From the NCBI GenBank assembly GCA_014925825.1, contig JACGCK010000006.1, positions 868,001-932,000 of the forward strand: DNA of 64,000 nucleotides, given 5' to 3'. This stretch comes from Pholiota molesta (lineage: Eukaryota > Basidiomycota > Agaricomycetes > Agaricales > Strophariaceae). Position numbers and translations under genes: made by a program. A model generated the notes under the pieces. The model saw nothing but the letters and a program-made list of their open reading frames with translations, searched no databases and was not told where the DNA came from. This document shows positions 1 through 64,000 of the stretch, piece by piece; position 1 is the first letter of the stretch, and the number at the start of each line of letters is the position of its first letter.

Positions 1-791
1 GAGATACCGGTGAACGTATCCGCACTCGACTGGGATCGAATAGGACGCAAAGCTTTGGCGAAAAGTCGACGCGTTCCTGCTATGGGCTTTATGTACGTTC
101 TTTTGATTTCATTGCTCCGCATCTTCTTAAATCCCTAAAGGCTAGGGCCGCTGTCTATAGAACAGAAAAAACGAGCCATAGCGAAGCGTTCGAAGCTCGA
201 AAAGAATAAAGAAGACGAAAGAAAACCTCAAGAGCTCAAGGAAGAAGATATTAAACGTTCAGAAAACGAAACAACAAAGAACGTAGCCACGGTACGCAGC
301 TTTATTTCTAGCCACATGTCATTTACTTACGAAATTTACCAGCTCGAAGCGCTGTTAGAGGAAGTGGGGTCCATAAATGTCTTCAAGTTCGTCATCAACC
401 CAGAAAATTTCGCTCAATCCGTCGAGAATATTTTTTATCTGTCTTTCCTCATACGTGATGGCAAGGCCGCATTCGAAACCAAAGACGGGGAACCCATCAT
501 ATGTATGCCCATTTTTGAACTGTTCAAAGTCATCACACATTAAAATTGTAATCTCCTTAGACCTTTGCGACCAGCCCACGGACGTAGACTATGATGGCGG
601 CTTGAAGAAAAGACAAATGGTGTTGGAATTTGATATGGCGACATGGAAGGTATGTCAATTGAACTTTGTGCTCCATTCTCTTGCATAAACAGTCCCCTTA
701 GCGTGCAATCGAAGTGTTCAACATCACCGAATCAATTATACCCGGGCGGCCACCTGCTCAAACAAAGCTGGGTGACAAATGGTATGGTTAA
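1..791 (+). CDS. NSE4: Nse4, SMC5-SMC6 complex kleisin subunit (5' truncated by window edge)
   Basis: This is the C-terminal half of Nse4, the non-SMC kleisin that bridges the Smc5 and Smc6 heads in DNA repair. Five exon pieces join in frame: 1 to about 98 (ends MGFM), about 147-292 (contains GPLSIEQKKRAIAK and ENETTKNVAT), about 343-508 (FKFVINPENFAQSVEN, then FYLSFLIRDGKAAFE), about 557-650 (CDQPTDVDYDGGLKKRQMVL), and about 702-791 (RAIEVFNITESIIP, then the stop TAA at 789-791). Introns have GTACGT, GTACGC, GTATGC and GTATGT donors. The VENxFYLSFLIRDGK and KKRQMVLEFDMATWKR blocks are hallmarks of the Nse4 C-terminal winged-helix domain, which contacts the Smc5 head. No lesion is seen. The 5' exons lie outside the window. 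It converges with the minus-strand gene ending at 974. Confidence 0.9.
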
Positions 792-973
792 ACTTGTCTC
801 ATGCATGTATGCGGCACGAAGCACAGTCCCCACTGGTAGCATACTATTCGAACTAATTAATGTACTACTTAGTGCTCCTTTGTTTCTTGTATATTCCATC
901 ATCGTATTTATTACACCTGCTACGTTCAAATATGGCCATAGATCGTGGCCACTTAGTGTGTTATCCAATGCTT

Positions 974-2464
974 TCAACAGAATGTACGAGGGTGGAATGG
1001 GAATTTCAGTTTTCCGGAGGAATCGTAAATTCCATAACCGGGCTCTTGGTTATCGCTATAAATGTGTGCAAACCACCCTATTCCGCCTCCAACTACTTTC
1101 TTGAGGTCTTCACAATGTTGATCAAGCAAGATATAGTATGCCTAATTGGCCACATTGTGGTCAGTAGTGATGACTTCAAAGTCTGTAGGGGTCCTCAACT
1201 TGTTCATTTGCAACATTTGAAACAGCCAATGGACTATTTGGTTGCACGCTGGGCGACGTTACAGATGGCCAACCATTCTACGTAGCATACATGGTGAGGA
1301 TTTAATCATTGTTGAGCTCTTAGTACGGGGAAGACTAACCTCATCGAAATACATTTTCTTGCCATTACCATGAGCGATGAACCAATCCAAGTCATCAAGA
1401 ACAAGTGGCCATGACTGATTAGCTGTATCAGGACAAGAACAGGGTCAATATGCGAAAATCAATGCCTTCAAGGTATAAAGCATTCACCGGTGGAAGCATT
1501 CTGCGAGAAGAACGGCAGCATGTGAATATTGATAGAGTCGATGGCATCAAGTACATCCTGTGCACCTCCTCGTTCTTGATATCTAAAATATGAATCCGTT
1601 TCGACGTGATCGAGGCGAAGCAAATGCGATATAAAAATTAAAATGCCTACCCATACGCCAGCTCAGAGACAGTCACCGGATTGATAAACTTGATAGATTT
1701 GCTTTGGCAAGCTCTACCTGAGCCGCTAATTGATCATGCGGTAGAACGTTGTCGTAGAGAGGCTCAGAGCCAAATTGTAACACTCTTGTCACAAACTTCG
1801 CTCTTGGGTTGCTGTGAAGGTTGGCTAGCAATGTGTCACGTCTTCCTATCCAAAGGTCGTCTCCGTTGAAGCCGAACTAAGAGGATGAATAACTGATTGG
1901 GATCAAATAATCCACGGCGCTTGATATTTATGTCATACCCAGATTAGAGCATGGACCCCCAGTCCGTTTTCCCAAGCAGCATTGACAATATCATCGCTAA
2001 TATAGATTTGATGCATCAGAGAGCGCAGTCAGATACCCAGATTATTTGAGCTTACTAGAATCCCTCACGATCACAAGCACCGTACAGGCGAACATAACGC
2101 GAGTTAAAGTGGTACCTGATATCTCGGAACTCCTCCACAAGCTGCTCAGCACTTTGACCTTTCAAAGGAAGAGCCTTGGTGAGTTAAACAATAGGAGAGG
2201 TCGTGGTTCACTACTCACACGCTGTTACTTCGTAGCTGAATCCCACAAATGCGTACTCAGTGGCTGGATCACACCACCAGTGCTTTAGTTCGAATTGTGA
2301 GGCGTCTCTCGAGGCATCTCAAATCCGAGAGCTGGAAAGCAGCTTTGAAATGGCAGGCCCCATAGTTCGTCCTGGGCGTTGGGAGGAATAGATGCGCTTT
2401 TGGCTATTGTTATCCAAGTCAGTAGACAGCCGAGCCCAAGTTGGAGCGTAAAAAAGGGCCTCAT
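974..2464 (-). CDS. Secreted GH17-like glucan hydrolase family protein, one apparent frameshift
   Basis: The start ATG at 2464 opens a signal-peptide-like N-terminus (MRPFFTLQLGLGCLLTWI) followed by ALGFEMPRE. Later exons read KHWWCDPATEYAFVGFSYEV, FRDIRYHFNSRYVRLYGACD, DDIVNAAWENGLGVHALIW, ANLHSNPRAKFVTRVLQFGS, VTVSELAYG, DAIDSINIHMLPFFSQNAST, LDDLDWFIAHGNGKKMYFDE, NGWPSVTSPSVQ and GIGWFAHIYSDNQEPGYGI, ending FHPRTFC-stop at 974-976. The order of catalytic-barrel motifs fits the fungal GH17 / exo-beta-1,3-glucanase-like family acting on cell-wall glucan; substrate is inferred from the family only. At least eight short introns are needed. A one-base frameshift lies at about 2285-2300, just before the KHWWCDP block. 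It cannot be an intron, so it is either a real lesion or an assembly error. Family level is firm, function less so. Confidence 0.75.
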
Positions 2465-2934
2465 TGTAAACCGTCAAGGACATGAACTTGGGAGGCGAGG
2501 TAAGTCTACAGTGAAATATATTTATAGGAATTTTTGTCAGTTCAAGGGCGGTCGAAGAATGTTCGACAAAGCTTCTTGCTTCAAGAATAAACTTGAGACG
2601 GCCCGACCACCGCCACCATGCACACCTAAAAGATCTATATCAATGAATGTGCCTTCAAGAAGCACTCGACCTTGTGCATAGTATATTGTTTTTAGATGCT
2701 TGTATAAGAGGTGACTTCTTGATTCCGCCTCTGGCTGAGACCTGAGGCTTGTCGATGACTGGAATAAATGATTAAATTATCAATAAGTAGGTATGCTACC
2801 GAATGCCTTTAGTCTGGATTGAATCGAGTAAATATGATGGGAGCTACTTACCAGTTACAAGTATCCTGGATGGCGTAAGAATCATAAAAGAATTAATGTT
2901 GACATTGGTGTCGTAGGAGTCGTAGATCGTGCTT

Positions 2935-5900
2935 TCAGTATTCGGAAACATCGGTTAAACCGATCCCAAGCGGTAACATGTCATGATCCTTCAGCGCAGG
3001 CTGTTCCCATGACTCTTTTGAAAGCTAAGCATAGAATTAGTATGATCAACTTTAAAGCAAACAATTCGTGACGCACATGAGCGGCTGCCTCAGAGAGCGA
3101 CAACAAGTTCATATGATCAGGTATGTCTCCGTTATTCTGTAAAGAAGACAAGAAAATGTATTAGCGGACATAAAAATAGGACTTCATCGCTTCGAATACT
3201 GACCAACCAGGCTTCGTCGAAGTCACGGATACCCAATCGGAGGTCTAGAGGTATCTGAGAAGGTAATGCAAGCGCATGGATGGTGGGGGCATATGGTCTT
3301 GAAGATGCTACTTCCTTAGATACTTTCTGAAAAAGGAATAACAGAAAGGTCAAACTCAGAGTGAACATATGTGAATATAGTTTTACCGTTGCAATATCCA
3401 ACGCAAAACGAATGGCTCGTCTGTCACTCCGCGCGTCTTTACCCACGAAAACGAATAACTCCCACACGCAGTTAATGACATAGACAGACATCTGTAGTTG
3501 TTTTTCCAAAGATATAAATTGGACAGGGTGTATCTGGATAAGCAGCTAAGTATTACAGATTTTGTGCGCAGAGATATTAGCTTACTGTATTTTGCTTGTT
3601 TTCAGGTTCCACTCTCCATATCACTGGGTCGATGCCAGAAGAAACCTTTCGCCATTTCCAATAGTCAGCTTTGGCAAAATCATCCTCCCCTAATATCATC
3701 CAGAACATCTCATCGTTGTCAGTTTCTCCCTCAAGGAGTATAGTAGGGGGAGTTGTGTCGTTTGCCAAGCGTTTGGCATATCGGATAGCTGCATCTCTCT
3801 CTTCGGAAGTAGAACCACAGCCATGCCAGACATATATCGAGCCTAGAATGGTAATGCAGTAGCTGAAGGCTGAGCAGAGATTTTTGATGTTCTGTTGAAC
3901 GTATCAGCAAAAGAAAGACTCGAGGGAGTGGAAAGTGTATACCAGATCGTGTTCGTCTATGAAAAAGATGCCATTCAGTGATCTAACGAGATGCATGGTC
4001 GTGTTCTCAGAGCTCCAATGAGTGCGCGTACCCTATAGGATATCGTCAGCGGTGACATCTTAGACAGAGAATGGCAAAGATAAGTAGCTGAACCTGACGA
4101 ATAGCCAAGGTACCACCAATGATTTGAACGAGTTCGGAAGGTTCGGCTAGTTGATGGACGATTCTCTATTTCATGTCAGACATTTCTTATGGAGTCGAGG
4201 AATATGAGGGATCTCACCGCAGATGTCCCATAACGTTTGGCTAACTCATGGAGTTTTCTTTCTTCTCGATCTCCAAAATTACTTCGTCGACCCAACCAGC
4301 ACCAAACGAATGTCGACGCTAAACCACTCGACTTTGACTTGATGCGATGAATTATAGTCAGAATTTCTGACTCATAAAAGATGTCAATGGCTCCTGCAAT
4401 AGGTGTTGCCGATGTGCCGGTAAGCAATAGAACTTCGACGGATATAGTCTGCTGGTCCAGCGCCACAGTTGGAATCGGAAAGGGATGTTCCAAGATTTTG
4501 GCTACCTGGATAGCTGGCAAGGATTGTTCATCTCGTGTAATCGAAAGAACATTCGGGGCTGTAACGTCTTCCTTGTCATGAACTTTGGGAAGTCGGTCAT
4601 CTGCAACAAATACGATTTCCTCGGGAACGCTCGTCTTGACATTGATCAGTTGAACGTTCTTAAGATTGAGAGTCCCTGCAGGTGTGGGCGTGGGTGTCTC
4701 TTCTTCTTTCAAAGGAGGCAAAATAATTGCTGAGTATCTTTCATACGTCGATCTGCGTTTTTCAGCCTGCATTTGTGAGAGAGAACCACGAGGGTTCGAT
4801 GGGATCTCTGATGTCTCATTGCTTGTGCTCCCTATTTCGTCACCTATAGGACTGAAAGGTACTTTTTCGGCCTGGTTTGTGAGTGCTTGTGCGACTTCCA
4901 TGACGGTAGGACGGCTGCCGGTGCTTGGAGTGCGAGACAGTTTGCCAAAGGAAGCAACCATAGGTGAAGATGGTGCTGAGACTGACTTCCTGACAGGTGG
5001 TGCGAAGCTATTGAGTTTATACTGATCATTGAATTCAACCTTTGCGCCAGAAAGGAATATAGGCGACATCTTTGCGTCAGTAGTGTCAACAGTTGGCAAT
5101 TGATGCTGAATACTGGCTTAGCACATAGGATAACATCAAGGGCGATGCTACTCACATTCGGTATGATATCTATGTTTCCTATGATTCTATGGGAAGGAAA
5201 CTGCAGATATTTCAATGCAAGTTACCTTACATAGATGTGATGACTTACTTTGTTGGAAGTCGACAGCTCGAGCGGAGACGATGAAACTTGCTTTTCTTCC
5301 CGCAGAGGAATTACAGATTCGGAAGCCAGCGTCCTAGACCAAGGACTTTGCTGAGCCTCTCTTCCTTCAGATGAAAGATTCAAAATGCGGGCCTTCTCTG
5401 AGTTCGCTCGCAAAGGATCTTCCAAATTTTGAGGATCAGCGGACTTCTTAGGTTTGCGAGCCCTGTCTTTCGTTGGCTATCACACAGAAAACCAGAAAAC
5501 AACCAATATCCAAACAAATGTAGGAGATGCAACGTAAAGAATAGATTGAGAAAAAGATTACAAAGATATAAGGATCGATGTGAGCAGATTCCGAGACAGG
5601 GCATTACCGGGATTAACGCACATGGATCAACGGCTTTTTGGACGACGGTGGGGTGGTTCCTTGTCCAGAGTCATGTTTGACTCCCAATTCATCAACGTGC
5701 GTTAACCGCTTTAGATCTGTGGCAGATTTGCTGGGTTTAATGAGAACCATGGTGGTCGCAGAACCAAGGCCAGGAGTCCGTGATCGATACGGTTCAACCG
5801 AATTAGTAGATTCCTCGGTAAGCGATTTAGGTGAAGGTGTTGATGTTGGTTTAGCCAAGGAAGGTAGCGAAGCTACCGACTTCAAGGCATGCTGTGCACC

Positions 5901-8085
5901 ACGATCGGTAGAAGAGGAGACAAGAGTCCGAGGACTACTGGCATGACTCGTCGGCTCTTGTGTTGCTGATCGGCGCATTGGGAAAGACGGAGGTGAAGAC
6001 TGTGTGGGTGAGGGTGATTGCATATGAGGTTGCCAGCGATCTAAAACAGAGCCCTTTCTTCCACCTGCACTGATAGGACGAGATCTATCTGCCGGCGTTG
6101 GGGTTGGAGAAGGTGAATCATCCAACTGGGAACTAACTTTCACCATACTTTGAACGAAGCCACGACCTTGCAGCCTACTGATACTAGGAGTCAGATCTTT
6201 GGTGGACGGGGATGGTTTTTGAAAGGCCGGAGAAGAAATAATGCTAGGTATCAACGGAGAAGTCTTGGGTATGGGTTGGATAGGTCGGGCCAAGGAAGGG
6301 GTATTGATAGAAGGGGTGACCTGAGGGTTTGATGGTCCTGAAATTGTGCGGTCTCTAACAGGAGTTGTCGCTCGTGTTTCTTTCATTGGTGATTGGCGAC
6401 CAGCACGGGTATGATTGGCAACAGGAGAAGACCAATTGCCTGATTGAGAAGAACTGGACATAAAAGGCGGACGAGAACCAGGAGCACTGCTTGTTCTTTC
6501 ACGACTTCCACCTTTTTGCGGCGAGATAGGCCTCTCATCTCGAAGTTTCTCAGTATATGATGTCTGTACCGGTGGCCAAACTGCCTTCACTCCTGACGCT
6601 GATCGGTACCGTTCTGCACTTTCACTGCCAGAGATCGCGTCTGGTTCCTTCCGACTGGCCAGTCCAGGCATGGCAATGCCGCCTCTGCCAAAGATGGGAT
6701 GTGGCGCGCTAGTATCTGGTTGTATAAATTGCGTAGGGTCATGAGCATCTGGCTGGGGCGCATGTCGGTTAAGTCGAGGACCTGCGGCACTTCCGCCCAT
6801 GAAACCGGCCAAAGAGACACCTTGAGCTCTTTCCGCTATGGTTTTCCGAGCCGTCTCACTTTTGTCAGGATTGTAGACGCTGTTTGTCTCCATTAGCCGA
6901 CGAAGAGGTGTTTGTGCCGTATTGGTAGCTGGTTCTTGCATCTTCTGGGAATTCATGCTCGATACTGGCTTAGAGGTAATGGTGGTTCCCAAATATGATG
7001 GCAAAGGTTTGGAAGCAGGTGTAACGACAGAACGAAAGGTATCGGCAGGCTTTGATGGCAAGGGGTTCGACCCCTTAAAGGTTGGTTCCTCCTTCGTAAA
7101 GGAAGTGAAGGTTGGAGTTTTCGATGCGACATTATCGGCGTTCTGATTGCCTTGAAAGGAGTACTCTTTGCGAGTGAGGCTGTTGACCTCGTTGAATGGT
7201 GCGGATTTCGTCGCTGTATTGTTGGTTGACAATTCAGGTGAAGCAAACGAGTCCTTGGAAGAAAATGAACGACGACCTGTGTCAAAACTATCATGTATGT
7301 TCGGCTTGGGGATCGTTTCTGTGTATTGATTCACGGTAGGCGCCGGGGGTGACTTCAGAGGAGTGCTTTTAGCAGAAGAAGGCTGATATCGTTCCGATAA
7401 TTCAGAGCCAACGACCGAAGATGTCGATCTGATGTCATTCTTAGCAGCTAATCCAGGCATTGCGATTCCGCCTCTGCCAAATACAGGATGTGGGGCGCTA
7501 GTATCAGGCTGAACGAATTGCGTTGGATCGTGAGCATCCTGCTGGGGTGCATGTCGATTCAATCGTGGTCCAGTGGCACCGCCACCGATAAATGAGGCAA
7601 GAGATCGCGGGCCAGATGAATCCCCTGTGGTACGAGTTGACGCGTTAATCTTATCCGGGTTATATACATCATTCCTCCCCATAAGCTTCCGCAACGCAGT
7701 TTCTTGGTCGTCTGCTCGTTGTGCGACAGATTTAGGTGTATCGCTCGCTGAGGTATCATTGGGGTTGTCAAATTTTTGCAATTGCTCCTTGGTACTGGCT
7801 GTGGAAGTCGGGGAATAGGCATGAATTATTCAACACCGTTGGAGAAGAACTGATCGATAACATACACATATCCACACTGCCGGCACGACTTGTGCCACGA
7901 CTTCGCCGAAGGCGCGCTTGTCTTGCAGCTGATATTTCTTCTTCTAGTCTTTTCTGTTCGGCCTCTTCGTCTGCGTCGACTTCTCTTTGCAGGGCCTTTA
8001 TCTTGCTTGTCCATTCCGCCAATCCAGTTTCTGGTTTGGGTATATCGTAAGAGCGCCTCGAGGACGTAGAGAAGGATGAATCCAT
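2935..8085 (-). CDS. Gelsolin-repeat actin-binding protein with long disordered DUF4045-like N-terminus
   Basis: Twelve exons join without breaking frame: 8085-7866, 7798-5622, 5476-5249, 5200-5156, 5105-4218, 4165-4094, 4032-3943, 3891-3586, 3533-3387, 3326-3204, 3136-3077 and 3024-2935. All have GT donors and AG acceptors. They give a protein of about 1,480 residues. The first ~800 residues are Ser/Pro/Thr-rich and resemble the DUF4045 region. They hold two copies of a module (NxVYNPDK ... GPRLNRHAPQ ... HDPTQF ... APHPxFGRGGIAMPGLA). The C-terminal third has gelsolin/villin-type features: FVWCWLGRRSNFGDREERK, a STSEERDAAIRYAKRLAND helix, and EGETDNDEMFWMILGEDD, matching the family's E-G-E...FW..LG pattern. 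Such proteins cap or sever actin filaments in the cytosol; that role is inferred. The protein ends LGIGLTDVSEY. No villin headpiece is visible. Confidence 0.85.
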
Positions 8086-8102
8086 CTTTAGACTAGATCG
8101 AG

Positions 8103-8435
8103 TTAAAGAACCAAGATATGCGATATAATGAAGAAAGCTTGGCCAACTTCAACCCAGTGGTTGGCGTTGTCTGCTGAGTGCTCGTTGGTCCTTGGCCGTA
8201 TGCCTCCAGATACGAGACCACGTGATTCACCACTACCTGGGGGCGTGAGAATATTCCTCTTTCTCGCTTTGTGCTTCTTTCTGACGTAGTTCACTTCAAC
8301 TTCACTGGCAAGTTCAACGTGTGCATTGTAGTGCATGAAGCATTTGTGAAGCATCGTCAGAGTCGAGCCTCCTATGACCTCATTCTTCTTATCTACGTCG
8401 GCTCCTCGGGTGCGGCTTGGGCTCTCTTGACTCAT
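8103..8435 (-). CDS. Possible small protein or upstream exon, uncharacterised
   Basis: An open frame of 110 codons starts at an ATG (8435) and lies 18 bp upstream of the gelsolin-family start. The N-terminal ~75 residues look protein-like (HKCFMHYNAHVELASEVEV, then a basic KKHKARKRN patch and a TPPGSGESRG linker). The tail, VEVGQAFFIISHILVL, looks like read-through. It could be a tiny independent gene whose first exon ends near 8240 at a CCCAG-GTAGTG donor, or a 5' extension of the downstream gene. I recognise no family. Confidence 0.25.
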   Translation of the reverse strand: MSQESPSRTRGADVDKKNEVIGGSTLTMLHKCFMHYNAHVELASEVEVNYVRKKHKARKRNILTPPGSGESRGLVSGGIRPRTNEHSADNANHWVEVGQAFFIISHILVL

Positions 8436-8708
8436 AGAGAAAAAGTGGACGCTTCGTAACCAATAATTACATTGCTTGCCAACCTGTAACGCAAGTGTAA
8501 CGATGGCCCCGCCAGTCGGCGCTCAATATCTCATTACAACATGTCTACGCATTTCGTTAACAGGTTCAAAATACCGCGATATCTGTGACTGAAAGTAACA
8601 ATTATTTGTCCATAGTATTTACGTGGGTCGACTCTGCCCAAACTCTGCCATCCAAAATTGTCCAAATTTAACGTATCCAGCCTTCTAATACAGAGTCCAA
8701 TAAGCTGC

Positions 8709-9699
8709 TCAAACCAGAAGTGTAAACGCTGATGAAATCGTTATGAGCATAGCTCCTGCAATAGTGAGAGGTTTGAAGCTCGCGACCGCCGCTGATGTCG
8801 TCTTGACTGCGAAATTACCAGCGGCCGCGGTTTGAGAAACGGTAGTCACGTTCTGCCCATCTACCATGGTCCATCAAAAATTGTTCAGAGTTACATCGTC
8901 CAAGATTATGGATGTCAACTTACCGGTGAACGACGCGCCGCAAGTATCGGTGATGGGTCCATTGATGGAGGCTAAAATGCTGGGATCGGGGAACACCTTG
9001 GCTGCAATGGTATACGCCTGTTTGGTACAGCTGGTGCAAGCGAGGTTCTTGTAATCGGCAGCAGCGATCTTCTGTCCATCGGCGACGATGGTGTTCCAAT
9101 TCAAGTCGGCGGGCTCAAGAGGACCAATTATATTTTGGAGGTTGGTCAGAGTCTGCGTAACGCAAAGGGTATTTGCGCTAGAACTACAAGAATGATTTGA
9201 TCAGTCTTTTAATTTATGCTGCCATAACATTGATTTAACGCACTCTTCCAGGCAAGCGATCTGGCGAACAGATGGATAATATTGCTCGACATATGGAAGA
9301 ACCACGGATGGATCACTTATATCGACACCGAAAGCGCTCTGGACATCTTGAGCGCATCCACGGTCACATTCTGGACAATGGCTGTCATGCTGGCCGTCGA
9401 GCACGATCCCAGTGAGCATAGCCCAGTGAGCCACTTGTTGGCAATAGCTGGAACATCGATATTGCCCGATGCTGCGATGGAAATGAAGGCCCCAGCGTTT
9501 AAGCACTGAGCCTCAGGAGCGACCAACAATCCCTGGAGGGCCGAACTGCATGACGCTGAAATGCTGAAGCTACTGACGGTCAAGTCAACACACGATTAGC
9601 ATCCTTGGCTGTACGAGCAACTCACCTGTTATTCTGCGCAGACACGACGGTTACGAGCGCGAAGGCTGTTACGAGAGCCCTGGAAGAAGTGCGCAACAT
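8709..9699 (-). CDS. Cys-rich secreted, probably GPI-anchored protein (paralogue A), frameshifted
   Basis: The ATG at 9699 begins a signal peptide (MLRTSSRALVTAFALVTVVS) cut after AQ. The mature part has regularly spaced cysteines: CSSALQGLL, QCLNAG, WLTGLCSLGSCS, GCAQDVQ, YYPSVRQIACLEE, CTSCTKQAYTIA and CGASFT. After a final intron the C-terminus is FTDGQNVTTVSQT, a Thr/Ser/Ala stretch and a hydrophobic tail ending AFTLLV-stop (8709-8711). The layout is typical of a GPI-anchored wall or surface protein. The spacing of cysteines and the motif YYPxVRxxACL recall the fungal DUF7729 family, though that is from memory. A one-base frameshift near 9360, between QNVTV and GCAQDV, separates two halves that align collinearly with the intact neighbour at 10367-11331. 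It is either decaying or an assembly error. Confidence 0.7.
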
Positions 9700-10366
9700 T
9701 TTGAAAGAGCAAAAAGAAGAAGAGTGGAGCGAAAAAAAAATATTAAACAGGAACCTTGCACTGAAGGTATCCTCAAAATCCTCGCAGAGGCTGTTAAATG
9801 GAACTGTAGTCAAAAGAGAAGGGATAAAAAGGCCGCGCGGTTTATTAAGGCCTGTGAGGGTTTCAAAATGCGGCAATGCTGCACCGCTATCGTTGTCACA
9901 ACAATACTTACATACAGTATCCCAAGATAGCCCAAGATCTCCCAAGAGCTTCCAAGATCGCCGAGACAATTTCACAATTATTCGGTGGTCAAGCCAAGGA
10001 CAACAACTAAGAGTAAGTCATTCGAAAAGAAGAACAGTGAAGGCATTCATTGTAAATTGGTGAAAGTGTGCCATTGGGTTCGAGGTTTCATGTGGCACCA
10101 GTGAGTACTAGTGAGTACGCCCGATCCTGAAAAACAAGTATGTCCTTGAAATTACTGCACGCTACTCTCAATAAGATAGGATAGTCCGTCAATTTGAATT
10201 CCAAATAGGATACTAGGTCAGTATAAGTTTATACGAGATACATCAAGCATCAAAGGTATAAAGACCAAAGCATGTATGTAACGTATTTCAGTTGTCCACC
10301 ATTATAGGTATGTAAGTCCGTATTGCATAAAGCAATCACGGCGTCAAGCGTCCACGACTGCAATTT
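9700..10366. other. Spacer between the two secreted-protein paralogues, no gene seen
   Basis: This 0.67-kb stretch holds the 5' flank of paralogue A and the 3' flank of paralogue B. It has a local direct repeat of the CCAAGA type near 9918-9958 (several AAGATCNCCCAAGA-like copies). No open frame resembling a known protein and no RNA gene was recognised. Confidence 0.5.
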
Positions 10367-11331
10367 TTAAGCCAAGAAAGCGACCATAGTCGAAATAACA
10401 ATAAGACCAGAGGCACCCATCGCTGCCAGGGTGCCCTTAGGGAGCATTGAAAGCGAGCCAAGGGCAGCACTGGTTGGCTTAGTAGAGCCAGATGTGGTGC
10501 TCAAGCTCTCCACGATGTTCGAAGGAGTAGTCCCGTCTGCAAAATTCCGCGATTAATGAATGTAGCAACTATTAACACTGATTTAGTACATACCAGTGAA
10601 TGAAGCTCCACACTGGGATTGAAGCGAAGGGGCCGCGCCAGAGATCAAGCTCGGAACATCCTGGTTGACGACGTTATAAGCAGCCTTGATACAGTCTGTG
10701 CATGAAACATTGGTGGGGATGGTCGACGGAGGGTTCGCAATAATTTGCATGATGTTGGAGATCGTCAGATTTCCTACAATGTTTTGAACGTTCGTAAGAG
10801 TTTGGGTGATGCAGTTGGTAGATCCACTGTGTAATTTCTTCAGAAACTACTTTGCGAAGAAAGAAAGAAAGACAAAACTCACTCCTTGAGGCAGGCAACT
10901 TTACGAACAGTAGGGTAGTACTGTTGAACAAGAGGCGTAATACTGCTAGCGACACTAGATGTCAAGCCCAGTCCGGACAACTCAGTCGAGCATCCAGACG
11001 TGACATTTTGCACGACCGCAGCAAGGGTATCGTTGCTACATGCAGATGCGCCGCAAACACTGGTAAGCCAGCTGTTGATGGTCGGGATCACCGAGGCATT
11101 CGCTCCTCCGGTAGCGAGTGAGACGAGAGAGCCAGGGCTCAAGCAGGATGCAGCATCTGGGTTTTGAGCGATGACCGCTAGAGTGTTGGTGCAAGCGGTG
11201 GAAAGCCTAATGCCAGGAGGCGAAAGATGAGCAATCTGCGAGAACAGCAAAGCAAGCCGCAAGGATACTTACGATTGAGCGGAGACAATGGCAACCAAAG
11301 CACTGAGGGCAAAGAAACGAGAGCCGTACAT
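10367..11331 (-). CDS. Cys-rich secreted, probably GPI-anchored protein (paralogue B), intact
   Basis: The start ATG at 11331 gives a signal peptide MYGSRFFALSALVAIVSAQS. Exon 2 encodes the Cys-rich body: CTNTLAVIAQ, SCLSPGSL, WLTSVCGASACSNDTLAA, VQNVTSGCSTELSGLG and QYYPTVRKVACLKE. Later exons give TNCITQTLTNVQNIVG, CTDCIKAAYNVV, SQCGASFTDGTTPSN, a Ser/Thr-rich linker and a hydrophobic C-terminus (LIVISTMVAFLA-stop at 10367-10369), as expected for GPI attachment. Intron donors are GTAAGT and GTGAGT, and all junctions keep frame. N-glycosylation sequons (QNVT, NLT, NVS) are present. It is collinear with paralogue A about 0.7 kb downstream, so the pair is a tandem duplication. A role at the cell surface is inferred; no enzymatic motif is visible. 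It resembles the DUF7729 family from memory. Confidence 0.8.
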
Positions 11332-13209
11332 GATAGGTATTGAGATGGAGGACGTTGACAAGTTGAAGGAAGGAAAAGAGAAATGAGGAGTCGGGTTGCA
11401 CAGCCCGCTGTGCACTGCAACATAAGAATGTTTGTCACGTGAACTCCGTCGCCGAAATGCCGTATTCCATTGCCAACAGCCGCAGACTCTTGGCAGATTC
11501 GCTCCAAAGTCTGTTGCTTGTAATGTTACACAGCTACCGTAATGAGCGGGGCACAAATCAGTACAGTCATGTAGTATGTGTCTCCTCTTAGTTGGTTTCG
11601 CCCGCTGTTCTCCGCCGAATGTGGCACTGTGCCACTGATGCCGCCTTGCGATATTATTAGCTTTTTACAAGAGGCTACATACGTTTGATTATAGGCAAGA
11701 TGAAGTCCCATTATTCATTTTTATCAACTATGAAACGTCACCCATTGAAAATTGTTCCAGTATTCGGACTTAGATCCTGCTTGAAGAGCAGGACTTCCGC
11801 TGAACGCTGATGTTCCAAACATAGATTTGAATCATAAAACGTCCGCAGTGTGTGGATTATTGCCTTTTATAGCTTCTAGGTACGGTGCCTTCACAGTCAT
11901 AATGTCTACCTTATATTCTCAAGTACTGCTGACGTGTAACATGAAGAAGCAGGCTTTTACTCAAGTGTTGTACATAGAGAACTCACATCATAGCTTTCAA
12001 TAATTTCTGTCAAGGTGTACCAAAAATTCTAAACGCTCGGTTTAGCAGTTTGCTGTTTCCATGATGTACGGTGTATATACAAATGACACTGTTAAACAGT
12101 GAAGCAAGTCCAATCTGCCTCTCCACGAGACACTTGACCACAAGTGATAAAACATTGTGTAGTGTTCTGTCTGTGGTATGTGCAGGAGACTTACAAGTGC
12201 ATAGAGATGTCATTTCAAAGATAACGTTGCTGCCAATGGAGCTTCTCTAACAAAAGAAGTTCGACGGCCACCGCATGACAAGTGTCATTCGCAAATAATT
12301 ATCCCAGGACGTCATTCACGAAATTATTCTCTGGTCTTCGAAGACCGTTACAGTCGGCAGATTTATCCGATTAACCGCGCGTTGTTTCAAGAGGTATTAG
12401 TAGCCATGACATAGCAAATTTTTATCCAGGAATCAAGAGCGGGGCTTTGTAGTCTAGAATAGGCCAAATAGGTTCACGGATAACCAAAAGCATAATTGCT
12501 GATTTATATCGATAGATTGAGTTCACTGACGCAAATGGTTAAGGCCACGTTGAAGAAGCATGTTTTCATATAAACATAGATTGACATAGAAAAATCATGA
12601 AGTTACCGTATAAGCTGTATTTCAAAAAACCTAACGGATTTTTTACAACTGAAAACCAGTACAAGTCAAGCCCTGGATTGCAGGCTATAGACTCTCTCAC
12701 TCATACGAGGTTTGGTGGTGATTAAATAAAACAGCGTGTCAACGGCCGCAACATTCACATAGCGTGCATAGTAGGCGAAGATGTTATGTGATTTTATGGC
12801 GCCCAAGTATTTGAACTGTTGATGAAACTTTGATAGGTTATGTAGAGAAACTAGAGGAATTAGCCGCTAGTGAGACAGAGTGAGAGAGATGGGACACGCC
12901 GGATATGCGTGCGAGTGACATAATCGCAGTGGGAGGAAGAGCAAAAGATATGAGGACTGAGGTCAGTGGCACGCAGGTTTTGGAGTTTCAATCTAGAAAG
13001 GACTACTTCCTTCCTTTTCTGGCGACTGTATAGTTTGTGCGGAAGTAGCCGAAGCCGCAAACCTTGATTTTTGGTGTACACAACAAGTACAAACATACAG
13101 CTCGCGAGGTGAGTCTGTGCTGACGATTTCGCTCGACGTCGAACCTCTTTTCTCATCGTCCCGATAGCAGGCCAACGCCGTCCAACCGCCGCCTCAAGAA
13201 TTCGCAAAA
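11332..13209. other. Intergenic region with no supported gene
   Basis: The open frames here are short, lack introns that extend them, and show no protein-like composition. The last few hundred bases are the 5' region of the RPS5 gene. No tRNA clover-leaf, repeat array or transposon end was recognised. Confidence 0.5.
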
Positions 13210-14107
13210 ATGGCTGCAACAACCCTCCCCAAGGACATCTCCAAGCTCGGACAGGAAGTTAAGCTTTTCGGAAAGTGGGACACTCAGGAGTGAGCAAGGA
13301 AATCAATGTCGCATCAGGAGAGGAGAGCTGACGATTATTGGTCCAATGAAAGTGTTGAGGTGAAGGACATCTCCCTCACCGATTACATCCAGGTCCGCCA
13401 TGCGGTCTACCTTCCCCATACCGCCGGCCGTTACGCCAAGAAGCAATTCAAGAAGGCGCAAATGCCCATTGTTGAGCGTCTCGTCGACAGGTGCGCTGAA
13501 TTACCGCTAAATACATCGGTTATGATGTTGATTTCTATGCAGCTTGATGATGAAGGGACGCAACAACGGGAAGAAGCTCCTTGCTGTCCGCATCGTTGCC
13601 CATGCATTCGAGATCATCCACCTACTCACCGACGCCAACCCCATTCAGGTGCGTCCACTGGAATATGAAATAAGGCAGATATTGAATCCTTCCTTACATC
13701 ACAGATTCTCGTCGATGCTATTGTCAACACCGGTCCCCGTGAAGATTCAACCCGTATCGGTTCGCAAGGTACCGTTCGTCGCCAGGCCGTCGATGTTTCT
13801 CCTCTTCGTCGGGTCAACCAGTCGATCTCCCTTCTGACCACCGGTGTATGTCATTGCGAAATCATGGAATGCAGTTTTATAACTTAATCTCATTATGTAG
13901 ACTCGTGAATCGGCTTTCCGCAACGTGAAGTCCATCGCCGAGTGCCTTGCTGATGAGCTCATCAACGCTGCCAAGGGATCGTCGAACTCTTACGCGATCA
14001 AGGTTAGTAGCTTCTTGATTTCCTATGGTGATTATTCAATTTATATATATTTGAACCTTCAACAGAAAAAGGACGAGCTCGAGCGTGTCGCCAAGTCCAA
14101 TCGGTAA
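13210..14107 (+). CDS. RPS5: 40S ribosomal protein S5 (uS7)
   Basis: The ATG at 13210 starts [20 protein letters not shown]. Exons then encode [143 protein letters not shown] and [17 protein letters not shown] (14105-14107). This is the universally conserved uS7 fold that binds the 3' major domain of 18S rRNA and forms part of the mRNA exit/E-site. Length is about 205 residues, as usual for eukaryotes. Five short introns (GT...AG) interrupt the gene, for example donor GTGAGC at 13288 and acceptor AG just before 13341. No lesion is seen. Confidence 0.97.
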
Positions 14108-16965
14108 ATCCACCTACATACCGACCATTTTATCTTCGGTTTGGCTGGTTACATCAGGCAAGAGTCAAAAATGGAGGGCACCACGAACCAGCCAGCGTTG
14201 TACCATTCTGTTATTTGCATGCGAGAGAGAGAAGTTCTCTTTTACTTTTGTTTTCATACACCAACATGATGCCCTCACCCCCATGTCCCTTGTTTAAGTA
14301 CTATGCTTCAACCGATATGCTTTCTTCTCCGCTTATACATACCGGGCAAGATTGGAAACTCACGAGTCGATTCTGCAAGAAGTTTGAATATACCAAGGCG
14401 CACCGGTACTTCTACCTCCGTGCATATTACCAGCCTTCCTTTCGTTGAGAGATTGCCTTGGCCTGTATTTGGGGACTTGTGCCTATGCTAACACATTCTG
14501 CGATTGATACTGGAAGCAGGGAGTTATCTACTTTCATCATTTGAGGTCCAATTGAGCCTTGAATGTGTCCTTTCTCGTTGCAATTATAGCATCATTTTCG
14601 CAGACCGTGAGGCCCAGTTGGACACAAGGTCCCAACCAGAAGGTTATGATGGTGGCGAGGATGATGAGGATGATGAACACGATTTGCTGATCCACGCCAG
14701 GATGTTATAGGGGTCCTCTCGCGGGCTGAATTTTCGCGATATCTGGAAGTATCTGGATCCATGGATTCGATTCTGTAACAGTATTCCTGGGGACAAAATA
14801 ACGCACTCATAATTCTGTAATAAAAAAAAAGCTCGCCTCACTCCGTAATATTGCTCCATATACGCATCGGGGTGCGGGACCGACGAACACCGCCAACTAG
14901 CCCGCGCTGGGTTGTCTGAATGATGTACATTTTGCATTGCATTTACATGATACGCAACTTTTGACGGGGACACTGGATGTCTGTCTACCCGAAACAGCCA
15001 ATCGGCAATGAAACGCATTCTCACTTCATAGAGTAAAGTTAGAAGGAACACGATCAATTGATAACATCGTCACTACATGCATGAGATACACGCGTTTGAA
15101 ACTGCATTGAATCTGTGCTGATAGTGGATATTTGGTGGACATAAGCTCATAGCGCATGCATAGCTATAGATGTATGAGCACATTGTAGGCAGAGCTTATT
15201 TGGCTGTGGCCCCTAGCCCAGAGACCATTCCGAGGGCCATGGCCCACACCCCTTGCCCTATAGATTTATCTCAATTCTCAGCTCACACCATGTGTTGCAT
15301 GTTTACGGCTCAAGAATGGGCAGCAGGAAGCGCGCGCTCACTCCCACGGGCACCTCAGATTGCGTCGCCTCCGGATTTTGCACGATGATGTCCGGTTCCC
15401 GAATCCTAGTGAGTTTACACCCAAACAGCGGGTAGATGTTTGATTCTGGGAACGAAGATATGTGGGGAAACCTTCCAGACATTTTTTGATTTCACAGCAG
15501 CAGCAAATTACAACAACAGCAACAGAAACAAGATGTGCAGAACGGAAAGGGGGAGAGCCAGATAAGCCAATGCGTAACAGGAAGGGAATTGGTTGGAATG
15601 TAAGAGAAATGCAATGAATGATAAGCAATAAGTGTATGAAGCTGAACAAATGAAATGCGCGATGGTTGGTGAGCAAAGCAGAGCAAAGATAATCCAAAAA
15701 AAGATAACAGTACACATGAAAAGAAATGAAAATGGTATGCAAGATGGGTCACAGGGGGGTGGGTACACAGTGGAGAAGGGGGGATGGCGGTTGCAATTAT
15801 TGTAAAAATGGGGGGTTCGGAGAGAAATAAACAATTAAGCGAGGGAAAGCCACCCTCTTCCAGGAACGACCCGGCGTACAAGAACAGAATGATTACAATG
15901 AGATCAGTGTCTGTTGTGTATTGAATACTGAAACCGTAAGAAGAGGATGAGGACGCGGTCGTAGAAGAGAACTTGAACATGGCCATCCAAAGGGGTAAAA
16001 AGGAAGCTCAAGGAAAGCATCCTGCGGAGAGAAAAGGATATCGGAGTGACCAGAGTTGCGTAAGCCCACGATAGATACGTAGTACTAGTACGTGCGATCG
16101 ACACTCTTCGAGAACACGAAACATTGGTCCTCGAGTCAGCAGTGCATGGCAAGCGACCCAACAACGGAAGCCTGCGTTACAGTGGTTGCCAAGACAATTC
16201 CCCCTACAGTTTGCAGCGTATTCCAAGGGTAAAAGTAGATGGATGGGCGTGGACATGATAAATACGAGGTAAAGATGAATAAGAACAAATATGAGCACCA
16301 GTAATAGGGAAGGAGACGGGAGGTAGAAAATAATGGAGAAGCTCGCAGATACGACGCTGCCGCGAGGCGGGTAAACCTTGGTATGAGAGGCGTAGATGAT
16401 GGAGCCAGGCAGATTATCCCACGGGCAAGCGCAATAGTAAGGAATGGAATAGATGATGAGGTGTTCGAAGTTCGGTAGTCGTGGTATACATGGATATGAC
16501 CGCAGGCAGATGTGGAAGCCTTGTCGTGTTGGCTTTCGTGTGGTGGCATCTAAGGGGGGTAAAAGGAGACATTTTTGCAGAATACGAGGCAAATGCCAGT
16601 AAATGCGATGATGTCGGAGTGGAGCGGCGACATTGAAGCGGTGTGTCGCCAACCGGGCAGTGTCAGGCAGGCATTCCGAGCATGATAGATATAATGTATC
16701 GTGAATGTACCCAGGGGGTCACAGCACCAGATGAGTTATTGTTGTGGGCGCGCTCGCAAGCAAGCGCTCAACAATAGGTTTTAGGGTTTCTTTTGTTGCT
16801 CCCGTTATGTTTCCGACCGTTCCAAATAAGGATAGAAAGGAAAGAAAATATGGGGACGAATGTGACTTCTGCCCATGCACCGGGATGGGGAGAGGTTCAC
16901 ATAATAAATCAATGAGCCCAGTTAGTCGTATATCAGAGTAATGGAGGGTCGTTCTATCTTAAACG
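14108..16965. other. Intergenic region, 3' flanks of two convergent genes; no gene firmly supported
   Basis: Long minus-strand open frames at 15492-15986 and 16008-16652 are rich in Ser, Leu, Phe and His and read like translated pyrimidine-rich DNA. A hydrophobic stretch ending VVGSLAMHC (about 16136-16240, minus) could belong to a small membrane protein, but no start, homologue or splice chain supports it. RPS5 (+) and the gene ending at 16966 (-) converge on this spacer. Confidence 0.4.
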
Positions 16966-18818
16966 CTACCGCGGAGCGCCGGACGAAGTAGCAGGTCGCG
17001 AATTCGTTGATTGTCCTGCTGCAGATGAAGAGCCAGGCCCACTCTCCCGAGGCGCTTGAGGTTTGGGTTTGGGGACGACACCGTCGAGTCCTTTGTAACC
17101 ATAGGCTTTTCCGAATTCCATGATCATTGCCTTGCCCATCAAACACACCCAACCGATGCCTTCCCCAGTGAGGGCTTGGTCGGGCCAAAATAGCTCGCCT
17201 TCTTCATCTTCGAAATCGGGCTCGTGTTCCTCAGTTGGAGTGAGTGTGGAGTACATCATGCGGGCCCATGTATTCGGGAAGCAACGTCGCAGAACAGGCA
17301 GATTGAGGCTGCTCTGCGAGGTTTGGAGGCACCAGGCTGTTGCCGCATATTCGGAAGTCAATTCCTTGAGATTTTGGACCAGAGTAGGGGTGATCGGCTC
17401 TGTCACACCCGCCATCGCGTTCATAACGTGGGGTGGGATTGGCGCAGGACCATCTCTGAGATGTTGAGGGACGAGTTTAAAGGGTACATTGCCCGTGTAT
17501 TGCGATTGTCGAGAAGGACCGACGGCTGGATGATTGTTGGAGTTATTGCTATTTGGCGTGCTATCGTCTCGCGTCACAGGGGTCGAGTTGGTACTACTCG
17601 GAGAAGGTAGCATCGGTGGCGCTTTTCCACTCGGAATTCCGAAGCTGGCGGCCGAGACAGGATCGCCTTCCATTGCAGTGGCTGCAGCTGCGGTAATCTT
17701 CTTGGATATGCTATCATGCATCTTGTCCACCTCGATTTCTAGATTTCCTTTGAGAGCATACTTCATCTGCCTTCCTTGAATGAATCCCTCGATCATGAAA
17801 CTATGGAAGAGGTATAAAATGGGTTATCAAGGATAAGCTTGACAAGAAGCACTTACATCAGACCCAAGAACGCTCTTTCAGCATCACTAGTTCCTTCTTC
17901 TGTTCTCCATTTTTCCTTGCACCAACCAAGGAAGCCCTCAATAGTTTTCCAGGTATCCGCAACGCACGTCCGACTGGCCTGATCGCGATTCCATATCGAA
18001 TAGGCAAAGCAAACAAGGGCGTCGATCAGTTCTAAGCGAGAGATCAAACCACCATGCTTATGGTAGGGCGAATTGGGATGGGGAGGATCGAGAATGGGTC
18101 GGAATTCACGATGAGTTGGAGGGTACGATGACCAGAAACGCGCGTCCCCCGAATATTTGAGCTTGCGACCTGCGGCATGGTATATGTCGTGTAGCCTGTC
18201 GAAGTGGCGTTGGCTGACCTTTCCTTTCTTGGGACGACGGACGGGGACATTAAGCCCTCGAGAAGGAGGCACAGCTGCGGCGGGTTCTTCCCGCACCTCG
18301 CCATCTTCGCATGGCTCTAAACGCGAGGTCAAGTGTGATGGGGTCGGAGTTGGTTGCCGAGTCGGGGGTATCGCAGTGTGAAGAGGAGGTGGGAGCTGCG
18401 CAGGCGGGTGGTGGGGCAGTTGAGACTGGTGCGGCGGAGGGGCAGGACGGTGATTCTGGCTTCGGTCGGTAGATGGGTTAGTCCTCGGCCGCTTGACGGC
18501 GCCTGGATCGGAAGAAGAATCGAGTTTCCGCTTGAAGCCGGCAGCCGGTGAGGCGGCGCGGGAAGCTGGGGGCGAGGGGGGCAAAGCGGGGGGCAGAGGG
18601 GTATCGAGCTCGCCAATCATCTAGAGAGAGATCAGCACGCTGGGCGTTGTGGTGGGCTCTGGACGAGCGAACCGACCTTGAGTTGGCTGAGGAGCTGCTC
18701 GCGGGTCCAGCGGCTGTGGGGTGGAGTTAGCGTGTGGGGAAGGAGCTGGGGGGCTAGCGTACCGTTTCTTTTGGCGCTGGGAGGGCTGGCTGTGTGCAGC
18801 GGCGGAGGAGGGGGCCAT
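16966..18818 (-). CDS. Ebp1/AFF C-terminal-homology-like nuclear protein
   Basis: The ATG at 18818 begins MAPSSAAAHSQPSQRQKK. A short second exon gives RWTREQLLSQLK, and the third begins MIGELDTPLPP. The protein is about 560 residues over four exons; donors include GTACGC, GTCGGT and GTAAGT, all in frame. The N-terminal third is a Pro/Ser-rich linker with a basic FKRKLDSSSDPGAVKRPR nuclear-signal-like stretch. The conserved part runs from SQRHFDRLHDIYHAAGRKLK through LELIDALVCFAYSIWNRDQA, WKTIEGFLGWCKEKW, FMIEGFIQGRQMKYALKG, VPFKLVPQHL and a late SEYAATAWCLQTSQSSLN/CFPNTWARM block. This helical repeat-like layout resembles the C-terminal domain of fission-yeast Ebp1 and the AFF C-terminal homology domain, part of the Ell elongation complex. 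The family assignment is from memory and tentative. Confidence 0.6.
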
Positions 18819-21800
18819 TGGGGGATGGTGGTGGGAAGAGGACAAGAGGTCGGCGCTCTGGCCAACGCAACAATGCAATTCACAAGTCGCCGTCACACCG
18901 TCACAGGGCCGTCCCAATCAGGATCTCCCGCAAACACGCCACAACACTGCACTCCGACATCCATTCGGCCTGTATAGCCTGCTGCTCTCCCACCCACCGA
19001 CGTTCGTCCGGGCCCGCCCAGCGAGCTAGCCCATGGCTCCATCCCCTACACCCACGCCCACTCGCTCCGTGCAAGGGTGTCGCAAGGCAACCCCGCGTCA
19101 CAGCATCGATGCAGTGGGCAGAGGCAGTTAATCTACGAATGGCGATCGAGGCCATCAGGAACCAAACAACGCGAGCCACGGGCTCAAGTACCGAATTCGA
19201 TGATCAGGCCGGGATCTCAGATCGCCCGCTGGCTCTCTCTCCTCCGCGCAGCTGCTGCCCTCTGCTACCAGTCCCCGTGGGGTCCCCACGTGCGACGTCT
19301 CTTCGTCCTCTCTTCGACCACGGGAGCCCTCCGCCACTTTAGGTTTTCATCTTAATTTCACCGTCATGCATAGCCTGCGAAATTCATTGACGCATGTTTC
19401 CCAGTCTACCACGCGCTTTAGCCATATTCCATATGTCCATATGCTTCATAAAAAACAGACATTAAAGGCCAGTGCCACTTCTTTCGATGCTGTGTGCTCA
19501 CATATGCTTCTAGATACGCTATCCAACGGGAACGGAAAAACACTCGCGCACCGCACCTCTGCCCAGCTCCGTACTCTTTCCCGTGCCTATCGCGGAGGTA
19601 GTTCATTTCCAAAACTGGTCCAATTCTGGGACAGATCCGGAATATTTAGCAATGCCACTCCCCGACCAATGTCTACATGGAACCCACTCTCACCTCACCT
19701 TCGAGTCTTCACTGCGCGACTATTCTTCATATTATAACAGCCATAGTAACTGCAACGCAGCCTGACTCAATACGGTATATTAATGACTGACAAATACTGT
19801 CCAACCCATCCAAAACGCCGAATATAGCACGTTCATCGCCAGATGAGTCAGTATCATACGGGGAGAGGTAGGTAAACCTTCGGTCACTAAAAGAATATTT
19901 CAGAGCTTATTCAGTGCTGCTTGAAAAATGAAAATCCTATCGCCTATGTCCACCGCGTATTCACCCTGCTCAGCCGCCATGCGCGTATCAACCAAAATAG
20001 CACACCCAGCCAAAAGAGCGCCCCTCGGTGCACTCGGGGCCGGCTGCTTTGATTACCTCTCTATGTTGCGGAATGCGCGCCCAGACCGCCGCGGTACATT
20101 CATACCTCCTTATCTTGCCAACACCGATTATTTCAACCTACTAACGGCGGGCGCCGGGCAGCGATAGGACGATTCCGAATAAGTATCCTGCGCCCAGAAG
20201 CGCTTTCATGCATGTGCTGGACCGAAATCGAACTATTCAAGCTTTCCGCGTATTCTAATCGGCATGTACAAAGCTTCCAAGTTGCCCTCCGACTTCCAGG
20301 TCCAACGTCAAGTTTAAAGGCCTAACGGGCTTAGCTGCATTCCTACTTACCGTACTGCATGCTCGCGCAGTTACAAAAATAAACACACCCCCTTTACCCA
20401 AACTCAAAAGCTCATCATCGCTGCACTAAACCTCCGAATGTACCGCCGCTTCGACGCAAAAGAGGCGCGAATGGAAAGCTCAGAATGCACCCCCGGACTA
20501 ATTCGTTCCCCCTCGCAGTTGTACTCTCCGGTGCACATTGATCACTGCAAATGCATATGACAGGCGGGTCAGATGGACGATGGAACATAATAAGCAGGTA
20601 CTGGGTACTTTTTGGGCAGGAACTGAAGTCCAGCCACCGTCCTTTCCCGACCTGGTGTACATTCAACCTGATCAAAGTTTCCCGTCTTTCTTTTCTATTG
20701 GGCGTGGGGACCGGCGTCACCTCCAGGCCCTCCGTCGCTGGTCAGTTATGGAAGTTATCAGTACAAATAGACCCCTTGCTATTTATTATTTCGATCCTCG
20801 ACATCATGGACGAACGATGCGCATAGCCGGAAAAACCTACTGAAAGAACTTGGAGGGTGATTAGGTGTCGAGATAATAATACTTATACAAGAGAACCTCA
20901 AGGTCTAGCCTCTTTCTTTCGACCTCGTTCAACGCGGTGATATCGTACCAGAGACACACGCACGAAAGCCTTCCATATTGACTGTATATATAGCACACAT
21001 GGGCATACCGCTCCCCATCGCTCCCCGCCCAGCGCACCCTCGAATCCGAGTGCCTCGAACCAGAATAATCGCTTCCCGAAACTCTGAATCCAAAAGCAGA
21101 CATTGGACATGGGCCAAATACCTAAAAGTAAGTACATATGTAGCAGACGATCTGCCAATCGGAACTGCCCATCATCCCGTCATGTCAGTCGAAGTCCAGT
21201 GGCACAGGCTCTGACAGACTCCAATTCCCTTCCGCCCTCCAAATTCCGTGCATGCTGATGACCACGGGGAAATTCCGAATGACCCGCGACGTTGACTCTG
21301 ACATATGTTATAGCTTTCTGATCACGTCAGTGTAAAATAGTTATATACTATAAGTATTTGAATGTAAGTACTGTACAAGACTTGTGTGGGATTTCCTCAC
21401 GCTATACACATTGACAATATACAAGTACTCCATTGGACCGTTGCGGCGTCGGATTTTCAGCATTGTGAGAATGCCGGAGCCTTTGCTGGAGAATAAGTAC
21501 ACGGACATAACCTCGTTATTTACATGTTAGATCATAGTAGGTTCTCTGAATTCTCTTGGGAAGCCTCGTGTGGCCGCTTAGTTCGATGCCTGTGAGGCCC
21601 TTGATAAATTATATTCCGACTCACATACCCCAGTGGGCACAGGCTTTGACCGACTGTCGTAACTCATCTCCGTTCAATGCACACCGACCGGAAAAGCAGG
21701 AGAGGGTGTCTCTCGAGATCTATAAATAACACCAACCCCCCTCGCTCTCTAATTGAAAATAATTCTGCGTTCCTGACGTTCTCAGCGTGCGCATATAGCC

Positions 21801-22960
21801 TATTAGAATAAGTACTGGCACTATAGTCTACCACGAAGTTTCTGGGCCCTGGAATGCGCACCCGCAGCGCGTGAGATTCGGACACTCCATGCCCTTGACG
21901 GGGTCCATCGATGATCGTCTTCCATCGTACGCACGACGATAAATGAAACGGCTAATATCGTGATGAAAGTAGCGACGCTAGCTGATCATCCCCAAAAATA
22001 TCGGTTTTAAGTCGGGTTCAACGCCTCGCGGATTGAGAGCCGCTGTACGTTATACCTTCAAAATCCCAAGGTTGCCCCTAGGGGTAGGTGCATGGTGGTC
22101 AGTGTCATTCAGACTCCACTTGATAATGTTTAGTTGCCTGCAGTAACAAATCACTATCGGCCCAGCTCATTAATAGGCTGTTCGAGCTGCTGCATTGAAT
22201 ACGCAGTTATGGCAAAAGCATGCCTGGGCGATACATTTAACCGTGGCGGCTCCGATTTGACGAGTATAAGAAGCGCGCCGACCAGACCACCTACACATGC
22301 GCGCCGCACATACGTCTACGCATGCATGCAGTGCGCGCGTGCGTGCGTGATACGAGATGCGCGCGCGCTTGAGCGCTTGAGTGCTTGCAGCTCGCACGCA
22401 AGCGGGAGCGCGGCGCCATTACGGTGGGAGTGGAAAAGTCATTAGCCAATTGAGAGGCGCACAGGGAGCGCACACAGAATTTACATTAAAAACAACTAGG
22501 TACGTCGCTCTAGTTATGGTCTACCAATTGGCGTGAATCTACATATTTCAAGGCTCATATCTACCTAGTATGTCCGTTCATGGCCGAATATGTCTTCCCT
22601 TTCATTGGGGTCGACAGCTACTCGTCATAGGGTATGCTGCGCAGCCGTACTATAATCCCGTTATACTCCCGATAGCGTCAATAATAGGACGTCCCAATTT
22701 GATGAATGTTTTCAGAGATCGGAGAAACGGAGGTCACATCAACATATCTAATAAATCTAATGAAGGTTTTAATGTCGTGGATAATTAGATACATATAAGC
22801 TCCATCGTAGTGACGACGGCGACATGCACAGGATGTGGATAATATCCCATAACACTGGGCCTCAAGCGGTTGTTAGCAGATGCCAATCCATGGATTCGGG
22901 AGATCTGAAAGTAAAGAGCGTTGCGACTTCATCCTAGTATAATCAATCAGATCAAAATTA
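18819..22960. other. Long intergenic region with no supported gene
   Basis: About 4.1 kb without a protein-like exon chain on either strand. It contains several stretches rich in stop codons and a purine-pyrimidine alternating block at about 22290-22420 (see findings). No tRNA, LTR pair or tandem array was recognised. Confidence 0.45.
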
Positions 22961-24000
22961 TCATCGCACGGGCGCTGCTGCTTTAGCTTCTTTGATTTCT
23001 TGATTCAACAACTCGGAGAGTGTCAAAACATGCTTCGAAAGGAAATGCTGTTCATTGAGAATCACGGAGCGGAACACATACATTCCCCATTCGAAGAATG
23101 ACTCTACCTACAGATCCAAACAACCCCAACTCCACTTGCATGACCTCTGCGGGAGTTCGTAGGAGAAAAGAGGAGACAAGGGAGCGCAATTGCAGATTTA
23201 CTGGGATCTTGCCGGAATTTCCACGCTCACGTCAGTGTCAAAAAATAAATAACTACCTACCTACTTAGTATTTTATAAGAATGCATAGTAAAACCAACTC
23301 GAACTCCGCACCTTTGCTGTTGAACATCAAGTGGTTCGCCGATACTAAATAGACAGTGGACAGTGGGTTACCAAGCCCGTTGCGGTAGGATTACAGCTGA
23401 GGTAGGAATTAGTTACCCATGGCAGCCGCCCATGATTGAATCTCTACGTCCACCCAAAAGGCGTAGGGAGCGACGAGCTACGCCTGCAAAATCGTCAGCA
23501 ATGATATCAGCGGCGTCACCAGCACCTTTAGACTGTGGTTACATTCACGCTGGGAAGACCTTAGGTAAATTCGAAATCTTGAGCATTTATTCGGAAAGCC
23601 TGTCATTGAAATTGATCAACTCCATGCTTTCTGGCAGTCAGACGTCTAAGATTGAACTAACCTCACAATATAATTAGAAGAGTCAGCCCATGGGGACTAT
23701 GATAACCATGAGCTGGACAGGGACGGAGTGCATACGACTGGATGTTGGAAGATAATTGAATCCAAGAAGCCGTGTACTCACCAATACCAATGGCCTACTC
23801 CGGCGCCCACAAAAGAAACGGCACTTCCACCTTCACAACTCTGCACTAAAAGCCAAGCAAGGCGGAATGCAGCGGCCCGAGTAATGCCACCACAAAATAC
23901 CATAATCCGCTAGCGTCGTAGTCGTTCCTGAAAAAGAAGGGTCCGCCGTCGGAGGCCCAGGTAAGGCATTTGTCCAAAAGTAGCATCTATACTAACCTCC
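22961..24000 (-). CDS. Possible exons of an uncharacterised minus-strand gene
   Basis: A terminal exon at 22961-23107 reads VESFFEWGMYVFRSVILNEQ then HFLSKHVLTLSELLNQEIKE and ends KAAAPVR-stop, preceded by a good acceptor (CTGTAG). Upstream on the same strand, about 23420-23530 reads GAGDAADIIADDFAGVARRS, and about 23780-23912 reads FCGGITRAAAFRLAWLLVQS followed by a GTGAGT donor, with a hydrophobic membrane-like character. The pieces look coding, but I could not chain them in one frame or recognise a family. They may be one gene or unrelated. Confidence 0.25.
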
Positions 24001-25661
24001 CATTTGAAATTCCAGGGACAATGACACGGTCGGACGGGACGGGGCGGCGGAGTGGAGCGGTCCAAAGAGCACTTGCGCTCCGCTTGTGCAGCGAGTGAAC
24101 CCACTCCACTGATCAATTTCCTACTGACAATCTGCAAGAGCGAGGCAGATAGGTCGACATCTGTCGACCTTCAAGATTCGAGAATGAATCTTATGTAAGG
24201 GAACGATAGTGTGTAACCGGAATCGGCGACCGATATCGTGACGATCATGAATGGGCGGTGCCTGTGAACATAATTGAAAAGGAACGCAGAGGAACGCACA
24301 AGTCGTCTTGGGTCCTCGTTTTCCGCTGGCCGGATACTCCTCGGGGATGATGCATGGATGAAGACGAAAACGAGCAAAATGGCGGGGAAGGACAGCACAC
24401 GGAGATCGTCTGCCCGAGAATTACTATAATACCTGGAGGCCTTGACGGTCACCGGTGCGAGAGCAGCCGTGGGGACGGGATTCCGAAAGGAGGCGCGGAT
24501 CCAGTTGAGCCACCGCCAGTCAGAGAGGTAGAACAATACTTAAGATAGCGCTGTCAGCGCGTGCCAATCATCAGCAGTTACCTCGGGGCATCAGCCTCAC
24601 CTCTACAGCGGTGCATCATGTGGGTCGGGTCAGGATCTGCAAAAAAGAAACCAGTGGGGCACTCATCACAAGTCAAGACCACGCACGGCCGCGAGCGGCG
24701 CGCTTCCGTCGACGCTGCTCTGCGCTCGCCGCCCGGATCCCTATCAAGGAGGGGGAAAAGTCCTATCCGGATAGGCGTGGGCCTCAGCCTGAAGTTTCGC
24801 ATCTCGAGGATTGGCCTCGGGGAGGTGAGCAAAGACATGCAACGGCCACCATGAACGAGAAAAAGAAGCGCGTCCCACCATCACACACATGCGTGATGAA
24901 GGGACGCGTGAAGGAAGAGCAGCTGACGGCTCCCCAGACATATCCCGTTAGGCGAGCACGGCAGAATCTATGTTCTGGAACGCTGGCTGCTGGGCGATAT
25001 TTCTGAGCAGGTGGAGCTTTCGTTTATCGATTCGATTTTTCTTTTCTTTATCGGTTGGGGGCCGGGGCCGCCTGCAAGCCGCGTTAAGCCGCAGTAGTGC
25101 ACACACGGGCTGAACTTGACTCAGAATGCCCTAAACCCCAACTCGAAGTCCGATGAGTACATGTAATTGGGTGGAGCGACCGAGTGGCAAAGGGCAAATA
25201 CACGTATATGTCCCGAACGTGCAGCGTGTAAGTACAGGTGTGATTTTCCAGTACAAGAAGGTAGGGTGAGCGCGTGGAGGCTGGAAAGGACCAAGGTGAT
25301 CGAAACAGTGCGACGCGCGTCACGCTCGCGATCACATGCAGTGCTGTCACAGTCACGTGTGCATTACAAGTGATCTGCAAATCAATGACGCGTTGAGCCA
25401 ATCCGCGTCTACCACCGTGTCCACTCAGCATCGACGCGATGCCGTCGTCAAGTTTGCTGGCAAACTATCAAGAGAGCTCAGAGAAACGTGTAATGCATAT
25501 CGCATTCAATGTTTATAATACAAAACAAGATATACAACAAAACAAGATTCGGGACTGGAGATACGATCAGGAAACAAGGCAAGAGATATCATCGGGGAAT
25601 TGGGGGCTGGCCGTTTTTTCCAGATAGAGTTTGTAATTAGTCAGCATGATTAGACTGACCG
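24001..25661. other. Intergenic region with no supported gene
   Basis: Mixed-composition DNA with no convincing exon chain. A perfect 8-bp hairpin with a 4-nt loop (AGGTCGAC/GTCGACCT) sits near 24151-24171. Nothing else could be assigned. Confidence 0.4.
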
Positions 25662-27330
25662 TTTTTGGAAAATATGTCATTTTAATCGCTGGTCATTTCG
25701 ATAAAAGTCTTGCCAAATGCGCTCATCTATCCGATTTATTAAAGTTGTTGCTAATTCCATTCAAGCACATGCTAAATAACTCAAACTATTGTTCCATTTG
25801 TTCAAGTATCCATTTTTCTTGCAGCGTCTGTTCATGCGTTGCTCAGCTTACCGCAATATTATTTATTTATTGCTCAAAGTGATCATCCTCTAATTTTCTT
25901 GGAGCATCTGTTCATGCATTGCTCAGCTTATTGTAATATAATTGAAATGTTGCTCAAAGTGATCATCTGTTGAATCTGTGTGAAGCAATGTTAATTGCAT
26001 TCAAGCATAGGATAATGTGCTGAATTTATTATACCTTCCTTCCAGCATCTGATTTTCTTGGAGGATCTGTTCATGCATTGCTCAGCCTACTGTAATATTA
26101 TTAATTTATTGCTCAAAGTGATCATCCTCTAATCTTCTTGGAGCGTCTGTTCATGCATTGCTCAGCTTATTGTAATTTAATTAATTCATTTCTCAAAGAG
26201 ATCATCCTCTAATTTTCTTGGAGCATCTGTTCATGTATTGCTCAGCTTATTGTAATATAACTGAAATGCTACTCAAAGTGATCATCTGTTGAATCTGTTT
26301 GAAGCAATGTTAATTGCATTCAAGCATAGGATAATGTTCTGAAATTATTATACCTTCCTTCTAGCATCTGATTTTCTTGGAGCATCTGTTCATGTGTTGC
26401 TCAGCTTACTACAATATAATTAATTTATTGCCCAAAGAGATCATCCTCTAATTTTCTTGTAGCGTCTGTTCATGCTTTGCTCAGCTTATTGTAATATAAC
26501 TGAAATGTTGCTCGAAGTGATCATCTGTTGAATCTGTTTGAAGCAATGTTAATTGCATTCAAGCATAGGATAATGTTCTGAAATTATTATACCTTCCTTC
26601 TAGCATCTGATTTTCTTGGAGCATCTGTTCATGTGTTGCTCAGCTTACTACAATATAATTAATTTATTGCCCAAAGAGATCATCCTCTAATTTTCTTGTA
26701 GCGTCTGTTCATGCTTTGCTCAGCTTATTGTAATATAACTGAAATGTTGCTCGAAGTGATCATCTGTTGAATCTGTTTGAAGCAATGTTAATTGCATTCA
26801 AGCATAGGATAATGTGCTGAATTTATTATACCTTCCTTCCAGCATCTGATTTTCTTAGAGCATCTGTTCACGTGTTGCTCAGCTTATTACAATATAACTG
26901 AAATCTTGCTCGAAGTGGTCATCCTCTAATTTTCTTGTAGCGTCTGTTCATGCGTTGCTCAGCTTATTGTAATATAACTGAAATGTTGCTCAAAGTGATC
27001 ATCTGTTGAATCTGTTTGAAGCAATGTTAATTGCATTCAAGCATACTATAATGTGCTGAATTTATTATATTTTCCTTCCAGCTTCTTGGAGCATCTGTTC
27101 ACGTGTTGCTCAGCTTATTACAATATAACTGAAATGTTGCTCAAAATGGTCATCTGTTGACTTTGTTTGAAGCAATGTTAATTGCATTCAAGCATAGGAT
27201 AATGTGCTCAAATTATTATACCTTGCTTCTTTTGGAAAATATGACATTTTATATGCTGGTTATTTTACTGCAAGTCTGGCCAAACACGCTTATCTAATCA
27301 ATCTATCTATTCATGTTGTTGCTAATTTCC
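25662..27330. repeat. AT-rich tandem repeat array, ~80-bp subunits in ~239-bp higher-order unit
   Basis: A recurring block (CTTGGAGCATCTGTTCATG, GCTCAGCTTA, TAATATAA, GCTCAAAGTGATCATC, then AAGCAATGTTAATTGCATT, CAAGCATAGGATAATG, ATTATTATACCTTCCTTC) is repeated from about 25790 to 27230. The segment starting at 26341 recurs almost perfectly at 26580, so the higher-order period is 239 bp. The array is bracketed by diverged direct copies of another sequence (about 25662-25765 and 27229-27330, both with TTTTGGAAAATATG and GTTGTTGCTAATT). No coding capacity is seen. It is satellite-like or the body of a repeat-rich element. Confidence 0.9.
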
Positions 27331-27388
27331 AAGCCGTCTAATTTACAGGAAAAGCATGGATTGACGTGACTGCACAATTTCATTTAGG

Positions 27389-28260
27389 TTATGCAACGAT
27401 AAGATGGTTATCATAAGCATGGAGCACCATCGTCAAAGGGTGCCCAGAGATGTTCAAAGTGGTGACCAGGCGATCCCATCGACTTTTCTCGGCCAATGGA
27501 GCTTGGGCTTCAGTCTCTTTAATGACTTGGTCATTACGCATCTGCCTCCAGACTTGATAGTTTTACTGAGCACTTCCCGGCTCATCGGCCTCCGCTTGCT
27601 ACAGGTTCGGAAAACAAAATCAATCAATTTAAAGACCGCCAACGACAAGCAATGTGCACATACCCTCATCTGTGGTTCCTTGAAATACTCCGCGCACCAG
27701 TCAAAGAATGTACTCTTCAAAGGAAGAACATCGCGAATGCTAGACCCAGTACCAAGCCCGAGGATAACGCTGCTTACATTCGAGCCCATAGAGAATGTGC
27801 TATTGCTGGGACTGGGCAGCGAGACGCCAGTTTGCTGCCGACGCGCGTTCAGCCCGGCCTTGCGCCGTGCGCGCAGATGCTCCATATCCTCCTCCATCAG
27901 CGCCACGGCAGGAAGTCCATCGGCGGGTTCTCCACCGAGCGCGGGGACGCTGGTGGAGGGGTGGCGGTTCTGGCTTTCTGGGATGCCGTAGATGGATAGG
28001 AGTAGGGCGAGGCGTATTGGGCATTTTTGGGTGCTGCTTTGATGGTAAGCAGCAGCCTTCCGTTGAACTGAATTCGTACTTACCTCGCCATTCCAGCTCA
28101 GCAGTCTCGCCAATGGTGTACATCCATCCAGATCAGTGCCTAGCCACGACGACGATGGGCAACGTCCTGCGAAGCGCCGTGTACGATGACGGCAAGGGCA
28201 CCAAGTATCGAGTTCGATGCCACGGGGGCTTCTGCATTGGTAGAAGCCCACATCCACGTA
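27389..28260 (-). pseudogene. KOG1: Raptor/Kog1 (TORC1 subunit) fragment, decayed and 3' truncated
   Basis: The minus strand reads NSILGALAVIVHGASQDVA (about 28190-28240), then KSTFFDWCAEYFKEPQMR, and after an intron QAEADEPGSAQ-stop-NYQVWRQMRNDQVIKE followed by LAEKSRWDRLVTTLN and HPLTMVLHAYDNHLIVA. These blocks match, in order, the region of Raptor/Kog1 between its HEAT repeats and the first WD40 repeat; intact Raptor recruits substrates to TOR complex 1. An in-frame TAA replaces an expected aromatic residue after GSAQ, and homology stops abruptly at LIVA (27389-27391). The N-terminal caspase-like domain and the WD40 propeller are absent, so the copy cannot encode a working Raptor. It lies directly downstream of the GUT2 fragment on the same strand. 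Confidence 0.85.
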
Positions 28261-28299
28261 AGTTCACCTTCGTTCGTTATCGACTTACTACTTACCTCG

Positions 28300-29300
28300 G
28301 CCCTGTCAGCGCGGCATCTCTTCGTCACCTACAACCCTCACCATCAACGGCTCCGCGCCCTCCAATTTGTGCCATCGCCCGGTACTTCGTCCACTTCCCG
28401 CCAGCGATCGTAAGCAGTCCACTCTTGCTGACATTGATCATATGGTTCCATACGAGACCCTCAGTTTTCTCCGCACTCGGGTCGCGGACAAGGGGCCGGA
28501 GCCCGTTCCACGCGCTCAGCACATCTCCGCGGCGAACCTTGATATCAGGAGAGAGGTAGCTGCGGACCTCGACAAGGACGCAGCGGATATCTTCCTCGGA
28601 TGCGACAGGGTTCCGGGACACACGGGCAGGGTATCGGTTGTGCCGGCGATGGTGTTTCCTTGCCATGGTAAAAAGAAAATGATACGTCCATCCGAGGTCG
28701 CAGGTCAAGAAGGCCCATTTTCCGTGGAGAGTAATAATTGGGAAGTGTGATGTGGACACCTCAGGATGGCTGGACGATGGCCTCATGCTTTGGAATCTGG
28801 ATCATCCATCTTGAGAAGTGTGTCGGTGAACGGTCCAGCTGCATTGATAATACCCTGGATGGATGTTAGTAGGTCCTGAAGTATGTAAGATATATAATGA
28901 ATACCTTAGCTTTGACATTCCATTCTTCGCTGATGAGGTTGTCCTTGACCTCTGCGCCGTTGAGTTTGTCATTATTGTCCTTGTGCAAGTTGATGACTTC
29001 GCAATAGTTGGCGACAACCGCGCCATGCTTCACTGCAGTCATGATCAGTGCGACGTTCATCCGTGCGTCATTGTACAACGAAAAAATAAAAATAAAATAA
29101 AATAAAAAAATCAATGACATCATCGTAAGAATAAATGATACTTGAAGATACCGTTGTAATAAATTACCGCGCCGACTAGACCATCGCCTTTCAGCGTCGG
29201 GAATGTTTCGAGTGCCTTGCATGGACTTCTTAAGCTGTGCCAACATCTCGGCTTTCGAAGGGGGAGTCCATGGGGGGTGGTGGCCTACGTGTCACCACGG
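28300..29300 (-). pseudogene. GUT2: Mitochondrial FAD glycerol-3-phosphate dehydrogenase fragment, decayed
   Basis: Minus-strand blocks in family order are WTPPSKAEMLAQLKKS, ALETFPTLKGDGLVGAVIYY, NDARMNVALIMTAVKHGAVV, NGAEVKDNLISEEWNVKAK, GIINAAGPFTDTLLKMDDPD, GVHITLPNYYSPRKMGLLD, DGRIIFFLPWQGNTIAGTT, EDIRCVLVEVRSYLSPDIKV, DVLSAWNGLRPLVRDPSAEK and MINVSKSGLLTIAGGKWTKY. Intact GUT2 oxidises glycerol-3-phosphate at the inner mitochondrial membrane. Here the N-terminal FAD-binding segment is missing: LKKS jumps straight to ALETFP, a loss of roughly 130 residues by comparison with the family. There are at least three frameshifts and an in-frame TGA near 28760-28780. The C-terminal EF-hand part is absent. 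This is a clear pseudogene, not a sequencing artefact. Confidence 0.9.
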
Positions 29301-32148
29301 AAGGCGCAGGTTATGCTGGTCCCAAATTAAGATACCAATAACTGCCTCGGACGAACAGCGCCGTGCCGCCTGTCGCGTATGGTAAAGTCCTCCTGAAGAC
29401 ATGCCTGAAGATGGCCATTGCTAACCGCAGGGTCTGGAGATGGATGATGGAGAACTAGATCCCAAAGTTAGAAACAGAAGAAAGATTAGGAACGTGCGAG
29501 ACCAAACTTGCTACGTACCTGTCTTGGGATCCTGGGAAGCGGCGGGCGCAGGGTTGGGTGGTCAGCGGCTCATTGGTGCGTTTTTGAGTGGGTGGCGAGG
29601 AGCGCTGACAGGGCCGAGGTAAGCACGGATGCGGATGCAGCAGAACGATAGGAAACTCACCTTGACCGCTAGCATCCAAGTACGCCTCCCGCGGCGCCGA
29701 AGGATGGGCCTCGTATTCAACGCATGGTGTCGTCGTCGAGCATGGCGCCTCAGAAGGATGGGCCTGGTATTCAACGCGTCGCGTCGTCGTCGAGCATCGC
29801 GCTTCGCAGGGTGTCGACTCGGCGTCGTCGTGGATGCCATTGGCCAGACCACGGATCTACGACGCAAATGATCCTTGCCGGAGCAAGGTCAGAGGTGATT
29901 GTGGGTGGCGAGGAGCGCTGACAGGGCCGCCGTGAGCTCGGACGTACCTCGCGTCGTTTCGAGCCCGCTATCGCCTTCGCAGCCCACCTCCGCAGCGGCA
30001 AGGGCGCCCGCTGTGCTATCCGGCTTGCGGCATATCGTGCGCTACCGATCCACGCGGCTATCCAACGGATCCGTGGCGCTGACCACCACTCTGACGCGAT
30101 CTTCGAGGAAACGCCGCCATCCACGAACGACGCTGTAGAAAGGAGAGGGGGCGAGTGTCCGTTGGCGGGCGATGAGTCGTCGCGGACGTCGACGAGAATC
30201 GGTGGGGCGCAGGCATCCGGGGCTGATAGCCTGTGAGACAATGTTCGTGCCCTGCCGTGCAAACGCTAACCGCCCCGTCGTCAGCCGTGCCTGTACACCG
30301 TCGCCATGAGCCAAGACGTACCTCTCGTCGTTTTGGGCCCGCTGCTATCTCGTACGTCCCACTTGGTCCATTCCATCCGACATTCGGCTGAGCTGCTCCG
30401 TCCCTTGCGCCTGGAATCGACGTCGTCATCGAGGAGACTCGTCGAGGGCGAAGGCGATGAGTTGCTCCGTCTCTAGCGCCGATGCGCACTCGCTGACTCT
30501 CGTGGCCCTTTCCAACATCATCGTTCGTTCTGGATGGCGGCGCGCCCTGCGGGGAAGAACCATAGATCGCGTCAGGGGTACTCAGCGGCACGGAGTCCTT
30601 GGGATGTACAAGATGGTACGTCATCGTCTCGTTTCAAGGCCGCGCTGGGAACGCTGTCGAACGTTCGTTAGCCTTTCGTGAACCCAGTCCATGCCAGGCC
30701 AGACGTACCTCTGAATCCCCATCCATCACTGTGGCGCTGCTACATTCAACTACTCACCAACCGACAACGAACACCCACCCGCGCAGCGCCGATCGTCGTG
30801 CGGGGTGGTAGATCAGGACGGCCTCGCGACACTCCCCTGTGCGCAGGACGATGGCGATGGCGATTTCACGACACGGCGTGCAAGACGAATCGACGATGCT
30901 TGAAGGCGATGTCGGACCGCATAGCGACCACGCCCCACACCTGTCCAAATCGTCAGCGTCGACACAACGGGAAACTTACCGGCTCGAGGTTGAGAGGCGC
31001 CGTGAAATGCGAGGGCGCCAGGGTGGTAGATCAGGACGGCCTCGCCCTGTGCGGAAGACGATGGTGATGGCGGCTGCACGGTGCGGCGTGAATGAGGGCG
31101 CAGCTGCGCTACAAAGAGACTAGCGGTCAGACAGGATACAAACTGTAAGAAGGATGCTACTCTTACCGTTCATGTGGCATTTTCTAACAGGCGCCGCCAC
31201 CATCCAGAGTTTGCCTTGACGTCGCACCGTGTAGCGACCACGGCCCGCACCTGCCCAACATCGTCAGCGCACAGCCGCGAAAAGCTTCAACAAAGGAAAG
31301 CTTACCGGTTCGAGGTCGAGAGACACCGCGAGATGGGTGAGCGCCAGGTGGCAAGGACGCAGCGCGTCGATGGTGGAAGTTCGGACGGCACAGGCGCCCG
31401 GTCGAAGATTGATACTGGCAGAGCGCGACCAGGTTTCGCTTCGATGTGGATAACTGAAGGGGCGAGATACTTGAACACGTCGCCTTGAACCGCGTTCCAG
31501 ACTTGAGTCTCCAGTCGTTCAGTCGTGAAACCATTGCGATGGCCTTTCCAATGTCCAGATCCAAACGTTCAATCTCTTTGAACACCTTCTATGCCAGTAA
31601 GAACAGGACAGCTGTTTTGTATGCCGCTGGCTCAGCCCATTTCATGACGGCGAATCCTGCGGCGCCGCGTGAGCACGCTTGCCTTCGCTGGGTAAGTCGT
31701 TCGGCGTGTCGACGATGAACGCAGACGAGATCGGATGGGCGGGGCGCAGGACGACCGCGGGCTGGCGCCAGTATGAATGCGCTGCACGTCGGTGAGGTGG
31801 TGCGGTCTGTTTTGTCGCCCGTCCGCGCCTCTGACGTTCTTCCGCCTTCGCAGTCCACCCGCACCTCGTTCTGCAACCCCTCGCGGCGATCCGCACTGCT
31901 CGTGCGCGAGCGGTTCGACGAGATCTCCGCGCGCCTTCTTCCCGCAGGGCATACCGCCGTCAGTCGGTCATGGCGCCAGGTATCAGCCGCTTCCAGTAGT
32001 ATGCCCATTCTGGCCGAACCGCGCAGGCGATGCGATATACTATAAGGGCCAGCTTCAACAGATCCTTGTACCGGGGTACCGAGAGACCAGGCGTATAAAT
32101 TGATGAGCTGGGGGTGGCCTCGAGTACGCGTTGTAGAGGGTGCCGTTC
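29301..32148. other. GC-rich degenerate region with diverged internal repeats, left flank of the LTR element
   Basis: The DNA is GC-rich and all frames are broken. A 54-bp unit (AAGGATGGGCCT...CGTCGTCGTCGAGCAT) occurs twice at about 29700-29810. A ~40-bp block (GTGGGTGGCGAGGAGCGCTG) occurs near 29588 and 29904. A longer block with GTGGTAGATCAGGACGGCCT occurs near 30804 and 31022, and a related block near 30990 and 31320. Some minus-strand stretches still look protein-like (FKEIERLDLDIGKAIAMVSR near 31520-31590; YKDLLKLALIVYRIACAVRP near 32000-32070), so this appears to be one or more decayed genes that I cannot name. The LTR element sits inside it, and the sequence resumes at 44722. Confidence 0.5.
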
Positions 32149-32582
32149 TGTGATGCCTTGGGTTCGAGGGACTTCGGGTGCCGAGGAGTAGGAGAAACAG
32201 AGCGAGGGAGGGACGCGAAGGAGCGTCCGCTCGCCTGGCTAGGTGAAGGTAGAGCGAAGCGAGGGGGGGACGCGGGAAGCGTCGACCCGCCTGGCTGAGG
32301 GTAGGGATGTTGTAACTCATTGTCTTGAGGACGTGTCACCCTCGTCAGGGAGGCGGTTGCAGGGTGCCCAGCCGGCGAGGGTAGAGGGGGCCTCTCAGAC
32401 GTTGAGCTCGACAGCGTGAAAGAAGTAGTATGCAGTGATGCTAGCTACGTGACAAGACGAATGTTATCTACAGCAAGTAAACATATGTAAATAGGGGTCA
32501 CGTGGCTGGCATCGCAAGAATGTCAAGATGGTTAAAGGTAAGAAAGGGACCTGCAGACGTAAGATATAGTACATGTATCACA
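32149..32582 (-). repeat. 3' LTR of the chromovirus element
   Basis: 434 bp, starting TGTGATGCC and ending ATGTATCACA on the plus strand. Differences from the other LTR are few: single-base changes such as ATG/ACG near 32309, and short indels near 32432 and 32513. It carries the 3' end of the element because the element is read on the minus strand. Confidence 0.95.
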
Positions 32583-32600
32583 GTGCCCCCCCGTCGGCAG
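32583..32600 (-). other. Polypurine tract next to the 3' LTR
   Basis: On the minus strand the bases just before the 3' LTR read CGACGGGGGGGGCAC, a G-run in the expected place for priming plus-strand DNA synthesis. Confidence 0.6.
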
Positions 32601-35540
32601 TTACGAATCTTGATCTTTCCTCTTGTAGTTGTTGCGCCGACGTTGATTCCGGCTAGGTTTCTGAGGGCCGAGTGAAGAAGCTAATTCACCGATACGGTCG
32701 CGAAGAGACTTCGAAGCTACCGTTGGTTTGCAGTAAAGGTCCGAAAATTCGTCATCGATGTCACGATCGTAAGAAAGGCTAGTGCCATTCCAAAAGTCTG
32801 CTGAGCGTCCATTAGCGCCGGCATACTCATTGCGCTCGACAAAGTCACAGTTGACCACGATGCCTTGATTAGTTATCTGGCGGTTGGAAACGACACCGCG
32901 AAAGGCAATTGCGTCGTTGACTGTCCGGAATTTGAGCCAGAAAATCTGAAGGCCTGCCTCGTTGGTGCGAAGAACCCGTTCTAAGCTCGAGAGGTTTTAC
33001 CGGCGAGGGGCAGAACCATCAATATCCACTGGACGATACTGCGCCAGGTGAAAGCTGGGGGCAAATTCCAGATAATGAGATAGGCTGTCTGAGTGCCAGG
33101 GCCAATGACAGACGCGACAGGTACAGGAGCAGTCTCGACAGCCGGAAATACGGATTGAATTGTTTCCAGCGCGGAACCTTCGGGCAGTGTTGGAGAGTAC
33201 GGAACTATCGCTGACGAAGAGGATGCGAGAGTTGGGACAACCGTGTGCCCCCCAGACCTGGTCTGAGTAACCACTAGGGCCGCAGAAGGCGTCACAAATC
33301 TACCGGAAACTTCTGGGGCTAGCCGCTCTTCCAGGGTTACACGAGGTGGCGTCGGAGAGCGAGGTCGTGCATGGCGATCGGGAGAGTGAGCTCGTTCTTT
33401 CCCTCGAGGCGAGAGCGCGCGCCGTTTTCCCAAAGAAGACCGAGAACGACCATGGTAGTCGGAAAAGGGACTCGGAGACCGATGAGCTGGAGGAGTAGGA
33501 GTACGGAAGCGAGGGGGGGTACGGGAACGAGGGCGGCTGGAGGGTGGTTCCGGACGATAGGACTGCTGCGAGGATGAACCATATGCACGACGATCCCTTT
33601 CGTGGTCGCGAAAAGCGAGACGACCGTACTCTTCATCAGGAGAGCGTCTTCTCGAAGACGAGTGTTGAACGCGAGAGCGGTAACGGTCGTTTCTAAAGGC
33701 ACGAGGAGGGGTCCGAGGGCGATGATCCGTGAGGTACCTGGGAGCCGCTGATGGGGCGCTACGGAAGGCTGACGATCCGATGGTACGAGACGTATCGATT
33801 GCACGCCGTTTGTAGGGTGGTGACTGCGACACCGGTGAAGCTCGGGCAGATCTCAAGGGCGAGGGGGTCCTAGGACGACTCTGCGCAGGCTTGGGAACAA
33901 AGTCCGAAGTTGTATCCATTCGTTCGTTGTCAGCTGAGAATCGGGAAATCAATTGGGCCTTCAAGGTAATAGTAGCCTGGTCTGCCGCCGAAGTATAGAC
34001 ACGCTGCAGGTCTTGACGAGCAGGTTTTTCTGTCTTATACATCCAGGCAGAAGCTGTCCGTTTGGCTAAGTCCTTGTTGTTTTCTCGCTGAACGAAAGGT
34101 AACGGCGGCACGGGTAGGCCAAAAATTGCAGGATCCGCTTTATAGGCCTCCGGGATAGGTACTTCGTCATCAAAGCAAAGGTAGCGCCGACGCGAACGGT
34201 CAAAATAACGGTGGCGGCCGATGTCATTCTTTCTTCGGGTGCCAATCTGTTCCATACATTCCGTGTAGTGCCCATCATCGAGATTCGTCACCGTCCAAGT
34301 CGTCCATGTACCAGCTGCCGGAGAAATGACGGGAGGTGGTAAAATTTCTCCTGACGCGGATACTGAAGATTCGGGGGTTTGAGTGTCAGGTGTCACGACT
34401 GCTATGACAGAGGACGGCGGGGGCAAGGGATGCAATCCTGCGACGTAATCTGTGTTGTTAAGTCTCGCTAGGACGGTGGGGGAAGCTCGCATTCGCGCGC
34501 CTGTATCCAAAGGCGGAAGGAAGTGGCTAATCCGAGGTCAAAACTGAGGTCCTGGAGGGTACAACCCGCTTGACGCATCGCCATCTCCATAGCGTTAGTA
34601 GTTTTGTTCATGCCGGCGACGGGAGTGTTGACAACAAAATTGGCCAATTTTGGACTTTTATCTGCGCGTGTTTGATCTTCGGCAGTCTCCATTTCGTGGA
34701 CGATGAAGCAGGGTACCGATATTGTAGTAGCCGTAGGCCATCTTCTTTAGCAGCTCCGTTTAACCAGGTTCCTATCAAAGAGTCGTGGGCTTCTTGGATC
34801 GGTCCACTGACGAGCCTGGGTTCCTTGAGGACAGCATCAGCGAGCCTGCACCAGGCGTCCATGAACTTAATTTCCGCTTGAATAAGTGCCATGTCATCCA
34901 CGGCGACATCGAAGGAGATTTCTCCGTCCACGGTGAGGAAGGCATCGGGCCTGCCTAAGGGTCGGTCGGCCCATATCTTCGCGTTCAAGCGCTCGATAGC
35001 GGATTTAGAAGCTATCATCCTTTGCAACTCCTTGTATCGTTCCTTCATCCTGTACAGGAAGTCGACTGCAAAAGATCCTTTGTTCCCTGGTCCCGAAGGG
35101 TCCCAATAGCGGGTGATCGGCGTAAATTCTGGGGAAGGATGATCGCAAGGCCTTTTGATAAAGCCCATCCAGGGGACTCGCGAATCGTAGTGCTGTGGAG
35201 ACACAGTGGGGTCGAAACGTCCGATATGACCATCGCTCCTGCGGTAATTGGCAGGCAACTTTTTTCCGCCGGCGAAGGTGGGTTCGCGAAGTCCGGGATA
35301 GAACGGTGTTTGGTTCGAATTCGGCGACCAGAGTTCAATTGTGCTAGCGCCGAGCGTGACGAGTCGAGACGTTATGGAGGAGAAGGAAGGAAGAAGGAAA
35401 TACATGTTTGCAAAGACGGCCGGGGGGTCGAGATAACCAGCGATGGCGTAGAGCCTTGAGCCGATAAAGTTGAGGGCTCTGCTGCCACGGTCGTGCATAG
35501 CGGCGTCCATAGTAGGTCCTGTAGAAAGAAAAGGTTCCAA
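32601..35540 (-). CDS. Third ORF of the chromovirus: accessory protein with SR-rich region and RRM-like C-terminus, frameshifted
   Basis: This ORF lies downstream of the chromodomain, where chromoviruses normally end. It starts at ATG 35540 or 35507, right beside a splice-acceptor-like TTTCTACAG, so a spliced mRNA is possible. The N-terminal ~310 residues are uncharacterised (GSRLYAIAGYLDPPAVFANM, LNAKIWADRPLGRPDAFLTV). Then comes a region rich in Arg-Ser/Ser-Pro (RPRTPSPLRS, SSSRRRSPDEE, RPRSRTPPRF), as in splicing-factor SR domains. The C-terminus reads AYLIIWNLPPAFTWRSIVQW, QIFWLKFRTVNDAIAF, NQGIVVNCDFVERNEY, which fits the beta-alpha-beta order of an RNA-recognition motif, then a basic tail (NQRRRNNYKRK). 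Frameshifts lie near 34715, 34515 and 32990. Function is inferred only; a role in RNA packaging or export is possible. Confidence 0.7.
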
Positions 35541-35875
35541 GTCCGAAGGAAACTAGCGTCGAATGAACGACAGCTTAGATGCCTTAGTACTGTGGAGTTC
35601 CTCTGGATCAAGTACTGGCGTCGCAATTAAGGCAGCCTAGCAGTTGAGCACCGAGGGGGAATAAGGAGAGACGAATCTCAACATAGGGCACTTTATATCG
35701 ATTAATCTTCCATCAAAAGATCACGTGTGTTTCCATTTAGAGATTCGTCGCTTGAGTTTATTGGAAGCTTCGCAAAATAAGCTTATTGGTACAAAAATAG
35801 TACAGTCTTCTAAGGTGTCTTCAAGACGGTTGAATTGTTCATAGAAAATAAAGAGGAATGTTTTTAATTTTATTT
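35541..35875 (-). other. Spacer between pol stop and third ORF
   Basis: About 330 bp between the stop after the chromodomain (35876-35878) and the third ORF. Minus-strand reading ends with a pyrimidine tract and CAG just before the ORF's internal ATG at 35507. No other feature seen. Confidence 0.5.
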
Positions 35876-38800
35876 CTAGAGGTTATGCAATTTGAGATAT
35901 TCGCGTTTCAATTCAGGAGCGTTGCGTAGATCGTATTCGGATACCCAGGAATCATCGGCGGGTCCGTAGCCAGCCCATCGGATCCTAAATTGTCGTCTGT
36001 TCCCTTGTTTCCTCCCCAGGAGTCGATGGCCTATGATGGCTTCCACTTCATATTCCGGAGAAGCGAGGAAATCTCTAGTAGGTGGCAGTATTGATCTGGG
36101 TCCAAATTTCTCAGGCGACGGGTGGTATTTCTTAAGGTGAGCGATGTTGAAGACTGGATGCATCGGGTAAGTGTCTGGTAGGCGTAGGCGGTACACGACA
36201 GGATTTATTTTTTCGAGGACTTCAAAGGGCCCAATGGTCCGTTGAACGAGTTTCTTGCCTGTCCCTTCTGTCTCAACCAATTTGAGAGTGTGCGGATTGA
36301 CCAGCACCAAATCGCCGACGTCGATGAGATCTACTGGGCGTCTGCCTTTGTTGTAGGCTTTCGCTTGTCGTTCCTGGGCGAGGGCCAGCGCATCACGGGC
36401 AGTGTCTCGTTTTTCGTCGAGAATGGCGACGAACTCTTCGGCTCTTTGACTGGGAAGAAACGGTCTAGAAGATGGATCCACCTCTTGTAATAGAACGGTT
36501 GTCGAGAGTCGAGGTTTATATCCAAGTAGAAGGTCATTTGGTGCGTGACCGGAAGACGAGTGGACTGCTGAGTTGTAGGAAAATGCGAGGACGCTCAGCC
36601 ACTTGGACCAACTAGACCTATCGCGAGCGACGTAAGCACGCAACATCTGTTCGATGGTGGCATTGAGGATTTCGGTTTGGCCATCGGTTTGGGGGTGATG
36701 CGACGAGGAAAGGGTCATTTTGCTCCCATAGTTCGCGACGATTGATTTCCAAAAGTCCGTTGCCCATCGTTTGTCTCTGTCCGTGATTATGCGGTCCGGC
36801 AAGCCAAAGATATGAACTACGCGATCCATGAACAATTCGGCGAATCCGTCACGACTTAATTCGTTGTGCGTAGGGAGAATGATCGCGAATTTAGTTAACT
36901 TGTCTATGACGACCAGGACGGCCGTGTACTGCTATCCCCTGAAGGAGGTAGCCCGGTGATGAGGTCGAGAGAGACTGTCGCGAAGGGTTTCTTCGGAATG
37001 TGAGCGGGTCGAAGAGCCCCCATTTTTTTTCCGTGGTCAACCTTAATTTTCTGGCAGATGTCGCACGATGTACCAAATTCTTCTGCGTCTTTCAGCATGT
37101 TGGGCCAGTAGAATAATTCTCGTAGTCGTGCCGAGAATCGTTTCAGTCCAGCGTGAGCACTTTCCGATGGTGAGTCATGCACCCATTCCAATACGTAGTT
37201 GACCATCGATTTAGGAACACATAGCGAGTAGCCCAGTCGGCGTCCAGGAAGTAGAAGAGACCGTCTTGCCCTTTTTGAAAATGAGAAGGAGTTAGGACTG
37301 TGTTGAGGTTGGAAATGCCGCTCAGGCTGTATTTCTGTTTGAAAAATGAGTCCTCGGCATAGCCATCCACGAATCGCTTGAGTAGATCGGCATTCAGAGA
37401 TATCAGCAGATGAGATTTCTTTTCCCAATCCTCGTCTGGAGTATCGAGCGGTTTTTCGAAATTAACGGGATAAGTCCAATGATCATTTTCGTGGAAAGGC
37501 AAAGAGTCCGAGGCGTCGTCCCAGGTCATTGGTTCCAGCGGTGGTTCCGGGCTCGAGGATTTCGAGGATCTCTCCATGTCGCTGTCGAGGTCCAATTGTT
37601 CTTGAAGTAGACGTTGCTTGCGGGTCATAATCGGATAAGCTTCCTTGTCGACTAAATCCTCCCACCACCATACAGAAAAGGCGGCTTTAGGCGCTGGAGC
37701 GTTAGTGGAACGATCCTCAGCGACCTGAGCAATATCTCGCTTTTCGGATTCCTGGGTGATTGCGCCTATGTTATCCTGTACGGGTGAATCATGTGGAGGG
37801 GTCCGAGGCAGGCGCGACAGAGGATCGACATTGGAGTGGACTCGTCCAGGTCTATGGACTATGCGTAGACCGGGAAAAGCCGCGAATACTGCCCCCCATG
37901 CTGCCAATCGTCTGTTCGTATTTTCGTAGACTCTGGCCCATTGGAGCGCGGCGTGGTCCGTAATCAGGATAATCTTCTCGCCTTCGATGAAAGGTTGAAA
38001 TCGTACGAGGGCGTCTTTGGCGCCCAAAGCCTCTCTCTCCGTCGCACTGTAATTGCGCTCAGCAGATTTCAAGGTTCGGCTCCAGTACGCAATGACTCGT
38101 TCGACGTGAACGAAGGTATCCTCGAAGGTATCCGCCCAGGTATCAGGCTCGGGCTTCTCTGGAAAGTCTGGAAGGTACTTAGTAAATAGATCAGGAACTG
38201 GGTTCCCGGCCGACCAAGCTTTATGTAGTCGATCGTATATAGGAGCACCTTGAAGATCACGAATCTGAATGCGTTGAATTTGTTGTAGACTAGCACCTAA
38301 GGCAAAATCGGAAGCGTCCGTGTAAAGTCGGTAGGGTTGATTAGGAATGGGATGACCTAGAACGGGGGCGGCAGCGAGAGCTGTTTTGGCCTGTATCCAA
38401 GCGATCTCGTGTTCAGGATTCCAGTGCCAACGAACGCCTTTACGAAGGAGAGCGAAGAGAGGAGTAGCGATGAAGGAATACTGTGGAATGTATTGAGAGA
38501 AGTAGACAACCATTCCGAGGAATTTCTGCAAGTCGGATGTAGATTTCGGACGATCAAGTTCCTGTATAGCAGCTACCTTTTCGCGTGTGTAGAGAGTCCC
38601 AATCGTGATACTTTCTGACCAAGTAGAAGAATGGACGAGTAGCCGACGAAACATTTGGACGGAGATAACGTTATCCCAGCTTTAATCAACGCCGAGAGTA
38701 CGCGGTCGAGGTGTACTAAATGTTCATCCCAGGATTTGCTAAATACAACGATGTCGTCGATGTATACTAGAGCAAATAGCCAAAGAAAAGGAGAGAGCAC

Positions 38801-40140
38801 GCTCTGCATTATGCGTTGGAAGATAGAAGGACCATTGCGCAATCCGAAAGGCATTCGCTTGAATTGCCACAGCCCCAAGTGACAACGGAAGGCTGTCTTC
38901 TCCTTTTCCGAATCGGCCATTTCGAGTTGGGTAAACCCCGCGAGGGCGTCGAATGATGAAAGTACTTGAGAACCCGACAACGCCTGTATGATTTCGTTTT
39001 GACGCGGTATAGGGAATTCGTCCGGTATGGTTTTGGCGTTCAACTTCCTGTAATCGACGACCAGCCTAGGTTTCCCGTTACGATAGACGACCACTACTGG
39101 AAAGCCCCATGGACTGACAGATGGTTCTATGACGCCAGCTTCGAACCAAGCATTGACCTGTTTGTCTATGATTTCGCGTTTCGCAGGAGAGGCTCCATAC
39201 ATAGGAACAGAGATAGGTTGGGTACCAGGGTGAAGCGGGACGTTGACTCGAGCGCTGACCTTTCCTAGACGACCGTTGACGCCGAAGGCAGCTTCATTCT
39301 TTCGAAGGACCGCCGCGAGCTTAGGCATTATATCGTCCGGAATGTCAGGACCCAGGTTGACTAACTGCGAAATGTCTCCTTCGAGCGGTTCTGAATCGAC
39401 AGCGGTCGTTTTAGGTCCCCAATCGTTGTCATCGTCCAGTTGGTCATCGTTGGGGGTAGGCATCGGCGGCGCAGAGGCTAAGTCCATGTCTTTTAAGGTA
39501 CCTGCGATGACAGCTCTCATGGAATCGGCGGCTGAGGCCATCTTAGCGCGATCGGTCTCAGAAGGTTTGTCAAGAGAGTCAGGATCAATAAGATGGCCCA
39601 CGACGTCCCCGGCACGGATATACCAAGGGCGAGAACTGGGATTAGCAACAGGTAATACGGATGGTCGGAATTAATCCAAGTCGTCGGAGCCGCTAGTATG
39701 TCCGCCGTGTCCGTTCCTATTAGTAATTTCTCGACTATCCATTCTTTCTTGTCTCCGAAGGGGGCATTGACCTTGATGTTGTGGACATGGCCAGCTTGAA
39801 TTATGGTATCTCCGTCAGCTAGTACAGGGATCTCCTGAATCGCGGCTTGGGCTTTCGATTTCGCGCGTCTGACAGCTTTGGAACGAACGAAGGGTTGAGA
39901 GGTGAAGGCTTGTCGTATTTCAAAACCTAGGTCGACGTTACTTGCGGAGGAAGCTTTGATTGTACGGTAAGGATAGTGTCCTATGCGAACCTCCGAACGG
40001 CCGTCGGCAAATCTGTCTAGTCCTATTTCATATGTAGTTTGAAAGTCCTCACCCAAAAGTAGCGGGACGCGCATTCCTCGTACCACGTAAGCTTCTAGTT
40101 CGAAACTGGCGTAAGAGCCATCGGTGGTTTCGGCGTACAA
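35876..40140 (-). CDS. pol: Pol polyprotein (protease C-term, RT, RNase H, integrase, chromodomain), frameshifted
   Basis: In minus-strand order: protease tail (MRVPLLLGEDFQTTYEIGL); RT with PWGFPVVVVYRNGKPRLVVD, FDALAGFTQLEMADSEKEKT and the catalytic YIDDIVVFSK; RNase H with LYTDASDFALGASLQQ, NYSATEREALGAKDAL and ITDHAALQWA; integrase zinc finger HAGLKRF...CDICQKIK; integrase core DLITGLPPSG, TDRDKRWATDFWK and HHPQTDGQTEILNATIEQ; and a chromodomain (EYEVEAIIGHRLLG ... QFRIRWAGYGPADDSWV). The chromodomain places it among chromoviruses, which use it to target chromatin marks. One-base frameshifts interrupt the frame near 38580-38600, 37225 and 36920, plus one at the Gag/protease join near 40150. 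The copy is probably not autonomous unless some are assembly errors. Confidence 0.92.
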
Positions 40141-40157
40141 AGTGGTGCGTAGGTACC

Positions 40158-41951
40158 CTAATACTTGGCATTGCCCGTAAGATGGTAAAGCTTCATTCGC
40201 AGTCCTTCTTTAAGGTTAGGACGGTCTTCCAAGGATTCGTAGAAGGATTCGGACATCAAAGTAATATCAGCTCCTGAATCCATTCGGGCTTCCATAGCTT
40301 CAGCTGAAATAGAGGAGACGAAAGCTTTGATTCTCAGCGCTCTAGAGCCAAGAGACCCTAGTCCTTCCGGTAAGGATCTGCCCTTGACGGCCGGTATGAC
40401 AACAGGTAAATCCTTGATAGTGTCTTGTACGTCCTGTTCAACGGGTATCGATATGTTACGCCTCGAAGAGTATTTCGCACGCCTAGCTGATCGAGGAATC
40501 CCTTCAGGACTACTAGTTTTGCGTGCAGATTTAACTTCGTCGAACATTACTCGTCGACGAGTGTTTCGATTGCTTCCCTCGTCGCTGGAAGATTCAGAAC
40601 CATCTTGTTTGCTAGATTCGGTATTAAGAGCGGTTTTTGAGGTTTTACTCTCATTCTTGGACAGGCCCGGAGAATAAGCAGAAGACGAATTGGATTTGCG
40701 CATAGATTCTAAATATTCCTTATTGGCAGCCTCTTCCTCCTCAGAATCGACGCCCAAATGCACTTCGTGCGCTTCGCGTAGGATAGAGAAACGACCGTAA
40801 TGAGGGCAGTCTCTAAATATGTGCTTAGTGCTAGTACAGATCCAGCATTGTCCGTTCGGAGGTCTGATACTGACAACTGAGTCGTCACGGCTGAAGTGAT
40901 ACCCATTGACTGTGCGACCGTTAGGCCATTCTTCTGGATTACGCGGGGTTGCGGCACTGCGACTACCTCGTGGGCGAGCAGAGGACGCGTGAGCTTCCTT
41001 AGAATCATCCCCTGAATCGGAACTGGATTCCTCATTGGCGTCGGCATCGACCTGGTGAGCGGTCCTTTTGCGGGAAAAGGAGCGGTTACGACTGGGACCA
41101 GCATAAGGCTTAACATCAGATGCTTTGCGCAGGTTCTCGTTCATGAGCCAAGTATTTGTCAGAGTCGGACCCATGCGTTCAGCTTCACGTTGTAATTCAA
41201 AGAGAGAAGGTGTTGAAACGTCACTGAGATAACCTGCCCACTCGACGGGCTGGGTGCGTAGGATTCTGGAGACGGCCGCGGCACCATCAGGGTCGGATGG
41301 GTACAAAAAGGAGTGGTAACGAATACGGCGTTGTATGAAATCCAAAGGTTTCTCGGCAACGTGGTCCCGTTGACGAAATCGCATTTCCTCAAATTCCTGG
41401 GTGCGAGCCCTGGTCCAGGTTTCATTCATAAACTGCTCTCGGAGAGCTACAAGGACGTGGTCCCAATCCTGACTGTAATATTGCCTGTTCATTGCCGACA
41501 AGGCGTCCCACCATCTTCGTCCCGCACCACTCCATTTAAGGGCAGCGACCGTACCGACGTCTTGATGCATAGTGGGGCTCATAGCCGCAAAGGCCGAGGT
41601 TTCGCTGATATAATCGATAAGGGCTTCGCCGTCGCCATTCCACGAGGGAATGCTGAATAACGCGATCTTGTTATTCAACTGCCAATCCGAGTTGTAAGGT
41701 TCCGAAGAGGGTTGGCGGGATGGAGCATGACCTGGAGGAGGACCTTGACCGGGCGAGCCGCCGGGAGAAGATGGAGGAGTTCCATCGCCGCCTCGCGGAA
41801 ATCCAGAGGGGGATCCTCTCGGTTGTCTTCCTCTAGGCAGACCGCGGTTATGAGAGGAGTTGTGAGCCGCCAGGGGATCCAGGAGGACCGCGGTTTCCAG
41901 TATTGCGCGGATAGGAATTACCTCCCCAGTTTCCAACTTGAGGAGTTCCAC
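40158..41951 (-). CDS. gag: Gag C-terminal part with zinc knuckle and aspartic protease
   Basis: A 597-codon open frame. It has a Gly/Pro-rich N-terminal linker, a capsid-like helical region (WNGDGEALIDYISETSAFAA, ALKWSGAGRRWWDALSAMNR, LDFIQRRIRYHSFLYP), a CCHC zinc knuckle (CWICTSTKHIFRDC) that binds RNA, an acidic/Ser-rich stretch, and an aspartic protease active site (ARMDSGADITLMS). It ends LTGNAKY-stop at 40158; the protease continues in the next frame (GYLRTTLYAETTDGSY). That join is either a -1/+1 frameshift mutation or a recoding site. Upstream, the frame continues by shift from the 42.0-43.7 kb region. Confidence 0.88.
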   Translation of the reverse strand: MELLKLETGEVIPIRAILETAVLLDPLAAHNSSHNRGLPRGRQPRGSPSGFPRGGDGTPPSSPGGSPGQGPPPGHAPSRQPSSEPYNSDWQLNNKIALFSIPSWNGDGEALIDYISETSAFAAMSPTMHQDVGTVAALKWSGAGRRWWDALSAMNRQYYSQDWDHVLVALREQFMNETWTRARTQEFEEMRFRQRDHVAEKPLDFIQRRIRYHSFLYPSDPDGAAAVSRILRTQPVEWAGYLSDVSTPSLFELQREAERMGPTLTNTWLMNENLRKASDVKPYAGPSRNRSFSRKRTAHQVDADANEESSSDSGDDSKEAHASSARPRGSRSAATPRNPEEWPNGRTVNGYHFSRDDSVVSIRPPNGQCWICTSTKHIFRDCPHYGRFSILREAHEVHLGVDSEEEEAANKEYLESMRKSNSSSAYSPGLSKNESKTSKTALNTESSKQDGSESSSDEGSNRNTRRRVMFDEVKSARKTSSPEGIPRSARRAKYSSRRNISIPVEQDVQDTIKDLPVVIPAVKGRSLPEGLGSLGSRALRIKAFVSSISAEAMEARMDSGADITLMSESFYESLEDRPNLKEGLRMKLYHLTGNAKY

Positions 41952-41999
41952 TCGAAACAGTGGTAACAGGCAGTATTCCCCTAGGCATCAGCGATGGCC

Positions 42000-43676
42000 C
42001 CCCGTATTGTCTAATTCATGTGAAAGTGGTACAGTGGACAAGTTGCCAACTCCAGGCAGAGAAGATATAGGGTGAGATCGAGAGATGCTACTGGCAGAAG
42101 GCTGAGGAGAAACGAAAGTAACTCGACGTTGGGCCAAGTGTCCACTAATCGAGTTGGGCTCGCCCTAACTCTCGAGCTTAGAAACGCGATTCGTTCGGCC
42201 GTAATAGCAGAGGCTGGGTCAACGGATGGGGTACGAACGCGATGCAAGTAAGGAGTGGGCTTGAATAGTTCGCTAGGAGTATTCATGCTGTTCAGCACAC
42301 TAGTCCTGATATCTGAATCGTCGCCTCTAAAAGCGGGTGCGTAATCTTCGCGCATGAGGTATGTTTGCAAGGTAGACCTCGGACTGAGTTTATCGATTCG
42401 CGAACGTTCCGAAGGGGTAGTAGAATCGTAGGAGAAATGGAAACATTATCGATAATGTCGCCAGGCTTGCTGAAGACCTTCTTAAGTTTGTTGAGGTATT
42501 GGTGGACGTGCTTGACGGCGTTAGCGCATCGACGTTGCAGGACGATGTAAGTGACTATCATTTCATCAGGGTTATCGTTCCATGCGAGCATTCAGAGGAA
42601 CTGGAAATCCTTATCGATGACAAAGGTTTGTCTCTTTTCGCCGTAGAAGAAGTCGGCGAGGCTGCGAATAATTTGAGACAGCGCCAGCACGATCATTCCT
42701 ATCTCCAACAATCGAGCGTGGAAGGAATAGAATTTAGTCCCTTTCTCGTCATAGGTGACTAAATCCTTGATAGTCAGGCGCTGTCGCTGGAGATTATCAA
42801 CCGCTGATGGGAGGTCCGTCCAGGTGCAATCGGTGTCTGGGTGAGACCAGCGAATGAGTACTTCGCGTAGGAGTAAGGCCTCTTCGTCAGGGCGTCCTTG
42901 AGGAAGATGACCATCGACCGCGCCATAGTCCGCGAGAGGGTCTTCGTCATTCCATTCATCCCAGGGAGGGTAGTACCTGCTTATCGAGGCGTGAAGAGGT
43001 TCGTCGAAGAGCTCGAAACGATCCATCACCGATATCCCTTGAAATATAGAGACGGCCTTGCTATACATGGCAGGCTTGTCCTTCTCTAAGAAGGGTTGTT
43101 CTGCTCCGGAAGGAGTGAACCATAACGCATTAGCGTTCAAGGTTCGTTTGGAGGACTCCCGTCTCGGAGGGGGTGAACAAGGAGTTAAGAGAAGGAGCAG
43201 CTGATGAAATTCCACTTGAAGGAAAAGAGGTGGCTTGCGAGCTGGATTGGATACAGTATGGTCCGTTACTAGCGCGCCTTCGGTTCTAGTAAAAGAATCG
43301 GAGGTGGCAGCTGAGTTGGCGGATTTACTCTTGGATCCTCGAGCCGCGACTGCCTCTTTGGAGCTTCGGGCGGGAACTGTCTCGTCGTAAGGAGGATCGT
43401 TGAGGTCTATGATCGGTCGTCCAGGAGTCAAAGGTCGCGGAGGACCCGAAGGTTGGTCTGCATCGGGCTCTTCTTCGATCGAGGCTCGTCTTTCGCGCAC
43501 AGGAGATGAAGATACGGGGGAATAACTGGCGTCAGAGGGGTACTTCTGGGTTGCATGACGGGCGCGTATTCCAGGGTCTGTCTGGAATTACTCGTAGTTC
43601 GAGCCTTGGTCGTTTTCCCTCCTTGATAGGGAGGGGTACCGACGGAATCCAAGACCTTGGCTGATTTGGGAGGCAT
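42000..43676 (-). CDS. N-terminal Gag region / leader ORF of the chromovirus, frameshifted
   Basis: The ATG at 43676 opens MPPKSAKVLDSVGTPPYQGG. After a frameshift near 43480 the frame continues (RPLTPGRPIIDLNDPPYDET, FELFDEPLHASISRYYPPWD, HLPQGRPDEEALLLREVLIR) to a stop at 42592. Adjacent frames go on with LAWNDNPDEMIVTYIVLQRR and ITAERIAFLSSRVRAS to about 42011. It runs into the Gag frame, so I read the whole as a very long Gag N-terminus or a separate leader ORF. No known domain was recognised; lengths are well above the usual Gypsy Gag. Confidence 0.55.
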
Positions 43677-43879
43677 TGGGAATGTAAGAGGGGAGTTCCT
43701 ATTATCTCTGACTAGCGATTGATCATCTTATATGATAAAGACACACTTCCAGATTTAGGTGATTCACATGGATCTTGTGCATAGCTCGGTGGGAGAATTG
43801 AAGAAAGGCGACTGGCACCTGATAAAGTAGACTGAACGAAAGATAAGAAGTGGAGAATTGGACTCATGCGGGTGGACCA

Positions 43880-44240
43880 GGAAGCAATCTCCTTTTACCA
43901 GCACGGGCTCGGCTAGCGAGCCACATAGCTATCGAAAGGAGAATCTACGGATCCGAGGAGACCACGTCTCGCAAGACGCTATCCACTGGGATCCGGAGAA
44001 GCCTCGAAGTTCATCAGTAGAGTCCAAGGGAAGGGGAGGTGAGACCATTCGCGGGAACGTAGAGACTTCCCCCTTTTACTAGCAAGGGCTCCTCTAGCGA
44101 GCCACCTGGCTATTGAAAGGAGGGACTCCGGAACCGAGGAGACCGCATCTCGGAAGATGCTATCCACTGGGGTCCGGAGGGGTCTCAAGATTCAACCGCT
44201 GAGAGTCTCGTGGCCATATGAGAGTATCGAGATAGGCCAA
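43880..44240. repeat. Two 181-bp tandem copies in the element's 5' leader
   Basis: CTAGCGAGCCAC...GAAAGGAG...CGAGGAGACC...GCTATCCACTGGG occurs at 43913 and again at 44094, a period of 181 bp, with about 80-85% similarity by eye. It lies in the untranslated leader between the 5' LTR and the first Gag ATG, a usual place for packaging or translation-control structure. Confidence 0.8.
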
Positions 44241-44275
44241 GGAGGGGTAGGCTTCGGCATGGATGTTGAAGTCCG

Positions 44276-44290
44276 CGGTGCCCCCACCAT
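44276..44290 (-). other. Primer-binding site of the chromovirus
   Basis: On the minus strand, one base after the LTR end ATCACA, the sequence is TGGTGGGGGCACC. PBSs begin with TGG, pairing to the CCA end of a tRNA. The tRNA species was not identified. Confidence 0.5.
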
Positions 44291-44721
44291 TGTGATGCCT
44301 TGGGTTCGAGGGACTTCGGGTGCCGAGGAGTAGGAGAAACAGAGCGAGGGAGGGACGCGAAGGAGCGTCCGCTCGCCTGGCTAGGTGAAGGTAGAGCGAA
44401 GCGAGGGGGGGACGCGGGAAGCGTCGACCCGCCTGGCTGAGGGTAGGGACGTTGTAACTCATCGTCTTGAGGACGTGTCACCCTCGTCAGGGAGGCGGTT
44501 GCAGGGCGCCCAGCCGGCGAGGGTAGAGGGGGCCTCTCAGACGTTGAGCTCGACAGCGTGAAAGAAGTAGTATATGATGCTAGCTACGTGACAAGACGAA
44601 TGTTATCTACAGCAAGTAAACATATGTAAATAGGGGTCACGTGGCTGGATCGCAAGAATGTCAAGATGGTTAAAGGTAAGAAAAGGGACCTGCAGACGTA
44701 AGATATAGTACATGTATCACA
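44291..44721 (-). repeat. 5' LTR of the chromovirus element
   Basis: 431 bp, TGTGATGCC to GTATCACA on the plus strand, nearly identical to 32149-32582. It contains the promoter side of the element, since the element reads leftward. Confidence 0.95.
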
Positions 44722-45196
44722 TGTTCTCGATCTCCCCGGCCCTTGCGGACACTGGACAGGGCGCGATGGCGCGTCGGTTCTGGCAAACGCGAAGTCAGAC
44801 CGCATCGGCCTAAGAGATAATCCGCATGCTCGCACGCGGGGCCGCCGCCGCCCAATTCGTCAACCGACGAGGATTCAGACAACAAACTTGATATCATGGC
44901 GTACTAGGTGGTGGTTGAAAAAGCAGTGTGGATAATCCCACAGATGTGACGGTTTATTTTCCAAGCTGCTGGGAGGTACTACTAATAGTAGGTACTAGTG
45001 ACTATGTAGGTTAGTCAGATAGAACGCCGGTTGGCGCAGCCTGAGCTTCGTTTAGTATTGCTCACTCCTGAGCCTCTCCCAGCGGCAATCGTCAATTACA
45101 GTTCTGAATTCACGGTCCAAAAAGCGCCTGCATCATGGTTATCCAAGCATTATCCATAAACTTCATGTTAGCATGGTTTAATTATAAAATCTGCTA
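44722..45196. other. Right flank of the LTR element; decayed coding-like DNA then spacer
   Basis: Minus-strand 44722-44897 is open (MISSLLSESSSVDELGGGG...) and is the other side of the locus split by the LTR element; its continuation is at 32148 downward. From about 44900 to 45196 the DNA is AT-richer spacer before the F-box/nucleotidyltransferase-like gene. Confidence 0.4.
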
Positions 45197-46365
45197 TTAA
45201 ATGACGTCATACCTTGAATCAAGCCGCTCTGACTCGGAATCAGACTCAGACTCGCCTATCCCATCTTCCACCCAGTCCTTCAAGCTTTTATCTTCACTAT
45301 CAATAAGGTATGAGAACTGAAGGCGAGGCGATGTAACAACTTCATATATCATCACAGGAAAGAGGTTGCTGTTGTAGTGTACGCGCCATGAATTTGACTC
45401 CATACTAATGTTCAAGCTGCTTGAGGGTTGGTTGGGCACAAATTGGGGGAATATAGGCATTTTCCAACAATCTGTGTCACCCACATAGCGCAACTTCTGC
45501 GGGAAAAGAAATTTTCGATTGGATAAATCGGCGCTGGTGATCCGTTCAAGAATGGTCCAACCTCGATTCGCATACTTTGTAAGCGCAGATTCATTGCGGC
45601 TTCCTTGGGACAAGGATAGGGAAATTCGGTCTTCAAAAGTTGCCCTCGGAAAGAATGAGTAGGCCGTATCGTGAGTTAGGATATTCATAACACAGGCTAT
45701 TGGATAAGTCATTGGGTACGGCGTTCATAGTACAAGCAGCCTGCCAGAAACTTACTGGAGTGGAAGTTCAGTACGCTTCCCAAAGGCGGGCTCGTGACGG
45801 ATGTGATCATTTGGATCGTATTAGTGGTGCCGCTGCCGTTGTTTGAATGCTTGCAAAATGTAAGGACTGCGTGCGCTTCGTATTCGGGATCATCAGGGCT
45901 CGTATCTATTTGAAGTGCCAGGGGGTAAATCGGTTCAAAATCCTCCTTGATTCGTCCCAGGTCTTCTGCAAACGAAGCGGCAGATGACGGGGGAGGAACG
46001 TATGTGTATCCGACTTCAAGCAGCCAGAGGCCAAGCTTCTGACAGACATCCGCGTTGTATTGTACATAAAGATCGAGGTCCGACTCGGGATACACTGCTC
46101 GATCAAAAAATTGAAGAGCAATCGATCCAGATATTAACATTCCTGTTGAAGCTTGAAACTGACGCAGCCAATCGATTTGGGGCGGAGAGAAATAAGAGGA
46201 TATTAAATTATGGAGGCTGAATTTTCTCCGTATGTAGGAATGCACTTGAGAGTTTACTGCTTTGCAGGTTCTAGAGTATCTCAACAGAGAGGCCGCTGAG
46301 AGATGGTCGAAGATGGCATCTTCAATTTCAACAGCTGAAGGCCTGAATGTTATGGTATGGGTCAA
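45197..46365 (-). CDS. F-box-like protein with nucleotidyltransferase-fold motif, uncharacterised family
   Basis: The ATG at 46365 starts MTHTITFRPSAVEIEDAIFD. Residues ~20-45 (LSAASLLRYSRTCKAVNSQV) resemble an F-box. Next comes GMLISGSIALQFFDRAVYPESDLDLYV. It fits the nucleotidyltransferase signature of a Gly-Ser pair followed ~15 residues on by an Asp-x-Asp (DLDLY) pair. One intron (donor GTAAGT after CACTCCA, acceptor AATAG) joins FHST to CVMNILTHDTAYSFFPRATF in frame; the protein ends ERLDSRYDVI-stop (45197-45199), about 370 residues. Ser/Glu-rich C-terminus (GESESDSESERL). I know of many similar uncharacterised proteins in Agaricomycetes, but no defined activity. Whether a third catalytic Asp exists is not clear. 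Confidence 0.7.
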
Positions 46366-47329
46366 TACGTTTTGAACTCATTTCAGAAGAGTATACCCAC
46401 AGGGATAGGATGTGCATTCGGCCTCAATGATGGCGTATTTGGAGTGAGGATTCAATTAAGTTCAAAGATACAAACGCGGTCAGGACTTATTGACAGGCTC
46501 GTAATTTATATGAGGGTACGAGGGTCGTGGCCCGGCGCCGCCAATTAGCTTAAAGTTTATCGGGCAGCCTGTTGCTCGCCATGTGCTCCTGTGCCAATGG
46601 AGTCGGATCTTCTCCAACGTGGAAAAATCTTTTGAAGTTGCCAGCCTGAGTGTGTGTCATTTGTTACTACGGTAAGCTGGGCGCGTTTGCTAGCAGAGTC
46701 CATTAGAAGTGATTGACTCTCATAGACCTTATCACTTACTAAGCCGGACTGTATGGTGGCGACGGCGTTCAGAGTTAGCGACCGAAGCTGCGTTAGGCGT
46801 TACCGTCGCTTGATTAAGCAACGGTGGGACAGTCTAGTCCCAAATATGTTAGATTTTGAGAGGTAAACTGAAGTATTTCAGCGGTATCACTGAGTCTTGA
46901 GCGTGGATGAATTTTAGGAACCATTTTGGCATTGGACTCTCCCATGCGGTTGATGGAAGGTGAAGAGTGCATATAAAGAAGGGAAAAGGAGAGGAAAGGA
47001 AAAAAAGGGGAAAGAGAAAGAGCAAGAGAGAGGATAAAAAGAAAGAGAAGAAAAGGGCATTCATGCCCACGCTGCTAGCTCGTCTTCGTCGACCTGGTTT
47101 GCGTCGCCTGCTTCAGGGGTTTCGACTTCGAATCGCTTCGTTTGCTTGGTGAAACGTAGTATGTGTTTGATGTGGGAAGGCGGATAATTGCAATTGAATG
47201 CTTAAAAAATCTGGTACGCAGAGTCTATATGCTTAATGGTAAGTATAGCATACGTGTCATATTCGGAAGTAAACTAACCAATACTCCAAAAAAGTTAGCA
47301 TGATGAAGACTTCTTTGGTAGATGAGGAT
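46366..47329. other. Intergenic region with a purine-rich tract
   Basis: No gene supported. About 46974-47056 is a strongly purine-rich strand (AAGGGAAAAGGAGAGGAAAG and similar), giving low-complexity open frames on both strands. Confidence 0.5.
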
Positions 47330-48900
47330 ATGTAGACATCGAAGTTTCACAAGTACCTCAAACTGTTGTCCAGCGGCTCCAGCCCACCATCCAACGGCCA
47401 CGGCCACGTATGCGTGCAAAAAGGAAAAGAGGCAATGATGAAGCTGAAGCTAAAGTTGAAGCACCATCAGCGTCTTGGTGTTTGTGTGCGTATGGGCCCA
47501 CGCACACATATTCGAGGGCTAAGCCTCCGCAAAAATTCATACGCCTTCGAGGTCTTATATGAGGAATCTAGTATCGAGGACGGTCGTTTGGAAGCCATTT
47601 ATATAGAATAATACTTGAAACTCACGGAGATGTTGATGTTTGTGCGTATGGGCCAACATACACATATTCGACAGCTAAGCCTCCACAAAAAATCGTATGC
47701 CTTCCAGGGCATACACGAGGAATCTAGGTTCGTAGACTGTCATTTTAAGCCCACCTAGATAGAGCCGAAGTCGAAACTCACGGAAATATTGATAAGTTTG
47801 TGTGTATGGGCCAACGTATGCATATTCGACAGCTAAGCCTCCGCAAAAAATGGTATGCCTTCCAGGGCCTACACGCAGAATCTAGGGTTGTAGACTATCG
47901 TTTTAAGCCCACCTAGATAGAACAGAAGTCGAAACTCATAGGTCTTATAACAGGAATCTAGGGTCGAAGAAAGTCATTTTGAGCCTACTTAGATAGAACA
48001 GACATTGAAACACGGAGATATTGATGTTTGTGTGTATGGGCCAACGTATGCATATTCGACAGCTAAGCCTCCGCAAAAAATCATATGCCTTCGAAGTCTT
48101 ATACGAGGAATCTAGTGTCGAAGACGGTCATTTTGAGCCTACTTAAATAGAACAGAAGTTGAAACTCACGGAGATATTGCTTTCACGCAAGCTGGCACGC
48201 TATTCACGCTACCCCATGCTACTCACGCTAGCCTACGCTAGCCCAGCCACCCGCTATTGACGGTGCTATTTCAACAAGCAATACAAGTCAGTGTTTGCCT
48301 CTGGACACAGAAGGTAAGATGAGACTCACCGAGATATTGACTTCCGTGTCCGTCCCATGCTACCCTGCCATCCATGCCAGCCTGGCACGCTATTCACGCT
48401 AGCCCACGGTACTCACGCTAACCCACGCTAGCCCATGCGAGCCCACAGTTTTGCTGTCCTATACACTTGCCGTGTTTCAATTGTGTGTGCAAAAACACCT
48501 AGTCGATGGTAAGCACACATCACACGTCTTTATGTTGAGTTCCTTATACCTTGTTCACGAGCATTCTAGTTTTATTCATTGAGTCTTAGGGTATTCTAGC
48601 GACCTTTGTTCGCCTTGTATTCGTATTACAACAAATCGTATACTATGTCTTATTTCTACAATAAAGGGGGAACATGGTGGTTCGAGAAAGAGAGAAAGGC
48701 CGTGGGAGCCGCTTTCCGGTTTGGCTTGAGCGAGGTATATCAACAGTGCCTCGATATTTTCGCACGCTTTCTCTTCCTCATTGTACTCGGATGCGCTGTG
48801 AGCAAATGGGAAAGCTAGCGGAAGGATGATGTCGGAAAGAAAGGCCTCAGGCCGGTAGCCGATACTTATAGGAATCAAAAAAATGTTGGTTACGATAGTT
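47330..48900 (+). repeat. Dispersed repeat copy 1 with 156-bp tandem units
   Basis: Shares with 50685-52620 the left part (ATCGAAGTTTCACAAGTACC), the 156-bp tandem units, the short CACGCTAGCCCACGCTACT-type tandem tract (about 48190-48450) and the right part (CACACGTCTTTATGTTGAGT ... CGCACGCTTTCTCTTCC). In this copy unit starts (GAAACTCAC) fall at 47617, 47773, 47931, 48007 (a shortened unit) and 48161. No intact protein was recognised. Open frames such as 47366-47611 are present in both copies. Confidence 0.85.
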
Positions 48901-49497
48901 TGAGAGCGCTAGCAAGGAGGAAAGACCAGAAACGCGAACCCTGTTATCTATTATATATTCAAATTTGCGTTGCGATCGCAATCGTTGGGAGAGCAATCGA
49001 CAGGGTCTTGAAAGTCAAAGGTGCCATTTGAATATCGCTGTTGTGCAAAGCCTAAGCACAATTTTTAGCTAAATGCATACCGGAGAGACATCTATTTCCC
49101 AGACGCACCTTTGAATCCATCGCTGGTGATACTCGGATCCCAGACATTACGATAGGACTGAATGATGGCATTAATTAGAGCAAGGAAAAGGATGAGGGAT
49201 GGTTAGCGCACCAATGATCAATTAGTGTACTTTGCGACATAACTAGCTTTGCCTAGCAATTGAGCGACTCGTCTGATCCCGAAATCTTCGAAAGCATACT
49301 GTATACAAAAATTAGGACCATTTTTCTCGTGAAAAGGATGCTATACGTTGCAAGACTAACCCCCAGAGTACGACTGCCTTCTCGACCTGTACTCGATACA
49401 TCGAAAACAGCAAAAGGTACAAAGCCGAATTCACTGGCACTACAGATTGCATGATGCGTTAGTTGACTGCACAGTATTCAACGGAACGGGATTTTTT

Positions 49498-50570
49498 TTA
49501 CTTGTAGACTTGCATATAGGCTGCCGAGGTCAAACCATACCTCTGGTATGTAGGGGATGATGCGAAAGGCTCTTGAATAAGCCTCGAGCGCGTCTCGAAA
49601 TTGATTAATCTAAAAATAAAGGACACAAGAGAAAGTGGGGTTCCGGCCATCGCCGTAGATTTGCATGAGGATATGTTTCGTAGGGTTGGTTGCAATTTTG
49701 GTCTGCCATACAGGCGCGACTGAGTAGATACTAACCTTGCGAGTCCGTAGGGTCGGCCTCCATCTTCATCGTAGGTGATGCCAAGTTCCTGATTTTGGAA
49801 GGAGGAACAACCTTGGTGGTGCAGCCAACCTAGTCGCTGCAGCACCGTCTTCGCATAACCGAAATCGATCTCGACGATGCGCTCATACGCGCCCTTGGCT
49901 TGTTCGTACTGATACCGGTAAGGCAATGAAAGAAAAGTGCAGGAACAAGGATGCTTACGTTTTTCTGTTGTTCGAAGACGTGGTCAACCTAGAACCAGGT
50001 GTCGGCATGTGCAGGGGGACTTTGAGAATTGTAAATTTGGATGTGGTCAAAATAATTGAATTACTTAGAAAACTTTCCTGGAAAGAAAGTAAGAGGATGA
50101 TCAAAGTGATAAAGTACACACTGACTTTTGCACGTGCGAAGCAACGATGCCTCGACATAGTCGAACAAGCCATAGCAGTCACATAGAAAGCCGATACCCT
50201 TCCTTGAGATGATCAAGAAGGGGATAGAGGACCTGCTGGTAGGCAGAGTAGGCATTCTAGAGTCTAGACGTGGTCCGGCATGTGATAGCAATGCCCTGCA
50301 TCCATGTTAGTAGAGTAATAATGATAAAATATTATGAATAAATTGACCGAAAGCACTCCAAAATTCACCATTGTTCCCCCCAATTTGGAGCACATGCTGA
50401 AAGTTATCAACTGCCTGAACGGGACAGAAGACATCATGATGAGATGCGATCGCGCAAACAAGGGGTGTAATGGTTTTGTTTATGCACGGAGTGAGTGGCT
50501 GGCCATTATCAATGGGGTTTGGATGCTGGTAGCCATCAAGATGGATGGGATTCGTATGCAGGCCTGCCAC
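49498..50570 (-). pseudogene. CYC8: Cyc8/Ssn6 TPR corepressor fragment, decayed
   Basis: Minus-strand blocks in family order: AVDNFQHVLQIGGNNGEFWS, GHCYHMPDHV, NAYSAYQQVLYPL, GIGFLCDCYGLFDYVEASL, VDHVFEQQKN, YQYEQAKGAYERIVEIDFGY, LQRLGWLHHQGCSSFQNQEL, ADPTDSQG, and YFQINQFRDALEAYSRAF with IIPYIPEVWFDLGSLYASLQ. This follows TPR units of Cyc8/Ssn6, the adaptor of the Cyc8-Tup1 corepressor. Frames change at least six times and stops intervene; both ends are cut. Intact Cyc8 has about ten TPRs, of which parts of six to eight are recognisable here. It lies between two copies of the same dispersed repeat. Confidence 0.88.
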
Positions 50571-50684
50571 CAGAGTGGTACCATGATGATCGAGAAGAGC
50601 AGGAAGGTGAACTTGAGGTGAGTGAATCTGAACGTCTCGTCTTCAACTGAATAAATTCAATTGTTGTCAGCGCGGGCCTGGCCT

Positions 50685-52620
50685 TGTGGACATCGAAGTT
50701 TCACAAGTACCTCAAACTGCTGTCCAGCCCACCGTCCAACGGCCACGGCCACGTATGCGTGCGAAAAGGAAAAGAGGCAGTGATGAAGCTGAAGCTAAAG
50801 TTGGAGCGCCGTGAGCGTCTTGATGTTTGTGTGCGTATGGGCTCACGCACACATATTCGACGGCTAAGCCTCTGCAAAAAATCATATGCCTTCGAGGTCT
50901 TATATGAGGAATCTAGTATCAAGGACGATCGTTTGAAAGTCATTTATATAGAATAATACTTGAAACTCACGGAAATATTGGTGTTCCTGCGTATGGGCCA
51001 ACATATGCATATTCGACAGCTAAGCCTCCGCAAAAAATGGTATGCCTTCCAGGGCCTACACGCAGAATCTAGGGTTGTAGACTATCGTTTTAAGCCCACC
51101 TAGATAGAACAGAAGTCGAAACTCATGGAAATATTGGTGTTCGTGTGTAAGGGCCAACATATGCATATTCGACAGCTAAGCCTCCGCAAAAAATCGTATG
51201 CCTTCGAGGCCTTAGACCAGGAATCTGAGGTCGAAGACGGTCATTTTGAGCCCACCTAGATAGAACAGAAGTCGAAACTCACGGAAATATTGGTGTTCGT
51301 GTGTAAGGGCCAACATATGCATATTCGACAGCTAAGCCTCCGCAAAAAATCGTATGCCTTCGAGGCCTTAGACCAGGAATCTGAGGTCGAAGACGGTCAT
51401 TTTGAGCCCACCTAGATAGAACAGAAGTCGAAACTCACGGAAATATTGGTGTTTGTGTGTATAGGCCAACATACACATATTCCACAGCTAAGCCTCCGCA
51501 AAAAATGGTATGCCTTCCAGGGCCTACACGCAGACTCTAGGTTCGTAGACTATCGTTTTAAGCCCACCTAGATAGAACAAAAGTCGAAACTCACGGAAAT
51601 ATTGGCGTTCGTGTGTATGGGCCAACATATGCATATTCGACAGCTAAGCCTCCGCAAAAAATCGTATGCCTTCGAGGCCTTAGACCAGGAATCTGAGGTC
51701 GAAGACGGTCATTTTGAGCCCACCTAGATAGAACAGAAGTCGAAACTCACGGAAATATTGGTGTTTGTGTGTATAGGCCAACATACACATATTCGACAGC
51801 TAAGCCTCCGCAAAAAATGGTATGCCTTCCAGGGCCTACACGCAGACTCTAGGGTCGTAGACTATCGTTTTAAGCCCACCTAGATAGAACAGAAGTCGAA
51901 ACTCACGGAAATATTGCTTTCACGCTAGTTGGCACGCTATTCACGCTAGCCCACGCTACTCACGCTACCCCACGCTACTCACGCTAGCCCACTCACCCGC
52001 TATTGACAGTGCCATTTCAACAATATAAGTCATTGTATGCCTCTGGACACAGAAGGTAAGATGAGACTCACCGAGATATTGACTTTCGTGTCCGTCTCAT
52101 GACATCTTGCTATCCACGCCAGCCTGGCACGTTATGCACGTTAGCCCACGCGACTCACGCTAACCCCACGCTACTCACGCTAGCCCACGCGAGCCTCCCA
52201 TAGCAGTTTTGCCGTCCTATCCACTTGCCATGTTTCAATCGTGTGTGCAACAACGCCTAGTAGACGATGGTAAGCACACATCACACGTCTTTATGTTGAG
52301 TTACTTATACCTTGTTCACTAGCATTCTAGTTTTATTCATTGAGTCTTAGGGTATTCTAGCGACCTTTGTTCGCCTTGTATTCGTATTACAACAAATCGT
52401 ACAGTACGTCTTATTTCTACATCTACAATAAAGGGGGGAACTAAGTACATGGTGGTTTGAGAAAGAGAGAAAGGCCGTGAGAATATGATCAGCCGCTGAC
52501 CATACACCCAACGCAAGCCGAACCGGAAAGCGGGAGCCGCTTTCCGGTTCGGCTTGAGCGAGGTATATCAACAGTGCCTTGATAGTTTTTCACGCTTTCT
52601 CTTCCTCATACTCAGTACTA
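50685..52620 (+). repeat. Dispersed repeat copy 2 with six exact-length 156-bp tandem units
   Basis: Unit starts (GAAACTCA) are at 50962, 51118, 51274, 51430, 51586, 51742 and 51898, every one exactly 156 bp apart. Two unit types alternate: type A (ATGGTATGCCTTCCAGGGCC) and type B (TCGTATGCCTTCGAGGCC), in the order A, B, B, A, B, A. A short GC-rich tandem tract (CACGCTAGCCCACGCTACT) follows at about 51920-52190. The right end of this copy abuts the decayed DUF6698-type copy near 52610. The left end follows the CYC8 fragment. Confidence 0.92.
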
Positions 52621-53680
52621 CTGGTACTTCCTGACCTGGTAGCCTTTGCCTCTTTCATAACAGAGGTTGGAGACGTAAAGATGCGTCTAAACGCCTGGGT
52701 AACTTCAGCTATGGTCCAATTCTCTGCTGAAAAAAAGCTTGCCAACCTTAGTTAGCATTGAACTCTGTCACGGTAGCAGACCGTGCCACGGATCATCGTC
52801 GTCGTACTATTTGTATGATTTGGATAAAAAATATGGGCCATTGATCTTCGGAAACGGTATTCGCCTGTGCGAAGTTTCTCCTTTGTGCTGGCCAGTGTTT
52901 TAGTATTGTTGGGGAGTATAGGATCGTGAAACACATGCAGGCCTGCTCCTGATTTGGCCAATCAACGCCTGCCGGGCATAGGAGTGCTCCAGCTACCTCA
53001 TGGTTAAAGCCACGACCAATTTTAGCATTCCGAGCAATGGAAGGAACAAGGGCTTGGCCAGGCGGCAAAAGCCTGTCAATTACCGCCGATATCAACCTTT
53101 TTGTGTCCTCAGAACGGGCGCTGGAAGCTCCTTTTTGGAGCTGACTCGGAAGAGATTTATAACAAGTTCAGGTACCCACAAATGCCTGGAATTTGACTAA
53201 CCATGCTCGAAATGGATTGAACGTCTTGCTGGGAACTCGCAGTCATGGGGCGTTCTTCAAGTCCGGAAACTGTTCTCAGCTCTCTGTATTAGTATATGTT
53301 CAGCATAAAGTCGACATGCAAGGATGGGTCTTACTGCGCAGTAAAGGCCTCCTCTGGTTCCTCGGAGCACTCTCCCATTCGACAAATGCCATTTGTGACT
53401 AAGGTGTATACATTGCAGAAGGCATGAATCATAGACCTCCCAAAATGACGTCCGTGGTGCACCGAAGGATCGGCGGTGCACCTAGATCAAGGTAGAAAAC
53501 TTGAACTTGAATTGGTTTCAATATTTGGATAGCCTTAGTACTATAGATGCGATCATCCGATGTGATTAACAGACAGACGTATGGTTTTTTCCTAGGCCCG
53601 AGTTGCAACTTGAAGGCACCCTGAGAATGTTTTCTTGGCGAGGATACTTCACGTTCTGGGGTTTCATTCTCATTGGGCAT
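52610..53680 (-). pseudogene. DUF6698-type gene copy 1, decayed
   Basis: Start-like MPNENETPEREVSSPRKHSQ, then LQLGPRKKPYV, VHHGRHFGRSMIHAFCNVYT with LVTNGICRMGECSEEPEEAF, AVIDRLLPPGQALVPSIARN, RGFNHEVAGALLCPAGVDWP, DQWPIFF, and AFRRIFTSPTSVMKEAKATR. The order matches the intact copy at 55453-56928. Stops and frameshifts (near 53480 and 52850) and loss of the C-terminal part at the junction with the dispersed repeat near 52610 make it non-functional. Confidence 0.8.
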
Positions 53681-54069
53681 GATAATTCAAAGGTGGAAGT
53701 GTCGGATTGCAAACCTTAGTGACTAGGCGAACCATGATATGTACCCTAAACAAGTTCAACAAGTTCACCGCCCGGTGACCATGCTGCCACGCTCAGACTG
53801 GACCGCCACTCACCACTAAGAAAAGAAAACAACAGCGATGTTTCCAGAAGGGTTGGCAGGCTCCGGGGGCGCTATCTAGTAAGCCTTAGCTTGATTTAGC
53901 TTGATTGTGACATTACCGTCGATTCTAGATGCAAGGCTTCTGAGTTTGCAACAAATTGTTGGTGTGGCACTGGCAGAGTCCTAGTCTGTCCTAGTACATG
54001 ATAAAATTCACATCAACTTGAAAGCTCTGGCATCAATAGATAACACGACCGTGGACATTAACGTCAACT
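53209..54069. repeat. Segmental duplication, copy A (861 bp)
   Basis: GAAATGGATTGAACG at 53209 to GTCAACT at 54069 is almost identical to 54593-55447. The visible differences are a few single-base changes and one 6-bp indel (CTTGAAGG near 53613). The block covers the 5' half of the decayed DUF6698-type gene and its upstream flank. Confidence 0.95.
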
Positions 54070-54308
54070 GTCAGATCGTGCCGTCGCTTGCACTGTCAGG
54101 CTATTGCAAGGCTATTGTTAGATTGGTGTTACTTAGAAGTTAGGTACTGAGCAAGGATGGAATTCCGGCCACAGTATTTCCCGCTCTGCTATTATATATC
54201 TTTTTCGGGTCAGTATGGACCTTTAATCCTCGCTCAGTACCTACTAACACCAACCTAACAATAGCCTTGCAATGACCTGACAGCGCAAGCGATGGCGCGA
54301 CCTGACAG
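54068..54308. mobile_element. MITE-like element with long terminal inverted repeats
   Basis: The left end CTGTCAGATCGTGCCGTCGC continues TTGCACTGTCAGGCTATTGC. The reverse complement of the right end reads CTGTCAGGTCGCGCCATCGC and TTGCGCTGTCAGGTCATTGC. The terminal inverted repeats pair over about 85 bp at roughly 85%, leaving a central segment of about 70 bp. No ORF. A target-site duplication is not obvious. The left end coincides with the edge of the segmental duplication. Confidence 0.8.
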
Positions 54309-54535
54309 CTGAATGTCCGCAGATGTCCGCCGTGTAAGGAAAGAAGACATCGTTTTTAGTAGTCACATCAGTAACTTATGTATAGAATAAATAGCAGGGA
54401 TGATTTGCAAGTACTATATAGGCCTTGGGAAGTACAGTGGCCCGGTGTGGAAAAGGTAAGAACATGCTGCCATGAGTCGGACTAAATCTATATTTCCTCT
54501 AAAGATTCGGAGGAGCCAAGACTAGCGATTAAGAT

Positions 54536-55058
54536 CGGTAGCCTTTGCCTCTTTCACAACAGAGGTCGGAGACGTAAAGATGCGTCTAAACGGAAATGGA
54601 TTGAACGCCTTGCTGGGAACTCGCAGTCATGGGGCGTTCTTCAAGTCCGGAAACTGTTCTCAGCTCTCTGTATTAGTATATGTTCAGCATAAAGTCGACA
54701 TGCAAGGATGGGTCTTACTGCGCAGTAAAGGCCTCCTCTGGTTCCTCGGAGCACTCTCCCATTCGACAAATGCCATTTGTGACTAAGGTGTATACATTGC
54801 AGAAGGCATGAATCATAGACCTCCCAAAATGACGTCCGTGGTGCACCGAAGGATCGGCGGTGCACCTAGATCAAGGTAGAAAACTTGAACTTGAATTGGT
54901 TTCAATATTTGGATAGCCTTAGTACTATAGATGCGATCATCCGATGCGATTAACAGACAGACGTATGGTTTTTTCCTAGGCCCGAGTTGCAAGGCACCCT
55001 GAGAACGTTTTCTTGGCGAGGATACTTCACGTTCTGGGGTTTCATTCTCATTGGGCAT
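54536..55058 (-). pseudogene. DUF6698-type gene copy 2, deletion derivative of copy 1
   Basis: Same N-terminus as copy 1 (MPNENETPEREVSSPRKRSQ, LGPRKKPYV, HHGRHFGRS). The sequence then jumps from the region matching 53209 directly to the segment matching 52632-52692 (AFRRIFTSPTS side), so about 0.5 kb encoding the central domain is missing. It cannot encode a working protein. Confidence 0.8.
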
Positions 55059-55447
55059 GATAATTCAAAGGTGGAAGTGTCGGATTGCAAACCTTAGTGA
55101 CTAGGCGAACCATGATATGTACCCTAAACAAGTTCAACAAGTTCACCGCCCGGTGACCATGCTGCCACGCTCAGACTGGACCGCCACTCACCACTAAGAA
55201 AAGAAAACAACAGCGATGTTTCCAGAAGGGTTGGCAGGCTCCGGGGGCGCTATCTAGTAAGCCTTAGCTTGATTTAGCTTGATTGTGACATTACCGTCGA
55301 TTCTAGATGCAAGGCTTCTGAGTTTGCAACAAATTGTTGGTGTGGCACTGGCAGAGTCCTAGTCTGTCCTAGTACATGATAAAATTCACATCAACTTGAA
55401 AGCTCTGGCGTCAATAGATAACACGACCGTGGACATTAACGTCAACT
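54593..55447. repeat. Segmental duplication, copy B (855 bp)
   Basis: Nearly identical partner of 53209-54069. It ends directly at the 3' end of the intact DUF6698-type gene. It lacks the MITE-like element found at the end of copy A. Confidence 0.95.
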
Positions 55448-55452
55448 CAAGA

Positions 55453-56928
55453 CTAGCGATTAAGATCAGTAAGAGCGGATTGTTTTGCCGCTGCCCTTTT
55501 TGCCTTAATCTTGGCAAATGCGCTGTTCTTTGAAACAGGCCTTGAGTTTGTCACCGAATTCGGAAACACCTGCCTGCCAAAAGAATTCAATACCTTTGAA
55601 CAATTTGATTTCAAGAGAAATTTAAATCACCTGTTCCACCAAGCCAGTAAGGCATCTACCTCCGCTGTCTCCTCGGGATCTTCAAGAAGATCAAGGAGGC
55701 TGTTATAGAATCGCTCCGAATCTGTGACAAAATCGGACCGGGTGAAAACCCCTGCCTTTGATAGCGCGAACCTAGCCTGGGAGGAAATGGGGTTATCGTT
55801 AGACAGGATGAATAGGAAGAAAACGAACTTGAGTGGCCGCGTATGCGATGGAAGCGTGCGTCACGCGCGTCATGCCGTGTATACGAGCATTTCCTGACCT
55901 GGTGGCCTTTGCTTCTTTGTCCACGGAGCTTGGCGATGTGAATATATGCCTGAATGTCTGCACGGCGTTAGCTATGATCAAAGTCTGCTGAAAACAACTT
56001 GAGGTTGAAAAGGTTGCTAACCTTGACCAAGATCATGCTCTGTAACAGGCCCTGCCAAGGATCGCTGTCGTCATATTCGTAAGATTTATATAAAAAAATC
56101 GGCCATTGATCGCCAGAAACAGTCAGTTCGCCTGTGCGGAGCTTCTGTTTAATTCTGAAGAGCAGTTAAGCAACAGGCCGGGGTATGAGGGCGTGAAACT
56201 TCACTTGCTCGCGGTCTGCCCAATCAACACCTGCTGGGCAAAGGAGCGAGCCCGTAATTTCATGATTAAAGCCGCGATTATCTTTGACATTCCGCGGAAG
56301 AGGAGGGGTGAGAGATTCGCCAGGCGGCATAAGCCAGTCGATTATGGCCGACTTCAAGCTCTTCGTATCATCGGAACGCGCGCTTGATGCTCCTTTTTGC
56401 AGCTGACTCGGGCGAGGACGATGAGCTTAGGCACAAGCAAAGTTTATAAAATTCAGCTCACAAGGGTGGCAATAAATTGCACATCTTGCTCGGAACCAGC
56501 CGTCATGAGCCGCTCCTCCAGCCCCGGGACTATTTTTAGCAGGGAAGAAAAGACCTTGTGCTCTCGTCGTTCTCTGGGTATACTCAGTAAGCAAAGCAAA
56601 TGGGAAAAGCAAGATCTTACTGCGCGGTAAAAGCTTCATCTGGCTCCTCAGAGCGCTCCCCCATGCGTAAAATTCCGTTTGTGATCAAGGCATGCACGTT
56701 ACAGAGTGCGTGGATTGATCTCCCGAAATGTCGTCCATGGTGCACTAAAGGATCTGTGGTGCACCTAGGCCAAGATGGAAAGATTATTCTGACATTGGAA
56801 TGGTGTTGTGATTGAAAGGAGCGGACGTACGGTTTTTTCCTTGGCCCAAGCTGCAGAGCGTCCTGAGGGCGTTTCCTAGACAAGGGTGCAGAGCTGCCTG
56901 GCTCAGCTTCATTCTCGTCAGACAACAT
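55453..56928 (-). CDS. DUF6698-type domain protein, apparently intact
   Basis: The ATG at 56928 starts MLSDENEAEPGSSAPLSRKR. Exons then give LQLGPRKKPYV, VHHGRHFGRSIHALCNVHAL, ITNGILRMGERSEEPDEAFT, AQERREHKVFSSLLKIVPGL, EERLMTAGSEQDVQFIATL, KSAIIDWLMPPGESLTPPLP, RGFNHEITGSLLCPAGVDWA, LRTGELTVSGDQWPIFLYKS, TFRHIFTSPSSVDKEAKATR, SGNARIHGMTRVTHASIAYA, ARFALSKAGVFTRSDFVTDS, ERFYNSLLDLLEDPEETAEV, DALLAWWNR and a basic tail (KIKAKRAAAKQSALTDLNR-stop, 55453-55455). Introns are short, for example donor GTAAGA after GCGCA, and all joins I checked keep frame. About 370 residues. The motif order is that of a family expanded in Agaricomycetes that I know as DUF6698; its function is unknown and it often sits among transposons. 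Confidence 0.8.
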
Positions 56929-57763
56929 GGCGGTTGGAAGTAATTCACTAATACTAAGTGTCTGGCACTGGTGGGTTGCAAACCCCAGACACCAAGTGCC
57001 TCTTATATGCACTACCAGCAAGCGCAGCTATAAGTCTGCGCACGCGACGTAGTTGTTGTTTCAAGCTGCGCCGTAGGCTGGAGATTTTTCTGGAATTACG
57101 CATTTCTTTCTTTCTTGGTTTTGTTTTTGAAACAGGCACCCAGCCGCAGCTGCCAATCAGGCTAGTGAGGCAACTTCCAAGCATGCGCAACGAAAGTACC
57201 AATTTGAAGTGCTTACTGATGGCTATTTGGCTTCGCAGATAGTAGGATGCCTAGTGACTGCAATCTCTCGTGAAAGAATGAGAGATAAGGTAGGATCGAC
57301 TGCAACACCGCCCACTGAGCCTGCGACTCTATCTGATAGCCTCTTTGGCTACTGGTTCTAAGTCACGGCAGTACTTATGTGGAGTCAGTCACTGCCAGGT
57401 GCGCTGCCAGAGCCTAGCTTGAAAAAGTGACTCACCTAAAAGCTCCAGGTTTAGGTGCCGGTCTAGCATCTGTATTTGAAATCCAAGGCTCAAGTTGGGG
57501 CAATTCAGCTGGAGTAATACAACCAAATTGCAGTGATGAAATGAATACATAAAAACTATCTGCGTTATACAATTTAAAAACAGGCCAAGCAGTAAGAAGG
57601 TCGCAGTTACATCCTCATATCAAGTCCTTGTCCCAAGGTAAAAGTAGATTTGAGCAACAGAAAGGGGCAAACTGGTATCTTGGGGTATATAGGTGTAAGT
57701 TACGTGATGAAGCCAAAGGCCCAGGGCAAGTAATGACGGAAAAAGATGTGCCACAAAACACCT
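56929..57763. other. Spacer with no supported gene
   Basis: About 0.8 kb with no protein-like exon chain. A hairpin-forming pair GTGTCTGG/CCAGACAC with a 19-nt loop lies near 56960-56994. Nothing else assigned. Confidence 0.4.
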
Positions 57764-58523
57764 TCACCTTTCGTAGCCTGAAAAGAGCGGCATGCGACGC
57801 TCCGTCACACAAGATGGGCCATCCATAAATGACTGAGCCATTCGCTGAGCATCACTCCTCTGCCCTACCACTCGCTCCATGTCAGAAAACAAGGAACCAT
57901 ACTGCTCCAGGACAGATGGTCTGTGGAAAGGAAGGGAGCAGCGATAGAATTCCAAGAAGAAGAAATTCAGATGCAAACTTCGGGTGAGACATTCCAATTT
58001 TATAGATCGCATCTCTTGAAAGAGAATCTCAAGAGTCGCTCCATCCTTCTCACATAAACTCAACTTTGGGAGAAGACCTTCAAGAGCAACACCGATGTCA
58101 ACTTCGACCACCGATTTGCGCAGCTGTAGAGCGTTCTTGGCGTCTGCTACTGCTGCAAAGTACTGCTCCAAGTCTTCACCGGATAGCATAGCAAGTGGGT
58201 CGTACTCCCTGGGGTTTGTATCCTGAAACGGCAGTTAAGAGAATGATTGGCGAATTCAAAAGTTAAAAAAGGTCTACCTCAAGCGGACGCAGCAGGCTGG
58301 CGGCCTCGTAGCGCAACAGCGCATCCTCTCCGAGGGCGAGAATCTCCTCTGTTAAAAGGGAGGGCGCAGATGTGCCGTCAATAACGGCGCTCCTCGCTGG
58401 TATATGAGGGGGCTCCTGGGGCTCCAAGTCGGGATGGGAAAAGTGGGAGGACTGTATGCTGCTGCAGCTCGGACAGGGCGACGAGGGGGCACTCTGCAAC
58501 GTCGGAAACAAAGAAAAGAAAGG
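57764..58523 (-). pseudogene. Uncharacterised gene, 5' end cut by the second LTR element
   Basis: Two exons join in frame: SLFPTLQSAPSSPCPSCSSI ... LLTEEILALGEDALLRYEAA ... LLRPLE (to about 58277), then DTNPREYDPLAMLSGEDLEQ, YFAAVADAKNALQLRKSVVE, VDIGVALEGLLPKLSLCEKD and EILFQEMRSIKLE, with donor GTAGAC and acceptor TTTCAG. The frame runs straight to the LTR start at 58524, so upstream exons would be on the far side of the transposon. No family recognised; the acidic, helical composition is protein-like. The 3' part (about 57764-57990) may be read-through beyond an unseen splice. Confidence 0.5.
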
Positions 58524-58789
58524 TGTCACGGGCGTGCCCCGTGACGCATCATATTATATCTTGTTTGGCATCACCCTCGGTGATGCCACTATTTAAGTAC
58601 TTGCATTTGTAATCAGACAGTAGATCTTTTGCTTGTACCACGTAGTCTACCAATTATATTGGTTCTGGCTTAGTTTGTACAGCTTAAGAACTACCCGTAA
58701 AGCGCCGCTTTACACTTTTTTAAGCCTTCCAAATAACTTGGAAAGACCCTTCCTTACCGAAGGAAAATCAAGATCTATTCTTGAACACA
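58524..58789 (+). repeat. Probable 5' LTR of the second element
   Basis: Begins TGTCACGGG and ends GAACACA just before the Gag leader. Assigned by TG...CA ends, position ahead of Gag, and interruption of the neighbouring minus-strand gene. The partner LTR is outside the window, so the boundaries are provisional. It contains a 10-bp stem with a 3-nt loop at 58566-58588 and several others. Confidence 0.5.
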
Positions 58790-58814
58790 CCCCGTGAAAA
58801 TTTCACGTAACAGA

Positions 58815-60449
58815 ATGGCAGAAGGTGACCACCTGTCAACAGGTGGGAACTCCGAGGACCCACGCACTCCAGTGCCAGCAACACCGGAGTACGTGGGTAC
58901 TACCACAACGTCGCCCAGCAGGACTCGTCCTGCAGGCACCGCATCGCAGCTCTCAGCTGTGGGCGCAGAGAGCGATCGTGGCTCTTTCCTGATGAGAGAT
59001 ATCAGGCAGCCACAACCTCGGACATCAACCGAGGGATCTGAGGCGATCGGTCAACGATCGCACGATATCGACGATGGCGTCGATCTCGCCAGACTAACGA
59101 ATGGTCTTGAAGACCAGATCGAGCTTGTATGGAATATACACAACGTCGATCGAGATGATCGACGACAAGTACTGCGAGCAATGGCGACGCAGTACGTCAT
59201 ACAAGCTATACACCACTCAGGTCAACATATACCTGAGGGATCAGAGAGATGGATATCTCTAATCATCGTGACCTTGACACGTATCGCGAAGCGATACGAA
59301 CTGATTCGAAACGACAAGAGGAGTTCAAGGGCATCCACACCAATGTCCCCCGTCTTGATCCAAACACCATCAGTGGTACCAACACTGACACATCGAGGAG
59401 GGTCAACGACCACGTCCCCTCCCACGGCATCACAAATGGTCGGAGAACCATTTACGCACTCATCCCCCACGTTGGAAATGGCAAGGGCGGGTCTCGACGA
59501 ACCACGACGATGGGACGAAACGAACGAACAGTACCAGAGACGACGCGCTGCGTCTAACCGCCTACAAGCTCGCGAGACGAGCGCGGTACCATTATATACC
59601 GCAACCAACAATGTGGGCGAAGCCCCCAACACGGATAATCGGGTAACGTACCCAAACGTTACCGTAAGAACGCCGAGGGCTATGAATTGGAAGGACAGAG
59701 TCGCCTACCAACGCCTCAGGCGAGACGACATTAATAGAACTGGTGAATCGTTAATCGATGACCAGGGCGTCGAGTTACGAGGACCAAACGCATACGACCT
59801 GGATTATCCAGGAGAATCATTAGGAAATGATGCACCGACACAGGTTAAATTCGAGGAGGTCAACGACCTCCCGGAAAGGATAATCAGTCCTGACCGACGC
59901 GACGACTATCGCGAAGAACGACGTGATAACTACCGTGAAGAACGACGCGACGATTATCGCGAAGAACGACGTGATAACTACCGCGAAGAACGACGCGACG
60001 AATATCGTGAGGAACGACGGAAGTATGGCCCACGGGACCATACCCCAAAGTCAGCAGTACGGTTCAGCCTTGAGCCAAGAGACAGCGAGGTCTTGGACCT
60101 CGGCACCGCTCCCGCAACCAATCGACATTTTAGTCGAGGATACTCAACACCGAGGTCGCTCGGACCTCGCCACGACGCCCCTGGCGTAGTTGAAGCTTCG
60201 GATCGTCACCGATCCATCATGGAGCAACGGCTCACTACACTGATTCATGAAGCTCTTAGCGTCAGGATATCTTATCCTGATGGTGTCAAATTTAATCAGA
60301 AACTTGACACCGGTGAAAAATACACCGGTTCATCCAAGTTCGCTGACTTGGAAAACTGGCTATCAGATTTAGCCTACAAGATGGCGGTGCGCCAGCTAGG
60401 AGGAAAAGAATTAGACCGCATGCGAGTAATAATACTCGGGAACACCTAG
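58815..60449 (+). CDS. gag: Gag, N-terminal part, with an 8-residue charged repeat
   Basis: First in-frame ATG is 58815 (MAEGDHLSTGGNSEDPRTPV). Low-complexity N-terminus, then a helical stretch (IELVWNIHNVDRDDRRQVLR, ERWISLIIVTLTRIAKRYEL). Five tandem copies of an eight-residue unit (consensus D-x-Y-R-E-E-R-R) lie at 59901-60020. The capsid-like part begins near HRSIMEQRLTTLIHEALSVR. The frame closes at TAG 60447-60449, but the next frame continues without loss (HLGGEAHEWYIRHV ... WTFEAVIIALYNRFIHATTM), so the break is a one-base frameshift at a GGG run near 60437. Confidence 0.85.
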   Translation: MAEGDHLSTGGNSEDPRTPVPATPEYVGTTTTSPSRTRPAGTASQLSAVGAESDRGSFLMRDIRQPQPRTSTEGSEAIGQRSHDIDDGVDLARLTNGLEDQIELVWNIHNVDRDDRRQVLRAMATQYVIQAIHHSGQHIPEGSERWISLIIVTLTRIAKRYELIRNDKRSSRASTPMSPVLIQTPSVVPTLTHRGGSTTTSPPTASQMVGEPFTHSSPTLEMARAGLDEPRRWDETNEQYQRRRAASNRLQARETSAVPLYTATNNVGEAPNTDNRVTYPNVTVRTPRAMNWKDRVAYQRLRRDDINRTGESLIDDQGVELRGPNAYDLDYPGESLGNDAPTQVKFEEVNDLPERIISPDRRDDYREERRDNYREERRDDYREERRDNYREERRDEYREERRKYGPRDHTPKSAVRFSLEPRDSEVLDLGTAPATNRHFSRGYSTPRSLGPRHDAPGVVEASDRHRSIMEQRLTTLIHEALSVRISYPDGVKFNQKLDTGEKYTGSSKFADLENWLSDLAYKMAVRQLGGKELDRMRVIILGNT

Positions 60450-61933
60450 GTGGGGAAGCCCACGAGTGGTATATTCGTCATGTACTCAGTGTTAGTCGTA
60501 CCAAACTCGGTTGGACGTTCGAAGCTGTAATAATAGCTTTATACAACCGATTTATCCATGCTACGACAATGCAGGATGCACGCGAGGGCTTCAGGAAAGC
60601 CAAGTACTCCGCATCTCGCGGAGTACAAGCATACTATGACGAACTCATTGGGTTCGCCACAAACATGGCTGCCTACCCCGATGATTTCTCATTCATCGAA
60701 GTATTCCTTGAAGGAATACCTAAGGACATGCGAACTGAGCTCCTCCGCGAGCGAGGATTATCACCTGAAGCTCACACTATGGAGGACTTCATTGCCTTCG
60801 CTATAGCACATGAATCACGAGTCAAGACAGATGATTATTACAATCGCCGAGCGAGAATACACACCGCGCCGTCGACCGCAAAGCCCAATGAGGCGACGAC
60901 CGATCGCCGTCGCCCGGGCTCGCAGAAAACACATCGACGCGCAAATCATACATCGCCAAGGGAGGATCGACCCTCTCAACCAACCGCGACGAAAACGCCG
61001 CTGAAAGATAACCCAAGCCAGGAGGCTCCACGTAACAAAACGTGGAACAGAGCCTCTGGCAGTGGCAATACCCTGACATGCTTCAACTGCGGAGGTGAAG
61101 GACACTTCTCCAAAGACTGCCCACAACCCCCAAAGAACAAGAGGGTCCATGTACGGGCAGCCCATTCCGAGGACACGCCCTCGGATAATGGAGACGCGAC
61201 AGCGAACGATGGCGACGACGCAGACAGCTGCGCGAGTGACTGCGAAGCATGTGCGGAAGACCACGATGAAGGCCAGACCTTCACCGACATTGAGGTCGAG
61301 GGTTACCAATCTGAGGGTTCCTCAGATTTCATGCGGGCGATGACTGTATCCCCTGCCGACAGAAATGAGGACCCAGTCCCCGCAACCCGCGATCGCTTAT
61401 CTGCGGTTAACGCAAGCGCCACTAAGGAGGAAATCCTTATGCGGAGGGTACGCGTGCGTACCTCGAACAATAGCCGTGTCCGACCTGTTGTACGCAACGA
61501 GGACAAAGAATGTCTCGCGACATACTTGAAGGTCGGTGGCATGGATGCATGGGTCCTCTGGGACTCAGGAAGCACCACAACTGGTATCACACCAACGTTT
61601 GCGCATGTCGCAGACATCGTGGTGGACACCCTATTAGACCCACACATCCTCCAATTAGGCACAGTCGGGAGTCGATCAATGATTAAATACGGAGCGGATG
61701 TCCTCATCGACATCTTCGGGAAAATGTCGACGATATATGTCGACATCGCTAACTTTGATCGCTACGACATGATCGTAGGCACTCCTTTTATGCGACAGCA
61801 TAAGGTCATCCTTAACTTCGTTACAAACGAAGTTATTATCGACGGTAAAGCACTGGCAGCGACGCGCGTCCAATTAAAGGACACAGATGGTCGTTTGAGG
61901 AGGTACAGAGCCTCCGAGAAAGTTAAGGAGTGA
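60450..61933 (+). CDS. gag: Gag C-terminal part with zinc knuckle and aspartic protease
   Basis: Continues Gag: MQDAREGFRKAKYSASRGVQ, FLEGIPKDMRTELLRERGLS, HTMEDFIAFAIAHESR. A CCHC zinc knuckle CFNCGGEGHFSKDC lies at about 61079-61120, followed by an acidic Asp/Ser/Cys-rich region. The aspartic protease active site is WVLWDSGSTTTGITPTFAHV near 61550-61610, with the second half MIVGTPFMRQHKVILNF near 61770. Ends KVKE-stop at 61931-61933. The RT part follows in other frames. Confidence 0.9.
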
Positions 61934-64000
61934 CTGCCTACCCCGAAAGCGACTGTGGAGGATATCGCGGACGCCGGAGATGGACTTAAAATGCCATCTC
62001 TCCCTGTCGACCACCCAAACATGTTGCTGAGTGAGGAAGAGTTCTTATCTCTTCCCAAGGGGGGGATAAGGACAGAAAAAACGATATGGGTAAGAAAACC
62101 CACAACAAAACACACAAGAAACATGCAAAACCTGTCCCAAAAAGTATGGAAATACCATACTGCCAACCTACGTCATCACGAGTCAAGGTCGAAGACCTTG
62201 TAACAGATGAGGAGGACCAAAGACGCATGGACAACCTGGCCAAAGAAATCCAGGAAGACCAAGTTCCGAAAGAACGACAGTCGTTCTGGGATAGACCGAC
62301 ACCACCACCACAATTCGAGTGGATGCCCGATCCACGAATGCCGACAGAATGGAACGCCATGGTATCAGATATGAGAACAAATGATTGGGCGAGGTTCAGA
62401 CCTCGCGGAGAGTGTTATCGAACACCAGAGGACGACGAAATATCCTCAACTCAAGAATTCACAGGGACTTGGTACCCTGATAACACGGAACGCGAACGAC
62501 TGCATGCACAATCAGTAGTCAGACTGGAGACACCAGTAGACGAATGGAGCACATCCATTCAAAAATTGCGTGCAAGATTCGATGAACCCAAACGGAAACA
62601 GCCTCCGGACAAGAAGCCGGACAGAAAAGGAAAAGGAAAAGCGACAGGCCTTTCCGAGGAAGACTATCCTCGATTACGCCAACAATGGCATGACGAGTTT
62701 CATGATATGGTACAAGGCGTCAAGGAGTTCTACCCCCCTTCAGAGAAGTAAACCATGAAATTCATCTAATTGAGGAAAACAAGCGGTACGCGTACCACAT
62801 GCCTCGATGCCCACTATCACTACGAGACGAGTTCTACGAAAAACTCAACCGATACGTGAACGCAGGATGGTGGGAAGCCAAATCGTGCGCACAGGCCGCA
62901 CCGATTATGTGCATCCCCAAGAAGGATGGACGCCTTCGTACAGTAGTCGATGCACGACTACGAAACGACAACACAGTAAAGGATGTTACGCCTCTACCCG
63001 ACCAAGACGTCATACGTGAGGACGTCGCGCGAGGAAAGATCAGATCGAAAATCGATCTGGCCGATGCATATGAACAAGTCAGGGTACGCCCTGAAGATGT
63101 ACATAAAACGGCATTTGCAACAATTGCTGGGACATACGTTAGCAACGTTATACAGCAGGGCGACTGCAATGCCCCTGCCACATTCCAGCGCCTAATGACG
63201 TCCATATTCAGGGACGCCATCGGCCGCTTCATGCACGTATATCTGGATGACATATTCATCTTCTCAGATAGTGTCGAGGAACATGAAAGACACCTCAAAT
63301 ATGTATTCGAGCGCTTACGCGCTAGTCAGCTGTTTTGAAATGGAAAAAGTGCGAATTATACGCCGAAAGAATCGATTGCCTTGGTCATATCATCGACGAC
63401 CAAGGAATACACCCTGACGCGGACAAGTTATCACGCATACGCGAATGGCGAGTACCGCGGAATTACAACGACATCCAACGATTCGTTGGGCTAGTCAACT
63501 ATGTAGGAAATTTCCTACCCAATATATCTGCCTATACCGGGCCTCTCCTCGCGATGACAATGAATGGCGCGCCATTCCACTGGAGACCACTACATCAGCG
63601 ATGTTTTGACATGATCAAACGAATATGCTGCAAGACGCCGATCATACGACCCATCGACCCGAAATCCGGTGAGCCTATATGGCTCATATGTGATGCGTCG
63701 AAAACGGGCGTTGGAGCAATGTATGGACAAGGTCCATCCTGGCAACAATGCAGACCCGCCGGATTCATGTCCAAAAAGTTCACTAGCGCCCAGCAAAACT
63801 ATGCTGTACATGAGCTCGAGACACTGGCCATACTAGAATCCCTAATAAAGTGGGAGGACAAGCTAGTAGGACACCGCCTACATGTCATCACAGACCATAA
63901 AGCTCTTGAATTCTTCAAGACACAGGTGAACTTATCCCATCGGCAACGCCGATGGACGGATTACATGTCGCGATTCGACTTTGACATCACATACATCAAA
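61934..64000 (+). CDS. pol: Pol: RT and RNase H, partial, frameshifted
   Basis: A protease-RT linker (62086-62751) is followed, after a shift at a CCCCCC run near 62735, by LPPFREVNHEIHLIEENKRY, NAGWWEAKSCAQAAPIMCIP, KKDGRLRTVVDARLRND, SKIDLADAYEQVRVRPEDVH, GDCNAPATFQRLM and the RT catalytic motif YLDDIFIFSD (near 63240). After a T-run shift near 63334 it continues KWKKCELYAERIDCLGHIID, RFVGLVNYVGNFLPNISAYT, and RNase H (WLICDASKTGVGAMYGQG, NYAVHELETLAILESL, ITDHKALEFF). The window ends in the RNase H/connection. Each frameshift is a single base in a homopolymer. Confidence 0.92.

Follow-up and report, generated by a model that had tools for sequence, protein, structure and literature searches.

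The window analysed here, a stretch of 64,000 nucleotides (C555:868001-932000) in a 65.6-Mb genome, holds in positions 58524-64000 the 5' part of a Ty3/Gypsy LTR retrotransposon. Its features, with those of the 3' end lying beyond the window, are as follows.

58519..58523, no strand assigned: target-site duplication AAAGG, read directly
58524..58714, + strand: 5' LTR of 191 bp, TG...CA, identical in sequence to L010:6708-6898; contains hairpins (stem+loop) at 58525 (8+5), 58566 (10+3) and 58697 (8+1)
58715..58814, + strand: leader, with additional stems of 6-7 bp
58815..60440, + strand: first part of gag, with 17 stems of at least 7 bp
60449..61933, + strand: continuation of gag with a zinc knuckle, then a protease-like domain terminated by UGA; contains 8 stems of at least 7 bp
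62035..62065, + strand: hairpin GGAAGAG/CTCTTCC followed by AAGGGGGGG
62086..64000, + strand: pol, with reverse transcriptase and RNase H, extending beyond the window
58525..63955, no strand assigned: 42 perfect stem-loops of at least 7 bp with loops of 0-8 nt
L010:6899-6903, outside the window: second AAAGG copy, after the 3' LTR, read directly

The element ends at C555:941898 with an identical 191-bp LTR, and AAAGG flanks it on both sides. Its assignment to the Ty3/Gypsy LTR retrotransposons rests on the TG...CA ends, the AAAGG duplication, a polypurine tract (AAGGGGGGG before the 3' LTR) and the order gag-protease-RT-RNase H-integrase. Pfam matches above cut-off were, in order, zf-CCHC, RVT_1, RT_RNaseH, Integrase_H2C2 and rve; RVP_2 and Retrotrans_gag matched below cut-off. 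Beyond the window, pol goes on to encode integrase and has a weak match to a chromodomain, below its cut-off (21.4 bits vs 25.1), and open frames after integrase form a third ORF. The reading frame of the first part of gag is disrupted near its end in the window copy, and no tRNA-like primer site was recognised by eye in the leader. The window copy spans 15.4 kb, compared to 10.6 kb (10,592 bases) for copy C603, because it contains an insert of roughly 4.8 kb. Several copies share 99-100% identity, which suggests recent activity. Relatives of the RT-RNase H protein, among the best 120 of 389 matches, include sequences from Hypsizygus, Leucocoprinus, Pleurotus and Armillaria, which makes a mushroom-forming fungus the probable host; one of them, from Hypsizygus marmoreus, has 79% identity over 59% of the query.

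With loops of 0-8 nt, 18 of the 42 perfect stems in positions 58524-64000 are at least 8 bp long and 24 are exactly 7 bp. A preliminary description of this DNA had listed 16 stems of at least 8 bp and 17 of 7 bp, all of which (16/16 and 17/17) were located where it placed them; its sizes were right except at 60701, a 9-bp stem with a 1-nt loop, and at 62271, a stem of 8 bp, and the excess it reported held while its totals proved too low. Its rough chance expectation of under one stem of at least 8 bp and about three of at least 7 bp was close to the means of 100 dinucleotide shuffles, 0.41 (maximum 3) and 2.12 (maximum 7), respectively. The remainder of the window is at chance level, with 2-7 stems of at least 7 bp in each of ten non-overlapping 5.5-kb tiles over positions 1-54770, and neither the chromovirus nor host sequence, both put forward earlier as comparisons, has the excess. 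Six coding blocks totalling 6,786 bases, which continue beyond the window as far as coordinate 65880 in L009, contain 44 stems of at least 7 bp, compared to 3.4 (maximum 8) in 60 synonymous codon shuffles. Codon swaps that also preserve dinucleotides, and that mix poorly, gave 16.2 stems (maximum 26), still fewer than observed. Each of the three codon-pairing phases is represented among the stems (17, 17 and 10), in agreement with the earlier remark that more than one phase is used.

The excess is specific to inverted repeats. In the C603 copy, inverted arms numbered 81 vs 6.1 expected (stems of at least 7 bp, loops of 0-11 nt), while direct (11 vs 7.7), mirror (11 vs 6.7) and complement (8 vs 4.9) repeats did not depart far from expectation. 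That composition, codon usage or base skew yields the stems as an artefact is very improbable: the sense strand is indeed skewed (A 0.30, C 0.26, G 0.24, T 0.19), but dinucleotide, local 60-nt and synonymous shuffles abolish the excess and the other repeat types lie near chance, which excludes base composition, codon usage and general repetitiveness.

Stems had been noted in LTR, Gag, protease and RT alike, and the excess is indeed common to the LTR, gag, protease and pol, and extends to the third ORF. Its edges are sharp at the borders of the element and of the insert: L009 has 4-10 stems per kb within the element and 0 in its first kb, which lies outside, and the ~4.8-kb insert has none in any of the four 1-kb bins with which L010 begins. 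A host-wide mutational cause is excluded by the absence of an excess from host sequence, the chromovirus and the insert within the element. The hairpin excess is real, a strong property of one element lineage.

The hairpins are short and tight. Pooled over six copies (C603, C555b, C333, C154, C376 and C212), the excess for stem lengths 4 to 11 was 139, 156, 150, 136, 68, 21, 14 and 4, respectively, and no stems of 12-15 bp were seen in these copies. Loop enrichment peaked at 3 nt (7.7-fold) and 5 nt (8.9-fold), was lower at 4 nt (5.0-fold) and was absent past about 12 nt in two sequence sets. Stems of at least 6 bp have a median spacing of 64 nt, and hairpins with stems of at least 5 bp cover 36% of the larger, 9.1-kb piece of C603, compared to 12% of one shuffle. 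A conserved loop motif was rejected, the 3- and 5-nt loops being diverse (commonest AAA 7, GAA 6 and AAC 6), and known RNA families gave no match in L009 at gathering threshold.

Relatives in the same genome differ widely in hairpin density. Pieces of C555b, C154, C333 and C376 contain 67, 35, 51 and 32 stems of at least 7 bp (loops of 0-11 nt) vs 4.5-6.8 expected. For stems of at least 6 bp in the RT-RNase H region, the window copy, C555b, C154 and C333 have 14-17 vs 3.4-3.8 expected and C212, C217, C256 and C21 have 16-17 vs 4.1-4.4; C376 (6 vs 3.1) and C389 (5 vs 3.4) are weakly enriched, and C620 has 2 vs 3.9. In pol, this sister subfamily likewise shows no excess (2 stems of at least 6 bp vs 5.8). 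Since C620 nevertheless has near-identical copies, pol hairpins seem dispensable for spread. C620 is not wholly without structure, with 9 stems of at least 6 bp vs 4.6 expected in its third-ORF stretch and a folding-energy difference of 6.0%. In the tree it falls within the 14-row clade of the hairpin-rich relatives, which calls for either a loss in the C620 subfamily or repeated gain. The tree's labels also give C57, C28 and C224 as hairpin-rich, having been set before an insert of ~0.9 kb was recognised in them; their counts are left out because this insert carries most of their stems. Eight more distant elements have 1-11 stems of at least 6 bp in RT-RNase H vs 3.0-4.3 expected: three have 1, C616 has 3, C334 has 4, C599 and C46 have 7 each and C152 has 11 vs 4.3. 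Most of the eight lack the excess, but the counts in C599, C46 and C152 indicate that it is not strictly limited to close relatives. A tie to the third ORF was rejected, as third-ORF matches are present in C620 and C224 too. Outside this genome, no relatives were confirmed in viral_contigs, and one locus of 39% identity in a bacterial bin was not used.

There is good evidence that the stems are constrained at silent sites in the closest comparison, and that their loops and flanks are not. Between the window copy and C555b, third codon positions differ at 39/196 sites in stems, compared to 21/57 in loops, 100/271 in 12-nt flanks and 366/998 elsewhere (p = 1.8e-6 for stems against the rest). By region, the same contrast gave p = 4e-6 in gag, 0.067 in gag-PR and 0.16 in pol. 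Against C154, C333 and C376 together, aligned over gag-PR and pol, third positions differ at 174/351 in stems and 1,324/2,360 elsewhere; this slight constraint is found in pol (p = 0.0033) and absent from gag-PR (p = 0.93). Among near-identical copies (7-8 per piece), we counted 7 substitutions in 1,273 stem columns and 16 in 5,609 columns outside, small numbers from which indels and 2 ties were set aside. Substitutions are therefore no rarer in stems of near-identical copies, which argues against the stems being mutation cold spots.

Compensatory change, which had been proposed as a further test, was less uniform. Among 48 window stems of at least 7 bp aligned to C555b, 14 are identical and 4 have changed yet pair perfectly; a single pair is broken in 19 and at least two in 8, and 3 fall in gaps. 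Single changes affect 9.4% of stem pairs vs 26.6% of mock pairs. Both sides have changed in 13 pairs, compared to ~2.5 predicted by simple arithmetic if the sides changed independently at the stem rate, and 9 of the 13 are still Watson-Crick, where the mock rate predicts 5.7. In the reverse direction, 7/11 double changes are compensated, vs 3.4 at the mock rate. Six other close directed comparisons yielded 0 or 1 compensated pair each, and comparisons between clades yielded 8, 11, 8 and 2 vs 7.3, 7.8, 4.2 and 4.7 from mock pairs, no clear excess. In alignment A1 (22 helices; of its three sequences, two are about 97% identical), 7/165 pairs were double-changed with pairing kept, where shuffles gave 2.4 and each of six slid versions 0 or 1. 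Covariation is thus modest and present in the window/C555b pair only. Stem positions turn over between subfamilies while relatives keep the excess.

These patterns bear on a mutational explanation, offered in the preliminary description as short-range template switching, in which perfect inverted repeats arise again and again during reverse transcription, through a process such as template switching or hairpin correction, and bring the element no benefit. Quasi-palindrome correction by template switching makes short perfect hairpins and should leave one arm rewritten from the other. The hairpins of the retrotransposon are likewise short and perfect, with small loops; they are spread over every region and codon phase and are replaced from one subfamily to the next, and the differences between lineages could stem from different reverse transcriptases. 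In 6/84 stems, at four places, the left arm carries at least 3 more changes than the right, with none in the opposite direction, and it is in the left arm that changes should gather if one arm served as template for the other during minus-strand synthesis. We regard these six stems as a small hint of directional copying. However, none of 205 between-clade stem comparisons shows one arm intact and at least 3 changes in the other, the clean rewriting that the process should leave, and the 84 unique stems have no overall bias (left arm changed more in 28, right arm in 35). The slower third codon positions of stems relative to loops and flanks also count against it, as do the 14/45 evaluable stems that are identical between the window copy and C555b, of which neutral decay is estimated to leave few. 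Template switching is accordingly quite unlikely to be the main cause.

RNA folding, which had likewise been suggested as a check, was predicted by computation. Mean energy differences from shuffles (ViennaRNA, 350-nt windows, 15 shuffles) were 19.0% on the sense and 13.7% on the antisense strand for the full copy C603 (31 windows), followed by C333 (15.3%/11.8%), C376 (10.4%/7.0%), C212 (10.2%/9.2%) and C620 (6.0%/3.0%); C444 (-1.4%/2.0%), C275 (1.4%/2.0%), host sequence (-1.1%/0.8%) and the chromovirus (2.9%/-0.6%) were low. With RNA parameters, z-scores per 120 nt were -2.01 sense and -1.70 antisense for the window copy, compared to -0.05 and -0.12 for host sequence; scores with DNA parameters were equal on both strands. 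Summed over five copies, stems with one interior mismatch and at least 7 Watson-Crick pairs had A.C 64 times vs 17.5 expected, G.T 21 vs 11.7 and others 124 vs 55.8, and with at least 8 pairs A.C 36 vs 5.5 and G.T 8 vs 3.8; these counts depend on the threshold, and at least 6 Watson-Crick pairs gave a smaller A.C/G.T contrast. As G.U is not favoured over A.C, selection on the sense RNA alone fits poorly.

It may instead be the minus strand, either first-strand cDNA in the particle or an antisense transcript, and not the messenger, that is selected element-wide to fold, with hairpins protecting, compacting or ordering single-stranded cDNA during reverse transcription. A plus-strand A.C is a minus-strand G.T or G.U, the best tolerated mismatch (64 vs 17.5), and one-sided changes in stems of at least 7 bp lean the same way, 50 to 28, in eight overlapping close directed comparisons. 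Yet such changes are nearly even in stems of at least 6 bp (94 to 83), and the mismatch and change counts are not independent, the sequences being related. With RNA parameters the sense strand has the stronger z-scores, and with DNA parameters the two strands score alike; in the hairpin that closes the LTR on its right side, 4/8 rows have a sense G.U pair. We therefore hold this reading unlikely; a search of open-access papers with a few terms found no description of minus-strand mini-hairpin folding as a retroelement adaptation.

The explanation we consider probable is element-wide selection for short perfect hairpins, generic and free to change position, in the element's single-stranded nucleic acid. 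It resembles the genome-scale ordered RNA structure (GORS) of some RNA viruses, but is stronger and differently shaped. Selection on folding is supported because third positions in stems are constrained, some changes are compensated and the excess is kept despite stem turnover. Under this GORS-like selection, the whole element would have come to fold as a series of short perfect hairpins, mostly by way of which silent codons it uses, with excess stems of about 4-11 bp and preferred loops of 3 and 5 nt. Selection would act on the folding of a single-stranded intermediate and be flexible as to position, as in GORS viruses. The earlier suggestion of selection for a highly folded genomic RNA is therefore supported as regards folding, and its simple genomic-RNA form is weakened, G.U not being preferred over A.C. 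Hairpins too short for the double-stranded-RNA machinery might prevent strand pairing in trans, so that host small RNAs would target the element poorly and it would stay compact for particle assembly. Within the GORS-like reading, this function of avoiding pairing in trans, and so of small-RNA evasion and compactness, is a tentative proposal.

The likeness to GORS has limits. The threshold is a mean folding-energy difference of 3%, and 18 viral transcripts reach 16.0% at most in the part of PMC3950689 concerned; the 19.0% sense value of C603 exceeds both, computed here with ViennaRNA and in the published work with UNAFold. GORS is a property of positive-strand RNA viruses that persist in their host; the present element, a retrotransposon, is therefore not counted among them even though it works in a GORS-like way. 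The HCV, HPgV and MNV genomes, in the excerpted accounts of PMC3950689 and PMC7566573, share with it a genome-wide folding that depends on sequence order and stems remodelled between lineages; HCV structure is described in the latter excerpt as largely remodelled with elevated values retained, in line with the stem turnover in the retrotransposon. Compared with these excerpts, the retrotransposon differs in its larger energy difference (19%, with other software), its lack of G.U preference and its stems, which are short and perfect and enclose loops of 3 and 5 nt, where HPgV has large stem-loops. Among LTR retrotransposons, Ty3, a Ty3/Gypsy relative, and Ty1 also have structured genomic RNA, with a well-folded core of ~19% of the RNA in Ty3, but the excerpted text of PMC11381356 describes no element-wide string of short perfect hairpins. 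Maize Sirevirus palindromes and miRNA-like structures of transposable elements offer palindromic LTR-retrotransposon motifs with a link to small RNAs; as far as the excerpt of PMC10760457 goes, the Sirevirus palindromes lie in a cis-region of the LTR, whereas hairpins occur throughout the coding sequence of the Gypsy element. The preliminary description knew of no fungal LTR element with this property, and open-access papers searched with a few terms described no LTR retrotransposon whose coding sequence carries hairpins along the whole element.

RNA viruses are known to have ordered folding along their whole genomes, and what it is for is a matter of debate. In the present case, subfamilies of the same retrotransposon with very different hairpin density live in a single host genome, so that the effects of gain or loss on copy number, silencing and reverse transcription could be compared without changing host. 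A further lesson is that silent sites in elements of this kind should not be read as neutral clocks. Lastly, the layout at 62035..62065, a hairpin followed by AAGGGGGGG, also precedes the 3' LTR and is kept in the relatives that reach that far, the stems of C376 and C389 having one mismatch.

In the Gypsy element that starts in the window, the gag-protease frame is closed by a UGA codon, and the triplet right after it is CUG or CUA among those aligned relatives that extend to this site; a separate ATG at 62086 appears to be the start of pol. The features discussed here, some of which lie beyond the window in the stretches L009 and L010, are as follows.

61931-61936: stop of the gag-protease frame
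62035-62065: hairpin followed directly by AAGGGGGGG, between gag-protease and pol
L009:8881-9765 and L010:4447-6616: third ORF, downstream of integrase
L009:9745 to about L010:4440: insert of ~4.8 kb within this element, outside the window
L010:6680-6710: hairpin followed directly by AAGGGGGGG, ahead of the 3' LTR
L042, L045 and L046 (stretches carrying the related elements C57, C28 and C224): insert of ~0.9 kb in the RT-RNase H region

The arrangement of hairpin and AAGGGGGGG is retained in relatives, and its internal occurrence is a possible candidate for a central polypurine tract. Inspection by eye of the region 3' of the 5' LTR (58715-58760) did not reveal a recognizable tRNA-like primer-binding site.

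The third ORF, which had no match in Pfam, is rich in arginine-glycine in its N-terminal part and was also found throughout related elements of the same genome; database relatives of its last part numbered two among 7,997 scored candidates. In the window copy this ORF is interrupted by the ~4.8 kb insert, which contains few hairpins. The ~0.9 kb insert of C57, C28 and C224 has abundant ACCGG motifs and inverted repeats of its own, and is perhaps a DNA transposon.

Among distant Gypsy elements (L047, L049 and L050), counts of perfect stems of at least 6 bp in the RT-RNase H region were mildly above expectation, with 11 against 4.3 expected in C152, 7 against 4.1 in C46 and 7 against 3.4 in C599; these elements perhaps show a weaker form of the hairpin-rich property. 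A further Gypsy-like locus (L053) lies on a contig assigned to a Streptosporangiaceae bin, perhaps through fungal contamination. Lastly, near-identical copies (L030-L036) differ by numerous single-base insertions and deletions, which may be assembly errors.
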